Shown here: positions 1 through 64,000 of the stretch, one piece after another
Layout of the letters: each line of letters opens with the position of its first letter
Position numbering within the stretch: the first letter of the stretch is position 1
Notes under the pieces: model-generated
Database searches by the model: none
The model's input: only the letters and a program-made list of their open reading frames with translations
Told to the model about the DNA's origin: nothing
NCBI GenBank assembly: GCA_023248635.1
Contig: JAHFED010000008.1
Coordinates: 1-64,000 of the forward strand
From: Myxococcales bacterium
GTDB lineage: Bacteria > Myxococcota > UBA727 > VGSZ01
Length of the DNA: 64,000 bases
Direction of reading: 5' to 3'
Program-made: the position numbers and the translations under genes

Positions 1-538
1 TGTCGGAGAGCCAGCTGTCGTCGCATTCGGCGACCACCGGGATGACGGTGTCGTGGGCGCGTCCGATCTCGGGCACCTCCTTGAGCATGTGCTCGACGAC
101 GGCGGAGACGCCGACGCCGACGGCCAAGGTGTTGGTCAACACGATGGGCGTCTCGAGCAAGCCCCATTCGTTGACCTGCGTGAGGCCCACCATTTCGCCG
201 GCGCCGTTGAGCACGAAGCCCGCGGCCGACAAGCGTTGGAGGAAGATCGAGTTCTCACCCGTCGAAGACACTGGCAGGATCGCTGTGACGCCGGTGCGCA
301 CCGGTCCTTTGCCCACTTCGATCTTGCCGTGGCCTTGGACGATGGTGGTGTGGCCAACCCGCACGCCTTTGACGTCGGTGATCGCGTTGTTGCGTCCCGG
401 TTTGCCGGTGCCGAAAAACAAGCCGAGCTCGCGCGCGCGGCAGCGTCCGCCCTCGGTCGTGGCGTCGACGGCGGGCTCACCCTCGGTGGTCCACGCCTCA
501 TAGCGGGCATCTGCGTTGCCTTTGCCGTCGGTGCTCAC
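1..538 (-). CDS. P1-family (DmpA/BapA-type) peptidase, N-terminal part
   Basis: Translating the minus strand from a GTG at 538 gives RARELGLFFGTGKPGRNNAI, then DVKGVRVGHTTIV, ILPVSSTGENSIF, GAGEMVGLTQVNEWGLLETP and VLTNTLAVGVGVSAVVEHML. These are hallmarks of the DmpA/BapA family of self-processing N-terminal-nucleophile aminopeptidases (D-aminopeptidase and beta-aminopeptidase activities). The gene runs off the left edge, so the nucleophilic serine of the processed beta-chain is not seen. The GTG start overlaps the stop of the upstream ATP-grasp gene (GTGA, 535-538), which implies translational coupling. The neighbour suggests a pair that joins and cleaves small peptides; that functional link is inference. 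Confidence 0.85.
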   Translation of the reverse strand, partial: MSTDGKGNADARYEAWTTEGEPAVDATTEGGRCRARELGLFFGTGKPGRNNAITDVKGVRVGHTTIVQGHGKIEVGKGPVRTGVTAILPVSSTGENSIFLQRLSAAGFVLNGAGEMVGLTQVNEWGLLETPIVLTNTLAVGVGVSAVVEHMLKEVPEIGRAHDTVIPVVAECDDSWLSD

Positions 539-2574
539 GAGAGGGCCTCTTGAGTGTTCTGTCGTCGTCGCAGCGCGGGTGCCAGCACGCGGCCGATCAG
601 CTCTTCGTAGCTCAGCCCCGCACTCTCAGCGATGAGGCAGAGGTCGCTCCATCCTGGGGTGAGCCCTGGCAAGGGGTTGGCCTCGATGAAGCAAGGCTCG
701 CCGGCACCATCGCAGCGGAAATCGAAGCGGGCGACGTCGCGGCACCCCAGGGCGGTCCAGGCGCCGACGACGGCGGCCTCGAGGCGGGTCTGCAGGGCGG
801 CGTCGACGATGGCGGGGCGGTCGTAGCGAATCTTCTTGCTCCAATCGAGCTTGTCTTCAAAGGCATACACTGGATACGGTATGTCAGACGCGGTAAACAC
901 GATCTCCATGGCGGGCAACAAGATCGGGCGACGCCCGTCGGAGGGATCGCCCAGCACGCCGACGGTGAACTCACGTCCTGGCAAGAATTCTTCGACAAGA
1001 ATGGCTTGGCGATAGCGCCCGAACAATTCCTTCACGATGGCGCGCAGACCGACGACGTCGGCGACGACGCAGCGCGGCAACACCCCTTTGCTCGAGCCCT
1101 CGGCATTGGGCTTGGCGATGAGCGGAAAGACCAGGCCAGAGACGTCTTCGTTGCCGCTCATCAGCAACGAGCGGGGGGTGCGCACGCCGGCGCCGGCGAC
1201 GATGTGCTTGGCCAGCTGTTTGTCGAGAGCAAGGGCCATGGTGGCTGCATCCGAGCCGGTGAACGGCAAGCCCAGCAGCTCGCACAGGGCGGGCACATGG
1301 GCTTCACGACCGCGACCGCGCTGCCCCTCGGACAGATTGAACACCAGGTCGACGCCGGCGGCGGGCAAGGTGCGCACGATCTCCGAGGTGGCCTCGAGCT
1401 TGACGACGTCATGGCCGTGGCTGCCGATGGCTCGGGCCAACTTCTCGATGGTTTGCTCAGAGTCGTATTCGGCGTCGCGGTCGTCGTCGTCGGCGCTCTT
1501 GGCCACCACCCTCTTCAAGTTGAAGGCGAGGCCGATCTTGAGGGGTCGCGCGCGCGGTGTCTTGGGCTTTTCGCGCAGACCGTGACGGCGGGCGGCGCTG
1601 TCGACGACGGCGCCGAGCACCTGGTGCGTCTCCGTCAGACCCGCCAAGGCCGAGGACAAATAGATGCCGGCACCGGGCTCGAGCGAGGGCAAGGCGTTGA
1701 CCTCGAGGAAAGTGACGCGGCCGTCGTCGTCGACGCGCCAATCGATGCGGCCCAGATCGCGCACCCCGAGCAGGTCGTAAACGACCTTGGACCAGCGTCG
1801 CAATTCCGCCGTCACCGCCGCAGACACGGGCGCTGGAACTTCGACTTCGACGGCGTCTGCGGAGACGCACTTCAGCTCGTAGTCATAGATGGTGTATTTT
1901 CTCTTGCCGATGATGCGCTCATCAAAGCGATAAGAGACCGGCGTCAGCACGCCACCCGTTTCCGGTGATCCTCCTTCGAGAAATGGCACCACCACGTCGC
2001 GACCGATGATGAACTCTTCGACCAAGATTCCTGTTGAATAACGAGACAATAAATCTCGCACCAACGCGCGCAGTCCGGCCTCGTCTTCGACGACGCTGGC
2101 GACGGTGATCCCCTTGCTCGATCCCTCGAAGTTGGGCTTGGCGATGAGCGGATAGCGAAGGCCGATGCAGCCCTCGAGGTCGCGTTCGACGTCGACGAAG
2201 CCCCAGCGGGGTGTGGGTACGCCGGCCTTGGCCACGAGCATTTTGGTGAGCTGCTTGTCGAGCGTGACCGCACAGACCCAGGCGTCGCTGCCGGTGAAGG
2301 GAAGCCCGAGCTGGTCGAAGAGCGCCGGCCAGAAGGCCTCGCGAAAACGTCCGTGGGCGCCCTCGGCGGTGTTGAACACCAGGTCGGGCCTCAAGCCCTC
2401 GAGCCGTGAGCTGAGAGCCGAGACCGAGCCGCTGCCGACGTCGACGGGAACCACCTCATGCCCCAGTTTCTCGAGGGCGGTGGCGATGGCGTCGACGGTC
2501 TCTGCGCGATCGAACTCGGCCTGGGTTTCGTCGTCGTGGTTGGTCTGGAGGTTGTGCGTGAAGGCGATGCGCAT
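535..2574 (-). CDS. tandem (two-copy) D-Ala-D-Ala-ligase-like ATP-grasp protein
   Basis: A 679-aa protein made of two complete ATP-grasp halves of the D-alanine--D-alanine ligase type, about twice the usual ligase length. Each half has the N-terminal fold (DLVFNTAEG, then DLVFNLSEG), LGLPFTGSD, the LDKQL helix, the nucleotide-binding strand LIAKPNFEGSSKG (about 142) or LIAKPNAEGSSKG (about 485), and the metal-binding end FLEVNALPSLEPG (about 286) or FIEANPLPGLTPG (about 628). Both active sites look intact. The start is the ATG at 2574, giving MRIAFTHNL; an in-frame upstream ATG at 2640 would add 22 unlikely residues. It lies 103 bp downstream of malG and overlaps the peptidase gene by 4 bp. 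It probably forms an amide or dipeptide bond with ATP; the substrate is unknown. Confidence 0.85.
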   Translation of the reverse strand: MRIAFTHNLQTNHDDETQAEFDRAETVDAIATALEKLGHEVVPVDVGSGSVSALSSRLEGLRPDLVFNTAEGAHGRFREAFWPALFDQLGLPFTGSDAWVCAVTLDKQLTKMLVAKAGVPTPRWGFVDVERDLEGCIGLRYPLIAKPNFEGSSKGITVASVVEDEAGLRALVRDLLSRYSTGILVEEFIIGRDVVVPFLEGGSPETGGVLTPVSYRFDERIIGKRKYTIYDYELKCVSADAVEVEVPAPVSAAVTAELRRWSKVVYDLLGVRDLGRIDWRVDDDGRVTFLEVNALPSLEPGAGIYLSSALAGLTETHQVLGAVVDSAARRHGLREKPKTPRARPLKIGLAFNLKRVVAKSADDDDRDAEYDSEQTIEKLARAIGSHGHDVVKLEATSEIVRTLPAAGVDLVFNLSEGQRGRGREAHVPALCELLGLPFTGSDAATMALALDKQLAKHIVAGAGVRTPRSLLMSGNEDVSGLVFPLIAKPNAEGSSKGVLPRCVVADVVGLRAIVKELFGRYRQAILVEEFLPGREFTVGVLGDPSDGRRPILLPAMEIVFTASDIPYPVYAFEDKLDWSKKIRYDRPAIVDAALQTRLEAAVVGAWTALGCRDVARFDFRCDGAGEPCFIEANPLPGLTPGWSDLCLIAESAGLSYEELIGRVLAPALRRRQNTQEALS

Positions 2575-2677
2575 GGGTGGCCGAGCCTGCGCGCCCTGCG
2601 ACAATGCCGTCAACGAGGCTCGTGTCAGCCCGCATCCCATTGATGGTCGAGCGCGAGCGAGGCTAGGGGGTGTGGGA

Positions 2678-3556
2678 TCAGCCCTTCACACTCCCGGCGG
2701 TCAGCCCGCCGACGAGGTGCTTCTGCAGTGCAAAGAACAAGGCCATGACGGGCAGCGAGACCAGGATGGCCCCGGCCGCGAAGTGACCCCACGACGTCGA
2801 CTTCGCACCGACATAGCCTTGCAACACAACAGGCAAGGTGTAACTCGTCTCTGTATTCATCAATTTGGCCGCGAGAATGAACTCATTCCACGCCGTCATG
2901 AAGGAGAAGAGAGCGGTAATGGCGATGGCGGGTCGAGCCAGCGGGAGGATGATCGAGAAGAAAATTCTGGACGTCGATGCACCGTCCATGCGCGCTGCTT
3001 CTTCCAGGTCGATGGGGATGGTGTCGAAGTAGCCCTTGAGCATCCAAGTCGAGAAGGGAATCGACGTCGTAGCGTATACGATCACCAGACCAAACTGCGA
3101 ATCCAACAACCCAAGTTTGTCCAACAAGATATAGAGCGGGATCATCATCATCGTCGCGGGAAACATCTGCGTGACCAGCAAGGCGCTCATCCCCAGCCGA
3201 GCGCCGGGAAAGCGGAAGCGCGAAAACGCGTAAGCGGCCGAGGTGGCGAGGGCGACACCGGTGACTGCGGTCGCTAGGGCGATGACGAGTGAGTTCCACA
3301 GCTGGTGACCAAAGACCCAAGTGCCGGCGACGTCGTGGTGACCGATCACGTCCCGGAAATTCTGCAAGGTGACTTCGGAGGGAATGGGGGAGAGCCCGGA
3401 AGCAAAGGACTGCGTCGGCGACAGCGCCATGCGCACGACCCAGAGCACCGGATAGAGGACGATGACTGCGGTCATCATCAGCACTGCGTGAGACAGCAGA
3501 CCCAGCAAGGGGTGATGCCCAGGGTCGCCGGCGACGTCGTCGGAGGGGCTTTTCAC
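2678..3556 (-). CDS. ABC sugar transporter inner-membrane permease, MalG type
   Basis: A 292-aa inner-membrane permease of a carbohydrate (CUT1) ABC importer. It has six predicted membrane helices beginning near residue 25 and the EAA cytoplasmic loop EEAARMDGASTSRIFF (about 184-199) that docks on the ATPase. PLYILLDKLGLLDSQFGLV and TAWNEFILA are typical MalG/LacG motifs, and the length matches MalG. The start ATG overlaps the stop of the upstream malE-malF fusion by 4 bp (3553-3556). The transported sugar (maltose-like or another oligosaccharide) cannot be read from sequence. Confidence 0.93.
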   Translation of the reverse strand: MKSPSDDVAGDPGHHPLLGLLSHAVLMMTAVIVLYPVLWVVRMALSPTQSFASGLSPIPSEVTLQNFRDVIGHHDVAGTWVFGHQLWNSLVIALATAVTGVALATSAAYAFSRFRFPGARLGMSALLVTQMFPATMMMIPLYILLDKLGLLDSQFGLVIVYATTSIPFSTWMLKGYFDTIPIDLEEAARMDGASTSRIFFSIILPLARPAIAITALFSFMTAWNEFILAAKLMNTETSYTLPVVLQGYVGAKSTSWGHFAAGAILVSLPVMALFFALQKHLVGGLTAGSVKG

Positions 3557-5793
3557 TTGCTGCCCTCGATGCCGCGGGTGACGCGGGCGGCGGCGACGTT
3601 GTATGATAAAAGCATCAAAAAAATGAGCGTCGAGTAGGCAGCGGCCGTGCCGAAGGCGCCGCCCTGCCCTCGTTCGAAGGCCCAGCGGAAGGCCTCAGTC
3701 ACCAGGATGTCGGTTTTACCGCCGGGCGCTCCTCCCGAGACGAGATAAATGACATTGAACATGTTGAAGGTCCATACCGTTCCCAAGACAATGGCGGGTG
3801 CCAGCGTGGGCCGCAACAAGGGCAGCGTGATCGACGTGAAGCGCTTGAGCGGACCAGCGCCATCGAGGGCGGCGGCCTCGTAGAGGTCTTTAGGAATGCT
3901 GGTCAACCCACCGAGCGCGGTCACCATCATGAAGGGAAATCCGAGCCATGTGTTGGTGACCAAATTGGCCGCAAATGCGGACCAGAAACTGTTCATCCAA
4001 GAGAAACCCTGGATTCCGAGCAGCGCGTTGACGGCGCCGAACTCCGGATGGAACATTCCCTTCCAAATCAGCGCGGTAATGTAAGAAGGCATCGCCCAAG
4101 GAATCACAAATAAGACTCGATAAACCCCACGAAAGCGCAGGCGGGCCTGGCTGAGGATCAGCGCGAGCAGCACGCCAATCGAGACGTGCAGCACGATGTT
4201 CGAGGCCGTCCACAACACCGTGACGCCGAGGGTGCGAAAGAAAGTGGAGTCTGCGCCGGCGAGAATGGAGACGAAATTCTCCATGCCGACAAAAGTGTAG
4301 GTGCCCCAGGTGTGGCGGAAAAAACCCATGCCCACGCCGACGGCGAAGGGGAACAGGACCAGCACCAGCGTGGCGGTTAGGGCCGGGGCGACGTAGGCGT
4401 AGGCGATGCCGTTTTTGCGAATGCCACTGAGCAGGGCCGCAGCTCCGCCGAACTTGCGCACCGCCAACGCAGTCCAGCCGAGCAAGAGCAGCAACAAGGC
4501 GCCGACGACGACGACGAAGCCGCCTTCGCCGGTGGCTTCGGTGCTGTGTTCGACGACGGCCATCTCGCCCTTCACCTTGGCCTGGGCCTGGGCCAGCGTC
4601 ACAGACGGTGGCGTCCCCTGGCCGATGCTCTCGCCGAGCGCGAGATTGAAGGGACTCCACAGGGCCTTCATCGCCGGCGAATTCGGCGTGGGGACCGAGC
4701 GATCGAGCTGGGCGCGAAAGCCACGCTGCACGCGGCCGTCGTCGTCGTCGCCGACGCTATCCCAGGCTTTTTCCAGGGCCACCGGCTGACGAGCCTTTTT
4801 CAGCCGCAAGACGCTGCGGGCTTCGTCGCTGAGCAGGCGCGCCACCCGCACGGCCAAGGCGCGGCGCGCGGGATCTACCAAGCGCCCCGACAAAAAGAGG
4901 GCTTCGACGGTCAACAGGGGCTTCATCGGGCGACGCACACCGGCGGCGTCGACGACGTCGGGGAGGGCCGACACCTCGAAGGGCACCCCGGCCGCGATTT
5001 CGCCGCGCGACCAGGGCCCGGTGACGATCATGGCCGCCTTGTCCTCGTTGAAGAGGGAGAGCAGCAGGGTCCCGCTCACTTCCTGCGGCACGACTTTGGC
5101 GGCGTTGATGGCTTGGGCTTTTTCGATCGACGCCACATTGTTGGGATCGTCGAGCGCGGGTCGACCCTCGCCGTCAAAGAGGCGGCCGCCGAGGCCGAAG
5201 AGCAGGGGCGCGTGGTAGTAGACGTCGCGGTTTTCGTAGACGAATCCGTAGCGACCTTCAGCGGCGTTGGTCTGTTCGACGGCGACGCGCATCAACTCGT
5301 CGAGAGTCGCCGGGGCCTGCGGGACGCGCCGCGGGTTGCGCCACAACGCAACGCTCTTGAAGGCCAGGGGCAAGCCATAGACGTGGCCGCGGTAGACGAC
5401 GGCGGGCAAGAGCCCGGGAACCAACGACGACGCAGTCTGGGCGTCGACGACGTCGTCGATGGGCTGGATGGTCTTTGCCTCCGCCCAATCGCCGATGGGA
5501 TCGTGGGCCGCGATGAAGAGATCGGGACCGCGTCCCCGGGGAATGGCGGCCCCAATCTTGTCGAGATAGGCGTCATAGGGAACGGCCAATACCTTGACTT
5601 GAAAAGCAGTCTCAGAAGCATTGATGCCGGCGACGATTTCTTCGATGACCGCGGCTTCGTCGGCGCGGTACGCATGCCAGAGCACGATCTCCGGACGAGC
5701 AGCCGCGTCCTCCGCGCCATCGTCGCCGGCCCGGGCGCGCGCGGCGAGCACCAAGGCGCACAGCAACAGGCCGACGACGACGACCCGATTCAT
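3553..5793 (-). CDS. fused solute-binding protein and MalF-type permease
   Basis: A 746-aa protein joining what are normally two proteins. Residues 1-22 are a signal peptide (RARA then GDD). About 30-410 is an extracellular solute-binding domain (EIVLWHAYRADEAAVIEEIV, DLFIAAHDPIGDWAEA, GPWSRGEIAAG). A membrane helix at about 426-446 leads into a MalF-like permease with GIAYAYVAPALTATLVLVLF and the EAA loop EAAALDGAGPLKRF (about 639). The binding domain would thus sit tethered on the periplasmic face of its own channel. The reading frame is continuous with no frameshift at the junction. Start and stop both overlap neighbours by 4 bp, giving the order malK, malE-malF, malG. Confidence 0.92.
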   Translation of the reverse strand: MNRVVVVGLLLCALVLAARARAGDDGAEDAAARPEIVLWHAYRADEAAVIEEIVAGINASETAFQVKVLAVPYDAYLDKIGAAIPRGRGPDLFIAAHDPIGDWAEAKTIQPIDDVVDAQTASSLVPGLLPAVVYRGHVYGLPLAFKSVALWRNPRRVPQAPATLDELMRVAVEQTNAAEGRYGFVYENRDVYYHAPLLFGLGGRLFDGEGRPALDDPNNVASIEKAQAINAAKVVPQEVSGTLLLSLFNEDKAAMIVTGPWSRGEIAAGVPFEVSALPDVVDAAGVRRPMKPLLTVEALFLSGRLVDPARRALAVRVARLLSDEARSVLRLKKARQPVALEKAWDSVGDDDDGRVQRGFRAQLDRSVPTPNSPAMKALWSPFNLALGESIGQGTPPSVTLAQAQAKVKGEMAVVEHSTEATGEGGFVVVVGALLLLLLGWTALAVRKFGGAAALLSGIRKNGIAYAYVAPALTATLVLVLFPFAVGVGMGFFRHTWGTYTFVGMENFVSILAGADSTFFRTLGVTVLWTASNIVLHVSIGVLLALILSQARLRFRGVYRVLFVIPWAMPSYITALIWKGMFHPEFGAVNALLGIQGFSWMNSFWSAFAANLVTNTWLGFPFMMVTALGGLTSIPKDLYEAAALDGAGPLKRFTSITLPLLRPTLAPAIVLGTVWTFNMFNVIYLVSGGAPGGKTDILVTEAFRWAFERGQGGAFGTAAAYSTLIFLMLLSYNVAAARVTRGIEGSK

Positions 5794-6812
5794 GCGTCGA
5801 TCCGCAGACCTTTGTCGTTGAAGAAAGAGAGGCGATCGGCCCGAGAAAACAATCCAACTTCCGATCCATGCTCGAGCACGCCCAAGGCGTCTTCGTCGAC
5901 GACGGCGCCGAAGCGCTCCTCACCAACGCGGCCGAAGACAAAGGATTCCTGCCCCAGTCTTTCGATGTGCTCCACCCTCATCGCGACCAGCGCACCAGCC
6001 GTCTCTTTGCGCGCCTGCACATCGTGGGGACGCACGCCGACGTGCAAGGCGTTGCCGGGCACGGCGACCTTGAGCAGGGCTTTGTCGACGACGTTCATGG
6101 TCGGCGTGCCCAAGAAGGTCGCCACGAAACGGTTGGCCGGACGGCGGTAGACCTCGAGGGGAGTGCCCACCTGCTGGGCGACGCCGTCGTTCAAGACCAC
6201 CACGCGATCGGCGAGGGTCATGGCTTCGACCTGATCGTGGGTCACATACACCGTCGTCGTCGAAAAGCGCCGGCGCAGGGCCGCGATCTCGGCCCGCACT
6301 TCCATCCGCAGCTTGGCGTCGAGGTTCGAGAGGGGCTCGTCGAACAAGAAAGCCCGTGGCCGCCGCACCACGGCCCGGGCCATGGCCACGCGTTGGCGCT
6401 GTCCGCCCGAGAGGTCCTTGGGCTTGCGGTGCAGCAGGCCGGAGAGCTTGAGCATCTCGGCGGCGTCGTCGACGCGCTGGTTGATCTCGGCCTTCTTGAC
6501 CTTTCGCACCACCAAGCCGAAGGCGATGTTCTCGCGCACGCTCATGTGGGGGTAGAGGGCGTAGCTCTGAAAGACCATGGCGAGGTCGCGATCCCCCGGA
6601 GCCACATCGTTGACCCTCTGGCCATCGATGCAGAGCTCGCCCGCAGAGATGGTCTCGAGCCCAGCGATCATGCGCAGCGTCGTCGATTTGCCGCAGCCCG
6701 AGGGACCGACCAGCACGACGAATTCGCCGTCTTTGATCTCGAGGTCGAGGCCCTTGACGATGACGACGTCGCCGTAGCGTTTCTCGATGCCGCGAAGGGA
6801 GATGGCTGCCAC
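5790..6812 (-). CDS. ABC sugar transporter ATPase, MalK/UgpC type
   Basis: A 340-aa ATP-binding subunit: Walker A GPSGCGKST (about 34-42), Q-loop in VFQSYALYPH, signature LSGGQRQRVAMARA (about 131), Walker B AFLFDEPLSNLDAK (about 152), the switch His in VTHDQ, and a C-terminal regulatory TOBE-like region (GVRPHDV onward) as in MalK. The frame is open for another 116 codons upstream, but that part is Arg-rich non-protein-like sequence overlapping the divergent gene; the GTG at 6812, giving VAAISLRGIEKRYG, fits the family start. It energises the fused MalE-MalF / MalG permease and is probably the first gene of the operon. Confidence 0.93.
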   Translation of the reverse strand: MAAISLRGIEKRYGDVVIVKGLDLEIKDGEFVVLVGPSGCGKSTTLRMIAGLETISAGELCIDGQRVNDVAPGDRDLAMVFQSYALYPHMSVRENIAFGLVVRKVKKAEINQRVDDAAEMLKLSGLLHRKPKDLSGGQRQRVAMARAVVRRPRAFLFDEPLSNLDAKLRMEVRAEIAALRRRFSTTTVYVTHDQVEAMTLADRVVVLNDGVAQQVGTPLEVYRRPANRFVATFLGTPTMNVVDKALLKVAVPGNALHVGVRPHDVQARKETAGALVAMRVEHIERLGQESFVFGRVGEERFGAVVDEDALGVLEHGSEVGLFSRADRLSFFNDKGLRIDA

Positions 6813-6924
6813 GCAGTCGTCGTCTTTCAGCAGGGGGCGGCGGTCAACGTCTTCCGCCGAGTTCGGACCACCTTGACGGCGGCGCCAGCGTCGACGATGA
6901 CGACGCCTTCTCCGGAGCCGCTGC

Positions 6925-7392
6925 ATGCAGTTCGTCACCATGGTCGCCGCGATGACCGATCCCACCTTTGCCGAGGTCATCGGCGCCTCGCCGCGCAAAA
7001 TCAGGGAGACCCTCTTCGCCCGCATGAACATCAAGGCCAAGAAGCAGATCGGCCTGAAGGTCCACGCCAAGCTCGAAGAGCGCACCAAGAAGCTGCACGA
7101 GCGCCTCAAGACGGCGATGACGTCGCAAGAAGACAAGCTCTGCGAAGAGCTGGTGCGCAATTGGCTCTACACCAAGCGCCCGCTGCTCAAAGCGACCCTC
7201 GATCACCTCGGGGTGAAAAACGACAACGGCCTCGTCGAAGAAGAACCCGCTTTCTTCAAGGACCTCAGCACCGAGAAAGTGCAAGAGCTGGTCGACCTGC
7301 TCAAGAAGGATCACCCCGCAGAGCACATCAAGCTCTACCTGGGCTTCGTCGGCGTCCCACACCTCGACACCGTCATTCCGGCTGCTGCCTGA
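6925..7392 (+). CDS. hypothetical protein, helical, 155 aa
   Basis: A 155-aa Lys/Glu-rich, predicted all-helical soluble protein with no signal peptide or membrane helix. I do not recognise the family. GGAG lies 7 nt before the ATG at 6925, supporting this start; a second ATG nine codons later (MTDPTFAEVIGAS) is possible. It is divergent from malK with about 110 bp between, so the two may share a regulatory region. An 8-bp inverted repeat follows the stop. Confidence 0.7.
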   Translation: MQFVTMVAAMTDPTFAEVIGASPRKIRETLFARMNIKAKKQIGLKVHAKLEERTKKLHERLKTAMTSQEDKLCEELVRNWLYTKRPLLKATLDHLGVKNDNGLVEEEPAFFKDLSTEKVQELVDLLKKDHPAEHIKLYLGFVGVPHLDTVIPAAA

Positions 7393-7404
7393 GCCCGTCG
7401 CGAG

Positions 7405-7428
7405 TTGACAGAGGCTGGAATCTGTCAA
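7405..7428 (+). terminator. short inverted repeat after the 155-aa gene
   Basis: TTGACAGA and TCTGTCAA form an 8-bp stem with an 8-nt loop, 13 nt after the stop at 7392. There is no good U-tract, so this is a weak terminator or simply an inverted repeat. Confidence 0.35.
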
Positions 7429-7525
7429 TTGCTTCGCGTTGGGCGAAAAAGGAGCGCAGCCGCAGGTGTCGCCGTCGTCGGGGCCCAGCGGCAGTGCCCA
7501 GCGATCGGCTGTGCTAAGGGAGCGC

Positions 7526-8440
7526 ATGCACGCATCCGCCCTCTTGCTCCGCGCAGCGTCGTGTGTCGTCGTCGGCGGCTTCTTCTTCGGTTGCACCCAC
7601 ACACCCGACGAGAAGGACAAGGCGACGGCCCAGGGTCACTACGAGGTGGCTGTGGCCATCATTCATGAGGCCCAAAAGGCCGGGGAAATCGGCGACAACC
7701 CAGGGCGCGACGCGAAATTTCGCGAGGCCCTCAAAGAGCTGCTCGACGCCGAAAAAGGCAACCCAGGCGACGCCGCCGTGCAGCTGTTGTTGGGGCAGGT
7801 GTATTTCCTCGGCTTCCGACGCCACGACGACGCCATCACGCACCTGCAGCAGGCCATCGCCCTCAAGGCCAAAGACGCCGCCCCGGATGCAGCGCCGGCG
7901 GAGCGCGAATACCCGGAGGCCGAGCAAACCCTCGGCGTCGTCTACGTCGACAAAGGCACACCCGAAGCCGCCCTGCCCCACCTGGAGAAAGCCCGCACCA
8001 ACCTGCTCTACCAGACCCCGTTCTTCGCCGAACAAGAGCTGGGCAACGCCCTCTTCGCCCTCGGTCGCCACGACGCCGCCGCCCAACATCTGGGACTCGC
8101 CATCCAACAGCAGCCCGATCTTTGCGGCGCCTACGCCAAGCTCGCCGACGTCGAGGAAGCGCGCGGGGACAACGCGCGGCAGCAACAAGTGCTCGAGGAG
8201 TTCTTCGTGCGCTGCGACAGCGACCGGCTGCGCGCCGCCGTCTCTGGAAAGCTCTTTGCCCCTGCCTTTTTCAAGCTCGGCGAATCAAGGCTGCGCACCG
8301 GAGCCAAAGCCTCCGCCGTCGACGCCTTCCGCGCCTGCGTGGCCCGCTTTCCTGGAGAACCCGCCGCCGTCGAATGCGCGAAGCGCTTGGAGCTGCTGGG
8401 CGCTCCCCTGAGGCCCACCGAGGTCTCGAGCGGCGGCTGA
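7526..8440 (+). CDS. TPR-repeat lipoprotein
   Basis: A 304-aa protein with a lipoprotein signal: hydrophobic stretch, then GGFFFGC with the modifiable Cys at 23. The mature part is helical with tetratricopeptide-like repeats (AVQLLLGQVYFLGFRRHDDAITHLQQAI; YPEAEQTLGVVYVDKGTPEAALPHLEKA; ELGNALFALGRHDAAAQHLGLAI). AAGGGAG sits 4-5 nt before the ATG at 7526, which decides the start over an upstream in-frame codon. TPR lipoproteins of this size usually assemble protein complexes at the outer membrane (PilF/BamD-like roles); no specific assignment is possible. recO starts 2 nt after its stop. Confidence 0.82.
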   Translation: MHASALLLRAASCVVVGGFFFGCTHTPDEKDKATAQGHYEVAVAIIHEAQKAGEIGDNPGRDAKFREALKELLDAEKGNPGDAAVQLLLGQVYFLGFRRHDDAITHLQQAIALKAKDAAPDAAPAEREYPEAEQTLGVVYVDKGTPEAALPHLEKARTNLLYQTPFFAEQELGNALFALGRHDAAAQHLGLAIQQQPDLCGAYAKLADVEEARGDNARQQQVLEEFFVRCDSDRLRAAVSGKLFAPAFFKLGESRLRTGAKASAVDAFRACVARFPGEPAAVECAKRLELLGAPLRPTEVSSGG

Positions 8441-8442
8441 TC

Positions 8443-9192
8443 GTGCGGCCGGGCCCCGGCGAGCTGCACAGCGACCACGTCGTCATCGCCGGCCTCGTCT
8501 CCTTCGGCGACCATGACGTCGTCGTCCGCTGCTTTGCGCGCGACGCCGGCCGGGTCTCGGCCTTTGCCCGGGGGGCGCGGACTTCTCGCAAACGCTTCCC
8601 AGGATTGCAGGCGCCGGCCTTGGCGAGGGCGACCTGGAAGAGCCGCTCGAGCTCCGATCTCTTGCAGCTGGTGGAGCTCGACGTCGACACCCGCTTGATG
8701 GACCTTGGATCCAACCTGCGCGCCTTCGGCTTTTGCGGCTACGTCGCCGAATTGGTCGAGCGCTTCGTGCCCGAGGGAGCGCCCCAGCCCGATCTCTTCG
8801 ACATCGTCACCGACACCATGACGACACTCGCCCGCCGCGGTCCGCGATCCGTGGTCTTGCGCGCCTTCGAGCTCCAGCTGTTGAACGTGCTCGGGGTGCT
8901 GCCGGATCTCTCCGGCGTCGTCGACGACCCGGGTGCCCCCTGCTGCGCTTATGACCCCGTGCGCGGCCACCTGCTGGCCCGCGCTGGTGCCCACAGCGTG
9001 GAATTCTCCGACGCGGCCCGCTGCGCGGCGCTGAGGCTGTTGCAAGGAGACGCGGGGGCGGCCCTGGCCTGGTCCGACGACGCCGGCGACGCCGACGCTG
9101 TCTTGCGGCAGGTCTCCCGCTTGTTTTCGTCTTGGTTGCGACGACAGCACGTCAAGCTGCGATCGCTCGAGGTGTTGCGCGCCCTGACTTGA
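8443..9192 (+). CDS. recO: DNA repair protein RecO
   Basis: A 249-aa protein with the RecO layout: an N-terminal OB-fold (VSFGDHDVVVRCFARDAGRVSAFARGARTSRKRF) and a helical C-terminal part (FGYVAELVERFVPEGAPQPDLF-like region, VVLRAFELQLLNVLGVLPDL) with the CCAYDP segment where many RecO proteins carry zinc-ligand cysteines. RecO loads RecA onto SSB-coated gaps with RecR. The GTG start at 8443 is 2 nt after the preceding stop; the longer frame upstream is a shadow of the TPR gene. Confidence 0.88.
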   Translation: MRPGPGELHSDHVVIAGLVSFGDHDVVVRCFARDAGRVSAFARGARTSRKRFPGLQAPALARATWKSRSSSDLLQLVELDVDTRLMDLGSNLRAFGFCGYVAELVERFVPEGAPQPDLFDIVTDTMTTLARRGPRSVVLRAFELQLLNVLGVLPDLSGVVDDPGAPCCAYDPVRGHLLARAGAHSVEFSDAARCAALRLLQGDAGAALAWSDDAGDADAVLRQVSRLFSSWLRRQHVKLRSLEVLRALT

Positions 9193-9208
9193 TCCGCAGG
9201 TCGACCGA

Positions 9209-9808
9209 TCAACTCGCGTCGGTCATCCGCGCCAGCACCTTCTGCAGCAGCCGCAGCTGTCGCACGTGACCCGCCAAGGTCGCGTCCTTGCCGGCGAATT
9301 GCTCAAGGTAGCTGATCGATTGCTCCAGGCCCCACAGCATCGGGCCGACGGCCGCGATCAGGCCGCTCTCGAGCTTCTTCCCCCGCCCGGGCCGCGCCAG
9401 GTCGACGGGCGAGGGGATCTTCTTGGCCTCGAGCGCACCCCTCGCGCGCAAGACGCCGATGTCGACCTGCAACGAAGCCACCAGGCCGTTGGCGACGTCG
9501 AGCTCGGCTGCCGTCGTCTTTTGCTTGCGTTGGGCGTCGATCAGGGCTTGCTTGACCGAGAGCAGCTCGTCGGCGTTTGTGACCGGGCGCTCGGCGAGGG
9601 CGCGCTCCAGCTCGGCCACGCGTTTCTCGGCGACGTCGCGGGCCCGCGACATCTTCTCCAGAGCAGCAGCCACGCCGACGTCGGCCTTGGGCGGGTGGGC
9701 CATGAACACCGCGCTGCAGGTCGGGCACTGCAGCTCAGCGCCTTCGGGAGCCACCGCTTCATCGCGCACGCGGTACTTCGACGAACAGGAGGGACAGGTG
9801 ACGATCAC
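9209..9808 (-). CDS. zinc-ribbon (MJ0042-type) and coiled-coil protein
   Basis: A 199-aa protein opening with VIVTCPSCSSKYRVRDEAV and then LQCPTCSAVFMA: two CxxC pairs forming the MJ0042 zinc ribbon common at the start of delta-proteobacterial and myxobacterial regulatory proteins. About 45-130 is a heptad-rich coiled coil; the rest is helical (LWGLEQSISYLEQFAG). Role unknown. The GTG start at 9808 follows the motif; the frame extends upstream only because it reads through the 149-bp repeat. It is convergent with recO. Confidence 0.75.
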   Translation of the reverse strand: MIVTCPSCSSKYRVRDEAVAPEGAELQCPTCSAVFMAHPPKADVGVAAALEKMSRARDVAEKRVAELERALAERPVTNADELLSVKQALIDAQRKQKTTAAELDVANGLVASLQVDIGVLRARGALEAKKIPSPVDLARPGRGKKLESGLIAAVGPMLWGLEQSISYLEQFAGKDATLAGHVRQLRLLQKVLARMTDAS

Positions 9809-9822
9809 GGTGCGCGGAACTC

Positions 9823-9971
9823 TAGCAGGCTGCTGAAAAACGAAGTTTTGAGGCAGACGCGTGCTTGGGAGGGAGGCTCGTCGAGGCTTCGCCTCGACGA
9901 GGGAGGGTCTGGGACAGACCCTCCGGAAGTACAGCAGGGTGCGAAAAACGGAGTTTTTCCGCACCCTGCTA
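9823..9971 (+). repeat. 149-bp three-hairpin interspersed repeat, copy 1
   Basis: This element starts TAGCAGGCTGCTGAAAAAC and ends TTTTTCCGCACCCTGCTA. Inside are three hairpins in order: CTCGTCGAGG/CCTCGACGAG, GGAGGGTCT/AGACCCTCC, and AGGGTGCGAAAAACGGAGTTTTTCCGCACCCT. Near-identical copies lie at 12732-12880 and 31689-31837, all 149 bp. This copy is flanked by CTAGCAGG and CCTGCTAG as 8-bp terminal inverted repeats. It lies between the kinase gene and the zinc-ribbon gene. It is compatible with a non-autonomous MITE/REP-like element. Confidence 0.9.
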
Positions 9972-10014
9972 GCGTTGTCGCGTCCCCCAACGACACAACG
10001 ATGGCGTCTCATCA

Positions 10015-12150
10015 TCAGGGGGCGGCTGCGAGCTGGGCGGCGTCGGCATCGGGTCCCGGAAACCAGGCGGAGAAAGAGCTGCCTTTGCCGAGCTCGCTGG
10101 TGACGCTGATGCGCCCCCCGTGGGCCTCGACGAGCCCCTTGGCGATGTAGAGCCCCAGGCCGAGCCCGCGCTGCAGCCCGCGCGCACGGCGGCTTTGGTA
10201 CAGGCGCTCAAACAGCCGGGGCTGCTCTTCGGCGGCAATGCCGATGCCTTGGTCGATGACGCTGACCCGCAGCCCCCCGCGATCCGCAGCGAGGCGGACG
10301 ACGATGGGGGCGCTCTGCGAGGAGTATTTGGCGGCGTTTTCGACGAGGTTCTGCAGGACCTGCTCAAAGCGCAGGGCATCAACGAAGGCGATCGGTCGCG
10401 GCTGCGACGTCTCCACCGTCACCGGGTGACGCCCCAGCGCGGGCGCAAGGCGATCAATCAGGGCGGTCACAGCGTCGGCGGCGTCGATGGGCCGTTTCTC
10501 CAGCGTCACGCGGCGGAGATCGACGCGCGTGGCGTCAAGCAAATCAGACGTCATCTGGCCCAGGCGGGCCGCGCTGCGTGCCATCCCCTCAAGGGCCCGG
10601 CGGGGCACGTTGGCGACGTCGCCGACGGCCTTCTTCTCGAGGGCCTCGGCCTGCAGCAGGATGGCTTGGATGGGGCCGCGCAAGTCGTGGGCGACGACGG
10701 CGGCGAATTCCTCGCGCACCTGCTCCAGCTCCTTGAGCGCGGTGATGTCTTCGAGGGTCACGATGGCGCCGACGACGTCGCCCTTTTCATCTCGGGCTGG
10801 GGCAGCCGCCGCCAAGATGGGCACCCGGGTGCCGTCGGGGCGAACGATGACGTGCTCCATGGTGCGGGTGGTTTCACCTCGCAGGGCCTTCGACGAGAGC
10901 AGTTCCTCGATGCTCAGCGGCAGGTCTTCGCTGCGGCGAAGCTGGCTTGCATACTGCGCTCGTCCTCCTTCTGGTGTGAGCGGCGTGCCGAAGATCTCGA
11001 CCGCGCGACGGTTGGCCGTGAGACGGTCGGTGCCGGCCTCGACAAAGAGGATCCCATGGGGGGCGTTGTCGACGATGGCGGAGAGCTCGGCGCGCTGCCC
11101 ATCGATGGTCGAAAGCAGCACGGCGTAATGAAGAGCCATTGCCGCCTGTTCAGCGAGCACCTCCACCAGCGCTTGGTCATCCGCTGTGAAGCCAGGCGAA
11201 GAGCGTTTGTCGCCGAGGTAGAGGTTGCCAAGGCTGCGTCCACCGGATCGCACCGGCACGCCGAGGAGGCTGCTCAGCAACGGGTGATGGGGCGGGAAGC
11301 CAAGGAAGGCGGGATGGGAGCGCACATCGCGCACGCGCACCCCGGTGCCGTCGACAGCGACGACGCCGAGGGTCCCAACAGGTCGAGGGTGGCGTCCGAT
11401 GCGGGCGGCGACGTCGTCGTCCATGCCGACCGACACCCAGGGATCAAAGGGGAGGGCGGGGTCGACGCCGATGCCGAGCGCTCCATAGGCAGCACCGGTC
11501 GCCGCCACCGCGTGCTCGACGAGGCTGCGCAGGGCGACCTGGCTGATGGCCTTCGCCGCCCCTCTGGGTCGGTGGTGGTCCGGGCTGGGGGACACGAGCA
11601 CGCCGGCGACGGCGGCGACCCCGTCCCGGGCCGCCCTCATGTTGGCGCGGAGCTGAGCAACATCTCGACGGGCGCTGGCTCCCGCGATCGCGAGCGCCAC
11701 CACGCAGCCCGCGAGATCGAGCATCTCGATCTCGTCCTGCGGCCACACGTCCGGGCCGGCGACGACGAGCAGCCCCTCCAGGTGGGCGCCGACGATCAGC
11801 GGGATCCACCGGACCCGACCGCCATCGGAATGCCGGGTCAGTAGCGCTCCGGCCCCCGGCCCCCAAGCTGCATCCTCTGGCCTGCGCGCCGAATCCATCC
11901 CACCGTCGACAGGCACCGCATCCTCGAGGGTCTGGTGCTCGGGAAGGTCCGCCAGAGCTCCCTTGGGATCCTGGCGTCGAACCAGCTGCAATCCGCCTTC
12001 GTCGTCGGCGGTGAGGTAGAGGGCGAGACCCGTAGCACCCAGGCTCTGCATGGCGCCGGCGCCAGCGACGTCGTCGATGACGTCTTCGATCCGTGACTTG
12101 TGCGCCACCATGTGCAACAGCCCGGCGACCGATTGCGAAGAGATGTTCAT
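10015..12150 (-). CDS. GAF-GAF-PAS sensor histidine kinase
   Basis: A 711-aa soluble kinase with no membrane helix. Two GAF-like domains (about 20-155, and 185-345 containing LLGVPVRSGGRSLGNLYLGDK) are followed by a PAS domain (about 365-470; AELSAIVDNAPHGILFVEAG), the HisKA dimerisation helix with the phospho-acceptor in VVAHDLRGPIQAIL (His about 486), and an ATPase domain with NLVENAAKYSS (N box), DQGIGI (G1) and GLGLGLYIAKGLVEAHGG (G2). All catalytic boxes are intact. The ATG at 12150 gives MNISSQSVAGLLHM; the longer open frame upstream is antisense to the regulator and Imm21 genes. It is divergent from a response regulator, its likely partner. Confidence 0.9.
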   Translation of the reverse strand: MNISSQSVAGLLHMVAHKSRIEDVIDDVAGAGAMQSLGATGLALYLTADDEGGLQLVRRQDPKGALADLPEHQTLEDAVPVDGGMDSARRPEDAAWGPGAGALLTRHSDGGRVRWIPLIVGAHLEGLLVVAGPDVWPQDEIEMLDLAGCVVALAIAGASARRDVAQLRANMRAARDGVAAVAGVLVSPSPDHHRPRGAAKAISQVALRSLVEHAVAATGAAYGALGIGVDPALPFDPWVSVGMDDDVAARIGRHPRPVGTLGVVAVDGTGVRVRDVRSHPAFLGFPPHHPLLSSLLGVPVRSGGRSLGNLYLGDKRSSPGFTADDQALVEVLAEQAAMALHYAVLLSTIDGQRAELSAIVDNAPHGILFVEAGTDRLTANRRAVEIFGTPLTPEGGRAQYASQLRRSEDLPLSIEELLSSKALRGETTRTMEHVIVRPDGTRVPILAAAAPARDEKGDVVGAIVTLEDITALKELEQVREEFAAVVAHDLRGPIQAILLQAEALEKKAVGDVANVPRRALEGMARSAARLGQMTSDLLDATRVDLRRVTLEKRPIDAADAVTALIDRLAPALGRHPVTVETSQPRPIAFVDALRFEQVLQNLVENAAKYSSQSAPIVVRLAADRGGLRVSVIDQGIGIAAEEQPRLFERLYQSRRARGLQRGLGLGLYIAKGLVEAHGGRISVTSELGKGSSFSAWFPGPDADAAQLAAAP

Positions 12151-12225
12151 CGCGCGCCTCTGGTCAAACCCTAGGGACGCCAGCCTTTGGTGGCAGCGAA
12201 GATCAGCGGTCCCTATCTCGACTCT

Positions 12226-12630
12226 GTGGCCGACCTGCTCCTCATCGACGACAACCATTACCTCGCGGAGGTCTTCGCCGACACGCTGCGCGATGAGGGA
12301 CACAAGGTGCGCGTCGCCCATGATGGCGAGCAGGGCCTCGCCCAGCTGCACGCCGAGCTGCCGGAGCTTGTGCTCTGCGACGTCGAAATGCCGGTGCTCG
12401 ATGGGCCAGGCTTCGCCTACCGCGCTCTGCTGCACGACGCCGGCGCCGAGAAAATCCCGATCATCTTCGTCAGCGGCGTCGCGGATCTGCGGCTGGTCGC
12501 GGAGCGCGTGGGCACGCCCTACTTCCTCTCGAAGCCCGTGGGTCTGAAGGAGCTGTTGTCGATGTTGGAGCGCGCCCTGCGCGAGCGCATAGCGCCGAAG
12601 CCCCGCTTCACCGCAGCCAACACTCCTTGA
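12226..12630 (+). CDS. single-domain response regulator (CheY-like receiver)
   Basis: A receiver domain without an output domain: acidic pair LLLIDDN, phospho-acceptor Asp in VLCDVEMPVLDG, switch Ser in IIFVSG and conserved Lys in FLSKPV. With the GTG at 12226 the acceptor Asp is residue 52 and the acidic pair 8-9, the canonical spacing; a TTG at 12187 would add 13 residues. Neither start has a strong ribosome site. It is read divergently from the histidine kinase. With no DNA-binding domain it probably acts by protein contact. Confidence 0.85.
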   Translation: MADLLLIDDNHYLAEVFADTLRDEGHKVRVAHDGEQGLAQLHAELPELVLCDVEMPVLDGPGFAYRALLHDAGAEKIPIIFVSGVADLRLVAERVGTPYFLSKPVGLKELLSMLERALRERIAPKPRFTAANTP

Positions 12631-12731
12631 GCTGCAGCGTCTTGAAGGGTTGTGCGGGACACGCGGCCCGACAGCGTCGACGACGTGCGGGGGCCCAGCT
12701 CCCGGTCTTGGCGACGGGCCGTGGCGCGGGT

Positions 12732-12880
12732 TAGCAGGCTGGTGAAAAACGAAGTTTGGAGGCAGACGCGTCCTTGGGAGGGAGGCTCGTCGAGGCTTCG
12801 CCTCGACGAGGGAGGGTCTGGGACAGACCCTCCGGAAGTACAGCAGGGTGCGAAAAACGGAGTTTTTCCGCACCCTGTTA
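12732..12880 (+). repeat. 149-bp three-hairpin interspersed repeat, copy 2
   Basis: Second copy, in the same orientation as the one at 9823, with single-base differences (left end GCAGGCTGGTG, right end CCTGTTA instead of CCTGCTA). It sits between the response regulator and the Imm21-like gene, ending 23 bp before the latter's ATG, so its last hairpin lies in that gene's leader. Confidence 0.9.
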
Positions 12881-12903
12881 GGCCAGCGACGACGGAGTCC
12901 CAG

Positions 12904-13866
12904 ATGACCAAGACCCTGGCCTACGTGGAGACCGAAGGCGGTCCCTTCATCCTTCTGCCCGAGCGCGTTGCCGAACATTGGCGCGGAGCTCCCGTCGACT
13001 ACCCCCGGGCCTGCGCCTTCGAAGGCGTCGTCGGCGTCGGCGACGTCGGCGGCGCCCAGGCGCTGGTGTTGGGTCGCGCCGAGGTGACGGCGTGGTCGCC
13101 CCTCGTCGACGGCGGCGTCTTCGTGCAGCGCATCTTCGGCGATGATGCACGGATCAGGGCCATCGTCGACGACCAAGCCTCCCTTCCTTGGGCATCCACC
13201 AGCGCGCCGCTCACCGTCGGCGCGGGTGGCCTTCAGCTCTTCGACTCCGCCCTGGTGCGCAGCTCCGTCGACGACGATGGCCGGCTGCCGGTGGAGCTGG
13301 CGCCCGGCATTTACGAGGTAAATCAGGTCACGTGCCGACCCGATCCGAAGGTCGACATCGAGTTGGTGCGGCTGCGGCGCCTGTGGTTGCCTGCTGGAGA
13401 GCGTCCCTTCGTGTTCCTGCCCGCCGAGCTCGCGTCTGGTTGGAAGGGGTGCAACGGCTCCGACGTCGACGCCGAAATCAGCGATCTCGATCGGGCCGAT
13501 CCCATCGGCGAAGGCGTCGGCGTGCTCGCGGTGCCCGGCGCTCAGGCCCTGGTGCTCGGCTGTGCGGCGGCGACGACCTGGGTCCCCTTCGACGACGGCG
13601 GCGTCTTGGTGCAGCGGCGCGAGGGCGCGGTGGCCGCGGTCGAGGCGGCGCTCTTCCAGATCGCGGCACTGTCCTTCACCGCCGTGCCCGGCACCTTGAG
13701 GGCGACGACGGCCTTGGTCGGTTTCGACGCCGCTCTCGAGATCAGCGAGCCCGCCGGCGCGCAAAAACTCACGGTGCCTTTGGTGGCCGGCGATTACGCG
13801 GTCGCGATCGCGGAGCGCCAGGCCGACGGCGTCGACCTCGGGCTCATTCGATTGCGGGCCATCTGA
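12904..13866 (+). CDS. tandem Imm21-like (polymorphic toxin immunity) protein
   Basis: A 320-aa protein with two related halves. The first has YVETEGGPFILLPERVAEHW, YPRACAFEGVVGVGDVGG and QALVLGRAEVTAWSPLVDGG; the second repeats LPAGERPFVFLPAELASGW, GVGVLAVPG and QALVLGCAAATTWVPFDDGG. The ETEGGP-LLPE-HW, cooperative YxRAC-VG-V-GG and QALVLG pattern is what I know from immunity protein 21. GGAG lies 7 nt before the ATG at 12904. No toxin gene is adjacent, so it is either an orphan immunity protein or a domesticated member. The family call is from memory of its motif and should be confirmed with a profile. Confidence 0.7.
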   Translation: MTKTLAYVETEGGPFILLPERVAEHWRGAPVDYPRACAFEGVVGVGDVGGAQALVLGRAEVTAWSPLVDGGVFVQRIFGDDARIRAIVDDQASLPWASTSAPLTVGAGGLQLFDSALVRSSVDDDGRLPVELAPGIYEVNQVTCRPDPKVDIELVRLRRLWLPAGERPFVFLPAELASGWKGCNGSDVDAEISDLDRADPIGEGVGVLAVPGAQALVLGCAAATTWVPFDDGGVLVQRREGAVAAVEAALFQIAALSFTAVPGTLRATTALVGFDAALEISEPAGAQKLTVPLVAGDYAVAIAERQADGVDLGLIRLRAI

Positions 13867-13878
13867 CGAACGACGTCG

Positions 13879-15108
13879 TCAGCGCTCGCGTTTTCTCTTG
13901 GGGTTCACCCGCGCCGACAACGTCGACGACATGCCGTAGAGCAAGATGAAACCTTCGGCTTCTTCGGCGCCCCAGTCGGCGGACTGCGCATAGACTGCAC
14001 CCGCTTTCTGCAGGATGTGGGGCGACTTCACCTCGACAGCGAGACACTGTCCGCCCCAGGTTTCGAGGGTGACGGTGCCGTTCACCGCGCTTTGGCTCTC
14101 CTGCAGAAAGGCTTCGAGGTCGAGCTTGAGGGGCTCGTAGAAGAAGCCCTTGTAGACGAGCTCCACCCACCTCTGGGCGACGGCGGGCTTGAAGTGGTTC
14201 TGCTGCGCCGAGAGCACGCTCTCCTCGAGGGCGCGGTGGGCCGTCATCAGCGCGGTCAAGCCCGGGCACTCAAAGACGATGCGGCCCTTGAGCCCGATGG
14301 TGGTGTCGCCGGTGTAGATGTTGCGACCGACCCCGTAGGCGCCGAACACTTCGTTCAACTGCTTCAACAAAAGGGGACCAGCGAGTGCAGCTCCGTCGAC
14401 GGCGACGGCCACCCCTTTTTCGAAGGTGATGGACACGCGCAGCGCGGATCGCGGCCACTTCGTCGGATGCGCCGTGATCGCGTAGGTCTCATCGCCAGGG
14501 GCCTTCCATTGGTCGATCTCGCTGCCCGACGCCGTCATGCCCAACAGGTTGTGGTTGATCGAATAGCGGCCGGTCTTGGGCCGGATGGGGACCCCGCGCT
14601 CCTCGAGATATTGCTGCTCCCAGGCGCGAACGGCGGTGTGCTCCCGCTGAATCTCGCGGATGGGCGCTTTGATCGCGTAGTCACCAAGAGAGCGCACGCT
14701 CTGATCGAAGCGCACCTGATCGTTGCCCATGCCGGTGCAGCCGTGCGCGATCACCTTGGTGCCGTGAACGTCGGCAAGGGCGCAGGCCTTTTCGACGATG
14801 ACGTAGCGGTCCGACACCAGCAGGGGATAGACGCCGCCGTAGAGCTGGCCCCCCTGCACCAGCGGGACGACGACGTTGTCCCACACGCTCTGGGCGCCGT
14901 CGGCGGTGACGTGGGCGAGGGCTCCCAAAGAGTGGGCGCGGTCTTCGATGTATTTGCGCTCGGCAGCATCGACGCCGCCGGTATCGACGAAGCAGGTGAC
15001 GACGTCGTAGCCCTGGGCTTTGAGGTAGGGAACGCAGAAGCTCGTATCGAGCCCGCCGGAGAAGGCCAGCACGACCTTGCCTTTGGGAGCAGCCGTCGTC
15101 GTCGTCAT
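13879..15108 (-). CDS. argG: argininosuccinate synthase
   Basis: A 409-aa ArgG that makes argininosuccinate from citrulline, aspartate and ATP in arginine biosynthesis. It shows the N-type PP-loop [10 protein letters not shown] (about 15-24), [13 protein letters not shown], the substrate-contacting [11 protein letters not shown] and [16 protein letters not shown]. Length is normal. GAGG in the ribosome site overlaps the stop of the upstream carbamoyltransferase gene (10-bp gap), so the two are co-translated. Because the partner makes N-acetylcitrulline, a deacetylase elsewhere in the genome must act between these two steps. Confidence 0.96.
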
Positions 15109-15118
15109 GGTGTCGTCC

Positions 15119-16114
15119 TCAAGAGAGCAGGGTCTTCAGCAGGGCCTTTTGCACGTGCAGGCGGTTCTCGGCTTCGTCGATGGCGAGGCTGCGCGGCGAA
15201 TCCAATACGCCGTCGGTGACCTTGACGCCGCGGCGCACAGGCAAGCAGTGAGAGAAGAGGCCGTGGGGTGTGAGGTCCATCTTCTTTTCGTCGACGATGA
15301 AGTGCTGGTGGGCATCGCGGATCGGCTTCTCCTCGGGCCAGCGGCCAAAGAAGGGCAAAGCACCCCAGCTCTTGGCATAGACGACGTCGGCGCCGCGGTA
15401 GGCGGATTCGATGTCATGTGAAATGGTCAAGATGCGACCCTGATTTTTGCACAGCGTCGACGCCGCCGACATGTAGCGCTCGTCGAGAAGATAGTCTTTC
15501 GTCGGACAAAGCAGGGTGACGTCGAAGCCGAATTTTGCTGCGATGATCAGGCCGGAGTTTGCCACTGCGGTGTTGAGTGGCTTCGGGTGGTAGGTCCAGG
15601 TCAAGACGAACTTCTTGCCGTCGGTGGGGCCCAGGCGCTCCTGCAGGGCGAGCAAGAGCGCGAGCTCTTGGCAGGGGTGGGTGATGGTCTCCATGTTGAT
15701 GACCGGCACCGTGGCAAAGCGGGCGAAGGCGGCGATGACCTTGTCTTTGCGGTCCTCGTTCCAGTCGACGAATTTCGGGAAGGCCCGGACCGCGATCGCG
15801 TCGACGTAGCGGGAGAGCACCCGCGCCACCTCGCGCACGTGCTCCTCGGGCTCCCCGGTCATGACGGCGCCGTCGTCGAATTCGATGGGCCAGGCGCTCT
15901 TGCCGGGTTCGAGGACGATGGCCTTCATGCCGAGCTGGTGGGCTCCGAGCTCGAAGGTGGTGCGGGTGCGCAGCGAGGGGTTGAAGAAGAGCAGGGCGAT
16001 GCTCTTGCCCGCCAACGCCGACGACTGGGGATGCTTCTTGAGAGTCTTTGCGTCGTCGAGGATCTGCTGCAGCTCGGCACGCGAGTAATCGAGGGTCGAC
16101 AAGAAATGGCGCAT
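15119..16114 (-). CDS. argF': N-acetylornithine carbamoyltransferase
   Basis: A 331-aa carbamoyltransferase that matches the Xanthomonas-type N-acetylornithine enzyme rather than ornithine carbamoyltransferase: [18 protein letters not shown], the family-typical WPIEF and [52 protein letters not shown] and [13 protein letters not shown]. It transfers carbamoyl phosphate to N-acetyl-L-ornithine, giving N-acetylcitrulline. The ATG at 16114 gives [15 protein letters not shown], in line with family starts; an ATG six codons earlier (16132) is an alternative, and the longer frame upstream is not protein-like. First gene of the argF'-argG pair. Confidence 0.93.
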
Positions 16115-16265
16115 CGGCGCATCAATGCGCATTTGTCGCCCGGGCTGCAAGGCAAAGATGCAGCGCGGGTGGAAACGCGCGTTGGGGCCGCGATCGCGGG
16201 CGTCGTCGGCGACAGTCCGTCTGGTCCGGCCAGTGCAGCACCGATGGCAGAACCTGGAGGTCTCC

Positions 16266-16397
16266 GTGTATTTCTGGTCCTGGTTCGTCCTGACCCTTTT
16301 CCTCAGCGTGATCGCGCTCGGATTGCACCTCTCGTGGGTGGCCCTGGACAAGATCAGCCCCCAACAGAACAGCTGCCCACCGCTCGGTCCACACTGA
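16266..16397 (+). CDS. small single-span membrane protein (43 aa)
   Basis: GTG at 16266 preceded by GGAGG with a 5-nt gap encodes a 43-aa peptide with one strong membrane helix (YFWSWFVLTLFLSVIALGLH) and a short polar tail. It is divergent from the carbamoyltransferase gene. No family recognised. The ribosome site and clean hydrophobic profile argue for a real gene, but nothing else does. Confidence 0.5.
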   Translation: MYFWSWFVLTLFLSVIALGLHLSWVALDKISPQQNSCPPLGPH

Positions 16398-16413
16398 GCT
16401 GGCGCGTCTTGGA
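16396..16413 (-). repeat. degenerate 33-bp-type palindrome fragment
   Basis: GAGCTGGCGCGTCTTGGAA resembles one arm and the centre of the TTCAAGACGCGCCAGCGTCTTGAA element seen elsewhere in the window. It begins at the stop codon of the 43-aa gene. Partial and weak. Confidence 0.3.
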
Positions 16414-16433
16414 ACTTTGTCTGGACCTAGGGT

Positions 16434-16495
16434 GGGGGCTTGTCCCCCGCCGAGCGCCAGCGGGGGACAAGCCCCCGCCCTACGGGGATTTTTTT
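16434..16495 (+). terminator. strong hairpin followed by T-tract
   Basis: A perfect 17-bp stem, GGGGGCTTGTCCCCCGC (16434-16450) with its complement at 16460-16476, and a 9-nt loop; TTTTTTT follows at 16489-16495. The 12-nt gap before the T-run is longer than ideal, so it may be a repeat that doubles as terminator for the small plus-strand gene. Confidence 0.5.
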
Positions 16496-16507
16496 AGTAT
16501 CAAAATT

Positions 16508-16558
16508 CCTAAAAGAAAAGAGCACCGAAGACACAGATGGGTCTTCGGTGCCCTTTTC
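16508..16558. terminator. bidirectional terminator between ndk and the 43-aa gene
   Basis: GCACCGAAGAC and GTCTTCGGTGC (16522-16532 / 16541-16551) form an 11-bp stem. TTTTCT follows on the plus side and TCTTTTCTTTT on the minus side. It lies just after the ndk stop. Confidence 0.8.
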
Positions 16559-16575
16559 TAAAAACAGTCAATGAT

Positions 16576-17001
16576 TCAGCGCGTGAAGAGCTCGCTCTCG
16601 GCGAAGAACCAGGCGATCTCGGTCTTGGCCGTCTCTTGGGCGTCAGACCCGTGCACGGTGTTTTCCCCGATCGAGGCGGAGAAGAGCTTGCGGATGGTGC
16701 CGGCGGCGGCCTTGGCGGGATCGGTGGCTCCCATCAGCTCGCGGTTCTTGGCGATGGCGTCTTCGCCTTCGAGCACCATGACCATGACCGGGCCCGACTG
16801 CATGAAGCCCGTGAGCTCGCCGAAAAAGGGCCGCGCTTTGTGCACGGCGTAGAAGCCCTCGGCCTCGCCCTTGGTCAGCTGCACCAGCTTCGCGGCGGCA
16901 ACGGTCAGCCCCTTCTCTTCGAACATGGCGATGATTTTGCCGATGACGTTCTTTTTGACGCCGTCGGGTTTGATGATGGACAGGGTGCGTTCGCGGGCCA
17001 T
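16576..17001 (-). CDS. ndk: nucleoside diphosphate kinase
   Basis: A 141-aa cytoplasmic kinase that transfers the gamma phosphate among nucleotides. It shows [18 protein letters not shown] at the start, the [18 protein letters not shown] strand, and the catalytic His in ENTVHGSDA. Full length. GGAG with a 5-nt gap precedes the ATG. It lies 25 bp after gltX on the same strand, so it is probably co-transcribed, and is followed by a clear terminator. Confidence 0.97.
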
Positions 17002-17026
17002 GGCTACTCCGGATTGTTATTCAGGT

Positions 17027-18622
17027 TCAGGGGGTTGTGGTTGTTTTTGCAGGTGAAGATGCCGGCGCAATCTCGCCGGGTTTCGAGGCCGGGATCTCGG
17101 GCAGCTTCTTGATGAGCTCGAGGGCCGCCCGCATGCGGGTGCGCACCCGCTCCCGGCCGAGCACCGACATCGACTCTGGCAGGCCGGGCGTGGCTTTCTT
17201 TGCGGTCAGCATCAGGCGCAAGGGCATGAAGGCGTCTTTGGGCGAGAGCGCGCTGGCCTCGCACCAAGCCTTCAAGACGACGTCGACGTTGTCGTGGCTG
17301 AAGACGAGGGCGACGTCGATGCGCTCGACCAGGGCCTCCCACAGGGCCAGCGTCTCTTTCTTCGTCTTGCCCCTGATCAGCAGGTCCGCGCCGTCGCCGC
17401 CGCCTTCGACGTAGGGCTGGGCGCTGAAGAACCAGGGAGCGTAGGAGACGAAGTCCTCTGACTTTTCAAAGCGTTCTTTGGCGATCTTCACGATCTGCAA
17501 GAGATAGTCGTCGTTGAAGAGGCGCTCCTTCAGGTACTGCACGATCTGCTGGTCGTTGCGTTTCTCGCGCAAGTACCGGCCGTTGAGCCACAGAAGCTTC
17601 TTCAAGTCAAAGACCGGTCCATTGAGAGAAACCCGGTCGAGCGTGAAGTGGTCGACGAAGTCCTGCAGGGAGAAAATCTCTCGGCCGTCTTCGAAGGTGA
17701 AAGCCATGGTGCCGAGGTAATTCACAAGCGCATCGGGCAGATAGCCGGCTTCCTTGAACCAATTCAGCGAAACCGGGTTCTTGCGCTTGGAGACCTTGGA
17801 CTTGTCGCTGTTGCGGAGCAGAGAAAGATGAGCGAACTCGGGGGGTTCCCAACCAAAAGCTCGATAGAGCAACACATGTTTCGGCGTCGACGAAATCCAC
17901 TCTTCGCCGCGAAACACGTGGGTGACGCCCATCAGGTGGTCGTCGACGACGTTGGCCAGGTGGTAGGTGGGGAAGCCGTCGGACTTCTGCAACACCTGGT
18001 CGTCGACCTCTTTGGTGTTGAATTCCAGCTCCTTGCGCAGATGATCGACAAAGGACACCAGCTGCGGCGACGACGACGCGTCTGCTCCCGCTTTGGGATC
18101 GCCTGGGCCGCGGGGAATCTTCAGCCGCACCACGCCGGGGGCGCCGCCCTTGATTTCGGCCTTGACCTCGGTGGGGTCGCGGAATCGGCAACGGCCGTCG
18201 TAGCCCGGGTTCTCTTTGCGCGCCGTCTGCTCCTTGCGCACCGCGTCGAGCCTCTCGGCCGTGCAGCTGCACCAATAGGCTTTGCCCGTCTCGACCAGCT
18301 GGTCGACATGGGTGCGATAGATGTCGAGGCGCTCGCTCTGCCGGTAGGGACCGTTGGGGCCGCCGACGTCGGGGCCCTCATCCCATTGGATTCCGAGCCA
18401 CTTCAGACTGGCGAGAATCATGTCTTCTGATTGGCGGGTAGAGCGTTGGCGATCTGTATCTTCAATGCGCAGCAGAAACTTGCCGCCGCGCTGCTTGGTG
18501 AAGGCGTAGTTGAAGAGCGCGATGTAGGCAGTGCCAACATGGGGATCGCCCGTGGGGGAGGGCGCAATGCGAACCACCGGCGGCTTCGTCGACGCAACTC
18601 CGGGGGCAGGCTGTTCCGGCAT
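17027..18622 (-). CDS. gltX: glutamyl-tRNA synthetase
   Basis: A 531-aa class I aminoacyl-tRNA synthetase: RIAPSPTGDPHVGTAY (HIGH-type motif, about 19-33), LLRIEDTDRQRS, a Cys-containing insert (YWCSC...CRF), HVFRGEEWISSTPKH, and the KMSKS equivalent DKSKVSKRKN (about 274). The C-terminal half is the helical anticodon-binding domain, ending in a Thr/Pro tail. The start context shows no strong ribosome site. It charges tRNA-Glu and heads a gltX-ndk pair. Confidence 0.96.
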   Translation of the reverse strand: MPEQPAPGVASTKPPVVRIAPSPTGDPHVGTAYIALFNYAFTKQRGGKFLLRIEDTDRQRSTRQSEDMILASLKWLGIQWDEGPDVGGPNGPYRQSERLDIYRTHVDQLVETGKAYWCSCTAERLDAVRKEQTARKENPGYDGRCRFRDPTEVKAEIKGGAPGVVRLKIPRGPGDPKAGADASSSPQLVSFVDHLRKELEFNTKEVDDQVLQKSDGFPTYHLANVVDDHLMGVTHVFRGEEWISSTPKHVLLYRAFGWEPPEFAHLSLLRNSDKSKVSKRKNPVSLNWFKEAGYLPDALVNYLGTMAFTFEDGREIFSLQDFVDHFTLDRVSLNGPVFDLKKLLWLNGRYLREKRNDQQIVQYLKERLFNDDYLLQIVKIAKERFEKSEDFVSYAPWFFSAQPYVEGGGDGADLLIRGKTKKETLALWEALVERIDVALVFSHDNVDVVLKAWCEASALSPKDAFMPLRLMLTAKKATPGLPESMSVLGRERVRTRMRAALELIKKLPEIPASKPGEIAPASSPAKTTTTP

Positions 18623-18673
18623 GGGGCGCGGCTATAAGGCGCATCGGCCGACGTCAACGCACCGCGCCTTTGG

Positions 18674-19126
18674 TCAGCGCTGTGGTGCCTTGGCGTGCTC
18701 GGTGACCTTGGCAAAAACCGCTCCGCTCTTGCGTGGGCTCTCGAGGCCCGGCAGGTCGGACAGGCTGATGACACCGCACAAGTAGCCGTCGTCGTCAACG
18801 CACATGATGCGCGACTTCTGCGTTCGCATCATCAAGGCCTCGGCCACCGCGAGGGAGGCGTCGGCGCTGACGCAGACGGCGTCCATGGTCATGACTTCGG
18901 CGACGGCGGTCGAGCTCCCCTTGTCCTCGGCGACGGCCCGGATGGCGATATCGCGATCGGTGACGGCGCCGATGGGGCGGTGGTCGCTGCCGCACACGGG
19001 CAAAAAGCCGATGTCGTGCACGCGCATCTTGGTGGCGGCGTGCTGAATGTCGTCGTCGGGGATGACGAAGACGACGCCCATCTGCATGGCGTCCCGGCAT
19101 TTCGTCTTCTCGAAGGGATTGAGCAT
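18674..19126 (-). CDS. two-CBS-domain protein
   Basis: A 150-aa protein formed almost entirely by a CBS (Bateman) pair: VIPDDDIQHAATKMRVHDIGFLPVC..PIGAVTDRDIAIRAVAE, then DAVCVSADASLAVAEALMM..RIMCVDDDGYLCGVISLSDL. Such stand-alone modules bind adenine nucleotides and sense energy state or redox; the partner is unknown. GAGGT with a 6-nt gap precedes the ATG. Confidence 0.88.
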   Translation of the reverse strand: MLNPFEKTKCRDAMQMGVVFVIPDDDIQHAATKMRVHDIGFLPVCGSDHRPIGAVTDRDIAIRAVAEDKGSSTAVAEVMTMDAVCVSADASLAVAEALMMRTQKSRIMCVDDDGYLCGVISLSDLPGLESPRKSGAVFAKVTEHAKAPQR

Positions 19127-19185
19127 GAGGCACCTCGATGGTGCTCCTGCAGGATGTCGGCCCTACCGGCGATCGCGATCGCGGA

Positions 19186-19743
19186 TCAGGCGGAGCGGGT
19201 TCCCACAAAGGAGCGGCGTTTCATCCGCGTCCAGGCGGCCAGGGCCAGCGAGCTCGCGCCCATGGTGATTTCGGGGGCGCGCTCCTGCTGTCTCACCGCT
19301 CGTTGCTCACCGATGGCGATGCGCTGAACGCGGCCCATGTCGCGCAATTCCGCCGTCTGGGGCGTGAACGTGATGAGACACAAACCCGGCTCGTCGAGCC
19401 CGCGTGGAAACCAGGCTTGGTGGCTCTTGGCGAACAAAGCGCCCATCTGCGAGCGCCTTCGGGTCACCTGATAGTTGCCCGAGAGATTGATCGAGCAGGT
19501 GCGGGCTTGCGCGATCACGTGACCCCGCCCGTTCTGCAGAGCCGCGGCCGAGAAGAATGAGAGGGTGCAGGCTTCATCGACGTCGGCGACGCTCATGAGC
19601 CGGGCGTGCAAATGGGGCGTCTCTCCAGGGCGGTCCACCGTGGCCAGCAAGACCGTCTCAAAGGTCCGCATCAAGGTCTGCAGACCCGCCATCGACGACG
19701 AGGGGGACCGGGCAACGGCGAGGGTGGCGGCGGTGTTCATCAT
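19186..19743 (-). CDS. pyridoxamine-5'-phosphate-oxidase-fold (general stress 26-like) protein
   Basis: A 185-aa protein with the split-barrel flavin-binding pattern: FETVLLATVDRPGETPHLHARLMSV, ACTLSFFSAAALQNGRGHVIA, ARTCSINLSGNYQVTRR and CLITFTPQTAEL. This resembles the general-stress FMN-binding family, which may bind FMN or F420. Activity unknown. Two adjacent ATGs could start it (19743 or 19740). Confidence 0.7.
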   Translation of the reverse strand: MMNTAATLAVARSPSSSMAGLQTLMRTFETVLLATVDRPGETPHLHARLMSVADVDEACTLSFFSAAALQNGRGHVIAQARTCSINLSGNYQVTRRRSQMGALFAKSHQAWFPRGLDEPGLCLITFTPQTAELRDMGRVQRIAIGEQRAVRQQERAPEITMGASSLALAAWTRMKRRSFVGTRSA

Positions 19744-19899
19744 GGAACCGAACGCAACTCACGCCTCGTGCCACCACGACCTCCTCGTCGTTGCCATGAA
19801 AAAACAGGCCTGTGGTCGGACGCACGTTCGGCTCCCTGCCTGCGACCTGCAATTTCGCCCCACCTGATGTGTGACACCAACAATTTTGTCCCAGTCCTT

Positions 19900-19923
19900 C
19901 GGCCGCCCGCGGACGGGCGGCCG
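19900..19923. terminator. GC-rich hairpin downstream of fumC
   Basis: A perfect 10-bp stem, CGGCCGCCCG / CGGGCGGCCG with a 4-nt loop, 65 bp past the fumC stop. No U-tract follows on either strand, so its role as a terminator is uncertain. Confidence 0.35.
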
Positions 19924-19987
19924 ACAAGAGCGTGGCAACGGAGCACGACGCCAGCGACGGATCCGCTCGACGCCGGCAGTTTGTGAC

Positions 19988-21385
<1,398 letters not shown>

Positions 21386-21400
21386 CGGGCGCGATGCCGC

Positions 21401-21505
21401 TCAGGCGTCCTCCGCGAAGCGCGACCACACCCCGAGGGTGACGCCCACCGTGGCCACGCAAGCGGCGAAGAAGGCTACGGTGAAAATTGGGACAATGAAA
21501 CGCAT
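21401..21505 (-). CDS. 34-aa membrane peptide upstream of fumC
   Basis: AAGGAG with a 5-nt gap precedes an ATG at 21505 encoding a 34-aa peptide that is one membrane helix (VPIFTVAFFAACVATVGVTL) with a short acidic tail. Its stop is 15 bp before the fumC ATG on the same strand. The excellent ribosome site makes it likely real. No family recognised. Confidence 0.6.
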   Translation of the reverse strand: MRFIVPIFTVAFFAACVATVGVTLGVWSRFAEDA

Positions 21506-21683
21506 GATTACTCCTTCACAAAGGTTTTTTATGGATGACCGGAGGATAGATATTTCATCAAAGAGCCGGCGGGGACCGGGGGAAGCAGGAGACAGGCGCA
21601 ACTGCAGCGGTCGTGCCCAAGGTGCCGGTGGTTGCGACGCCGGCACCGCCCGCAGGTTGTGGCGCTGCGCCCCAGGTGGGGCC

Positions 21684-21781
21684 AATTTGTCTGCAGCTTC
21701 GTCGCCTGCCGGTGAATTCACCGACAGCGCTTCGCGTGTCGGTGAATTGTCTACAGGTTGATCGCCTAGCGGCGATGAATT
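21684..21781 (-). repeat. degenerate array of palindromic ~31-33-bp units
   Basis: Three units each start AATT: 21684 (AATTTGTCTGCAG..), 21715 (AATTCACCGACAGCG.., a palindrome with TGTCGGTGAA) and 21745 (AATTGTCTACAGG.. ending GCCTAGCGGCGATG). Reverse-complemented, the third unit (CATCGCCGCTAGGCGATCAA, then CCTGTAGACAATT) matches the unit of the tandem array at 22952-23083, but here it is inverted. Confidence 0.7.
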
Positions 21782-21881
21782 GCACGGACTTTCGACGGCG
21801 GGTGACGTGCCCGCTGCTAAGTCCCTGCCGGCGGCCACATCGGCGGGCGTGTCATGCCGGGAGCCCGAGGTGCCGGCGCGC

Positions 21882-21918
21882 TGAAGTTTGGATGTTCAAG
21901 ACGCTGGCGCGTCTTGAA
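21882..21918 (-). repeat. 33-bp-type palindromic element
   Basis: TGAAGTTTGGATGTTCAAGA through GTCTTGAA is the exact reverse complement of the element inserted at 38885-38922, including the CATCCAAACTTCA spacer. Arms TTCAAGACG / CGTCTTGAA. Confidence 0.85.
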
Positions 21919-22118
21919 GAGGCGATCGTCGCGCCGACCCCGAGCTGGCTGGCGCTGCTGCGTAATGAATCACAGCATGTGAATCGAGTCGAAGTCGTCA
22001 TCATTATTGACATGTAGATTGTCGCGTTGCGACCGTCCTACGCGTGAGCGCGAAGCGATGCGGCGGCACGTGTCGTGAAAGTTGCCGTGAAAGTCGCGAT
22101 GACGACCGGAGCGTGTGC

Positions 22119-22337
22119 ATGAACCCAACGTCGGGACCGAGGCTCGAAGCCCGTCGTCGTCTGGAACATCACCGCGATGAGACGCAGCGCCGCCTGGCCC
22201 TGCTCACGGCGAAAACGCGGCGGGGGCTGGAAGATCGCTTGGCAGAGAGGCCCGCAGTCTTGGCGGCGCGCCGCTTCGCCTTGTGGCTGTTGGGGGGCGT
22301 GAAGGTCTTCCTTGCCCTGTCCTGCTGCTACGGCTGA
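22119..22337 (+). CDS. possible small Arg-rich protein with C-terminal hydrophobic segment
   Basis: A 72-aa frame with GGAG 7 nt before the ATG. The N-terminal part is a charged helix (ARRRLEHHRDETQRRLALL) and the end is hydrophobic (FALWLLGGVKVFLALSCCYG). It is convergent with the universal stress gene, whose stop lies 6 bp beyond. No family recognised; it may be chance. Confidence 0.4.
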   Translation: MNPTSGPRLEARRRLEHHRDETQRRLALLTAKTRRGLEDRLAERPAVLAARRFALWLLGGVKVFLALSCCYG

Positions 22338-22342
22338 CGACG

Positions 22343-22801
22343 TTAGCGCTTCACCACCAACACGCTCTTGTGGGATTGGTGCACCGCGCGCTCGGCGGTG
22401 CTGCCCAACAACGCGTGGGCGAGCCCGTGTCTGCCTGTGGACCCAACGGCGATGCCGTCGACGTGCTGGCGGTCGGCCTCCTCGAGCACAGCCCGCACGG
22501 TCGGGCCGAGGGGGAGACAGGTCTCGACCTTGAGCGTGGGGAAGGCGGTGTGCAAGGCGCGCGCACGATCCTCCAAGGCCCGCTGTGCAGCTTCGATGGA
22601 GGCCTGAAAGGTCGCGGCGACAGGGGTGCTGGTGACCTCGGGCGACATCACCAGCGGCACGGGTTGCACGACGTGGCAGAGGACGACGCGCGCCTGCTGT
22701 CCGCTGACCAGACTCTGGTTCACCGCGATCTGGGACGCCACGCGCGCAGCAGCCTCCGAGCTCGGCCCGAGATCATCTGCAACCAACCATTCGTGGAACA
22801 T
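22343..22801 (-). CDS. universal stress protein (UspA family)
   Basis: A 152-aa UspA-fold protein: MFHEWLVADDLGPSSEAAARVA, ARVVLCHVVQPV, GPTVRAVLEEADRQHVDGIAVGSTGRHGLAHALLGSTAERAVHQSHKSVLVVKR. The last segment includes the G-2x-G-9x-G(S/T) nucleotide-binding signature, so it is probably an ATP-binding type. GGAGG with a 4-nt gap precedes the ATG at 22801. It is flanked by related inverted palindromic arrays on both sides. Confidence 0.93.
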   Translation of the reverse strand: MFHEWLVADDLGPSSEAAARVASQIAVNQSLVSGQQARVVLCHVVQPVPLVMSPEVTSTPVAATFQASIEAAQRALEDRARALHTAFPTLKVETCLPLGPTVRAVLEEADRQHVDGIAVGSTGRHGLAHALLGSTAERAVHQSHKSVLVVKR

Positions 22802-23278
22802 GCGGCCTCCACGACGACGAAGCGTGCAGCGCTTGTGCCCGACATCGCCCCAACACGCGTTGCGATCGTTCGACTCACTGCCGGGGCCCGCGCACGTCGA
22901 CGTCGCCGCCTTCGCCGTGCGCCGGGGCCTCACGACCCGTCGGCGTACAGTTCATCGCCGCCAGGCGATGAACCTGCGGAGAACTCATCGCCGCCAGGCG
23001 ATGAACCTGCGGAGAACTCATCGCCGCCAGGCGATGAACCTGCGGAGAACTCATCGCCGCCAGGCGACGAACCTGCAGACAATTCGCCGCCTGTGGCGCG
23101 GGTGCCGGGGCGCGGTCGCGTCCTCGGCACCCAAGCCACGGGTGCGCAGCCCGGTAAACAGATCGGCTGCGTCGGCGACGACGACGACCTGCGGGGCCTG
23201 CGGGCTGTGTGCTGGGGCACGGCTGCTGCACAGCCCTCGCTCCACATCGTCAGGGCCGTTTCAACGCGAGGAGTTCGT
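22802..23278. other. long leader before the ACP operon, with tandem repeats
   Basis: A 477-bp stretch between the divergent universal stress gene and the ACP gene. It holds the 4 x 33-bp array (22952-23083). A frame open through the array would add an 11-residue repeat (SSPPGDEPAEN) to the ACP, but the strong ribosome site at 23266-23273 argues that translation starts after it. The promoter of the operon should lie here; I cannot place -35/-10 boxes. Confidence 0.6.
22952..23083 (+). repeat. tandem array, 4 x 33 bp, palindromic unit
   Basis: The unit starts TCATCGCCGCCAGGCGATGA and continues ACCTGCGGAGAAC; copies begin at 22952, 22985, 23018 and 23051. The first three are identical and the last diverges (GACGA, CAGACAAT). 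Each unit contains a 9-bp-arm palindrome TTCATCGCC/GGCGATGAA. No spacers separate units, so it is not a CRISPR array. Confidence 0.95.
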
Positions 23279-23512
23279 GTGCACGAGCGCATCCATCGCT
23301 TTTTGCAAAGCGCGTTCTTCGTCGACAGCATCGCCGCCGACACATCCTTTCTGGATGCCGGCATCATCGATTCCGTCGGCGTGCTCGAGCTGCTGCAGTT
23401 CCTCGAGGACGAATTCAAGGTTCGCGTCGCCGACGACGAGCTGATCCCCGCCAACCTCGACTCGATCAACTCCGTCGTTGGATTCCTGATCCGCAAGGGC
23501 GCGGTTTCTTGA
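23279..23512 (+). CDS. acyl carrier protein (standalone carrier domain)
   Basis: A 77-aa carrier domain: the phosphopantetheine-accepting Ser32 lies in GIIDSVGVLELLQFLEDEF, followed by DELIPANLDSINSVVGFLIR. It lacks flanking fatty-acid-synthesis genes, so it is a dedicated carrier for the operon rather than housekeeping AcpP. GAGGAG with a 5-nt gap precedes the GTG at 23279. Its TGA shares one base with the ATG of the amidotransferase gene. First gene of a five-gene overlapping operon; it presumably holds the acyl or aminoacyl intermediate. Confidence 0.92.
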   Translation: MHERIHRFLQSAFFVDSIAADTSFLDAGIIDSVGVLELLQFLEDEFKVRVADDELIPANLDSINSVVGFLIRKGAVS

Positions 23513-25473
23513 TGTGTGGCATCGCCGGCTTCTTGCGGATCGCTGGCGGCGGCAGCGTCGTCGATGGCCAACGTCTTCGGCGCATGGTCGCGGCCCTCGA
23601 GCACCGCGGTCCCGATGCCCTGCGCGGCGTCCTCGAAACGGGAGTCGCGCTGGGACACTCCCGTCTCTCCATTGTCGACGTCGCCGGCGGCCAACAACCG
23701 ATGCGCGACCCCCTCAGCGGCGTCGTCGTCGTCTTCAACGGCGAGATCTTCAACCATGTCGAGCTGCGCGCCGACCTCCTCGCGGGCTACGCCTTTCGGA
23801 CTCGCTCAGATACCGAGGTCGTGCTCGCTGCTTTCCTGCGCTGGGGCAGCGCCTGCGTCGAGCACTTCAATGGCCAGTTCGCCTTCGCTGTGTGGGACCC
23901 GCGCACGCGCGAGCTGACCTTGGCGCGCGATCCAATGGGGATCTGTCCGCTCTTTGTGGCGCGTGATGCCCACGGCGGTCTCGCCTTCGCGTCGGAGGGC
24001 AAAGCGCTGATCGCGGGAGGCTTCGTCGACGGCACCCTCGACGAAGACGGCGTCGTCCAGGCCCTGACCTTGTGGGCCCCGCTCGCGCCACGCAGCGCGC
24101 TGCGTGGGGTCGAAGCTCTGTGGCCGGGTTCCGTCGTGCGCGTGCGCGATGGTCGTTGCACCATGACGACGACCTTCGAGCCCCTGCCCGTGGTGCGCGA
24201 CGAACGTCGCTCCCGAGCGTCCTGGGCCGAGGAGCTGCTAGCCACCCTCGACGACGCCGTCGCCCTGCGCTTGAGGGCCGATGTGCCGGTCGCTGCCTAC
24301 CTGTCGGGCGGCCTCGATTCCTCGCTGGTGTGCGCCTTGGCCCAGCGTCGCCTCGGGGGGAGCTTGCGCACCTTCTCGGTCGCTTTTGCCGAGGCCGCGT
24401 TCGATGAGCGCGCGCACCAGAGCACGGTCGTTTCTGCCCTGCACACCCGGCACAAGGGCGTGGAGATCCGCGGCGCCGACATCGGCGCCCTGCTTCCCCT
24501 CGTCGTGCGCCATGCCGAGCAACCCCTGGTGCGCAGCGCACCTGCGCCCTTCTTCCGCTTGTCACGCATGGTGTCCGACGACGGCATTCGTGTGGTGCTC
24601 ACCGGCGAAGGCGCCGACGAATTCCTGCTCGGCTACGACCTGTACCGCGAGGCCAAGGTGCGCGCATTTTGGGCGAAGCAGCCGTCGTCGTCGCTGCGGC
24701 CGCTCCTGCTGCGCAAGCTGTATCCCTATCTGCGCCTGGCCACCCAGGGCGATGCCGTGCTGCGCCAGTTCTTTCGCTCCGGTCTCGACGACGTCGACGC
24801 GCCTTCGTTCTCCCACCGCGCGCGCTTCGGCATCGGCGCCCGCATCGGCCGCTTTCTCTCGGGCTCCTTTCAAGAGCGCCTGCACCGCGATCCCATCGCC
24901 GACGTCGAAGCGGCCATGCCCCCGGCTGTGAGACGCGGAACGGTGCTCGAGCGCGCCTTGTGGCTGGAGGTGCGCGTGCTGCTCAGCGGCTATCTGCTGT
25001 CGGCGCAAGGGGACCGCATGCTGCTCGGCAACGGCGTCGAGGGGCGCTTTCCCTTCCTCGATCCGCGGGTCGTGAAGCTGGCCCTCTCGATGCCCGAGCG
25101 CGTGCGCCTCTCGGCCTTGAACGAGAAGCGCGTGCTCAAGGAAGCCGCCGCTGGCCTTGTCCCCCCCGTCGTCTTGCGGCGGAAGAAATTCCCCAACCGT
25201 GCCCCCATCGCGTCGGCCATCGTGGGCCGCTGCGCCCAAGGCAACGACGCCGTCAGCGAAGCGCTCTCGCCCCGAGCCTTGGTGGAGGCCGACGTCTTCG
25301 ATGCCGGCAAGACCGCGCGCCTCCTGGAGAAGGTGGCGTCGTCGACGATGCCGAGCGAGGCCGACACCATGACCCTGATCGGCATCGTCACCACCCAGCT
25401 GCTGAGCCGCGAAATGAAGAGCTGCGCCCTCGCCCGACCCGATGCGGAAGCCCGCGTGGAGCTGCTGTCATGA
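23512..25473 (+). CDS. AsnB-type glutamine amidotransferase
   Basis: A 653-aa two-domain enzyme. The class II glutaminase domain begins MCGIAGF with the nucleophilic Cys2, then LEHRGPDA, GHSRLSIVD, QPM and FNGEIFNH. The synthetase domain has the PP-loop LSGGLDSSLV (Ser265-Ser271) and VLTGEGADEFLLGYD. It would form an amide using glutamine-derived ammonia. In exosortase-A-type polysaccharide clusters a similar enzyme accompanies an ACP and an acyl ligase; here no glycosyltransferases are nearby, so the acceptor is more likely carrier-bound. It overlaps the next gene by ATGA. Confidence 0.93.
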   Translation: MCGIAGFLRIAGGGSVVDGQRLRRMVAALEHRGPDALRGVLETGVALGHSRLSIVDVAGGQQPMRDPLSGVVVVFNGEIFNHVELRADLLAGYAFRTRSDTEVVLAAFLRWGSACVEHFNGQFAFAVWDPRTRELTLARDPMGICPLFVARDAHGGLAFASEGKALIAGGFVDGTLDEDGVVQALTLWAPLAPRSALRGVEALWPGSVVRVRDGRCTMTTTFEPLPVVRDERRSRASWAEELLATLDDAVALRLRADVPVAAYLSGGLDSSLVCALAQRRLGGSLRTFSVAFAEAAFDERAHQSTVVSALHTRHKGVEIRGADIGALLPLVVRHAEQPLVRSAPAPFFRLSRMVSDDGIRVVLTGEGADEFLLGYDLYREAKVRAFWAKQPSSSLRPLLLRKLYPYLRLATQGDAVLRQFFRSGLDDVDAPSFSHRARFGIGARIGRFLSGSFQERLHRDPIADVEAAMPPAVRRGTVLERALWLEVRVLLSGYLLSAQGDRMLLGNGVEGRFPFLDPRVVKLALSMPERVRLSALNEKRVLKEAAAGLVPPVVLRRKKFPNRAPIASAIVGRCAQGNDAVSEALSPRALVEADVFDAGKTARLLEKVASSTMPSEADTMTLIGIVTTQLLSREMKSCALARPDAEARVELLS

Positions 25474-27119
25474 CCTTCGATGCCCCTCATGCCTGGGTGC
25501 GCGCCTGGGCCAGCGAAACTCCGAATCGCCTCGCGCTGGCGACACCCTCGTCGAGGCTGAGCTACCGAGAGCTCGACGGGCGCGTCGACGACGTCGCCCG
25601 AGTGCTGACCGCGCTGGGCGCGCAAGCGGGGGAGCGCGTGCTGTCGTCGTTGCCTCTGTCCCCGGCGGCGGCGGTGGTTGCTTTGGCCGTGCAGCGGATT
25701 GGCGCTGTCAGCGTCGAGCTCTCGAGGGAGTTCTCCGAGAACGCCCAGGCCGCGGCCTTCCAGCGATCGCGGGCCGACGTCGCCGTCATCTCGGGCAGAG
25801 ACGCCGCGCGCTGGCAGCAGCTCTGGTCATCAAAGCGACCCCGCAGCGTCGCCGTCGTCCACGACGGATCGCTCTTGGGCTTTCCCCAGCTCGGGCACGT
25901 CGATGCTCATCTGCAAGAGGACGGCGTCGTCGTCGTCGCCCCGACTGGGCTGGGCCGGACGTCCCCCGAGCAGCGCGTCTTCGACGACGACGCCGCGGCT
26001 CTGGTCTTGCTGACCTCGGGCAGCAGCGGATCCCCGGTGGGTGTGGTGCTTTCGTCGCGCAACCTCGCCGTCAACGCGCGGGCCATTGCTGCTTGCCTCG
26101 ATCTCTCCGCGCGGGACCACGCCATGTGCGTGTTGCCGCTGAGCTACGCCTATGGACGCAGCATCTTGCACAGCCACTTCGTCGTCGGTGCCAGCGTCTT
26201 TTTGGATCCGCGTTCGCTCTTTCCCAAGCTCGTCGTCGACACCTTGCGCGATGAGGGCTGCACCAACTTCTCCGGCGTGCCGGTCACCTATGAGCTGCTG
26301 CGTCGACAGGTCGAGGTGCAGGGCCATCGTTTGTCCTCGCTGCGCTTCGTGACCCAAGCGGGTGGCGCGCTGTCGAAGGAGACCGCCCGTTGGGTCCGCT
26401 CGGCCTTCGCGCCGGCGCCGCTCATCATCATGTACGGGGCCACCGAAGCCACCGCGCGCCTGTCGTGGTTGCCGCCGTCGCGCGCGCACAAAGAGGGGTC
26501 GATCGGCCTGCCCATTCCCGGCGTCTCGTTTCGACTCGTCGACGATCAGGGCGCCGACGTCGCTGATGGCGCGGTCGGGCACTTGGTGGCCAGCGGTCGC
26601 AATGTGGCGCTTGGGTACCTCGATGACGAAGAGCGCGCGCGCGAGGTCTTTCGCGACGGCGCCCTGTGGACCGGCGACCTCGCTCGCGTCGACGAAGACG
26701 GCTGCTATTTCTTGGTGGGTCGAGCGCGGGAGATGCTCAAGATCGCGGGACACCGCACCAGCCCCGCCGAGATCGAAGAGGAGCTTCACAGCCACGACGA
26801 CATCTTCGACGCCGCCGTCATTGGCATGCCCGACGAGGTCCTCGGCGACGTTCCGGTTGCGCTGATCGTGCTGCGGCCTGGCATCGGGGTCGACGACGAA
26901 GCCCTGCGGCTCTGGCTGCGTCGTCGCCTGCCTGCCTTCAAGGTGCCCCGCTTCTTCGCGCGGGTGATGGACTTGCCGCGTGGTCCCAACGGCAAGGTCC
27001 GACGGGGGGAGCTGCGGGCGCTCTTTGAAGAGACCCAGCGGCGCGCGACGTCAGCAGCTTCGCAGCAGTTCGTGCGGCAACGCGGTCTGGACCCCGAGCA
27101 CACACAGGAGAAGCAATGA
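25470..27119 (+). CDS. AMP-forming acyl/aryl ligase (ANL superfamily)
   Basis: A 549-aa adenylating enzyme. The P-loop is TSGSSGSPVGV (182-192), with Val190 where Lys is usual. Then YGATEA (322), GYLDDEE, WTGDLARVDEDGCYFLVGR, KIAGHRTSPAEIEEEL and the catalytic Lys509 in PNGKVRRGELR. It probably activates a carboxylic acid as the AMP ester and loads it onto the operon's carrier protein. The substrate cannot be read from sequence. ATGA overlaps join it to both neighbours (25470-25473, 27116-27119). Confidence 0.9.
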   Translation: MTFDAPHAWVRAWASETPNRLALATPSSRLSYRELDGRVDDVARVLTALGAQAGERVLSSLPLSPAAAVVALAVQRIGAVSVELSREFSENAQAAAFQRSRADVAVISGRDAARWQQLWSSKRPRSVAVVHDGSLLGFPQLGHVDAHLQEDGVVVVAPTGLGRTSPEQRVFDDDAAALVLLTSGSSGSPVGVVLSSRNLAVNARAIAACLDLSARDHAMCVLPLSYAYGRSILHSHFVVGASVFLDPRSLFPKLVVDTLRDEGCTNFSGVPVTYELLRRQVEVQGHRLSSLRFVTQAGGALSKETARWVRSAFAPAPLIIMYGATEATARLSWLPPSRAHKEGSIGLPIPGVSFRLVDDQGADVADGAVGHLVASGRNVALGYLDDEERAREVFRDGALWTGDLARVDEDGCYFLVGRAREMLKIAGHRTSPAEIEEELHSHDDIFDAAVIGMPDEVLGDVPVALIVLRPGIGVDDEALRLWLRRRLPAFKVPRFFARVMDLPRGPNGKVRRGELRALFEETQRRATSAASQQFVRQRGLDPEHTQEKQ

Positions 27120-28144
27120 CGAATCTGAGCGAGGCGACGACGACGACCTTTCACCGCGGCGTCTTGGACCTCGATCTGGAGGAGCGCGCCGCAGCCCTCT
27201 GCCAGCGGCTCCGTGAAGCCCTGCTGCACCTGAAAAGGCGCGGCGTCGTCGTCGCCGTCTCCGGCGGCATCGACTCGGCTTGCGTGCTGGCCCTCGCGGT
27301 GCGCGCGGTCGGACCCAAGCGCGTCTTTGCCCTGCTCTTGCCCGAGCGCGATTCGAGCAGCGCCTCCAGCGCGTTGGGGCGCGAGCTGTGTGACAAGTTC
27401 GGCGTTGCCCACGAGCTCGTCGACATCGCCCCGGCCCTCGACGCTCTTGGCTGCTACCGGACCCGCGACGCTGCCGTCCGCTCGGTCTTTCCCTCTTTCG
27501 ATCCCGCGATGCCATGGAAGATCGTGATGCACGGCGACCGGCTCGGCAGCGACGCTCTCAACGTCTTCGCCGTCGTCATCGACACCGGCGATGGGGAACG
27601 CCGCGTGCGCTTGCCCGTGAAGCCCTATCTCGACATCGTCGCCGCCACCAACCTGAAGCAGCGCGTGCGCAAGACCCTCGAGTACACCTGGGCCGACCGC
27701 CTGCTCTACGCCGTCGCCGGCACACCCAATCGACTCGAATACGACCAGGGCTTCTTCGTGAAGCTGGGAGACGGCGCCGCCGACGTGAAGCCCATCGCTG
27801 GTCTCTACAAGACGCAGGTCTACGCGCTGGCCCGCCACCTCGCGGTGCCCGAGGGGATCCTGCAGCGGGAGCCGACGACGGACACCTACTCGCTGCTGCA
27901 GTCGCAAGAGGACTTCTACTTCTCGGTGCAATACCGCGTGCTCGACCTGATCCTGTGGGCTAAGAACCACCACATCAGCGAGGAGCAATGCGCCCGCACT
28001 TTGGAGCTCGCGCCCGAGCAGGTGAAGCGCGTTTACGACGACATCGACCAGAAACGCCGCACGACCGCCTACCTGCATTCGCCCCCGTTGCTGTTGGACG
28101 ACGTGAAGGAGATCGGCCGCACCCCCGCTTGGGGGCTGACATGA
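27116..28144 (+). CDS. NAD-synthase-family ATP-dependent amidating enzyme
   Basis: A 342-aa protein with the NAD synthase fold: PP-loop SGGIDSA (49-55), VGPKRVFALLLPERDSSS, AVAGTPNRLEYDQGFF, and KLGDGAADVKPIAGLYKTQV. Genuine NadE has GTTNRSE and GYFT in the corresponding places, so the deamido-NAD pocket appears altered, and there is no attached glutaminase domain. In this operon it more likely adenylates and amidates another acid, perhaps using ammonia made by the AsnB-like partner; that is inference. The C-terminal 80 residues (VQYRVLDLILWAKNHHISEE) extend beyond usual NadE. Confidence 0.85.
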   Translation: MTNLSEATTTTFHRGVLDLDLEERAAALCQRLREALLHLKRRGVVVAVSGGIDSACVLALAVRAVGPKRVFALLLPERDSSSASSALGRELCDKFGVAHELVDIAPALDALGCYRTRDAAVRSVFPSFDPAMPWKIVMHGDRLGSDALNVFAVVIDTGDGERRVRLPVKPYLDIVAATNLKQRVRKTLEYTWADRLLYAVAGTPNRLEYDQGFFVKLGDGAADVKPIAGLYKTQVYALARHLAVPEGILQREPTTDTYSLLQSQEDFYFSVQYRVLDLILWAKNHHISEEQCARTLELAPEQVKRVYDDIDQKRRTTAYLHSPPLLLDDVKEIGRTPAWGLT

Positions 28145-28758
28145 CACCCCGCCTGCGAGAGGCTCTGCACGCCGTCGCCGCGCTGCACGCCGAGCTCCAA
28201 AAAGACTGGCAGCGACACGGCCACTCGCCCCGGGACCTGGGCTTTTGGAGCCTCGCGAACTACCGCCTCGGTCGCCTCGCCGCGGGCAGCACGAGCGCCG
28301 GGGTCCGCGTCGTCGGCGGCCGTTTCTATGGGCTGTGCGCCACCGCCATCGACGTGCTCTGTGGCGTTCAGATCAACCGCGAAGCCCGCATCGGCGCCGA
28401 GCTCCGCGTCGTCCACGGCTGGAACATCAAGATCCATCCAGCGACGGTCATCGGCGATCGCGTCGGCATCATGCACGACGTCACCATCGGCACCACCCCG
28501 GAGTCCGACGGCGCCCCGACCATCGGCGACGACGTCTTCATCGGCGCCGGCGCCCGTGTGTTGGGTCCTGTGCACGTCGGCAATGGCGCTCGCATCGCCG
28601 CGAATTCCCTGGTCGTCACCGACGTCCCTGCGGGCGCCACCGCCATCGGCGTCCCCGCCCGCATGTTGCACTACACCGGTCGCGCGAAAACGAAGACGAC
28701 GTCACCCGTGGCCATCGCCTTCACGGCGACGTCGTCGGAGGTGTCTGCCGCCGAGTAA
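28141..28758 (+). CDS. serine-acetyltransferase-like hexapeptide-repeat enzyme
   Basis: A 205-aa left-handed beta-helix acetyltransferase: LGFWSLANYRLGRLA, CGVQINREARIGAELRVVH, the catalytic-type His motif GVGIMHDVTIGTT, and hexapeptide turns TIGDDVFIGAGARVLGPVHVGNGARIAANSLV ending DVPAGATAIGVPARML. It resembles the SAT/EpsC group of CysE-like enzymes but lacks the full N-terminal helical domain of CysE. As the last gene of the operon (ATGA overlap) it probably acetylates, or makes O-acetylserine for, the carrier-bound product. Confidence 0.87.
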   Translation: MTPRLREALHAVAALHAELQKDWQRHGHSPRDLGFWSLANYRLGRLAAGSTSAGVRVVGGRFYGLCATAIDVLCGVQINREARIGAELRVVHGWNIKIHPATVIGDRVGIMHDVTIGTTPESDGAPTIGDDVFIGAGARVLGPVHVGNGARIAANSLVVTDVPAGATAIGVPARMLHYTGRAKTKTTSPVAIAFTATSSEVSAAE

Positions 28759-28761
28759 CGC

Positions 28762-31563
28762 TCAGGGCGTGCAGCTGGCGTCGATGGCTTCAGCACCTTC
28801 GGGGCACGCCCGGATGATTGCTGTGCACGCCGTTGAGAAGCACACCAGGGGCGCGTTGAAGTTGCCGTCTTTGACTTCGAACAATCCCGTGCAGCTACCG
28901 CCGGGCGGAGCGTAGTTCACGCCGCAGTAGGCCGGGCCGCCGCCGTTTTCGATGACGCGCCAGGCCTGGCAGGCCCAGTAGGGACCAAGACCAGCCGCGA
29001 GATCAGGATCGAGGGAGGCGACGAAGCCGACTTCTTCGGCGCAGGATCCAATCGGATCCTGCGGAGGAGGAGGAGGAGGAGGAGGAGGAGGAGGTGGTGG
29101 TGGAGGTGGTGGTGGAGGTGGTGGTGGAGGTGGTGGTGGTGGTGGTGGTGGAGCCGCGGCCGCTTGCTGGGCAGGACAGACATCATCGCAAGTCTTGCAG
29201 GGGGGCGGAGGGGGTGGAGGCAGAGGTGGAGGTGGCTGTAACCGCGGCTGGTTTTCTGGGCACCCGGTCGGGCTTCTCGGCAACTCGACCGCCTTGTTTC
29301 TGATGTTGTAGCAACGCGCATCCAGCGGATAGGCCACGCACGCCTCTGGCAGGCGACCGGTGGGGTTGTTCTGCAAATCGCGCTCGATTCCAGGCGCCTT
29401 GAAATAGTGCCCATTCGTGAGAATGGATCGGAGCGTTTTAACGGCCGGCTCACCGTATTGCAGCATCCAAGAATCGACCACAGTCACCGAATCGATTTCG
29501 GCGTCGGTCAATGGGACCAGGCCTTGCGGGCTGTCTTTCCAGAGCACTGGGCCGAGCCCCGGCTCATCGGACATCCGTTTGATCTTCGAGATGTCAAAGA
29601 CGGACGAATTCTGCGGATCTCCGGTGCTGGTTAGCACGAATGCGTGCGCCGCAGTCCCTTCGTTTGCGATGTTGACCATTGATACTTGTTTGAGCTCTGG
29701 AATCCACATCAGCATCGCGGCCAGACTGTTCGCCTTTTCATTACAGTTTCCAATGCCGCCATCTAGCTGAAGTCTCGCAATGGTGCAGAGCATGCGAGCA
29801 TTCATCCGCCCGTTGCCGAATCCGCCGGTTCCGTCCCCCGTAATCTGACCGACGGTGTATTGCACCGTGTCGTAGATCTTTCTTTTATCGGTAACTCCTT
29901 GGCGAATGATCCTGCAAACCCCTGTGACGCTGAGGACATTATTGCTGTCCAAGTGAGAGCCCACAAACTCCGCAGCATCGGTGAAGCGCTCCTCGAGCGA
30001 GCCCTCAGACGCCGGCCGGGGAATGTCGTCGCAGGTGCACGCGGTAGCAGCTCTGGACTGCACCGCCGCTTGCACAGCAGCTTTTCGATCTTCTGCCGTC
30101 TCCGCGGCGCTCGACATCGACTCCAGTGTGCTTCGCAGGTCCTCTTCGACAAAGGCCGCCAATGGTTGCGGGCGACCAGCGACGTCGAAGGTCAAGGCGC
30201 CGACCGTGGAAACAGCTGAAAGGTCCGCTGGGACGGCATCCGTCGCCGTCACCGTCGCCGGCAACGGCGTCTCCCCGGCATCGTGAATCTCCACCAGCGT
30301 GAAGAGGGGTTCCACATCGAACTCATCACGCAAGGCCGTGATCCGAACCAACGCGCCGTCGGGTGGCGTCGTCGGCAGCACGACGCGGTACCGCCCGCCC
30401 TCGTCCGTTGTCGTCATGGTGAGGAAGTCCCCCGTGTCGAGTTCTTCAGCGACGATGAAAGCGCCGCTCCAGGTTGGTTCGCCCTCGTACCCCAGACCCA
30501 GCACGCGCCCGGAGATGACAGTGCAGTTGTCGCAACTGGGGACCACCGCCGTGGCGCCGAGAAACGCCTCGGCTTCGTCGGCGCTGGCGCTGTGTATCTC
30601 CAGCGCGAGCACGTTCTCGCCGACCACCAGCAGATCGTGGGGAACGACGACGTTCATGGAGTCATGCGAAGACCCCACTGCCAAGGTCGCGGCGACGGGG
30701 GGGCCGAAGGGAAGGCCCAGGCGGCTGAGCTCGACCCCGTTCAAGTAGGCAACGAAGCCGTCGTCAAACTCGACGGAGAGCTGGATGTCGTCGGGCACGG
30801 TCTCCAGCGTGAAGAGCGCCCGCGCGTAGAGCGTGGTGTAGGACCCGCGCATGTCCGTGAGCATCGTGCTCAACGCCAGCGCGGGCGGGCCGTAGCCGAC
30901 GGGCAGCGCGCCTTCCGTCCACGCATCGTCCTCGACAAAGGTGGGCTGGGCCCAGTCGCTGGGGGGCTCGCTGGTGCCCTCGAAGTAGCTGATCGGCGCC
31001 CCGGCGCCGACCAGCTCCTCGTTGTGCCATTGGTCGACGAGATCGCCGATGTCGTCTTGGGCCCTCACGGCGAGCTCGAAGTCACCGCTGGCGCCCCCGT
31101 GGCCGTCGACGACGACGAAGTAGGTGACGCCGACGTCGCCGTGGAACGAGACCGCCGATTGCTGGCCGAGGGTGTTGTCGTTGCAGGCGTATTCGATCCC
31201 GCCTGAACACGTGGAGCGGACGTAGAGGTAGGTGTCGTAGTTGGTTCCTGGATTCGCGAGGCCGATGGTGAAGGTCGCGCTCGTCGTCGGCGTCAACGCG
31301 TACAGCACGTCCTCGGCGTCGCCGCCTTCGCCGCCGCAGGCACTCACCTGATCATTGCCGGCCCCCGTGGTTGTGCCCACAACCGAGGGGCCGTTGATGA
31401 AGGGGGTCAGGTCGACGGCGTTGGCGCATTCGCCCTCGTCGCCCTCATCCTCTCCTTCGTCGCCGGCGCGCTCGTCGGCCCGATCGGTGCCCTTGCTCCT
31501 GCAAGCAGTGAGAGCGCCGAGCAAGAGCAGAGTCGCGCAGAAACCAAGACGCAACGTCGACAT
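28762..31563 (-). CDS. lipoprotein with transglutaminase-type triad and poly-proline tract
   Basis: A 933-aa surface lipoprotein. Lipobox LGALTAC puts the modified Cys at 21, followed by an acidic linker. About 60-165 resembles a pre-peptidase C-terminal (PPC) beta domain. About 590-670 contains GGIGNCNEKANSLAAML (Cys607), GTAAHAFVL (His640) and VFDISK (Asp657), the order and spacing of a transglutaminase-like Cys-His-Asp triad. About 775-835 is Pro-rich, with 30 consecutive prolines at 805-834, then a Cys-containing C-terminal domain. GAGG with a 6-nt gap precedes the ATG at 31563. The frame extends into the 149-bp repeat but that part is not translated. Enzymatic activity is an inference. 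Confidence 0.85.
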   Translation of the reverse strand: MSTLRLGFCATLLLLGALTACRSKGTDRADERAGDEGEDEGDEGECANAVDLTPFINGPSVVGTTTGAGNDQVSACGGEGGDAEDVLYALTPTTSATFTIGLANPGTNYDTYLYVRSTCSGGIEYACNDNTLGQQSAVSFHGDVGVTYFVVVDGHGGASGDFELAVRAQDDIGDLVDQWHNEELVGAGAPISYFEGTSEPPSDWAQPTFVEDDAWTEGALPVGYGPPALALSTMLTDMRGSYTTLYARALFTLETVPDDIQLSVEFDDGFVAYLNGVELSRLGLPFGPPVAATLAVGSSHDSMNVVVPHDLLVVGENVLALEIHSASADEAEAFLGATAVVPSCDNCTVISGRVLGLGYEGEPTWSGAFIVAEELDTGDFLTMTTTDEGGRYRVVLPTTPPDGALVRITALRDEFDVEPLFTLVEIHDAGETPLPATVTATDAVPADLSAVSTVGALTFDVAGRPQPLAAFVEEDLRSTLESMSSAAETAEDRKAAVQAAVQSRAATACTCDDIPRPASEGSLEERFTDAAEFVGSHLDSNNVLSVTGVCRIIRQGVTDKRKIYDTVQYTVGQITGDGTGGFGNGRMNARMLCTIARLQLDGGIGNCNEKANSLAAMLMWIPELKQVSMVNIANEGTAAHAFVLTSTGDPQNSSVFDISKIKRMSDEPGLGPVLWKDSPQGLVPLTDAEIDSVTVVDSWMLQYGEPAVKTLRSILTNGHYFKAPGIERDLQNNPTGRLPEACVAYPLDARCYNIRNKAVELPRSPTGCPENQPRLQPPPPLPPPPPPPCKTCDDVCPAQQAAAAPPPPPPPPPPPPPPPPPPPPPPPPPPPPPPQDPIGSCAEEVGFVASLDPDLAAGLGPYWACQAWRVIENGGGPAYCGVNYAPPGGSCTGLFEVKDGNFNAPLVCFSTACTAIIRACPEGAEAIDASCTP
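29062..29151. repeat. GGN/CCN microsatellite encoding 30 prolines
   Basis: Ninety bases of GGA/GGT repeats on the plus strand (CCT and CCA codons on the coding strand). Such tracts slip easily, but changes of 3 bp keep frame. The run would stall ribosomes without elongation factor P. Confidence 0.95.
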
Positions 31564-31688
31564 GGTCAACCTCACGCCGGCGAAAGTAGCAGCGAGCACC
31601 CGCGGCCCCGAATGCGAGGGGCGCGCTGTCACGATTTGCAGCTGTGGGGGCGCCTCTGACATCCGCGGTGGATGTCGTCGAAGAAGCT

Positions 31689-31837
31689 TAGCAGGCTGCT
31701 GAAAAACGAAGTTTTGAGGCAGACGCGTCCTTGGGAGGGAGGCTCGTCGAGGCTTCGCCTCGACGAGGGAGGGTCTGGGACAGACCCTCCGGAAGTACCG
31801 CAGGGTGCGAAAAACGGAGTTTTTCCGCACCCTGTTA
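31689..31837 (+). repeat. 149-bp three-hairpin interspersed repeat, copy 3
   Basis: Third copy, same orientation, ending CCTGTTA like copy 2. It lies between the lipoprotein gene (starts 31563) and the GNAT gene; its last three bases (31835-31837) are the TAA stop codon of the GNAT gene on the minus strand. Confidence 0.9.
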
Positions 31838-32401
31838 GGTCTGCGTCGTCCACCCGGCCGCTTCGACGGCCATGGCGTTGACGACCCAAAAGCGGCCGTC
31901 GGCCCAGTGAGAGCCGTAGACGCCGTCGTCGACGAAGCCGAGCTTGCGGTAGAGCTGGATGGCGGCGACGTTGAATTCGAAGACGCCGAGGCGCACGCGG
32001 GTCAAGCGCAAGCCTTGAAAGGCGATCTCGAGCAGGGCGCGCATCGCCGCCGAACCCACGCCCTGCCGTCGAACGCTGAGCTCGCCGATCTCCACGAAGC
32101 ACTCCGCGGCGCCATTCTCCCAATCGTGGTTCTTGAGCCCAATGTTGCCCACATGGACCCCCGCGACCTCGATGGCGAAGGTGCGACGATCGGGATCGCG
32201 GACCAGCAAGTCCAAATAGCGGTCGGCGGCGGCGTCGTCGTAGGGCTCGACGGGTCCGTACTCCGGTCCGGGAACCAGCACCGTGAAACGGATGACGGCG
32301 GGATCACTCATCCACCGCCGGATGCGCGGGCGATCGCTGAGGCGCAGGCGACGAAGTCGAACGTTCGACGACGACGAACCCTCCCAGGCGACGCTTGTCA
32401 T
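31835..32401 (-). CDS. GNAT-family N-acetyltransferase
   Basis: A 188-aa GNAT enzyme of the RimJ/L-like type: VRLRRLRLSDRPRIRRWMSDP at the start, FAIEVAGVHVGNIGLKNHDW, the acetyl-CoA-binding RRQGVGSAAMRALLEIAF, and LGVFEFNVAAIQLYRKLGFVDDGVY. Substrate unknown. Its stop codon lies inside a 149-bp repeat, so the original C-terminus may have been longer and cut by the insertion. Confidence 0.88.
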   Translation of the reverse strand: MTSVAWEGSSSSNVRLRRLRLSDRPRIRRWMSDPAVIRFTVLVPGPEYGPVEPYDDAAADRYLDLLVRDPDRRTFAIEVAGVHVGNIGLKNHDWENGAAECFVEIGELSVRRQGVGSAAMRALLEIAFQGLRLTRVRLGVFEFNVAAIQLYRKLGFVDDGVYGSHWADGRFWVVNAMAVEAAGWTTQT

Positions 32402-32509
32402 GGGCAGACTCTAACGTGCTTCGGCGCGCTCGTCAGAAGAGTGCGGAATCTGTGCCCAGCCCGGGCAGAGATGGGCCGCGGCCTGAGGGCAAAGTACTTG
32501 CTGCTTTGC

Positions 32510-32992
32510 TCAAGGTGGGCACGACCAATCGGCGCTGCCAGGACGCACCGGCCAGCGCCTGAGCCCGCAAACCAAGGCGTCGTCGACGACGAAGGGCTCG
32601 AGCAGTTGGGCCGCGCTGCGCGTGAAGAGGGCCCAGTAGGCGCCGTTGCCGATCGGGGATCGCAGCCGATCATCGGGGCCGACGACGACGTCGACCAGGG
32701 GCTCCTGCCTGCCATCGCTGAGGCACAACACGATGCCGGCGCAGGGATCATCGGCTCGGATGGTCAGCACGAAAAAGGGGGCGTCTTCGGCGACGAAAGG
32801 CAGCTCGTCCCGACCGGTGGTGACCACCAGGCCGCCGTCGTCGCCGCGGCCGATGCTGCCGCTCAAGAGGCGGGACAGGCGGTCGTGGCGCACGCGTTCA
32901 CCATCGTGAAACCAATTGCCGCGACGCGAGAGGTAGAGGCCCGGCGGCGCGTCCGGGCGGGCATCCTCGAGGTCATCGCGCGGATCGCGCAC
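32510..32992 (-). CDS. DUF1285-like protein
   Basis: A 160-aa protein with the pattern I associate with DUF1285: GLYLSRRGNWFHDGERVRHDRLSRLLSGSI, then LVVTTGRDELPFVAEDAPFFVL. Function unknown. Start GTG at 32992, two bases after the upstream TAG, so translationally coupled to the DUF4412-like gene. Confidence 0.7.
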   Translation of the reverse strand: MRDPRDDLEDARPDAPPGLYLSRRGNWFHDGERVRHDRLSRLLSGSIGRGDDGGLVVTTGRDELPFVAEDAPFFVLTIRADDPCAGIVLCLSDGRQEPLVDVVVGPDDRLRSPIGNGAYWALFTRSAAQLLEPFVVDDALVCGLRRWPVRPGSADWSCPP

Positions 32993-32994
32993 GG

Positions 32995-33822
32995 CTACTG
33001 CTTCGGATCTGGCAGGGGCAAGGTACCAGGGACCTGTGGCTTGTTCTGCTTGAGCGGGCCGCCGACGCCGACGGGACCCTGCATTTGCGCGGTCATGCGC
33101 TCCATCATCGTGATGGGATCCTCGGTGAGCGTAAAGCCCTTGGGCACCGCGAACTCACTGGGGTCGATCTTCATCTCCCGAAAGGTGAGCAAGGTCTCCG
33201 AGGTCTGGATGCGCCCCTTGGGCGTCATGACGCTGGTGACGTTCTGAATCGGGTAGCCCTTGAGCTCGCGCCATTGGTTGAAGAAGAGTTCGAAGCTCTT
33301 GTCCTTGGGATCGCCCAGCGCAAGGCGCAGCTCGTCGATGAGCTTCTCCGTCGTCAGCGGCACCTCCTCCGAGAGCCACACTTCGGTCTCGACGCCTTGG
33401 GGCAGCTTGCCCTGCACCTTCACCTGGTAGGCCTTGCGCCCCTCGATGACGGCCGTCTGGCCCGTCGCTGCGAACAGAGGATCGGGCACGTCGATGCTGC
33501 CATCGGGTTTGGGCTGCACGCCCATGACGACGAGGGACAAGAGCGCGAGCTGGCGGTAGCGCTCGGCGGGGAGCTTCCAATAGGTCTTCGCGGCGGGGTT
33601 GAGGCCGGTCACCACGCGGGTCTCGAGGTCGATGATGACGACTTCGTTGCGAATCGCGCTCTCGCGCTTGAAGCGCTTGCCCTCATGCCACGACTTCACG
33701 CTCGCCTTCATCGGCGCCATCGTCGCCGGGTTGGGCAAGATGGCCTCGTGCTCCATGTAATAACCAGCGCGGGCAGCACCCGACAGGACAACGACGGCGA
33801 CAACGACGACGGAGCTGCGCAT
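32995..33822 (-). CDS. exported DUF4412-like protein
   Basis: A 275-aa protein with a signal peptide (VVVVAVVVLSGAARA, cleavage about 19). The mature part is predicted mostly beta (YYMEHEAILPNPAT, VVIIDLETRVVTGLNPAAKTYWKLPAERY, KVQGKLPQGVETEVWLSEEV), reminiscent of the outer-membrane-associated DUF4412 family. The end is Pro-rich. Function unknown. Confidence 0.7.
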   Translation of the reverse strand: MRSSVVVVAVVVLSGAARAGYYMEHEAILPNPATMAPMKASVKSWHEGKRFKRESAIRNEVVIIDLETRVVTGLNPAAKTYWKLPAERYRQLALLSLVVMGVQPKPDGSIDVPDPLFAATGQTAVIEGRKAYQVKVQGKLPQGVETEVWLSEEVPLTTEKLIDELRLALGDPKDKSFELFFNQWRELKGYPIQNVTSVMTPKGRIQTSETLLTFREMKIDPSEFAVPKGFTLTEDPITMMERMTAQMQGPVGVGGPLKQNKPQVPGTLPLPDPKQ

Positions 33823-33877
33823 CTGGGCTGCTTAGCCGCTGGAGACGGCGACGGCTACGACGTCGTCGACCTCATCA

Positions 33878-34549
33878 TCAGGTGCGGGCTTGGGGATGGT
33901 TGGTCGCGCAGCTGGGACAGCGGGCTTTGGCGTGGGTGCTGCCGCAGTTGGTGCAGATGATGAGGGTGAGATGGTTGCCGTCGGAGGGGACACTCGCTGC
34001 GGCGCGGGGATGGAGTCGCGCGGGGGAGACGTCGAGCAGGTCTCCGGCCCCGGCGGCACCAGCGGCGATGTCGACGCCGGCTTTGAACACATCGGAGCCA
34101 TAGATGCCGGGGATCGCCGCCAGGGCAGCGACGTCGCCGACGTTGGCCCGGTCGCTGTCGATCTCAGGCGCCCGCCGGGTCATGACGTGGGCCGTGTCGA
34201 AGCGGGTGCCCTCAAGGCCGACCACGACGACGCTGTCGACCTCATGGGGGGTCATGGCGGCAAAGAGCGTGGAGTCGATGAAGCCCGGGATGTCTTCGAT
34301 GACGACGTCGCCGACGGCTGCGGCGCGACCGGAGTCCAGCCCCTCCATGCGCTCGTCCCCACGAGGGGGTGCGGGGGCCGGGAGTGCCGCGAGATCCGCA
34401 GCCAACAACGCCTCCATCACCTCGGCGTTGGTCGGTACCGGCGGGCCCTGGGGCCCGTAGTCGAAGTCCATGGCGCAGTGGCGGCACTTGCGCTCGCCAA
34501 ACACGATGGTGTTCCGGCACTGGGGACAAGGAGCCGTGCGCAGAGACAT
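33878..34549 (-). CDS. protein bracketed by two zinc ribbons
   Basis: A 223-aa protein with CPQCRNTIVFGERKCRHC at the start and IICTNCGSTHAKARCPSC at the end: four Cys in CxxC pairs at each end, both probable zinc ribbons. The middle is a low-complexity Asp/Ala/Gly-rich segment (ALLAADLAALPAPAPP; VDSVVVVGLEGTRFDTAHVM). No enzyme motif. Unrecognised family. It sits 35 bp after the PfkB kinase gene, in the same run. Confidence 0.65.
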   Translation of the reverse strand: MSLRTAPCPQCRNTIVFGERKCRHCAMDFDYGPQGPPVPTNAEVMEALLAADLAALPAPAPPRGDERMEGLDSGRAAAVGDVVIEDIPGFIDSTLFAAMTPHEVDSVVVVGLEGTRFDTAHVMTRRAPEIDSDRANVGDVAALAAIPGIYGSDVFKAGVDIAAGAAGAGDLLDVSPARLHPRAAASVPSDGNHLTLIICTNCGSTHAKARCPSCATNHPQART

Positions 34550-34584
34550 CGTCGCACCGTAGCAGCTGCGTTGTGCGAAGGCGG

Positions 34585-35523
34585 TCAGATGTCGATCAGG
34601 GCTTCGACGGTCGTCATCTGCCGCAGGGCTTCGCCTCGCTCACGCACTTCGGCGGGCTCGAGCTTGAGCATGCGATCGAAGCCGAAGTCCTCGACAACGA
34701 AGCTGGCCATCACCGTGCCCGTCATCATGGCGCGACGCCAAGCGCCGTCATCGAGGGCGCGACCCTGCTCGAGAGTGCGATCCAGAGCGCCCATGCAACC
34801 GCCAGCAAAGGTGTCGCCGGCGCCCGTGGGATCGAACACTTCTTCGACGGCCCAAGCAGGGACGGCGACGATGCGGCTCTCAGGGCGAAAGAGGAGTGCG
34901 CCGTATTCGCCGCGTTTGATGACGACGGTGAGGGCGCGCTTGCTCATCTTTTGGATGCCGCGGGCGGCGCGCACGATGTTGTGCTCCCCCGAGAGCAGGC
35001 GCGATTCCGTCTCGTTCAGAAAGAGGATGTCGACCATGGCGATGGTCTGCAGCAGGCTGTCACGCTTGATGTTGATCCACAGGTTCATCGAGTCCATGCC
35101 GATGAGGCGAGGCTTGGTCACTTGTGCCAGCACCTTGCGCTGCAGGTCGGGATCGATGTTGGCGAGGAAGACCGTGCGAGCGTCGGCATAGGACGACGGC
35201 AGCACCGGATCGAAGTCGGCGAAGACGTTGAGGTCGGTGCCGAGGGTCTGCGCCTCGTTGAGGTCGGTGCCGTAGCGGCCGGACCAGTGAAAGGTCTTGC
35301 CCGTTTTCGAGAGCAGGCCGCTGGTGTCGATGCCGCGCTGGCCAAGCCAGGCCGTGTGGCCCGCCGGGAAGTCGTCGCCGACGACGGCGCACAGCTGCAC
35401 CTTGGTGAGCATGCTCGCGCAGATGGAGAAGTAGTTGGCGGAGCCTCCCAGGGCGCGCTCCCGCTTGCCGGCCGGGGTCTCGAGGGAGTCGAAGGCCACG
35501 GATCCGACGACGACGATGGACAT
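34585..35523 (-). CDS. PfkB-family carbohydrate/nucleoside kinase
   Basis: A 312-aa ribokinase-fold kinase: SIVVVGSVAFDSLETPAGKRE, the substrate-binding GGSANYFSICAS, VGDDFPAGHTAWL, FLNETESRLLSG and the anion hole/catalytic base DPTGAGDTFAGG. Sugar or nucleoside substrate unknown. AGGAGGAG lies about 7 nt before the ATG at 35523, which decides the start over an ATG 17 codons upstream. Confidence 0.92.
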   Translation of the reverse strand: MSIVVVGSVAFDSLETPAGKRERALGGSANYFSICASMLTKVQLCAVVGDDFPAGHTAWLGQRGIDTSGLLSKTGKTFHWSGRYGTDLNEAQTLGTDLNVFADFDPVLPSSYADARTVFLANIDPDLQRKVLAQVTKPRLIGMDSMNLWINIKRDSLLQTIAMVDILFLNETESRLLSGEHNIVRAARGIQKMSKRALTVVIKRGEYGALLFRPESRIVAVPAWAVEEVFDPTGAGDTFAGGCMGALDRTLEQGRALDDGAWRRAMMTGTVMASFVVEDFGFDRMLKLEPAEVRERGEALRQMTTVEALIDI

Positions 35524-35622
35524 TTGTCTCTCCTCCTCAGAATGCATCGGTGCTCGGCCGAGGGATGCGTGCACCCACAGGCACCCTGCCCGATGGGTGG
35601 GGGGCTGTCATCCGGGACGCAC

Positions 35623-37341
35623 TCAGCGGCGGAACTTGCTCGGCGGCCCGCGCCGGGGTGGGTGAGCGCCGCCCAGGGGCCTCTCCTCACGGGGCTGGGG
35701 TCCTGGGGGGCCGGGCGCGAACTCCCGGGGGGACGAACGCCCTGCCATGCGGGGTGGGGGAGCCGGAGGACCGGGCCGCCGATCGACGAAGGGCTTCGGC
35801 GCGGTCCGCGGATGTTCTTGGCGGGTGGCCCGCGCGGCCAAAGCGATGCTGTCCGAGACGTCTTCGGGCGCTGGCAAACGGGCCTGCTCCTGTCGGGCCA
35901 CCAAGCGGGCGAGCTCGGCGGCGGAGAAGCGCTCCAAGAGCTGCTGCACCAAGGCGTCGTCGACGTCGCCTTCGGTCTCGAGGCTTTCGCCGGCCACGCC
36001 GTTGCCGGGGGCACACAGGCGCTCGATCAAGCGTTGGCGATCGCGGGCGTGGATGGCGTCGGCCGATGGCAGCGGCGTCCAGTGGGGCTTCAAGCCCAGG
36101 GAGTAGAGCTGGCGTTCGGCGGCGAAGCGCGACTGACCCGTCGCCAAGATCACCGCGCTGCCCTTTTTGCCGGCGCGGCCGGTGCGTCCGTTGCGGTGGG
36201 TCAGCGCGGTGGCGTTTTCGGCGACGTCGCCGTGGATGATGAGGGAGACCTCGGGCAGATCCAACCCGCGGGCGGCGACGTCGGTGCAGACGAGCACGCG
36301 CGCTCGTCCATCGCGCACGGACTGCAACGCACGGTTGCGCTCGGCCTGCGAGAGCTCGCCCGAGAGAGCGACGACGGAGAAGCCCCGCTCGAGCAGGCTC
36401 GCGTGCAAGCGCGTGACGGTCTCTCTCATGGCGACGAACACCAACGCGGTTTGGGCCTCGTGGAAGCGCAAGACGTTGACGACGGCGTGCTCGCGCTCGC
36501 GCGGCGCCACTGGATGCATGGACACCGCGATGTCCTGGTGCGCCGTCGTCGTCGGCGTCGCCTGGATGCGGGCCGCATCCTTTTGGTACTTGCGCGCCAA
36601 AGAGACGATGGGCGGGGGCAGCGTCGCCGAGAACAAGAGCGTGCGGCGCGCCGGCACACTGCAGGCATCGAGCAGGGTCTCGAGGTCTTCTTGAAAGCCC
36701 ATGTCGAGCATTTCGTCGGCCTCATCGAGCACGACGACGTCGACGGCGCTGAGATCGAGGGCCTTGCGCTCGAGGTGATCGACCAGGCGCCCCGGGGTGC
36801 CGACGACGATGTGCACACCGGCGGCCAGGGTTCGCCGTTCGCGCTGGGAATCGGTCCCGCCCACACATGAGGCCACCCGCGCCCGCAGACCCGCGTAGAG
36901 CCAAGCGATTTCGCGCTCGACTTGGAGCGCCAGCTCACGCGTCGGAGCAATGACCAGCAAACGTGGAGCCCCCCGCGCCGTCGTCGGCTTGAGGGCTTTG
37001 TCGTCGGGAGAGAGGGTCTTGGCCGCAGCCAAGCCGAAGGCGATGGTCTTGCCCGATCCCGTGCGCGACGACACCAGCAGGTCCCGCGAGGCCACGCCAG
37101 CGGCAAGCACCGAGGCCTGCACTGTCGTCGGCGTCACGAAGCCCTTTTTCTCGATGGCGGCCAGCAGCGGCGGCGACAACCCCAGCGAGGCGAAGGAAGG
37201 CCCAGCAGGCACGTCGTCGTCGTCGTCGTCGTCGGGAGCCATGTTGCGGGTGTCGATGTCGGTGACGTCGGGGAGCTCGGTGTCGGTGTCGGGGTTCACG
37301 TCGGGATCCATTTCAAGACGCGCCAGCGTCTGGAACATCAA
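35623..37341 (-). CDS. DEAD-box RNA helicase
   Basis: A 572-aa ATP-dependent RNA helicase: Q-motif region GFVTPTTVQASVLAAG, motif I SSRTGSGKTIAF, Ia PTRELALQ, GTPGRL, motif II VLDEADEML, III LFSATL, and HRNGRTGRAGKKG (VI). The C-terminus is a Pro/Arg-rich disordered tail ending RRGPPSKFRR, typical of RNA-binding. The N-terminal MMFQTLARLE is encoded by a 33-bp palindromic repeat; the ATG at 37311 (MDPDVNPD) is the alternative start. An Asp-rich run follows (about 38-44). It lies 5 bp after the dehydrogenase gene. Confidence 0.93.
   Translation of the reverse strand: MMFQTLARLEMDPDVNPDTDTELPDVTDIDTRNMAPDDDDDDDVPAGPSFASLGLSPPLLAAIEKKGFVTPTTVQASVLAAGVASRDLLVSSRTGSGKTIAFGLAAAKTLSPDDKALKPTTARGAPRLLVIAPTRELALQVEREIAWLYAGLRARVASCVGGTDSQRERRTLAAGVHIVVGTPGRLVDHLERKALDLSAVDVVVLDEADEMLDMGFQEDLETLLDACSVPARRTLLFSATLPPPIVSLARKYQKDAARIQATPTTTAHQDIAVSMHPVAPREREHAVVNVLRFHEAQTALVFVAMRETVTRLHASLLERGFSVVALSGELSQAERNRALQSVRDGRARVLVCTDVAARGLDLPEVSLIIHGDVAENATALTHRNGRTGRAGKKGSAVILATGQSRFAAERQLYSLGLKPHWTPLPSADAIHARDRQRLIERLCAPGNGVAGESLETEGDVDDALVQQLLERFSAAELARLVARQEQARLPAPEDVSDSIALAARATRQEHPRTAPKPFVDRRPGPPAPPPRMAGRSSPREFAPGPPGPQPREERPLGGAHPPRRGPPSKFRR
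37312..37341 (+). repeat. 33-bp-type palindrome at the helicase start
   Basis: TTCAAGACGCGCCAGCGTCT then GGAACATCA matches the elements at 38885 and 21882 with one change in the right arm. It contains the ATG codons that can start the helicase gene. Confidence 0.8.
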
Positions 37342-37346
37342 AAGCG

Positions 37347-38420
37347 TCAGAGGCCACTGGAGACCGCGTCCAAAACAAAGGCGGTGACGTCGGCGGTCTT
37401 GGCTTTGCCACCGAGGTCAGGGGTCTTTGGACCCTTCTTCACCGCCAGGCGCACAGCGTCGTCGATGAGCTTGGCTTCGAGGGGAGCGTCGAGAAAGTCG
37501 AGCATCAGGCTCGCCGTCGAAAACGCCGCCAGCGGGTTGGCTATGCCTTTGCCGACGATGTCGGGAGCGCTGCCGTGCACCGGCTCGAACAAACCGATGC
37601 GCCCGGGGTGGACGTTGGCCGAAGCCGCCAGCCCCAGCCCCCCCATGAGCGCCGCGCCGAGGTCGGTGAGGATGTCGCCAAAGAGGTTGTTGCCGACGAC
37701 GACGTCGAAGCGCTCGGGCTGGCGCACGAATTCCATGGCGGCGACGTCGACGAAGAGGTGGTCGGCTTCAATGTCGGGGAAGTCTTTTTGCACCAGCGCG
37801 AAGGTGCGCTTCCACAGTCCACCGCCGAAGCGAACCGCATTGTTTTTATCGGTCATGGTAACCTTCTTGCGCCCGGTCTTTTTGGCGTACTCGAAGGCGT
37901 AGCGCAGGATGCGTTCGACGCCCTTGCGCGTGTTGATGCTGATGTCTTGCGCGACCTCGTCGACGCTGCCCTCCTTGAAGGTGCCGCCGAGGGAGACATA
38001 GAGGTCTTCGGTGTTTTCGCGGAAGCAGACGAAGTCGATTTCTTTTTCACCTTTTCCTTTGAGGGGAGACAGGACGTCATCGAGGCAACGAATCGGCCGC
38101 ATGTTGGCGTACAAATCCAGACCTTGGCGCATGCCGAGTAGAATCTCGCGGCCATGGGCCATGTCGGGCACCCGCGGGTCACCGAGAGCACCAAAGGTGA
38201 CGGCGTCGTAGTTGGCGCTGAGGTCTTCGAGGGAGCCCTTGGGCAGACCGACCTTTTCTTTGAGCCAGCGCTCGGCGCCCCAGTCTTTGTCGACGAGCTC
38301 GAGCCCGAGCTTGCGCTGCTCATTGACGAGCGCCAAGAGCTGCTTTTGCTCGGTCAGCACTTCGATGCCGATGCCGTCCCCAGGGACCACAGCGATGCGA
38401 CGACGACGAGCGATGGCCAT
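37347..38420 (-). CDS. leuB: LeuB/Icd-family beta-decarboxylating dehydrogenase
   Basis: A 357-aa NAD(P)-dependent hydroxyacid oxidative decarboxylase: VVPGDGIGIEV, substrate-binding ANMRPIRC, FCFRENTEDLYVSLGG-like stretch, TMTDKNNAVRFGGGLWKRTF, and the family signature NNLFGDILTDLGAALMGGLG, HGSAPDIVGKGIANP. 3-isopropylmalate dehydrogenase (leucine biosynthesis) is the best guess, but tartrate or homoisocitrate dehydrogenases share these motifs. AGAGG with a 7-nt gap precedes the ATG. Confidence 0.85.
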   Translation of the reverse strand: MAIARRRRIAVVPGDGIGIEVLTEQKQLLALVNEQRKLGLELVDKDWGAERWLKEKVGLPKGSLEDLSANYDAVTFGALGDPRVPDMAHGREILLGMRQGLDLYANMRPIRCLDDVLSPLKGKGEKEIDFVCFRENTEDLYVSLGGTFKEGSVDEVAQDISINTRKGVERILRYAFEYAKKTGRKKVTMTDKNNAVRFGGGLWKRTFALVQKDFPDIEADHLFVDVAAMEFVRQPERFDVVVGNNLFGDILTDLGAALMGGLGLAASANVHPGRIGLFEPVHGSAPDIVGKGIANPLAAFSTASLMLDFLDAPLEAKLIDDAVRLAVKKGPKTPDLGGKAKTADVTAFVLDAVSSGL

Positions 38421-38466
38421 GAACGAACCTCTGCCAGGGCACTACCAGACGCGGCACAAAGGAGAA

Positions 38467-38497
38467 GGCGCCCCCGCGCAATCAACGCGGGGGCGCC
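38467..38497 (-). terminator. perfect hairpin downstream of tRNA-Cys
   Basis: GGCGCCCCCGCG and CGCGGGGGCGCC form a 12-bp stem with a 7-nt loop, starting 4 bp past the tRNA 3' end on the minus strand; TTCTCCTTT follows. Confidence 0.7.
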
Positions 38498-38501
38498 TGG
38501 G

Positions 38502-38575
38502 TGGAGGTCCCGGCCAGAATCGAACTGGCGTAGACGGTTTTGCAGACCGCTCCCTAGCCACTCGGGCACGGGACC
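38502..38575 (-). tRNA. tRNA-Cys (GCA)
   Basis: Minus-strand cloverleaf of 74 nt including an encoded CCA. Acceptor GGTCCCG/CGGGACC, D-stem CCC/GGG, anticodon loop CTGCAAA (GCA) on stem GCGGT/ACCGT, T-arm GCCAG-TTCGATT-CTGGC, discriminator T. Confidence 0.97.
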
Positions 38576-38884
38576 ATGGAGTCGCAGAGGTAGCGCGGCG
38601 GTTTCTCCGTCGCAAGAGCGACATCGGTCCCGCCGCCTCCTCGCGTTGACACAGGCGCGGGGCGTGCCGACGGGCCGCTCGAACGCGAGTCCATTCGCTA
38701 CGCCGTCACCGGCAGCGTCGCCGGCAGCGCCTATGGCGAACCGCGCATGACCGACATCGACATCGTCGTCGACATCGGGCCCGGCGACGTCGATCGGGTC
38801 GCGCGTAGTTTCCCCATCGCCGATTTCTACTTCCCGCCCGAAGAGGTCGTGGCCGTCGAGGTGCGACGGACGCAGCGGGGGCAT

Positions 38885-38922
38885 TTCAAGACGCGCCAGC
38901 GTCTTGAACATCCAAACTTCAA
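38885..38922 (+). repeat. 33-bp palindromic insertion 1, TTCAA-flanked
   Basis: TTCAA at 38885-38889 and again at 38918-38922, exactly 33 bp apart, enclose GACGCGCCAGCGTCTTGAAC and ATCCAAAC. Removing one 33-bp unit restores the sequence encoding RGHF-NVIHHDTG. Confidence 0.9.
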
Positions 38923-38944
38923 CGTCATTCACCACGACACCGGC

Positions 38945-38983
38945 TTCAAGCCGCGCCAGCGGCTTGAACATCAACACTTCAAG
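38945..38983 (+). repeat. 33-bp palindromic insertion 2, TTCAAG-flanked
   Basis: TTCAAG at 38945-38950 and 38978-38983, 33 bp apart, enclose CCGCGCCAGCGGCTTGAACA and TCAACAC. Removing 33 bp restores GFK-ADFYP. The arms (TTCAAGCCG/CGGCTTGAA) differ from insertion 1 by a compensated base pair, so the palindrome is preserved. Confidence 0.9.
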
Positions 38984-39294
38984 GCTGACTTCTATCCCAA
39001 GGGGAGCGACGCCCTGCAGGAGTGGGCCCTGGCTGGGGCCCATCGCGTCGACGTCGACGGAGCACCCATCGCGCTGGCGCACCCGAGTACGTGATCGTCA
39101 AGAGGTTGGAGTTCTTCCGCGAAGGCGCGGCGCGCAGAAGCACGTCGACGACGTCGACGCCATGGTCCGCCACCAACTCGGTGCTCTCGACCTCGAGTTG
39201 ATCGAGCGCCACCCCCGACGTCTTGGCCTCGATGGGCTGTGGCAGAAGCTTCTGACCTCGTAGCCCTTGGGCGTTCGGCGCTAGAACACGCGTC

Positions 39295-41265
<1,971 letters not shown>

Positions 41266-41567
41266 GCGTCGAAAAAACAGCGACGTCCGCGGGTGCTCTG
41301 GAAACGAAAAGAGGACGGCGTCGCCGTCCTCTTTTCGTGAGACGCAGGTGCGCTCATCCCGCATCCCCTTGATGTTCGACCGCGTTCCGAGCTGGGAAAG
41401 ACGCGGGATGATGCGCGTGAAGCGCGCCCGCGGAACGCGGACTTGGTGGGGGCCCCGCGTCCGGCTCCGCCGGCGCGGGGGGAGGTCTGCATCAGACCTC
41501 CCAGAAGAGCATCCCCGACGGAGCTGAACGAGACCGCTCCGCGGTCGAAGTTCAGCTCCGTCGGGGA
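41266..41567. other. intergenic hairpin-rich segment
   Basis: No gene in this roughly 300-bp segment. In order it carries the acs terminator (41305-41337), an inverted repeat CCGCGTTCC/GGAACGCGG, CGCGTCCGGCTCC/GCCGGCGCGG, GGAGGTCTGCATCAGACCTCC, and the large nested palindrome 41511-41568. Confidence 0.7.
41305..41337 (+). terminator. acs terminator
   Basis: CGAAAAGAGGACGGCG followed by its full complement CGCCGTCCTCTTTTCG (16-bp arms), 39 bp past the acs stop; the T-rich arm acts as the U-tract. Confidence 0.75.
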
Positions 41568-41568
41568 T
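41511..41568 (-). terminator. nested palindrome after the 236-aa gene
   Basis: ATCCCCGACGGAGCTGAAC (41511-41529) pairs exactly with GTTCAGCTCCGTCGGGGAT (41550-41568), enclosing GACCGC-TCC-GCGGTC. It starts at the gene's TGA. A probable terminator or a member of a palindromic repeat family. Confidence 0.6.
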
Positions 41569-42278
41569 CAGGTGTTGTTGTGCAAAATGGTCACCCGGGC
41601 GGAGCGGTAACCGTCCGGGCCTGCGGAGTAGTCAGCCCAGCCCTTGATGGTGATGTTGCCCTTGTTGGCCTTCAGATCGATTTCGATCTCGGGCGAAAGG
41701 GTCGAGAGTTCGGGGGTCTGACCGTTGACGGCGAACTTCTTGGTGTCGACCTTTCCATTGGGGTAGGTAATCTCGACATTGTAGACATTTGTCATTGCAA
41801 ATTTAGTGGCGTTTTCTTCGGCGGATTTTTCGTACTTGTTCCACGCCGCATCATAGGCGTCCCACTCCGCCTGGGGGGCGTCCTCTTTGGGGTCTTGGGG
41901 CTTGGGGAACGCGCTGACGTGCCACGACGGCGTCAGAGCCACCTGCATCACCAGCTTGCCGTCCTTGGGCGGGTCCATGACCCAGGCTTCGCGCGCCTTG
42001 GCCGCATGATAGGAAAATCCGACCATGTAGAGGCTGGCGTTCTTCGCCACTGGAAGGGCGTTGCCGGCGTCTTTCAGGTCAGCGACATATTGAGCGACGT
42101 TGGCCGCGCTGCCCTTCTCGACGAAGGTCAAGCCCGCGTAGCCCTTGTCGGTGGGGTCGGTCGGATTCAGCGCCAGATGGGCCGCCGCGACGTCCTTGAG
42201 CTCCTTGGGCACGTTGGGACGGCGGGGCGTCTTGTCGGCGTGTTCGGCGCGGAGGGACGTGACGTCGAGCTTCACCAT
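41568..42278 (-). CDS. hypothetical protein, 236 aa
   Basis: A soluble protein without a signal peptide. The N-terminal third is helical and Lys/Ala-rich; the rest is beta-like with aromatic positions (VMQVALTPSWHVSAFPKP; VYNVEITYPNGKVDTKKF; GNITIKGWADYSAGPDGYRSARVTILHN), reminiscent of an immunoglobulin-like or carbohydrate-binding sandwich. I do not recognise the family. GAGGT with a 5-nt gap precedes the ATG. It is divergent from the 90-aa gene. Confidence 0.75.
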   Translation of the reverse strand: MVKLDVTSLRAEHADKTPRRPNVPKELKDVAAAHLALNPTDPTDKGYAGLTFVEKGSAANVAQYVADLKDAGNALPVAKNASLYMVGFSYHAAKAREAWVMDPPKDGKLVMQVALTPSWHVSAFPKPQDPKEDAPQAEWDAYDAAWNKYEKSAEENATKFAMTNVYNVEITYPNGKVDTKKFAVNGQTPELSTLSPEIEIDLKANKGNITIKGWADYSAGPDGYRSARVTILHNNT

Positions 42279-42479
42279 GGCGGACCTCAGGAATGAGCAC
42301 CTTGCCCTGCGGGCAGGCCGGAAGACGGCTGCGAAGTATTAGCGCGGGTTCCGGCTTTTTGGCGCCGGCGGGGCAGAATTCTGCGCGCCACCGGGCGTTC
42401 CCCACAATTCTTCTGAGCGCGCGGGCACAAGCCGACACAGCGAGGTACAAAGCACCCTTCGCTGGGGGCGAGCATCGGC

Positions 42480-42752
42480 ATGTCGGACTTGAACCTCTAC
42501 GCGGACAACCCCAAGGCCCGGCGACGCCCGGTGCGCAAGGCGCGTCCCAAGCACCTGCCGCCCTACCAGCCGGACGCCGTCAAACCCGAGAACGAGGCCC
42601 TCGCCAAAAAGCAGCTGCAGACCGGGCCGGTATCGCAGGCCGGTTTCGGCGCTCCCAAAGGGGCCGGCAACGCGCTGCTCTTTCACCAGCTGAAGATCGC
42701 CCCGTTGCCACCGGCGGAGCCCAAAAACGACGACGACGACGACGACGACTGA
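42480..42752 (+). CDS. small basic protein with acidic tail, 90 aa
   Basis: A 90-aa protein beginning MSDLNLYADNPKARRRPVRK: Arg/Lys-rich front, Pro-rich middle, and a tail of seven aspartates. No domain recognised and predicted disordered. A purine-rich GGGGGCGAG sits about 8 nt before the ATG. Confidence 0.5.
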   Translation: MSDLNLYADNPKARRRPVRKARPKHLPPYQPDAVKPENEALAKKQLQTGPVSQAGFGAPKGAGNALLFHQLKIAPLPPAEPKNDDDDDDD

Positions 42753-42818
42753 AAAACGCACGCCCTCAGTCGCTGCTGCGTCATCGATGGGTGCGCTTTT
42801 CTCGCGGGATCGGGACCC

Positions 42819-43733
42819 TCAGCGACGTCGCCGGAAGACCAGCACCATCCCGAGCACGGCAATGGACGCCTGGGAGGAACCGGCGCCGCAAAATCCTCCT
42901 GGTTCGCCTTCGCCCTCGCCTTCTCCTTCGGCGGGTTCGCCCTCTCCCTCGGCGGGTTCGCCTTCTCCTTCAGCGGGTTCGCCTTCTCCCTCGGCGGGTT
43001 CGCCTTCTCCCTCGGCGGATTCGCCTTCCCCCTCGCCCTCGGCCGATTCGCCTTCACCCTCGCCGGCCTCGCCCTCGCCTTCACCCTCGCCCTCGCCCTC
43101 GCCTTCGCCGGCCGGGACTGTGAAGGTGAAGGCCGCGAGGCTGCGCTGGAAGTCACCGCCGCTGCTGTTGTTGCCGTCGACGTCGTTGATGCCGACGTTG
43201 AGGGTGTGGCTGCCGCTCGTCAGGCCTGCCAGGGTGAAGGTCCACACGATGGGGTCGGCGGCGCCGAAGGTCTTGGTTCTGGTGACGTCACGCACCGCTG
43301 TGCCAGCGGGCTTGCCACCGCAGCTCGAGCCGCAGACCTCGTAGCCGTCGCCGGCGACGAAGGTGCCGGTGTTGGCCGAGACGAAGGCGGCGAAGGTTCC
43401 CTTGCGGCTGGCTGCGCAGGTCTTCGACCCCGAGGCGCCGGTGCAGATGCCTGTCGTGCACTCTGCGCCAGTCACACAAGATCCGGCGACGGGCGTGGCC
43501 CCCCGCGGTGCGTGCGAGACCAAGGTGAGCTCGAACACCACGCTGCCGCCGACGACGAGCGGGTCGGACGTCACCTGCACCAGCGTGCCCGTCGGGTTGC
43601 CGGCGTTGGAGTCGCTGCTGTGGCAGCTGCGGCAAGAGGAGGCCAGGCTGTAGACCGACGTTGAGGTGCGTGCCTGGACGGCAGTGGCACTGAGGGCGGC
43701 GACGACGACGACGAAGGCACTTTGGAATCGCAT
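42819..43733 (-). CDS. exported CXXCH protein with GE-repeat spacer and MYXO-CTERM-like tail
   Basis: A 304-aa protein with a signal peptide (FVVVVAALSATAVQA, cleavage after 21). CRSCH at 34-38 is a heme-c-type motif. A beta domain follows with several Cys, a spacer of repeated GEGEGE / EGEGEPAEGE units (about 215-275), then a Cys, a hydrophobic span (SSQASIAVLGMVLVF) and RRRR. That end matches the tripartite surface-sorting signal known from Myxococcus (MYXO-CTERM), where Cys is processed and lipid-anchored. The start is the ATG at 43733, 12 codons inside the longer frame. Confidence 0.85.
   Translation of the reverse strand: MRFQSAFVVVVAALSATAVQARTSTSVYSLASSCRSCHSSDSNAGNPTGTLVQVTSDPLVVGGSVVFELTLVSHAPRGATPVAGSCVTGAECTTGICTGASGSKTCAASRKGTFAAFVSANTGTFVAGDGYEVCGSSCGGKPAGTAVRDVTRTKTFGAADPIVWTFTLAGLTSGSHTLNVGINDVDGNNSSGGDFQRSLAAFTFTVPAGEGEGEGEGEGEGEAGEGEGESAEGEGEGESAEGEGEPAEGEGEPAEGEGEPAEGEGEPAEGEGEGEGEPGGFCGAGSSQASIAVLGMVLVFRRRR
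42901..43108. repeat. GE-repeat minisatellite
   Basis: About 210 bp of imperfect 15-21-bp repeats (CCTTCTCC, CTCGGCGGGTTCG words on the plus strand) encoding the GEGE/AEGEGEP spacer of the CXXCH protein. Confidence 0.85.
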
Positions 43734-43811
43734 GGCCCAAAGCATGCGCGAGGACCGCCCGAGACTCAAGGCCGGATCAGGCGCGGTGGGATCTGAGGCA
43801 CGGACTCTCGC

Positions 43812-44402
43812 TCAGGTGGCGTCCTTGGACTGCCATTCGTCGACGTTACCGTCGCCATCGCGGTCCACGCCGACCCGATCGAGGGCGCCGCCTTCGTAGT
43901 ACTCCCAGAAATCGACCTTTCCGTCGTAGTTTAAATCTGCTTCTTCGCGGGATATCGTGCCCTTTTCAAAGTAGCGCCACATGTCGGATTTTTGATCAAA
44001 ATTGGTGTCGTAGGTCTTTTTCACGATGGTGCCCTTCTGGAAGGTCACCACCAGGTCGATGCGGCCGTCGAAGTCGGTGTCCAGGCGCTCTTCGACGAGC
44101 TCGCCCTTGTCGTCCATCTTGCGGATCATGTCGATTTTGCCGTCGAAGTTCACATCGATTTCTTTGCGAACAATATGAGGCTGGCCTTCGACGATGGCGG
44201 CAAACTGATAGGCGTCGGGCTTGCCGTCTCTGTTCAAGTCGAGATCCCGGCGGGTCAGAGCCGTGAGGTCGACGTCTTCGTCGGTGATGCGCGCTGCGCC
44301 GACGACGGCGGGGGTGTCGATCGCGGTCTTCTTCTCGCCGTCAGACGCGCACGAAAGCAGCGATGCTGCCCAGCTGACAATGGCCAAGGTGGCAAGACGC
44401 AT
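43812..44402 (-). CDS. lipoprotein with EF-hand-like Asp repeats
   Basis: A 196-aa lipoprotein (lipobox SLLSC, Cys18). It carries at least six repeats of the DxNxDGKxDxx type: DLDLNRDGKPDAY, DVNFDGKIDMI, DTDFDGRIDLV, DTNFDQKSDMW, DLNYDGKVDFW, DRDGDGNVDEW, spaced about 23 residues apart with a Lys/Glu-rich linker between. This is a calcium-binding EF-hand/dockerin-like loop pattern; the linkers suggest a small repeat solenoid. Role unknown, probably cell-surface. Confidence 0.85.
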   Translation of the reverse strand: MRLATLAIVSWAASLLSCASDGEKKTAIDTPAVVGAARITDEDVDLTALTRRDLDLNRDGKPDAYQFAAIVEGQPHIVRKEIDVNFDGKIDMIRKMDDKGELVEERLDTDFDGRIDLVVTFQKGTIVKKTYDTNFDQKSDMWRYFEKGTISREEADLNYDGKVDFWEYYEGGALDRVGVDRDGDGNVDEWQSKDAT

Positions 44403-44478
44403 GTCCCAAATGTCCGTCGGGGCCGCCGCTGCGTCAAGCCAACGCACGAGAAGCACCGTCGGCCCTGGGTCGCTTCGG

Positions 44479-44523
44479 GTCCCTTCTCGCTGACGCGGAA
44501 GCGAGCAATCACGGAGAAGGGAC
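44479..44523. repeat. inverted repeat in divergent intergenic region
   Basis: GTCCCTTCTC (44479-44488) and GAGAAGGGAC (44514-44523) form 10-bp arms around CGCTGACGCGGAAGCG, upstream of the epimerase gene. Operator, hairpin or repeat cannot be distinguished. Confidence 0.4.
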
Positions 44524-44585
44524 GCTGCACGCCTGGTCCGCTGTAGCTTCCCTCGCTCGCGTGTTTGCAGGCAAGAAGGAGCTCC

Positions 44586-45509
44586 ATGCGCATTCTCGTC
44601 ACCGGCGGCGCCGGCTTCATCGGATCCCACCTCGTCGATCGCTTCGTCGCCGACGGCCACGACCTGGTGGTGCTCGACGACCTTTCGTCGGGTGTGCGCG
44701 AGCATGTGAACGCCCGGGCGCGTCTCATCGTCGCCGACGTCAGGGGCGAAGTGGCCGCTGCGGCTGTTACGGCCTTTGCTCCGCAGGTCTTGTGCCTGCA
44801 CGCCGCCCAGATGGATGTGCGCAAGAGCGTCGCGGTTCCGGCCTTCGACGCCGACGTCAACCTCGTGGGCTTGCTCAACGTCATGGAGTCCGCTCGCGTC
44901 GGCCGCGCCGTCGAGCACGTGCTCTTCGCGTCGTCCGGCGGCGCCATGTACGGCGAGCAGGACGAGTTCCCCGCCCACGAGACCCATGCCGTGCGACCCG
45001 AGAGCCCCTACGGCCTCGCGAAAGCGGTGAGCGAGCAATATCTTGATTGGTATTATCGATTCTATAAAATACCATACACTGCATTGCGCTACGGCAACGT
45101 CTTTGGACCGAGACAGAATCCCCATGGCGAAGCCGGCGTCGTCGCGATCTTCTGCGCGCGTCTCTTGGCGTCGAAGCCCGTCACAATCTTTGGAGATGGC
45201 ACCCAGACCCGCGACTACGTCTACGTCGACGACGTCGTCAACGCCAACGCGCTCGCTTTGCAGCACCGGCTGGTCGGTGGCTTCAACGTCGGCCAGGGCA
45301 AAGAGACCAACGTCAACCAACTCGCCCACGCCCTGCTGGCGGCGTCGCCCACCCAGGTCGAGGTCGTGCACGCCGCAGCCCGCCCTGGGGAGCAGAAGCG
45401 ATCGGTGATTGCCCCCGCCAAGCTGCAGCAGGCGTGCGGATGGCAGGCGCAGGTCTCCGTCGACGACGGCCTGGCCCGCACCTTCCGCTGGTTCGCTGCA
45501 CGGGGCTGA
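44586..45509 (+). CDS. NAD-dependent epimerase/dehydratase (extended SDR, GalE-like)
   Basis: A 307-aa nucleotide-sugar-modifying enzyme: Rossmann motif VTGGAGFIGSHLVD, DDLSSG, HAAQMDVRKSV, VLFASSGGAMYG, catalytic YGLAKAVSEQYL (YxxxK), RYGNVFGPRQ and FGDGTQTRDYVYVDDVV. It resembles UDP-glucose/galactose 4-epimerases; the substrate is not certain. AAGGAG with a 4-nt gap precedes the ATG at 44586. Around 45040-45075, by the catalytic YxxxK region, codons turn AT-rich. Confidence 0.92.
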   Translation: MRILVTGGAGFIGSHLVDRFVADGHDLVVLDDLSSGVREHVNARARLIVADVRGEVAAAAVTAFAPQVLCLHAAQMDVRKSVAVPAFDADVNLVGLLNVMESARVGRAVEHVLFASSGGAMYGEQDEFPAHETHAVRPESPYGLAKAVSEQYLDWYYRFYKIPYTALRYGNVFGPRQNPHGEAGVVAIFCARLLASKPVTIFGDGTQTRDYVYVDDVVNANALALQHRLVGGFNVGQGKETNVNQLAHALLAASPTQVEVVHAAARPGEQKRSVIAPAKLQQACGWQAQVSVDDGLARTFRWFAARG

Positions 45510-45536
45510 TCATGATGCCGGCGTCTCTGCGCAGCA

Positions 45537-45563
45537 GAAAAAACCCCGAGTTTCCTCGGGGTT
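45537..45563 (-). terminator. terminator of tRNA-Gly
   Basis: AACCCCGAG-TTTC-CTCGGGGTT hairpin (45542-45563) followed on the minus strand by TTTTTT, just past the tRNA 3' end. Good intrinsic terminator. Confidence 0.85.
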
Positions 45564-45565
45564 GT

Positions 45566-45640
<75 letters not shown>

Positions 45641-45725
45641 AGCGGCGTCAGACCCCTTCACGTTTAAGGGCGATCGCTTTGGTCGTCAAGTCCGTTCGTC
45701 TTCGCCGCCCGTCGTCGAAACGGCC

Positions 45726-46253
45726 TCATTCGACGGGGAGGGCCGCCAGAGCGCCGAGGCCCCCCGCCGCCGCTCCCAGGCCTCCCAAGGCAGAGATGAG
45801 GCCCCCGCGCAGCGCCAATTGGCCCAGCGCGCTGCCGAGCTCGACGTCGTTGTGCACGGGCAGCGCGGCGAGGCCAATGACGGCGCCCAGGCCGGCACCG
45901 ACGGTGGCCCCAAAGCCCGCGCCCAAGGCCGCTGGCAAACCCTGCGACAGCCCGCCCGCGACGCCGCCACCGACGACGGCGCACAAGGGCGGGCCCGCCA
46001 ACACCGCGAAGGTGTTGACCGTGTTCAGCAAGACGACCTCGGGCGTGGGCTCCTCGCGTTTTTGGGAGAGGGCGAGGCTCAAGGTGCCCAGGGCGACGCC
46101 GGAGCCGACGATGCCGCCGACGAGGGCGCCGGCGCCGCTGGCCACCGCAGGGGTCACATAGTCCGTCGGCGGGACCATCGCCCCAACGGCGGCCGACCCG
46201 ACGGCGGCAGGCGGCTGCGACAAGGCGAAGGCGACGAGCACCAGCAGCGACAT
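45726..46253 (-). CDS. exported glycine-rich membrane protein
   Basis: A 175-aa protein with a signal peptide (SLLVLVAFALSQPPAAVGSA). The rest is Gly/Ala-rich hydrophobic segments (AGALVGGIVGSGVALGTLSLAL; GAGFGATVGAGLGAVIGLAAL; GGLISALGGLGAAAGGLGALAAL) resembling glycine-zipper membrane domains. Function unknown. The ATG at 46253 was chosen because it opens directly into the signal peptide. Divergent from the purSQLF operon. Confidence 0.7.
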   Translation of the reverse strand: MSLLVLVAFALSQPPAAVGSAAVGAMVPPTDYVTPAVASGAGALVGGIVGSGVALGTLSLALSQKREEPTPEVVLLNTVNTFAVLAGPPLCAVVGGGVAGGLSQGLPAALGAGFGATVGAGLGAVIGLAALPVHNDVELGSALGQLALRGGLISALGGLGAAAGGLGALAALPVE

Positions 46254-46369
46254 AGAGCCCAACCTTGACACAACGGAGGGCTTCCTTGTTTTGGGGGCTT
46301 CCCGCTCGTGGGACACGTGGCTATGCCAGCCCGGTTCAGTGCCGCGTCGTCGTCGTCGAAGGAGCCTTC

Positions 46370-46608
46370 ATGCGCGCTCGGGTCATCGTTCGTCTCAAGC
46401 CCGGCGTGCTGGATCCGCAGGGCGCCGCCGTCGAAGACGCGCTGCACACATTGGGATTCACCGGCGCCAGCAACGTGCGCGTGCAAAAGCTCATCGAACT
46501 CGACGTCGACGCCGCCGATGCCGATGCCTGCAAGCTGCTGGTCTTGGAAATGGCCGACCAGCTCTTGAGAAATCCGGTGATCGAAGACTGCGGCGTCGAG
46601 GTCTTGCA

Positions 46609-46612
<4 letters not shown>
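46370..46612 (+). CDS. purS: phosphoribosylformylglycinamidine synthase subunit PurS
   Basis: An 80-aa PurS: RARVIVRLKPGVLDPQGAAVEDALHTLGF, VRVQKLIELDV, VLEMADQLLRNPVIEDCGVEVL. It bridges PurL and PurQ in the FGAM synthase complex. AAGGAG with a 5-nt gap precedes the ATG. The GTG of purQ overlaps its stop (GTGA). First gene of purS-purQ-purL-purF. Confidence 0.95.
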
Positions 46613-47306
<694 letters not shown>

Positions 47307-47310
<4 letters not shown>

Positions 47311-49586
47311 GCAAGTCAGCGCTCAACAAGCTCAAAGACACCGACCTGACGACGTCGGAGCATGGTCAGGCCGTTGGCCTCTCGCTGGACGAATTCGAAC
47401 GCGCGGTAAAGCTCATCGGCCGCGTTCCCAACAAGGTCGAGCTGGGCTGCATCGGCGCCATGTGGAGCGAACACTGCTCCTACAAGTCCTCGCGCGTGCA
47501 CCTCAAGCGCTTGCCCAGCGCGGGCCCGCGCGTGTTGGTCGGACCCGGCGAAAACGCCGGCGTCGTCGACGTCGAACCCGGCAATCCTCAAGGCTGGGCT
47601 GTGGCTTTCAAGGTGGAGAGCCACAACCACCCCAGCTACATCGAGCCCTACCAGGGAGCAGCCACCGGCGTCGGCGGCATCTTGCGCGACGTGTTCACCA
47701 TGGGTGCACGGCCGATCGCTGCCATGAACCTGCTGCGCTTTGGTCGGGTCGCGCACCCAAAGACCCCCTCCCTCGTCGACGGCGTGGTGCGCGGCATCGG
47801 CGGCTACGGCAACTGCTTCGGCGTGCCCACCGTGTATTCGAGCGCCGAATTCGACGCGGCCTACGACGGCAACGTCCTCGTCAACGCTTTCGCGCTGGGC
47901 GTGCTGCGCAAGGATCGCATCTGGAAAGGCAATGCCTCGGGCGTCGGCAACCCCGTCATGTACGTGGGGGCAAAGACTGGGCGCGATGGCATTCACGGCG
48001 CCACCATGGCCTCGGATTCCTTCTCGGCCGGCAAAGAGAGCGAGCGCCCCACGGTGCAGGTGGGCGATCCTTTCAAGGAAAAGCTCCTCGTCGAAGCCTG
48101 CCTGGAGCTCTTCGAGCGCGGCGCCGAGTTGCTGGTCGGTATCCAAGACATGGGCGCTGCCGGTCTCACGTCGTCGTTGTTCGAGATGGCGAGCCGCGCT
48201 GGCTCTGGCGTCGTCATCGACCTCGACCAGGTGCCTGCGCGGGAAACGGGCATGACGGCCTACGAGCTCATGCTCAGCGAATCCCAAGAGCGCATGGTGT
48301 TGGTGGCCCAAGCCGGCAAAGACGACGACGTGAGAGCCATCTTTCACAAGTGGGACCTCGACTGCACCACCATCGGCACCGTCAGCGACGACGGCGTCGT
48401 GCGCCTGCGCAAGGACGGCGTCGAGGTGTGCGTGTTGCCGGCGACGCCCTTGGCCGACGAAGCACCGCGCTACGAGCGTCCCTTCACAGCACCGGCGCGG
48501 CCCGAGCCCCTCACCCGCGTCGACGTGCAGGCCCTGAAGAAAAACCCGATTCAGATCGTGCTTGACGTGCTGCTCTCGCCGTCGACGGCGCCAAAGACTT
48601 GGATCTACAAGCAATACGATCGCGAAGTGGGGGCGGGCACCTTGATGGACGGCACCCACGCTGCTGCCGCCCTCGTGCGCATTCCCGAGACGCAAATCGC
48701 GGTGGCCCTCGCGCTGTGTTGCAACAGCCGCCAATGCAGCCTCGATCCCCACGAGGGAGCCGTGCGCGCCGTCGTCGAAGGCGTCGCCCGCATCTCCGCC
48801 GTCGGAGCGGTCGCGGTCGGCGTCACCGATTGCTTGAACTACGGCTCGCCGCTGGTGCCCGAGCAGATGGGACAGTTGGCTGCCGGCGTCGACGGCATCG
48901 CCCACGCGTGCCGGGTGCTCGAGGTGCCGGTCGTCTCGGGCAACGTCAGCCTCTACAACCAGACCGACGACCAATCGGTGCTGCCCACGCCGGCGGTCGG
49001 CGTCGTCGGCGTCGTCGACGACCTGGCCACCGTTGCTCCGGCCATGCCGCTGAAGGCCGGCGATGTGCTGATTCGCATCGGCGCGCCGCCGACCTCGCTC
49101 GAGGGCTCCTTTGCTTTGTGGGGCAAGGTGGGTCGCAAGGGTGCGCTGCCGGTGCTCGACCTCGCAGCGACCTCGATTCTCTGTGGCTTCGTGCGCGATC
49201 TCCGTCGTGGGGGCCACGTGCTCGACGCGCGGCCCACGCTCTTGGGTGGCTTGGCCCAATGCCTCTTCGACTTCGCCCGCTGTGCCGACCTCTCGGCGCG
49301 CGCCACCCTGCCCGTCGACGAAGACTTCTTTGCCAGCTTTCTCGGTGAAGAGCGGCTCTGCTTCGTCGTCGCCGTCGACAACCAGGGCGTCTTCGATGTG
49401 CAGCGACGTTGCGCCGATGCCGGGATCGCGAGTGCCGTGCTGGGTGCGCTGGGCGTGTCGAGCTCATTTCGTTTGCAAGACAGCGGCGGCGACGTCGTCT
49501 TCGATCGTCCCTTTCAAAAGCTCGTCGACGACGCCGAGGCCGTGGTGCCCGACCTGATCGCCAGCGGTCGCCGGAGGTCAGCATGA
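47307..49586 (+). CDS. purL: phosphoribosylformylglycinamidine synthase subunit PurL
   Basis: A 759-aa small-type (PurS/PurQ-dependent) Pur[14 protein letters not shown]-like motif ([15 protein letters not shown]), [59 protein letters not shown] and a second half with GNVSLYNQT. It converts FGAR to FGAM with ATP and ammonia. Overlaps both neighbours by ATGA. Confidence 0.97.
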
Positions 49587-51061
49587 GCTCCTTCTTCGAC
49601 GAGGACGAAGAGGGCGACGCCTTCCGCGATCGCTGCGCGGTGGTCGGAGTGTGGGATCCGACGTCGGTGGGGCAACCCGAAGCCGCCAAGCTCGCCTACC
49701 TGATGCTCTACGCCCTGCAGCACCGCGGTCAGGAATCGGCCGGCATCGTCTCTGGCGACGTCGAGGCCCTAAAGCGCAAGGTCGGACCCGGGCTCGTCGC
49801 CGATGTCTTCAGCGAGGCCGACCTCGACACGCTCACCGGCGGCGTCGCCATCGGCCATTGCCGCTACGCCACCGCGGGCGATCAAGATGCGCGTTTGCGC
49901 GACGCCGGACCGGTGTTTGCGCGCTGCCAAGCTGGCCCCATCGCCGTCGCCCACAACGGCAACCTGGTGAACGCTGCAGGCCTGCGCCAATCCCTCGAGG
50001 AGCGCGGATCGATCTTCACGTCGTCGGTGGACACCGAGGTGCTCTTGCACCTGATGGCGTCGTCGCACGGCACCCTGCTGCAGCGCTTGCAAAAGAGCCT
50101 CAAGCAGGTGCGCGGTGCTTATTGCCTCACTGTCGCCGGCGACGGCCGCGTCTACGGCGCCCGCGATCCCTCTGGCGTCCGACCCCTCGCCCTGGGTCGC
50201 ATCGATCGCGAGAGCGGCCCCTGTTGGGTGCTGGCCAGCGAGACCTGCGCTTTCGACCTCGTCGGCGCCGTCTACGTCCGCGACGTCGCGCCGGGAGAGA
50301 TCGTCGTCATCGACGCCGAAGGCGTGGCCAGTCACCGCATCGAAAACCTCGAAGGCGCACCCCGGGCCTTCTGCATCTTCGAGCACGTGTATTTCTCGCG
50401 CCCCGACAGCCTGGTGTTTCAGCGCTACGTGCACGAAGCCAGAAACGCCCTCGGCAAACAGCTGGCCAAAGAGACGGCGGTCGACGCCGACGTCGTCGTC
50501 CCGGTGCCCGATTCTGGGGTGTTTGCGGCCATGGGCTATGCCGAGCAGGCGCGGCTGCCCTTTGCCATGGGCCTCGTGCGCAACCACTACGTCGGCCGCA
50601 CCTTCATCGAGCCCGAGCAGCGCATTCGCCACTTCGGCGTGAAGCTCAAGTTGAACCCGGTGCGCTCGATCCTGGCCGGAAAAAGGGTCGTCGTCGTCGA
50701 CGACAGCGTCGTGCGCGGCACCACCAGCAAGAAGATCGTCGACATGATTTTGTCCGCCGGCGCCAAAGAGGTGCACCTGCGCATCTCGGCGCCGCCGACG
50801 ACGCACCCGTGTTTCTACGGCATCGACACACCGACCAAGGAAGAGCTGATCGGCAGCCGCATGTCCGTCGAAGAGATCCGCCGCTTCGTGAACGCCACCA
50901 CCCTCGGCTACCTCTCACGCGAGGGCATGCACGCAGCAGTGGCCGGCGTCGACGTCGACGTCGCCCGCGCTGCCATCGCCTCGGGCACCAGCGGCTATTG
51001 CGATGCTTGCTTCTCCGGCGACTACCCGATCCAAATCGGTGGCCACAAAGCACGGCGCTGA
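49583..51061 (+). CDS. purF: amidophosphoribosyltransferase
   Basis: A 492-aa PurF catalysing the first committed purine step (PRPP plus glutamine to phosphoribosylamine). It has a 17-residue propeptide ([17 protein letters not shown]) before the N-terminal nucleophile Cys18. The PRPP-binding site is [13 protein letters not shown]. Cys264, Cys410, Cys473 and Cys476 (CIFEHVY; HPCFYG; CDACFSG) match the [4Fe-4S] ligands of the Bacillus-type enzyme, so this is the Fe-S, propeptide-processed class. GGAGGT precedes the ATG, which overlaps the purL stop (49583-49586). Confidence 0.96.
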
Positions 51062-51085
51062 GCTTTCCGTTTCTGTGGGAGCACG

Positions 51086-51994
51086 ATGACCAGTCTCGCT
51101 CGATCCATCCTCCGCGACGTCGCCAGAAGCTCCTGGATGGCCCCGCTCGACCCCTTGCTGCGTCGCGCAGCCTTCGCGGCCACGGCTCTGCGCAAGGCCA
51201 CCGATCCCACGCTGCCCCACGCTGCCAAGCTTGCCCTCGACCGCTGCTACGTCGATGGCCGACCTCTGCTCTTGGGCCACCGCGGCGCCATGGCGCGCGC
51301 TCCGGAGAACACCCTCGGCTCCTTTCAAGCGGCCCTCGACGACGGCGCCCGCGGCGTCGAGCTCGACGTCACCCTCTCTGGCGACAGCGTGCCTGTGGTG
51401 CTGCACGACGACACTCTCGACCGCACCACCAACATCTTTGGCAAGCCCACCGACTACGACGCCGCTGAATTGGCCGGGCTCGATGCGGGCTCGTGGTTTC
51501 CCGGTTGGGGGCCAGAGATCGTGCCCTCCCTCGGCCAGGTGTTGCAGAGCATGCCCGCCGGCGCCGTCGTCAACGTCGAGCTCAAGGGACCGACACCGGC
51601 CTACGTCGGCCTCGAACGCCGCGCCGTCGACGTCATCCGCGCTCATCCGGCGGTGCACGTCATCGTCAGCTCCTTTCACCCCGCTCAACTGCTCGAAGTG
51701 AGGCGCATCGCTTCCGAGCTGCCCATCGGGCTTCTCGTCGCCGAACAGTCCTTTTTGCCCGCGCGCACGGCCTGGACAGCACCCCTGCTGGTGCCCGACG
51801 CCATCCATCCCCCTGCCCGCATGGTGGACCGCTCTTTCGTCGACGGCTGCCGCAGCGCGGGATTGCGCGTGCACGTGTGGGCGGTGCCCTCGACCGACGA
51901 AGCCGCGCGCTTGCTCGACCTGGGGGTCGACGGGCTCATCGTCGACGACGTCGCCGCCATGGCTCCGCTTTTTTCGGACGCGCCAGCGTCATGA
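51086..51994 (+). CDS. glycerophosphodiester phosphodiesterase-family protein
   Basis: A 302-aa GDPD-fold hydrolase: LLGHRGAMARAPENTLGSFQ, GVELDVTLSGDSVPVVLHDDTLDRTT, VVNVELKGPTP, VSSFHPAQLLEVRR and VWAVPSTDEAARLLDLGVDGLIVDD. The HRG..PEN, ELD and HDD metal and catalytic motifs are present; the N-terminal 50 residues are an unannotated helical lead without a clear signal peptide. It starts 25 bp after purF and may be co-transcribed. Its last codons (SDAPAS) fall in a degenerate 33-bp palindrome. Confidence 0.93.
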   Translation: MTSLARSILRDVARSSWMAPLDPLLRRAAFAATALRKATDPTLPHAAKLALDRCYVDGRPLLLGHRGAMARAPENTLGSFQAALDDGARGVELDVTLSGDSVPVVLHDDTLDRTTNIFGKPTDYDAAELAGLDAGSWFPGWGPEIVPSLGQVLQSMPAGAVVNVELKGPTPAYVGLERRAVDVIRAHPAVHVIVSSFHPAQLLEVRRIASELPIGLLVAEQSFLPARTAWTAPLLVPDAIHPPARMVDRSFVDGCRSAGLRVHVWAVPSTDEAARLLDLGVDGLIVDDVAAMAPLFSDAPAS

Positions 51995-52004
51995 ACGTCA
52001 ACAC
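51973..52004 (+). repeat. degenerate 33-bp-type palindrome at the gdpD end
   Basis: TTCGGACGCGCCAGCGTCAT then GAACGTCAACAC matches the element consensus TTCAAGACGCGCCAGCGTCTTGAACATCAACAC at all but a few positions. The TGA stop of the gene lies within it. Confidence 0.6.
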
Positions 52005-52058
52005 TGTTTCCTGATCGAGGCCTTTGCCTAAAAGCCGGGCTCACGCCTAGCCTGCGCC

Positions 52059-52595
52059 ATGGCCATTCCCCGTCGCCTCATCGTGCTCGCTGTCTCTGCC
52101 GCCGCTGCTGGCGTGATGCTCTACGTGTCCCAGCAGGTGAAAAAGCAAGGCGAGAGACGCGAGAAGAGCCCCATCGACGAGGCCAACGAAAAGAAAGACG
52201 CCGCCGCCAAAGAAAAGCTCGCCAAGGAAGAGGCCAACAAGGCCGCCGAAGCTGCCGAAAAAGGCACCGGGACGACGCCGCCCACGACGACGACGACGGC
52301 GACGACGACGGCCAACGGTGCCGGAACGCAGAAAGAGTTGGCCCTCTTTCTCGCAGGCGATGCCTGGCACGATGAGATCGGCTGGCAGGCCCTGTGGGAG
52401 AAGGAGGGCGTCGCTGCTCCCGAGGATTGGCTGAAGACCAAGGGCAAAGATGTGCTCATCGGCGAGCGCAAGAAGCTCGTCGACCACCCGGCCCTGCTCG
52501 CGGGCTGTCGTCGTCGCTGGATCGTGGTCTGTCGCTATGCCGGCATCGACGTCGGCGACGCCGCGGTGTTGTGGAACACGACGGAAAGCACCTGA
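52059..52595 (+). CDS. membrane-anchored hypothetical protein with coiled coil and Thr-rich linker
   Basis: A 178-aa protein with an N-terminal membrane anchor (LIVLAVSAAAAGVMLYV), a charged coiled coil (about 25-70; KDAAAKEKLAKEEANKAAEAAEK), a TTTTTATTT linker and a small C-terminal domain (ELALFLAGDAWHDEIGWQALWEKEG; WIVVCRYAGIDVGDAAVLW). Family unknown. Confidence 0.7.
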   Translation: MAIPRRLIVLAVSAAAAGVMLYVSQQVKKQGERREKSPIDEANEKKDAAAKEKLAKEEANKAAEAAEKGTGTTPPTTTTTATTTANGAGTQKELALFLAGDAWHDEIGWQALWEKEGVAAPEDWLKTKGKDVLIGERKKLVDHPALLAGCRRRWIVVCRYAGIDVGDAAVLWNTTEST

Positions 52596-52615
52596 AGCGC
52601 AAGATTCACTGTCAG

Positions 52616-52639
52616 AAAAAGAGGCTCGATGGGCCTCTT
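52616..52639 (-). terminator. terminator downstream of the hydroxybutyryl-CoA dehydrogenase gene
   Basis: AAGAGGC/GCCTCTT 7-bp stem (52619-52625 / 52633-52639) followed by TTTTT on the minus strand, 25 bp after the stop. Confidence 0.7.
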
Positions 52640-52663
52640 CCTATTTCGGAGTGAAGGCACGGT

Positions 52664-53518
52664 TCAGGCGTAGACGTAGACGCCGCGGCCGCTCTTTTTC
52701 CCGCACCATCCAGCGTCGACGTATTGGCGAAGCAAGGGGCAGGCTCGGTATTTCGAGTCGCCGATGCCGTCGTGGAGCACGTTCATGATCGCGAGACAGG
52801 TGTCGAGCCCGATGAAGTCGGCCAAGGCCAGGGGCCCCATGGGTTGGTTGGTGCCCAGCTTCATCGTCGTGTCGATGTCTTCGGCTGTTCCGACGCCTTC
52901 CAGCAGTGCATAGAACGCCTCATTGATCATGGGCATCAAGATGCGATTCGCGATGAAGCCCGGATGATCCTTCGACGTCGTCGTGGTCTTGCCCAGGCGC
53001 TCGGCCAGGGTCCTCGTCGTCGCAAAAGTCCCATCCGAGGTCTGTAGCCCGCGGATGATTTCGACCAGCTTCATGACCGGCACCGGATTCATGAAGTGCA
53101 TGCCGATGAAGGAGGTCGGCCGCTTCGTCGTCGACGCCAACCTGGTGATGCTGATGCTCGAGGTGTTGCTCGCCAAGATGACCTCGGGACGGACCACACG
53201 GTCGAGGTCGGCGAAGATCTTGCCCTTGAGCCCCTCGTTTTCGGTGGCGGCTTCGACGACGAAGTCACTGCCTTCGTGGGCCTTGAGCTCGGTGGTGAAG
53301 GTCACGCGCGCGACGACATCGTCGGCCTGGGCCTGGGTCAGCAGCTCCTTCTTCACCAGCCGCGCGAGGCCCAAGACGATGGTCTGTTTGCCCTTGGCCA
53401 GCGGTGCCTCAGCCACATCGGTGACGACGACGGCGTAACCGGCTTGGGCTGCGACTTGGGCGATGCCGGCCCCCATTTGTCCCGCGCCGACGACGCCAAC
53501 GACTTTGAGCTCGCTCAT
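52664..53518 (-). CDS. hbd: 3-hydroxybutyryl-CoA dehydrogenase
   Basis: A 284-aa NAD-dependent 3-hydroxyacyl-CoA dehydrogenase: VGVVGAGQMGAGIAQVAAQ, FVVEAATENEGLK, LASNTSSISIT, GMHFMNPVPVMKLVEII, HPGFIANRILMPMINEA and MGPLALADFIGLDTCLAIM. Catalytic His-Glu dyad present in HFMNPVPVMKLVE. It interconverts acetoacetyl-CoA and 3-hydroxybutyryl-CoA. The start chosen is 10 codons inside the longer frame, giving MSELKVVGVV. Stand-alone gene. Confidence 0.94.
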   Translation of the reverse strand: MSELKVVGVVGAGQMGAGIAQVAAQAGYAVVVTDVAEAPLAKGKQTIVLGLARLVKKELLTQAQADDVVARVTFTTELKAHEGSDFVVEAATENEGLKGKIFADLDRVVRPEVILASNTSSISITRLASTTKRPTSFIGMHFMNPVPVMKLVEIIRGLQTSDGTFATTRTLAERLGKTTTTSKDHPGFIANRILMPMINEAFYALLEGVGTAEDIDTTMKLGTNQPMGPLALADFIGLDTCLAIMNVLHDGIGDSKYRACPLLRQYVDAGWCGKKSGRGVYVYA

Positions 53519-53565
53519 GCATTCATCCGAAAAAACTCGAGGGGACAACGCTCAAGAAGCGTTGC

Positions 53566-54000
53566 TCAGCGGCCGTGGATCAGGACCTTGGGGCCTTCGG
53601 AGAAGAGCACTTCGATCTTGGTGCTGTCTTTGAGAGCGGTGGCCACGCCGACGCCGAACGTGGGGTGGCTGACGACGTCGCCGGGGCCGAATTTCACTTT
53701 GGGCGTGTAGCTCTTGGCGGTGGTGCGATCCCGGCCTTTCATGAGCTCCTCGTAGTGAGAGGCCTTGGCCTTGCCGGGCTGGGGGGCGCGGGGGCCGTTT
53801 TCTTCGGCGCGCTCACGGGCCTTGACGAGGCGCGGCGATTCGCCTGGAAGATAGGGCTTGTAGGCGTGCTGAGAGCTGCAGGTGTTGCAGTGCACCCGCG
53901 TCGGCTGCGTGCCCTCGAGGGTCTCGATGGTGTGGGTGAGCATGAGCTTGCAGCGCCCACACCAGGAATCGACGGTGCCGGCGATCTTGAAGGGAGTCAT
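53566..54000 (-). CDS. zinc-ribbon protein with UvrD/CarD-like C-terminal motif
   Basis: A 144-aa protein: CGRCK..VHCNTC (about 14-40) is a zinc ribbon; the middle is Lys/Arg-rich; the C-terminal KFGPGDVVSHPTFGVGVATALKD..KIEVLFSEGPKVLIHGR resembles the Tudor-like domain of UvrD-type helicases or CarD. Probably binds nucleic acid or RNA polymerase. GAGG with a 7-nt gap precedes the ATG at 54000. Confidence 0.75.
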   Translation of the reverse strand: MTPFKIAGTVDSWCGRCKLMLTHTIETLEGTQPTRVHCNTCSSQHAYKPYLPGESPRLVKARERAEENGPRAPQPGKAKASHYEELMKGRDRTTAKSYTPKVKFGPGDVVSHPTFGVGVATALKDSTKIEVLFSEGPKVLIHGR

Positions 54001-54146
54001 GGCTTGCTTGTCCTCGAGGTTGATCGCGGGGCGAGAAGAACGGAGTCGCAGCATGGCACCGAAGCCGGGCCAGTGGGTGCTGCGACAGGACGAAAACCTA
54101 ACAACCCGCCTCGCTCAAACACGGGTCCGCTGTTAGACGCCAAGGC

Positions 54147-55436
54147 GTGAGGCTGCCCCACGTCGTCGTCAGCGCTGACGGGTCCCTGCCGGCCCGCGAC
54201 GACAGCGTGGTGCACCACCTGGTGCTGCCCGGTTTCGTCAACGCCCACAGCCACGCCTTCCAACGTGCGCTGCGGGGTCGGGTGGAGACGCGATCGACAG
54301 CCCACCCCGCCGACGACTTCTGGGGTTGGCGCGAAGCCATGTACGCCGACGCCAATGCCCTCTCCATCGACGACGTCAAAGCGCTTTCCGCCTGGGCCTT
54401 TCTCGACATGGTGCGCGCGGGCGTCGTTGCGGTGGGCGAGTTCCACTACCTGCACCACGACGTGGGCGGCCGCCCCTACGACGACGCTCTTGCCCTCTCC
54501 CGCGCCGTCGTCGACGCCGCCGCCAGCGTCGGCCTGCACATCACCTTGCTCGAGACCGCCTACGCCCGCGCCGGCTTCGGCAGACCGGCGACACCTGGCC
54601 AAGCGCGTTTCATTTTCCAAAACGTTCAAGTCTACCTCGCCCACGTCGACGCTGCCCTGGGCCTGGTGGGTCCGTCGTGTTCGGTGGGACTCGCCGTCCA
54701 CTCGGTGCGGGCTTGTCCCCGCGACTGGATCGAAGCCATCGCGGCCCATGCTCGGGCCCGCGCGTTGCCCCTGCACATTCATGCGTGTGAGCAAACCCGC
54801 GAAGTCGACGAATGCCTGCAGGAGCACGGACTGACGCCCATCGCGCTCTTGCAAGCCTGCGGTGCGCTCAGCGCTCGCACGACCTTGGTGCACGCGACCC
54901 ATTTGAACGACGACGACGTAGCCCTGATCGCAGCGGCAGGCGCCACCGTGTGCCTGACGCCGTCGACGGAGCGCAACCTCGGCGACGGACTGTGCCGCAC
55001 GGGGGACCTGCACCGAGCTGGAGTGCCCCTCTGCGTCGGCAGCGACTCACACGCGCGCATCGACATCGTCGACGAGCTGCGCTCCCTCGAGGATCACGAG
55101 CGCCTGCGCACGCGCAAACGCTGTGTCTTGACCCGGCCCGGGCAGCGTCTGGCCGAAGTGCTGGTCCCCGCCGGCAGCACCCATGGGGCCCGCGCCCTGG
55201 GCATCGAGCTGGGAGCCTCGAGCGTCGCCGTCGCCATGCCCCTCGAAGGCCACGCAGGCGGCGACGCCGTCGGACTGGACGCCTTCTTCGTCGGCGGCAG
55301 CAGCGACGACGTCGAAGTGGTGCGCAGCCTCGCCGGCGAGGTGATCTTCGACGACGTCGATTTGGGCCGGCTCCAGCGCTTCGTCGCCATCGAGACCGCG
55401 GGGGCCCGCGTGTTGCGACGGCTGCAGGGGCGGTGA
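54147..55436 (+). CDS. hutF: formimidoylglutamate deiminase
   Basis: A 429-aa amidohydrolase of histidine degradation: LPGFVNAHSHAFQRALRGRVE (metal-binding HxH), DDFWGWREAMYADANALS, LHIHACEQTREVDECLQEHG, TTLVHATHLNDDDV, TERNLGDGLCRTGDLHRAG and VGSDSHARIDIVDELRSLE. These are the HutF hallmarks. It makes formylglutamate and ammonia from formimidoylglutamate. Start GTG at 54147. No other hut gene is nearby. Confidence 0.92.
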   Translation: MRLPHVVVSADGSLPARDDSVVHHLVLPGFVNAHSHAFQRALRGRVETRSTAHPADDFWGWREAMYADANALSIDDVKALSAWAFLDMVRAGVVAVGEFHYLHHDVGGRPYDDALALSRAVVDAAASVGLHITLLETAYARAGFGRPATPGQARFIFQNVQVYLAHVDAALGLVGPSCSVGLAVHSVRACPRDWIEAIAAHARARALPLHIHACEQTREVDECLQEHGLTPIALLQACGALSARTTLVHATHLNDDDVALIAAAGATVCLTPSTERNLGDGLCRTGDLHRAGVPLCVGSDSHARIDIVDELRSLEDHERLRTRKRCVLTRPGQRLAEVLVPAGSTHGARALGIELGASSVAVAMPLEGHAGGDAVGLDAFFVGGSSDDVEVVRSLAGEVIFDDVDLGRLQRFVAIETAGARVLRRLQGR

Positions 55437-55581
55437 CACCTGCCGCCCCAACGCCAAACATCAGCAACTTGTTGCTGACGGGCACGAGCCACGAATCCAG
55501 GCGCATCCGGAAGCGGCGCGGGCCTCGAGACAGATCAGAGCACCGCTTCCGCTCGCCACCAGGTTGGCGACACCATCCCCC

Positions 55582-58500
55582 ATGCCAATTCGCACTTCGG
55601 GTCTGTTTGCCTTGCTGCTGGCGTTGACGGCGTGCGAGGCGCCGACCCCCAAGCTCGAGCTGCCCGAGGGTCTGCCGCTGGCTTCGTTGCCGCAGGCGCA
55701 GAAGGACCTGCTGCGTGTCACCCTCGAGGTCTCTGAAGCGGGCCTGGCCGAGACCGAGGTGGTCCTCGACACCAAGAACATGAGGCTCTCGGGCTCGTTC
55801 GCCCTCCAGAACGTCGACGACGGCGAGCGCACGGCCACCATGCGGGTCTACGGGCGTTTCGCTGCCGAGAGCGAGGAGGTGCTGCTGGGACGCGCCGTCG
55901 ACATCATCGAGGTCACCAAGAAGGAGACCACCGGCCTCGACTTCGCCGAATCCCGGTTCGAGAGCTGCGACGTCGGTGCCGACGGCACCTGCTCCCTGCT
56001 CTTCGATGCCAACCGCAACCTGAGCTCGAACATGCTCGACCTGGCCCCGCTCATCGTCGACGGCGGCCGCGCCATCGATCCGGCGCCCGAGCCCATCTTC
56101 GTCGAGGCCAGCCCCGAGACCCTGCAGTTCGCGTCCGGCATTCGTCTCGGCACCTTCGCGCGACAGGTCATCGTCATCGAGAACCGCGGGGCAAATCCCC
56201 TGACCATCGACGCCCTCGACGTCGGCGGCGGCCAGGGGGTTGCGCTCTCCCTCTTCGACCCCTTCGGCGGCCCCGTCGCCGTTCCGCGGCGGAGCATCCC
56301 GGCCGACGAGCTGACGGCCATCGTCAGGCCCGGCGATGAGCTGTTGGTCGCCGTGTCCTTCGCGCCCGTGAACTCGTTCTTGACGACGGCGGGCATCCAG
56401 ATCGTCGCCCGAGACAGCAAGACCAACGTCGTGCAGTCGTCGCGGGTCAAGGTCATCGCCAACGCCGACGGCACCCTGCGCCCCCGACCCGACGACTACG
56501 TCGAGCCCGACATCGGCGGCTCCCTCGACGTTGGCAGCGGCTCCGTGCCGGCGACCGCCTTCCCTGCCGAGCAGCTGTTTTCGGGCCAGGAATTCTCCGA
56601 TGCTGGCCTCAGCGTCGCGGGCGCCGCCCTCACCCACGTCGACAACGGCGTCACCTTCTCGATGCCGGCGGACCGCGCCTTCGTCGTTGACGTGCCGGCC
56701 AAGACCCGCCTCGCCATCAGCGCGACGGGCCTGCAGAGCGATGTGGATGTCGCCCTCGTCTCGCTCGACGCCGACAACAAGATTGCGCGCGTGGTGGCGT
56801 CGTCGCGGCACCCGCTGACCAGCGCTGAGGGCCTGGATTTCCTCAACGACACCGATGCGCAGGCACGTTTCGCCGTGGTGCTTGGCCGCATCGATGCCGA
56901 AGGCGTCCCCGCCGTGGTCGGCGGCCTGGCTCTCGACCTCCCTGCGCCCTTCCAGCTCTCGTGCGAGCTGAGTCGGGGGCCGGAGTTCAAAGACGTCGAC
57001 CCCCTGACCCCGGCCGCCGGTCCCCTCGAGGGCGGCACCGAATTCACGCTGCGCGGCGACGGCTTTCAACCGGGCGCCATCGTCACTTTCGCCGACTTCC
57101 GTGCCCTCGACGTCGTCATCACCGTCGATCCCGAGACCGGCGACACCCTGGCCGTCGGCCGCATGCCGCCGGGTTCCCTCGAGGTCGGCAAGAACCCCGC
57201 CACCGCCGTCGTCGTCAACCCGAGCATCGAGACCGGCGGCGACGGACAAGCCGCGACCCTGCCCGAGGCCTTCTTGTACGATCCACCGGCCGCGCGGCTC
57301 GACTTCGTCCTCCCCGACGTCGCGCCGACGACGGGCACCGCCGAGCCCATCACCATCCTCGGCAGCTTCTTCACTGACCAGCAGGGTCCCATCCAGGTGA
57401 ACTTTGGCGGGAGCAGCGTCGACGCCGTCTTCGTCGACGCCAACACGCTCACCGCCCTGCCCGGCGCTGGTGCCGCGGGGACCGTCGTCCTCACCGTGCA
57501 GAACCAGATACGCCCCGGCATCTTCGGCGCGAAGTCCAATGGGGTCGCGTTCCGCTTCGCTGAGGCCGACGGCCCCGCGCCCGCCATCAGCGGCCTCGAC
57601 CCAGCCACCGGCGCTGCCGACGGCGGCGACACGGTGACCATCACCGGCTCGGGCTTCGGACTCGGATCGCGCGTGTTGGTCGGCGCCGTCGAAGCCGTCG
57701 TCGTCACCGTCGAGAGCAATGCCATCAGCTTCACGACCCCCGTCGTGGCGTTCAACGGCACTGTCGGCATCACCGTCGTCAACCAGGATGGCCAGAGCGC
57801 GACCCTGCCGGGCGCCTTCACCTACTTTTTCCCCGAGCCGGGCATCGAGGGGGTGTTGCCCGTCCGCGTCCCGTCGACGGGCGGCAGCTTGATGATCGTG
57901 ACTGGCTCGAGTCTCAGAAACGGGATCACCGCCGTGTTCCGGCGCCCCGGCGCTCAAGACGTTGCGCCGCTCAGCGTGGTCCGCGCCAGCAGCACATCAG
58001 TGCTCGTGACGACGCCGCCGCTGGCAGCTGGACAGGTCACCCTGGCCCTCACCAACCCCGACGGACAGGTCGCCACCTCGGATGCCATCGAGGTATTCGA
58101 GCCCCAGGGCGCTGGACCCACCATCGTCTTCGTCGAGCCCGGCAGCGGCCCCTTGCAGGGCACCAACCTCATCAAAGTCACCGGCAGCAATTTCGATCCC
58201 GACGGCGTGCGGGTGATCCTCGCCGGCAGTACCTTCCAACTGCCTGTCGACGTCGGCGCCGCTGCCGGTTTTGATCAAGTGCAGTTCGCGGCGCCGCCGG
58301 CGTTGAAGGCCGGCACCGAGCCCCTGGTGCTCGAAAACGGTGATGGCCAGTCCGCCGTCGCCACCTACCTCTACGTCGAGGTCGATGTCGCCCGCATCGA
58401 CCAGGTGCTGCCCCACGATCTGCACATCTTGCCCGGCACCGAGATTCAGATTCTGGGCGAGTTTTTCGGCACCTTTGGCGCCGGCCTGCAGATCTTCCTC

Positions 58501-61500
58501 GGCACGGGCCAGAACCAGCAGGTGCTGCCGCTGCTGGCCCGCAGCGATGGGCTCATCGTCGGCCGCGTGACCCAGCGCCTCAGCGCGCTCGGCGACGTCG
58601 GTATCGCCCTCACCGACGGTACGGCCACCGCCCGGGCGACCGTTCACGTCGTGGAACCCGTGATCGACAGCGCCGACCAGCGCAACGACGAGATCGAGGT
58701 CTTGGGTACCAATCTCGCGGGTGCTCGGCTGCAGACCTTGTGCGCGGGCAGCGAGGCCTTCCGGCCCACCATCGCCGACGATGATGTGTTGGTGGTTCGC
58801 CGCGACGATCGCATCGATGCTCGCTGTCCGGTCGGCGACGTCTCGCCTCGTCCGATCACCCTGCGCTACGACAACGGCACCGAGATCGTCGCGCCCGTCG
58901 GTGCCTTCGTCACCGATGAGACCGACGGCGACGGCGACGGCGTGGGCGCCCGCGACGACGCCGACGACAACGAGCCCTGTGTCCCCAATCTCATCGCCGG
59001 GGTCTGCGACTTCGACAAAGACGGCCTGATCAACATCCTCGACGCCGCCGGCCAAGACCCCTGCATCCCGTCGAGCAACGCCGCGCCCTGCACCCGAGAC
59101 AGCGACGGCGACGGCACGCGCGATCCCCTCGACGACGCCGATGCCGACGCCTGCGTGCCCAACGCCGACTCCCTGACCTGCACCGCCGATGCGGACTCCG
59201 ACGGCGTGTCCAATCCCTTCGATCCCCAAGATGCCAACCCCTGTGTGCCAAACCCTGGATCCGCCGCATGCCTCGTCGACAGCGACCTCGACGGCGTCAC
59301 CGATCCCTTCGACCCCGTCGACAACAACTCCTGCATCCCCAACCTCAACGCAGCCAATTGCGATGCCGACGGCGACCTCGTGTTGGGCGGCGCCGACGCC
59401 AACAATGAAGACCCGTGCGTCCCCGATCCAAACGACGGGCTCTGCACCGATGACAGCGACCATGACGGCGTGGTGAACGGCGTCGACTCCAATGATGTCG
59501 ATCCCTGCATCCCAAGCGCGGAGGCGCTGACCTGCACCGCCGACGTCGATGGCGATGGCGTCACCAATCCCTTCGACGCCGCCGACACCGACCCCTGCTC
59601 GCCCAATGCCGCGTCCGCCGGCTGCACAGTCGACAGCGACCTCGACGGCGTCACCAACCCCTTCGATCCCGTCGACAACAACCCCTGCATCCCGAACGTC
59701 AGCGCCGCCAACTGCGACGCTGACGGCGACCTCGTGCTCGGGGGCGCCGACGTCGACAACCAGAATCCGTGCGTGCCCGATGCCAACGATCCCCTGTGCA
59801 CTGACGACACCGACCGCGACGGCGCGGTGAACGGCATCGACCCCAACGACGCCAACCCCTGCATCCCCAGCGCTGAGGCCCTCACCTGCACCGCCGACGC
59901 CGACGGCGATGGCGTCACCAACCCCTTCGATGCCGCCGACAGCGACCCCTGCTCACCCAACGCGGCTTCGGCTGCTTGCACGGCGGACTTCGACAGCGAC
60001 GGCGTGACCAATCCCTTCGATCCCGTCGACAACAACGTCTGCATCCCCAACCTCAACGCCTCCAACTGCGACGCCGACGGCGACCTTGTCCTCGGCGGCG
60101 TCGACGTCGACAACCAGAATCCCTGCGCCCCCGATCCCAACGACCCCTTGTGCACCGACGACACCGACCGCGACGGCGTGGTGAATGGCATCGACACCAA
60201 CGACACGAACCCCTGCGTCCCCAGCGCGGAGGCCCTCACGTGCACCGACGACGCCGACCTCGACGGCGTGGCCAACCCCTTCGACTCCAACGACGGCGAC
60301 ACCTGCGTACCGAACCCGGGCTCGCCCGCGTGCACCATCGACTCCGACGGCGACGGGGTCACCAACCCCTTCGATCCCGTCGACAACAACGCCTGCATCC
60401 CCAACCTCAACGCCTCCAACTGCGACGCCGACGGCGACCTCGTGCTGGGCGGCGTCGACACCAACAACCAGAACCCGTGCGTTCCCGACGCCAACGACCC
60501 CTTGTGCACCGACGACACCGACCGCGACGGCGTGGTGAATGGCATCGACCCCAACGACGCCAACCCCTGCATCCCCAGCGTCGAAGCCCTCACTTGCACC
60601 CAGGACGCCGACGGCGATGGCGTCACCAACCCCTTCGACGCCGCCGACAGCGACCCCTGCTCGCCCGACCCGGCCTCCAGCGCCTGCGATGCCGATGCCG
60701 ACAACGACGGCGCCACGGATCCTTTCGATCCCGTCGACGACAACCCCTGCGTGCCCGACACCGACGCCCTGAATTGCGACGCCGACAAGGACGGCGCTCT
60801 CGTGGGCGCCGACCTCGACAACCTCGATCCCTGCGTGCCTGACGATGATCACCCGCTCTGCACCGACGACGACGACGGCGACGGCTTCGTCAACGCCGTC
60901 GATCCCAGTGACATCGACACCTGCGTCCCAGACCCCCAGGCCCTGACGTGCACCGACGACGACGACGACGACGGCGTGTTCAATCCCTTCGACGCCGACG
61001 ATGACGACCCCTGCTCGCCCAACCCCGCCTCATCGGCCTGCAACGCGGACAGCGACAGCGATGGCGTCACCGATGTCTTTGATCCGGTCGATGACAACCC
61101 CTGTGTGCCGAACATCACCGCGGCCCCCTGCGACGCCGACGGCGACGGCTCCCTGCCGCCCGCAGACGCCGACAACACCGATCCCTGCGTGCCCAGTGAT
61201 CAAGATCCGCTGTGCACCGATGACGACGACCGCGACGGCTTCGTCAACGCCGACGACGCCGACGACAACGACGCTTGCGTGCCCGACTCCGACGCACTGA
61301 CGTGTGCACACGACGACGACGGCGACGGCGCCGTCAACCCCTTCGATCCCAACGACGCCAATCCCTGCCTGCCCAACGCCGCGTCTCCAGCGTGCAGCAC
61401 CGACACCGACGGCGACGGCGTCACCGACACCTTCGATCCCGTCGACAACAATTCCTGCATTCCCAACACGACGGCCACCAACTGTGACGCCGACGGCGAT

Positions 61501-64000
61501 GGTTTCTTCCCGCCGACCGCCGACACCGCCAACACCAATGCCTGCGTGCCGAACCCGAACAACGTGCTGTGCACCGACGACGCCGACCGCGATGGCACCC
61601 CCAACGGGACCGACGGCGATGATGCCGACGCCTGTGTCCCCAACGCGCAGGCCCTCACCTGCACTGCGGACCCCGACCTCGACGGCGTTTTCAACCCCTT
61701 CGACCCCGCCGACAACAATCCCTGCGTGCCCAACGCGACGTCGCCAGCCTGTGTCACCGACGCCGACGCCGACGGGGTCACCGATGCCTTCGATCCCGTC
61801 GACAACAACCCCTGCATCCCCAACATCACGGCGACCAATTGCGATGCCGACGGCGACGGCGTCCTTCCTCCCGCCGATCCAGACAACGCCGACCCCTGCG
61901 TCCCCGCCGGCGATCCCGACAACTGTTCGCAGGTGAACAACGAAGGCCAGACCATCACCTTGACGTGTGATTCGGGGACCATCGCTTCCATCGACTTCGC
62001 CATCTACGGCAACACGGCGGGGACCTGCGGCACCACTCTCGTCGTCGATCCCACCTGCGCCTTCGACGCCCGCTCCCATCCCGCGGTGACCGCCTGCTTG
62101 GGCCTCGCGTCGTGCAGCTTCGTCTCGGGCGCCGGGACCTTCGGCGTCGATCCTTGCGGCGGCGTCGTCAAGAACTTCGCCGTGCGCTTCACCTGCGGCG
62201 ACGACGTGTCCGACCAATGCACGCTGGACGACGACCGCGACGGAGTGCTCAAGCCCGTCGACGACGACGACGCCAACGCCTGCATCCCCAGCAGCGAGGC
62301 GCTCACCTGCGCAGCCGACGCCGACAACGATGGCGTGGCCAACCCTTTCGACGCCGCCGACGGCAACCCCTGCTCACCGAACCCCGCATCGACGGCCTGC
62401 ACCGCCGACGATGACAGCGACGGCGTCACCAACGTCTTCGATCCCGTCGACAACAACTCCTGCGTGCCAAACACGACGGCGATCAACTGCGACGCCGACG
62501 GCGATCTCGTCTTTCCGCCCGCCGACACCAACAACACCAACCCCTGCGTGCCCGACAACGCCGATCCCCTGTGCACCAGCGACACCGACGGCGATGGCGT
62601 CATCAACGCCAACGACGGCAGCCCGGGCGATCCCTGCGTCCCCAGCAGTGAGGCCCTCACCTGCGCAGCCGACGCCGACAACGACGGCGTGGCCAACCCC
62701 TTCGACTCCGCCGACGGCAACCCCTGCGTGCCGAATCCGTCAGCGGTCACTTGCAGTGCCGACGACGATTCCGACGGGGTCACCAACGTCTTCGACCCCG
62801 CCGACGCCAATCCCTGCATTCCCAACCTGGCCGCGACCAACTGCGACGAAGACGGCGACCTGGTCTTTGGCAACGTGGACCCGCGCAACACCGATGCCTG
62901 CCTCCCCGACCCCAACGACCCGCTGTGTGAGGACGACGACGACCACGACGGCGTCACCAATCCCAACGACGGCAACGACGCCAACGGCTGCGTGCCGAAC
63001 CTGCAGTCGGTCAGCTGCGACAACGACGGCGACAGCTTCTTCGCCGCCTTCGACAACGACGACGCCAACGGCTGCGTGCCCAACGCCGCCTCGCTCACCT
63101 GCGTCATCTGCGGGGACGGCTTGAAACGCGGCCCCGAGGCCTGCGACGACGACGACACCGACGCCCTGGATGGCTGCTCGGCCACCTGCACCATCGAAAC
63201 CGGCTTCACCTGCTCGGGTCAGCCTTCAATCTGTGTCGGCATCTGTGGCGATGCATTGGTGCGCGGTGCCGAGGCCTGCGACGACCACGACACCGACGCC
63301 GGCGACGGCTGCTCGGCCACCTGCACCGTCGAAACCGGGTTCAGCTGTCCCGGCGAGCCTTCGGCGTGCTCCAGCATCTGCGGCGACGGCTTGGAACGCG
63401 GCGCCGAGGCTTGCGACGACCATGACGTCGACCCAGGCGACGGCTGCTCGGCCACGTGCACCGTCGAGTCGGGCTTCAGCTGCGCAGGTGAGCCGTCCAC
63501 TTGCGTGCAGAACACCAGCTGCTTGGCGCTGCGCAACGGCGGCCAGACCCTCTCGGGCACCTATCTGATCGACCCAGACGGCGCCGGCCCCATCTCCGCC
63601 TTCAACGTCCACTGCGACATGAACACCGACGGCGGCGGCTACACCTTCCTCAAGGTCAACCAAAGCAGCACGCAGGACGACGCCGTCGAGAGCTTCTGCA
63701 TCGCCAAGGGCATGCGCCTTGTCGTGCCGCGCACCCAGGCCCACCTGCGCGCGGCCGTCGCCATCGCCCGCAACGCGAGCATCGTGACCGTCGGAACAGC
63801 GACGAGCAGCGATCTCTACATGCGCCTGCTGGGGATCTATCCCGGGGTGAAGGGCGCGACCTGCAACGGCTCCATCATGAACACCGCGACGGGGACCCGA
63901 CCCTGCAACTGGGGCCCCAGCGGCCCGACCCCCTTCGCCGCTGCGTCGGGCTTGAACGTCACCGGCGAGCCGCTCAACGTCCCGTATTTCCTGCACAATC
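55582..64000 (+). CDS. giant multidomain surface lipoprotein, 5' part (runs off window)
   Basis: At least 2,806 codons without a stop. Lipobox ALTAC (Cys18). About 175-275 is an ASH/choice-of-anchor-like beta domain (FASGIRLGTFARQVIVIENRG). About 330-450 is PPC-like. About 470-1100 holds seven TIG/IPT-like domains (GGTEFTLRGDGF; GGDTVTITGSGFGLGS; GTNLIKVTGSNFDPDGV; PGTEIQILGEFFGTFG). From about 1113 Asp-rich thrombospondin type 3 repeats (DADGDGVTNPFDAADSDPC) run in 118-residue super-repeats. A SUEL-type lectin (about 2113-2212) interrupts them. Three Cys-rich repeats (about 2508-2642) and a GON/fibrinogen-like domain (FNVHCDMNTDGGGYTF) follow. It probably acts as a calcium-dependent cell-surface adhesin. 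Confidence 0.9.
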   Translation, partial: MPIRTSGLFALLLALTACEAPTPKLELPEGLPLASLPQAQKDLLRVTLEVSEAGLAETEVVLDTKNMRLSGSFALQNVDDGERTATMRVYGRFAAESEEVLLGRAVDIIEVTKKETTGLDFAESRFESCDVGADGTCSLLFDANRNLSSNMLDLAPLIVDGGRAIDPAPEPIFVEASPETLQFASGIRLGTFARQVIVIENRGANPLTIDALDVGGGQGVALSLFDPFGGPVAVPRRSIPADELTAIVRPGDELLVAVSFAPVNSFLTTAGIQIVARDSKTNVVQSSRVKVIANADGTLRPRPDDYVEPDIGGSLDVGSGSVPATAFPAEQLFSGQEFSDAGLSVAGAALTHVDNGVTFSMPADRAFVVDVPAKTRLAISATGLQSDVDVALVSLDADNKIARVVASSRHPLTSAEGLDFLNDTDAQARFAVVLGRIDAEGVPAVVGGLALDLPAPFQLSCELSRGPEFKDVDPLTPAAGPLEGGTEFTLRGDGFQPGAIVTFADFRALDVVITVDPETGDTLAVGRMPPGSLEVGKNPATAVVVNPSIETGGDGQAATLPEAFLYDPPAARLDFVLPDVAPTTGTAEPITILGSFFTDQQGPIQVNFGGSSVDAVFVDANTLTALPGAGAAGTVVLTVQNQIRPGIFGAKSNGVAFRFAEADGPAPAISGLDPATGAADGGDTVTITGSGFGLGSRVLVGAVEAVVVTVESNAISFTTPVVAFNGTVGITVVNQDGQSATLPGAFTYFFPEPGIEGVLPVRVPSTGGSLMIVTGSSLRNGITAVFRRPGAQDVAPLSVVRASSTSVLVTTPPLAAGQVTLALTNPDGQVATSDAIEVFEPQGAGPTIVFVEPGSGPLQGTNLIKVTGSNFDPDGVRVILAGSTFQLPVDVGAAAGFDQVQFAAPPALKAGTEPLVLENGDGQSAVATYLYVEVDVARIDQVLPHDLHILPGTEIQILGEFFGTFGAGLQIFLGTGQNQQVLPLLARSDGLIVGRVTQRLSALGDVGIALTDGTATARATVHVVEPVIDSADQRNDEIEVLGTNLAGARLQTLCAGSEAFRPTIADDDVLVVRRDDRIDARCPVGDVSPRPITLRYDNGTEIVAPVGAFVTDETDGDGDGVGARDDADDNEPCVPNLIAGVCDFDKDGLINILDAAGQDPCIPSSNAAPCTRDSDGDGTRDPLDDADADACVPNADSLTCTADADSDGVSNPFDPQDANPCVPNPGSAACLVDSDLDGVTDPFDPVDNNSCIPNLNAANCDADGDLVLGGADANNEDPCVPDPNDGLCTDDSDHDGVVNGVDSNDVDPCIPSAEALTCTADVDGDGVTNPFDAADTDPCSPNAASAGCTVDSDLDGVTNPFDPVDNNPCIPNVSAANCDADGDLVLGGADVDNQNPCVPDANDPLCTDDTDRDGAVNGIDPNDANPCIPSAEALTCTADADGDGVTNPFDAADSDPCSPNAASAACTADFDSDGVTNPFDPVDNNVCIPNLNASNCDADGDLVLGGVDVDNQNPCAPDPNDPLCTDDTDRDGVVNGIDTNDTNPCVPSAEALTCTDDADLDGVANPFDSNDGDTCVPNPGSPACTIDSDGDGVTNPFDPVDNNACIPNLNASNCDADGDLVLGGVDTNNQNPCVPDANDPLCTDDTDRDGVVNGIDPNDANPCIPSVEALTCTQDADGDGVTNPFDAADSDPCSPDPASSACDADADNDGATDPFDPVDDNPCVPDTDALNCDADKDGALVGADLDNLDPCVPDDDHPLCTDDDDGDGFVNAVDPSDIDTCVPDPQALTCTDDDDDDGVFNPFDADDDDPCSPNPASSACNADSDSDGVTDVFDPVDDNPCVPNITAAPCDADGDGSLPPADADNTDPCVPSDQDPLCTDDDDRDGFVNADDADDNDACVPDSDALTCAHDDDGDGAVNPFDPNDANPCLPNAASPACSTDTDGDGVTDTFDPVDNNSCIPNTTATNCDADGDGFFPPTADTANTNACVPNPNNVLCTDDADRDGTPNGTDGDDADACVPNAQALTCTADPDLDGVFNPFDPADNNPCVPNATSPACVTDADADGVTDAFDPVDNNPCIPNITATNCDADGDGVLPPADPDNADPCVPAGDPDNCSQVNNEGQTITLTCDSGTIASIDFAIYGNTAGTCGTTLVVDPTCAFDARSHPAVTACLGLASCSFVSGAGTFGVDPCGGVVKNFAVRFTCGDDVSDQCTLDDDRDGVLKPVDDDDANACIPSSEALTCAADADNDGVANPFDAADGNPCSPNPASTACTADDDSDGVTNVFDPVDNNSCVPNTTAINCDADGDLVFPPADTNNTNPCVPDNADPLCTSDTDGDGVINANDGSPGDPCVPSSEALTCAADADNDGVANPFDSADGNPCVPNPSAVTCSADDDSDGVTNVFDPADANPCIPNLAATNCDEDGDLVFGNVDPRNTDACLPDPNDPLCEDDDDHDGVTNPNDGNDANGCVPNLQSVSCDNDGDSFFAAFDNDDANGCVPNAASLTCVICGDGLKRGPEACDDDDTDALDGCSATCTIETGFTCSGQPSICVGICGDALVRGAEACDDHDTDAGDGCSATCTVETGFSCPGEPSACSSICGDGLERGAEACDDHDVDPGDGCSATCTVESGFSCAGEPSTCVQNTSCLALRNGGQTLSGTYLIDPDGAGPISAFNVHCDMNTDGGGYTFLKVNQSSTQDDAVESFCIAKGMRLVVPRTQAHLRAAVAIARNASIVTVGTATSSDLYMRLLGIYPGVKGATCNGSIMNTATGTRPCNWGPSGPTPFAAASGLNVTGEPLNVPYFLHN
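59089..61923 (+). repeat. TSP3 super-repeats, 8 copies of 354-357 bp
   Basis: The Cys codon opening each unit falls at 59089, 59443, 59797, 60151, 60505, 60859, 61213 and 61570: seven spacings of 354 bp except one of 357. Each unit encodes five Asp-rich calcium-loop modules. Units 59797-60858 are the most alike at DNA level. Confidence 0.95.
61924..62217 (+). other. SUEL-type lectin module inside the giant lipoprotein
   Basis: A 98-residue segment that is not an Asp repeat: TITLTCDSGTIASIDFAIYG, CAFDARSHPAVTACLG, CSFVSGAGTFGVDPCGGVVKN, FAVRFTC. The Cys pattern and IxxAxYG / FGxDPC / KxxxVxFxC motifs fit the galactose/rhamnose-binding SUEL lectin fold. It begins at 61924, exactly where the next 354-bp unit would begin (61570 + 354), and the repeats resume at 62218. 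Confidence 0.7.
62218..63105 (+). repeat. TSP3 super-repeats resumed, 2.5 copies
   Basis: Units start at 62218, 62572 and 62926, again 354 bp apart; the last is cut short at the first Cys-rich repeat. Confidence 0.9.
63106..63510 (+). repeat. three Cys-rich repeats of the myxococcal type
   Basis: ICGDGLKRGPEACDDDDTDA..DGCSATCTIETGFTC, then two more copies with RGAEACDDHD..GDGCSATCTVE. About 45 residues each, all cysteines aligned. This family is strongly associated with Myxococcota. Confidence 0.9.

Follow-up and report, generated by a model that had tools for sequence, protein, structure and literature searches.

Two 33-bp palindromic inserts in one gene

The 64-kb stretch of DNA analysed here (the window) carries, within a gene for a nucleotidyltransferase-like protein, two palindromic inserts of 33 bp each (Table 1), the palindromes being TTCAAGACGCGCCAGCGTCTTGAAC at 38885-38909 and TTCAAGCCGCGCCAGCGGCTTGAAC at 38945-38969. 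In these copies the unit, R1 from here on, consists of a perfect 10-bp stem (TTCAAGACGC / GCGTCTTGAA) around a GCCA loop, then a C and an 8-nt tail, ATCCAAAC in copy 1 and ATCAACAC in copy 2, with the second TTCAA lying 33 bp past the first. Both inserts are where the original prediction had placed them, and both are absent from ten homologues of the gene. The prediction had named a natural presence of these 11 residues in relatives as evidence against insertion, and none of the ten carries them. By chance, 0.00 copies of the palindrome are expected in the window (100 shuffles).

The product of the host gene has no match to a Pfam family, and its frame is broken by at least two frameshifts at 39080-39150, just downstream of the inserts, so that in this assembly the gene is probably a pseudogene. 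The inserts had been described as in frame, and both do measure 33 bp, but in a probable pseudogene the frame says little about selection. The window holds further copies of R1 and of a related hairpin, R4 (Table 1). Another repetitive segment, at 42904-43110, is matched by dozens of similar stretches in all three close relatives and is probably the low-complexity linker of a surface protein, rich in PSPS/GEGE.

Table 1. Positions of R1, R4 and R7 hairpins and associated features (window coordinates, except for R7)
Feature	Position	Strand	Remarks
R1 copy 1, 33-bp insert	38885..38917	+	hairpin 38885-38908, then C and tail ATCCAAAC; missing from ten homologues
TTCAA target 3' of copy 1, host codons TTC AA.	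38918..38922	+	TTC AAY/AAG in 9/10 homologues
R1 copy 2, stem variant CCG/CGG, 33-bp insert	38945..38977	+	in the nucleotidyltransferase-like gene of copy 1
TTCAA target 3' of copy 2	38978..38982	+	three closest homologues: TTC AAG or TTC AAA, no insert
Host gene of copies 1 and 2, nucleotidyltransferase-like	38687..39263	+	frameshifted downstream of inserts
R1 copy, intact hairpin (21894-21918)	21886..21918	-	then TTCAG on minus strand
R1 copy	37312..37344	+	one stem mismatch; tail and right flank mutated
Decayed R1 copy	51972..51996	+	3' end of phosphodiesterase-like gene; core GACGCGCCAGCGTC intact
R4 (TTCATCGCC-GCCA-GGCGATGAA), four tandem units	22951..23071	+	period 33
R4-associated hairpin pair	21717..21779	.	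TTCACCGACA...TGTCGGTGAA and R4 copy with GCTA loop
R7 examples	L117:7770; L135:15450-15600		

Copy number, anatomy and arrays of R1

The two inserts are one corner of a larger family. When the scan of the genome and its relatives that the original prediction had proposed was carried out, 468 copies (247 + 221) with up to 3 mismatches were found in this 6.5-Mb genome and none with a reversed control pattern, while two congeners (G001 and G002) and a relative from the same family (G003) had 0. The search motif put forward at the time, with three-nucleotide spacers, matches nothing relevant, the actual spacing being TTCAA-n4-CGCCAG-n4-TTGAA. Among 57 relatives the sole match was a single one, with 3 mismatches, in a distant genome, and 84,980 species represented by one genome each (genome_contigs) yielded 0 exact matches outside the window's own genome, which this set may not include. 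R1 has probably amplified recently and in this one lineage, and this forms part of the explanation favoured below. A search of viral contigs for the R1 stem with any loop returned five hairpins, all unrelated. The broader scan of genome_contigs also gave scattered matches, several of them in contigs of Bradyrhizobium macuxiense (L047, L051, L059, L060, L062, L063, L082), where the palindrome has the outer stem TTCAAGNCGC and a different loop and is possibly a bradyrhizobial REP.

R1 units are 33 or 34 bp long, far smaller than ordinary MITEs, as had been claimed. Their tail, or spacer, measures either 8 nt, as in ATCCAAAC, or 9 nt, as in CATCAGAAC. Folded as single-stranded DNA, one unit reaches -11 kcal/mol, against -2.1 for shuffles (z -7.1). 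The statistics on flanks and arrays come from about 2.1 Mb, a third of the genome, in which 179 copies group into 84 arrays; 49 of these are single units, and the others run head to tail, with up to 8 units spaced by 33 bp (56 times) or 34 bp (37 times). Of 60 pairs of adjacent spacers in the same array, 39 are identical, versus 8.5% expected from spacer frequencies. CRISPR arrays were considered and rejected, as the R1 spacers, of 8-9 nt, are usually identical within an array and not unique. The tail lies downstream of the GCCA strand 67 times and downstream of the TGGC strand 3 times, and TTCAA precedes the core in 91 of 111 cases and follows it immediately in 0 of 111, so the direction of R1 relative to its target is fixed.

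The arrays are mostly intergenic, in keeping with the extragenic preference of REP sequences: 18 of 82 fall inside a coding mask, a heuristic one built from long open reading frames with codon-position GC contrast, versus 1744 of 2411 (72%) control TTCAA sites (p = 2e-20).

Empty sites and the insertion rule

The original prediction had called for a comparison of empty and filled sites, and this was made between orthologues across species and between copies of another repeat. One example is the host gene itself, where the uninterrupted sequence at site 1 reads TTC followed by AAC, AAT or AAG in nine of the ten homologues, and the three closest homologues have TTC AAG or TTC AAA at site 2. Another example is R6, a repeat of this genome, at least ten copies of which are empty, with GAGCGAAC joined without a gap to TTCAACTGGACTTGG (to GAGAGAAC in one copy; the empty junction is also given as GAGCGAAC joined to TTCAACTGG). 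An R6 copy in L025 has one 33-bp R1 unit exactly at this junction, and the copies in L130 and L131 have one and at least four units, respectively. A third example is the OsmC gene, which in the congener G001 is empty and begins with ATG AGC GCC GAG ACT followed directly by TTC ACC, and which in this genome reads ATG AGC GAG CAC CCT, then TTCAAGGCGCGCCAGCGTCTTGAACATGAACAC, then TTC ACC. The OsmC gene, likely a live one, shows in-frame insertion better than the window gene does. A gene for a membrane protein (L213) also has a copy of R1 in frame; its homologues are too distant to show an empty site. Synteny with G001, G002 and G003 recovered no empty sites between genes, the alignments breaking outside genes.

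The evidence for mobility is entirely comparative. The comparisons show insertion, so far as it can be read from empty and filled sites, to be precise, at a pre-existing TTCA and in one orientation, with host bases neither lost nor duplicated, and the view of R1 as a recent, site-specific micro-insertion at TTCA(A) is borne out by the homologues, R6 and OsmC alike. The idea of a target-site duplication at TTCAA is not. The empty OsmC site reads TTCACC and the filled one TTCAAG...AAC followed by TTCACC, and because the empty site is TTCAC, the right-hand TTCAA is the host target and the left-hand TTCAA the element's own end, leaving R1 without a target-site duplication. The flanks agree: in copies with intact cores, positions 1-4 are alike on the left and right, whereas the fifth base is other than A in 10 of 36 right flanks versus 1 of 36 left flanks (p = 0.006, uncorrected for the five positions compared). 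As judged from these sites, R1 inserts 5' of TTCAN, which corresponds to 3' of NTGAA on the opposite strand.

These observations bear on two alternatives. If R1 were a MITE belonging to a DDE transposon (the IS630 copies of this genome being one candidate), with a 5-bp TTCAA target-site duplication, then TTCAA on both sides of the inserts in the window gene would be expected, and a degenerate IS630 copy (L119:6740-7830, minus strand) does lie between two inverted R1 units, both with the rare GCTA loop. However, the OsmC site, TTCAC when empty and TTCAA at the left of the insert, speaks for no duplication and largely refutes this model; the 28-bp core would be without terminal inverted repeats, and R1 inserts in one orientation only. 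We therefore regard a MITE as very improbable. IS630 was also considered as the mover and set aside: R1 flanks one of its three loci, and the copies in C75 and C127 are without flanking R1. Among transposon families, this comparison of ends covered IS630. According to the other alternative, R1 is immobile, slippage having multiplied a small number of seed units, and is retained as a terminator of transcription, a stabiliser of mRNA or a site of protein binding. The strong hairpin, the intergenic enrichment and the uniform tails within arrays are all compatible with this, but the precise gains within genes and within another repeat, as compared with empty sites, are not, and hundreds of unlinked sites with the same unit are beyond the reach of slippage. 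We consider this model very improbable.

The GCCA loop, known systems and the search for a mover

A count of hairpins with a perfect stem of 8 bp or more and a loop of four unpaired bases gives 239 with GCCA as the loop; the runner-up, GCAA, has 21. The stems around GCCA fall into families, R1 (130), R4 (TTCATCGCC, 45), R7 (TTTGAGCCGT and TTTGCGCCGT, 31 and 25) and some that are rare. R7, with 348 copies in the genome and 0 in the congeners, is TTTG[A/C]GCCGT-GCCA-ACGGC[T/G]CAAA, a hairpin of 24 nt, like that of R1, with a period of 33-35 and tails such as CATCGGCAC (compare CATCGGAAC in R1). Units of R1 and R7 adjoin in mixed tandem, 34 and 35 bp apart, and R4 frequently forms pairs with TTCACCGACA...TGTCGGTGAA hairpins and CCTGTAGACAA linkers. 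Compared in this way, the families differ in the sequence of the stem but have in common their GCCA loop, the length of their units and their tendency to form arrays.

The original prediction had placed the structure of the inserts under selection on the strength of one compensated pair. This is a weak argument, as most stem changes within the R1 family are single and uncompensated, even if pair 7 has 7 double changes versus 1.0 expected. The claim finds better support in the invariant GCCA loop and in R7, whose pair 5 covaries strongly (A-T 40, C-G 33 and G-C 3, of 89). Since the loop is kept across different stems, and since the R7 stem covaries, what is recognised is probably the folded single strand.

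Among known systems, REP/REPIN sequences are like R1 in being hairpins of 20-50 nt present in hundreds of mostly intergenic copies and forming species-specific families; occasional copies within genes, even two in a single gene, have been described for them as well (PMC3733652), and their recognition as single strands is sensitive to the loop, TnpA_REP reading the loop and the tag and reversal of the loop impairing cleavage (PMC8266576). R1 might be a true REP whose mover, a RAYT (TnpA_REP), this assembly lacks. It is REP-like in its size and hairpin, in its high number of copies, in its bias towards extragenic positions and in its single-strand logic (PMC3116915, PMC3733652, PMC8266576), its fixed loop resembles the loop-sensitive reading of hairpins by TnpA_REP (PMC8266576), R1 arrays do sit at contig ends, and RAYT genes, being flanked by REPs, could drop out where arrays break the contigs. 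The differences make us consider this identity rather unlikely. No GTAG stands beside R1, R7 or R4, and the one CGTC in R1 forms part of the paired stem, leaving R1 without either tag; its units form head-to-tail arrays of 33/34 bp, whereas REPINs are inverted doublets; and R1 has TTCA as a defined target, at which the empty sites are precise. The REP-type transposase suggested as the mover was looked for, and the assembly, 96.7% complete, gave 0 matches to the Y1 transposase family (PF01797) and 0 first-look candidates, with controls detected. Genes flanked on both sides by R1, R4 or R7 hairpins, as RAYT genes are by REPs, number 13, none of them transposase-like by eye.

Elements of the IS200/IS605 type have a hairpin end and insert on the 3' side of a short target, T-rich or of the TGA type, in one orientation and without duplication, and a preference for the lagging strand is expected of them. 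R1 likewise inserts 3' of a fixed short target, in one orientation and without duplication, but it measures 33 bp in total, is without paired, differing left and right ends, and resides in a genome in which neither tnpA nor, at the same 96.7% completeness, TnpB (PF07282) was found. R1 orientation was unrelated to local GC skew (30 of 66) in a weak test on 20-kb pieces, which revealed no lagging-strand bias. IS91-type HUH elements insert at GAAC, and as movers of R1 they were rejected, the in-gene targets being without GAAC. Very small mobile repeated elements of cyanobacteria (SDR), reportedly described by Elhai et al. in 2008 in a study cited in PMC3733652, are about 20-30 bp; they are like R1 in their small size, in mobility recognised by empty-site comparison and in having no known enzyme, and would differ from it in sequence and phylum and in the fixed-loop hairpin and TTCA target that R1 has.

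Palindromes inserted in frame within protein genes are also known as Rickettsia palindromic elements (PMC10969869, PMC3733652). The RPE-1 types have a length of about 150 bp and frequently lie within genes, whereas the 33-bp R1 forms arrays and is found mostly between genes, and its 34-bp units would break reading frames. The GC clusters of yeast mitochondria (GC42) are mobile palindromes of about 40 bp with bursts of copy number in single lineages (PMC4478555) and, like R1, no known enzyme, but they belong to an organelle, have an AG target that is duplicated, and are not tandem in the way that R1 is. For these clusters RNA-mediated copying has been proposed (PMC4478555), and R1 too could have spread via RNA or retron-like single-stranded DNA, copied by a reverse transcriptase, the genome having one reverse transcriptase match, read as a retron. 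We find this route improbable: there is a single such locus, nothing ties the retron to insertion at TTCA, and the R1-like hairpin near it is a variant, in one msr/msd-like copy only. The locus in question (L292, G000:C11 at about 75.5 kb) has a retron-like reverse transcriptase with apparently three msr/msd copies around it, and the hairpin in one of these has a GCAA loop.

Overall, R1 is most probably a very small, non-autonomous mobile DNA element, recently amplified, that works like the single-strand elements of the REP and IS200 types but is without the features that define them. Its 5' end is its own TTCAA, the outer stem of the 10-bp hairpin with the GCCA loop. With the end of the element equal to its target, every insertion leaves a fresh TTCAA, and units accumulate in head-to-tail arrays. 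On the other strand, R1 would enter 3' of NTGAA and itself end in TTGAA, like IS200/IS605 and REP-type hairpins. A hairpin-reading nuclease, of the Y1/HUH type or a functional equivalent, may cut after TGAA at both ends, and the single-stranded unit would be pasted and then copied when the site is replicated. Arrays may grow by slippage or unequal exchange too, as neighbouring tails are usually identical.

What is unusual here is the combination of precise TTCA targeting and empty sites, a self-regenerated target, head-to-tail arrays, several stems with one loop, no tag, and no Y1 enzyme found. It is tentatively conceivable, if doubtful, that R1 and its kin represent an undescribed class of self-targeting hairpins of about 33-35 bp, with several families set by the GCCA loop and not by the stem, a target recreated so that arrays form, and a hairpin-reading enzyme other than Y1. 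Outside RAYT systems, it has long been an open question whether the very small palindromes of bacteria are mobile as single-stranded hairpins and which enzyme moves them. The rules of R1 are unusually readable, with an exact unit, an exact target, empty sites and a loop that is kept while the stem changes, and the GCCA hairpin, set against its TGGC counterpart, offers a direct bait for the enzyme in a genome apparently without the usual suspect.

Other repeats were met with in this genome. One, of about 165 bp and MITE-like (TAATCCC...GGGATTA, with TA at both ends; L107, L120, L132, L137), lies once inside an R1 unit. Another, of about 215 bp, begins with ATCCCGCGTCCGCTTGATGTTCGACCG, and its copies (L109, L111, L114, L118, L130, L134, L137) are 90-97% identical.
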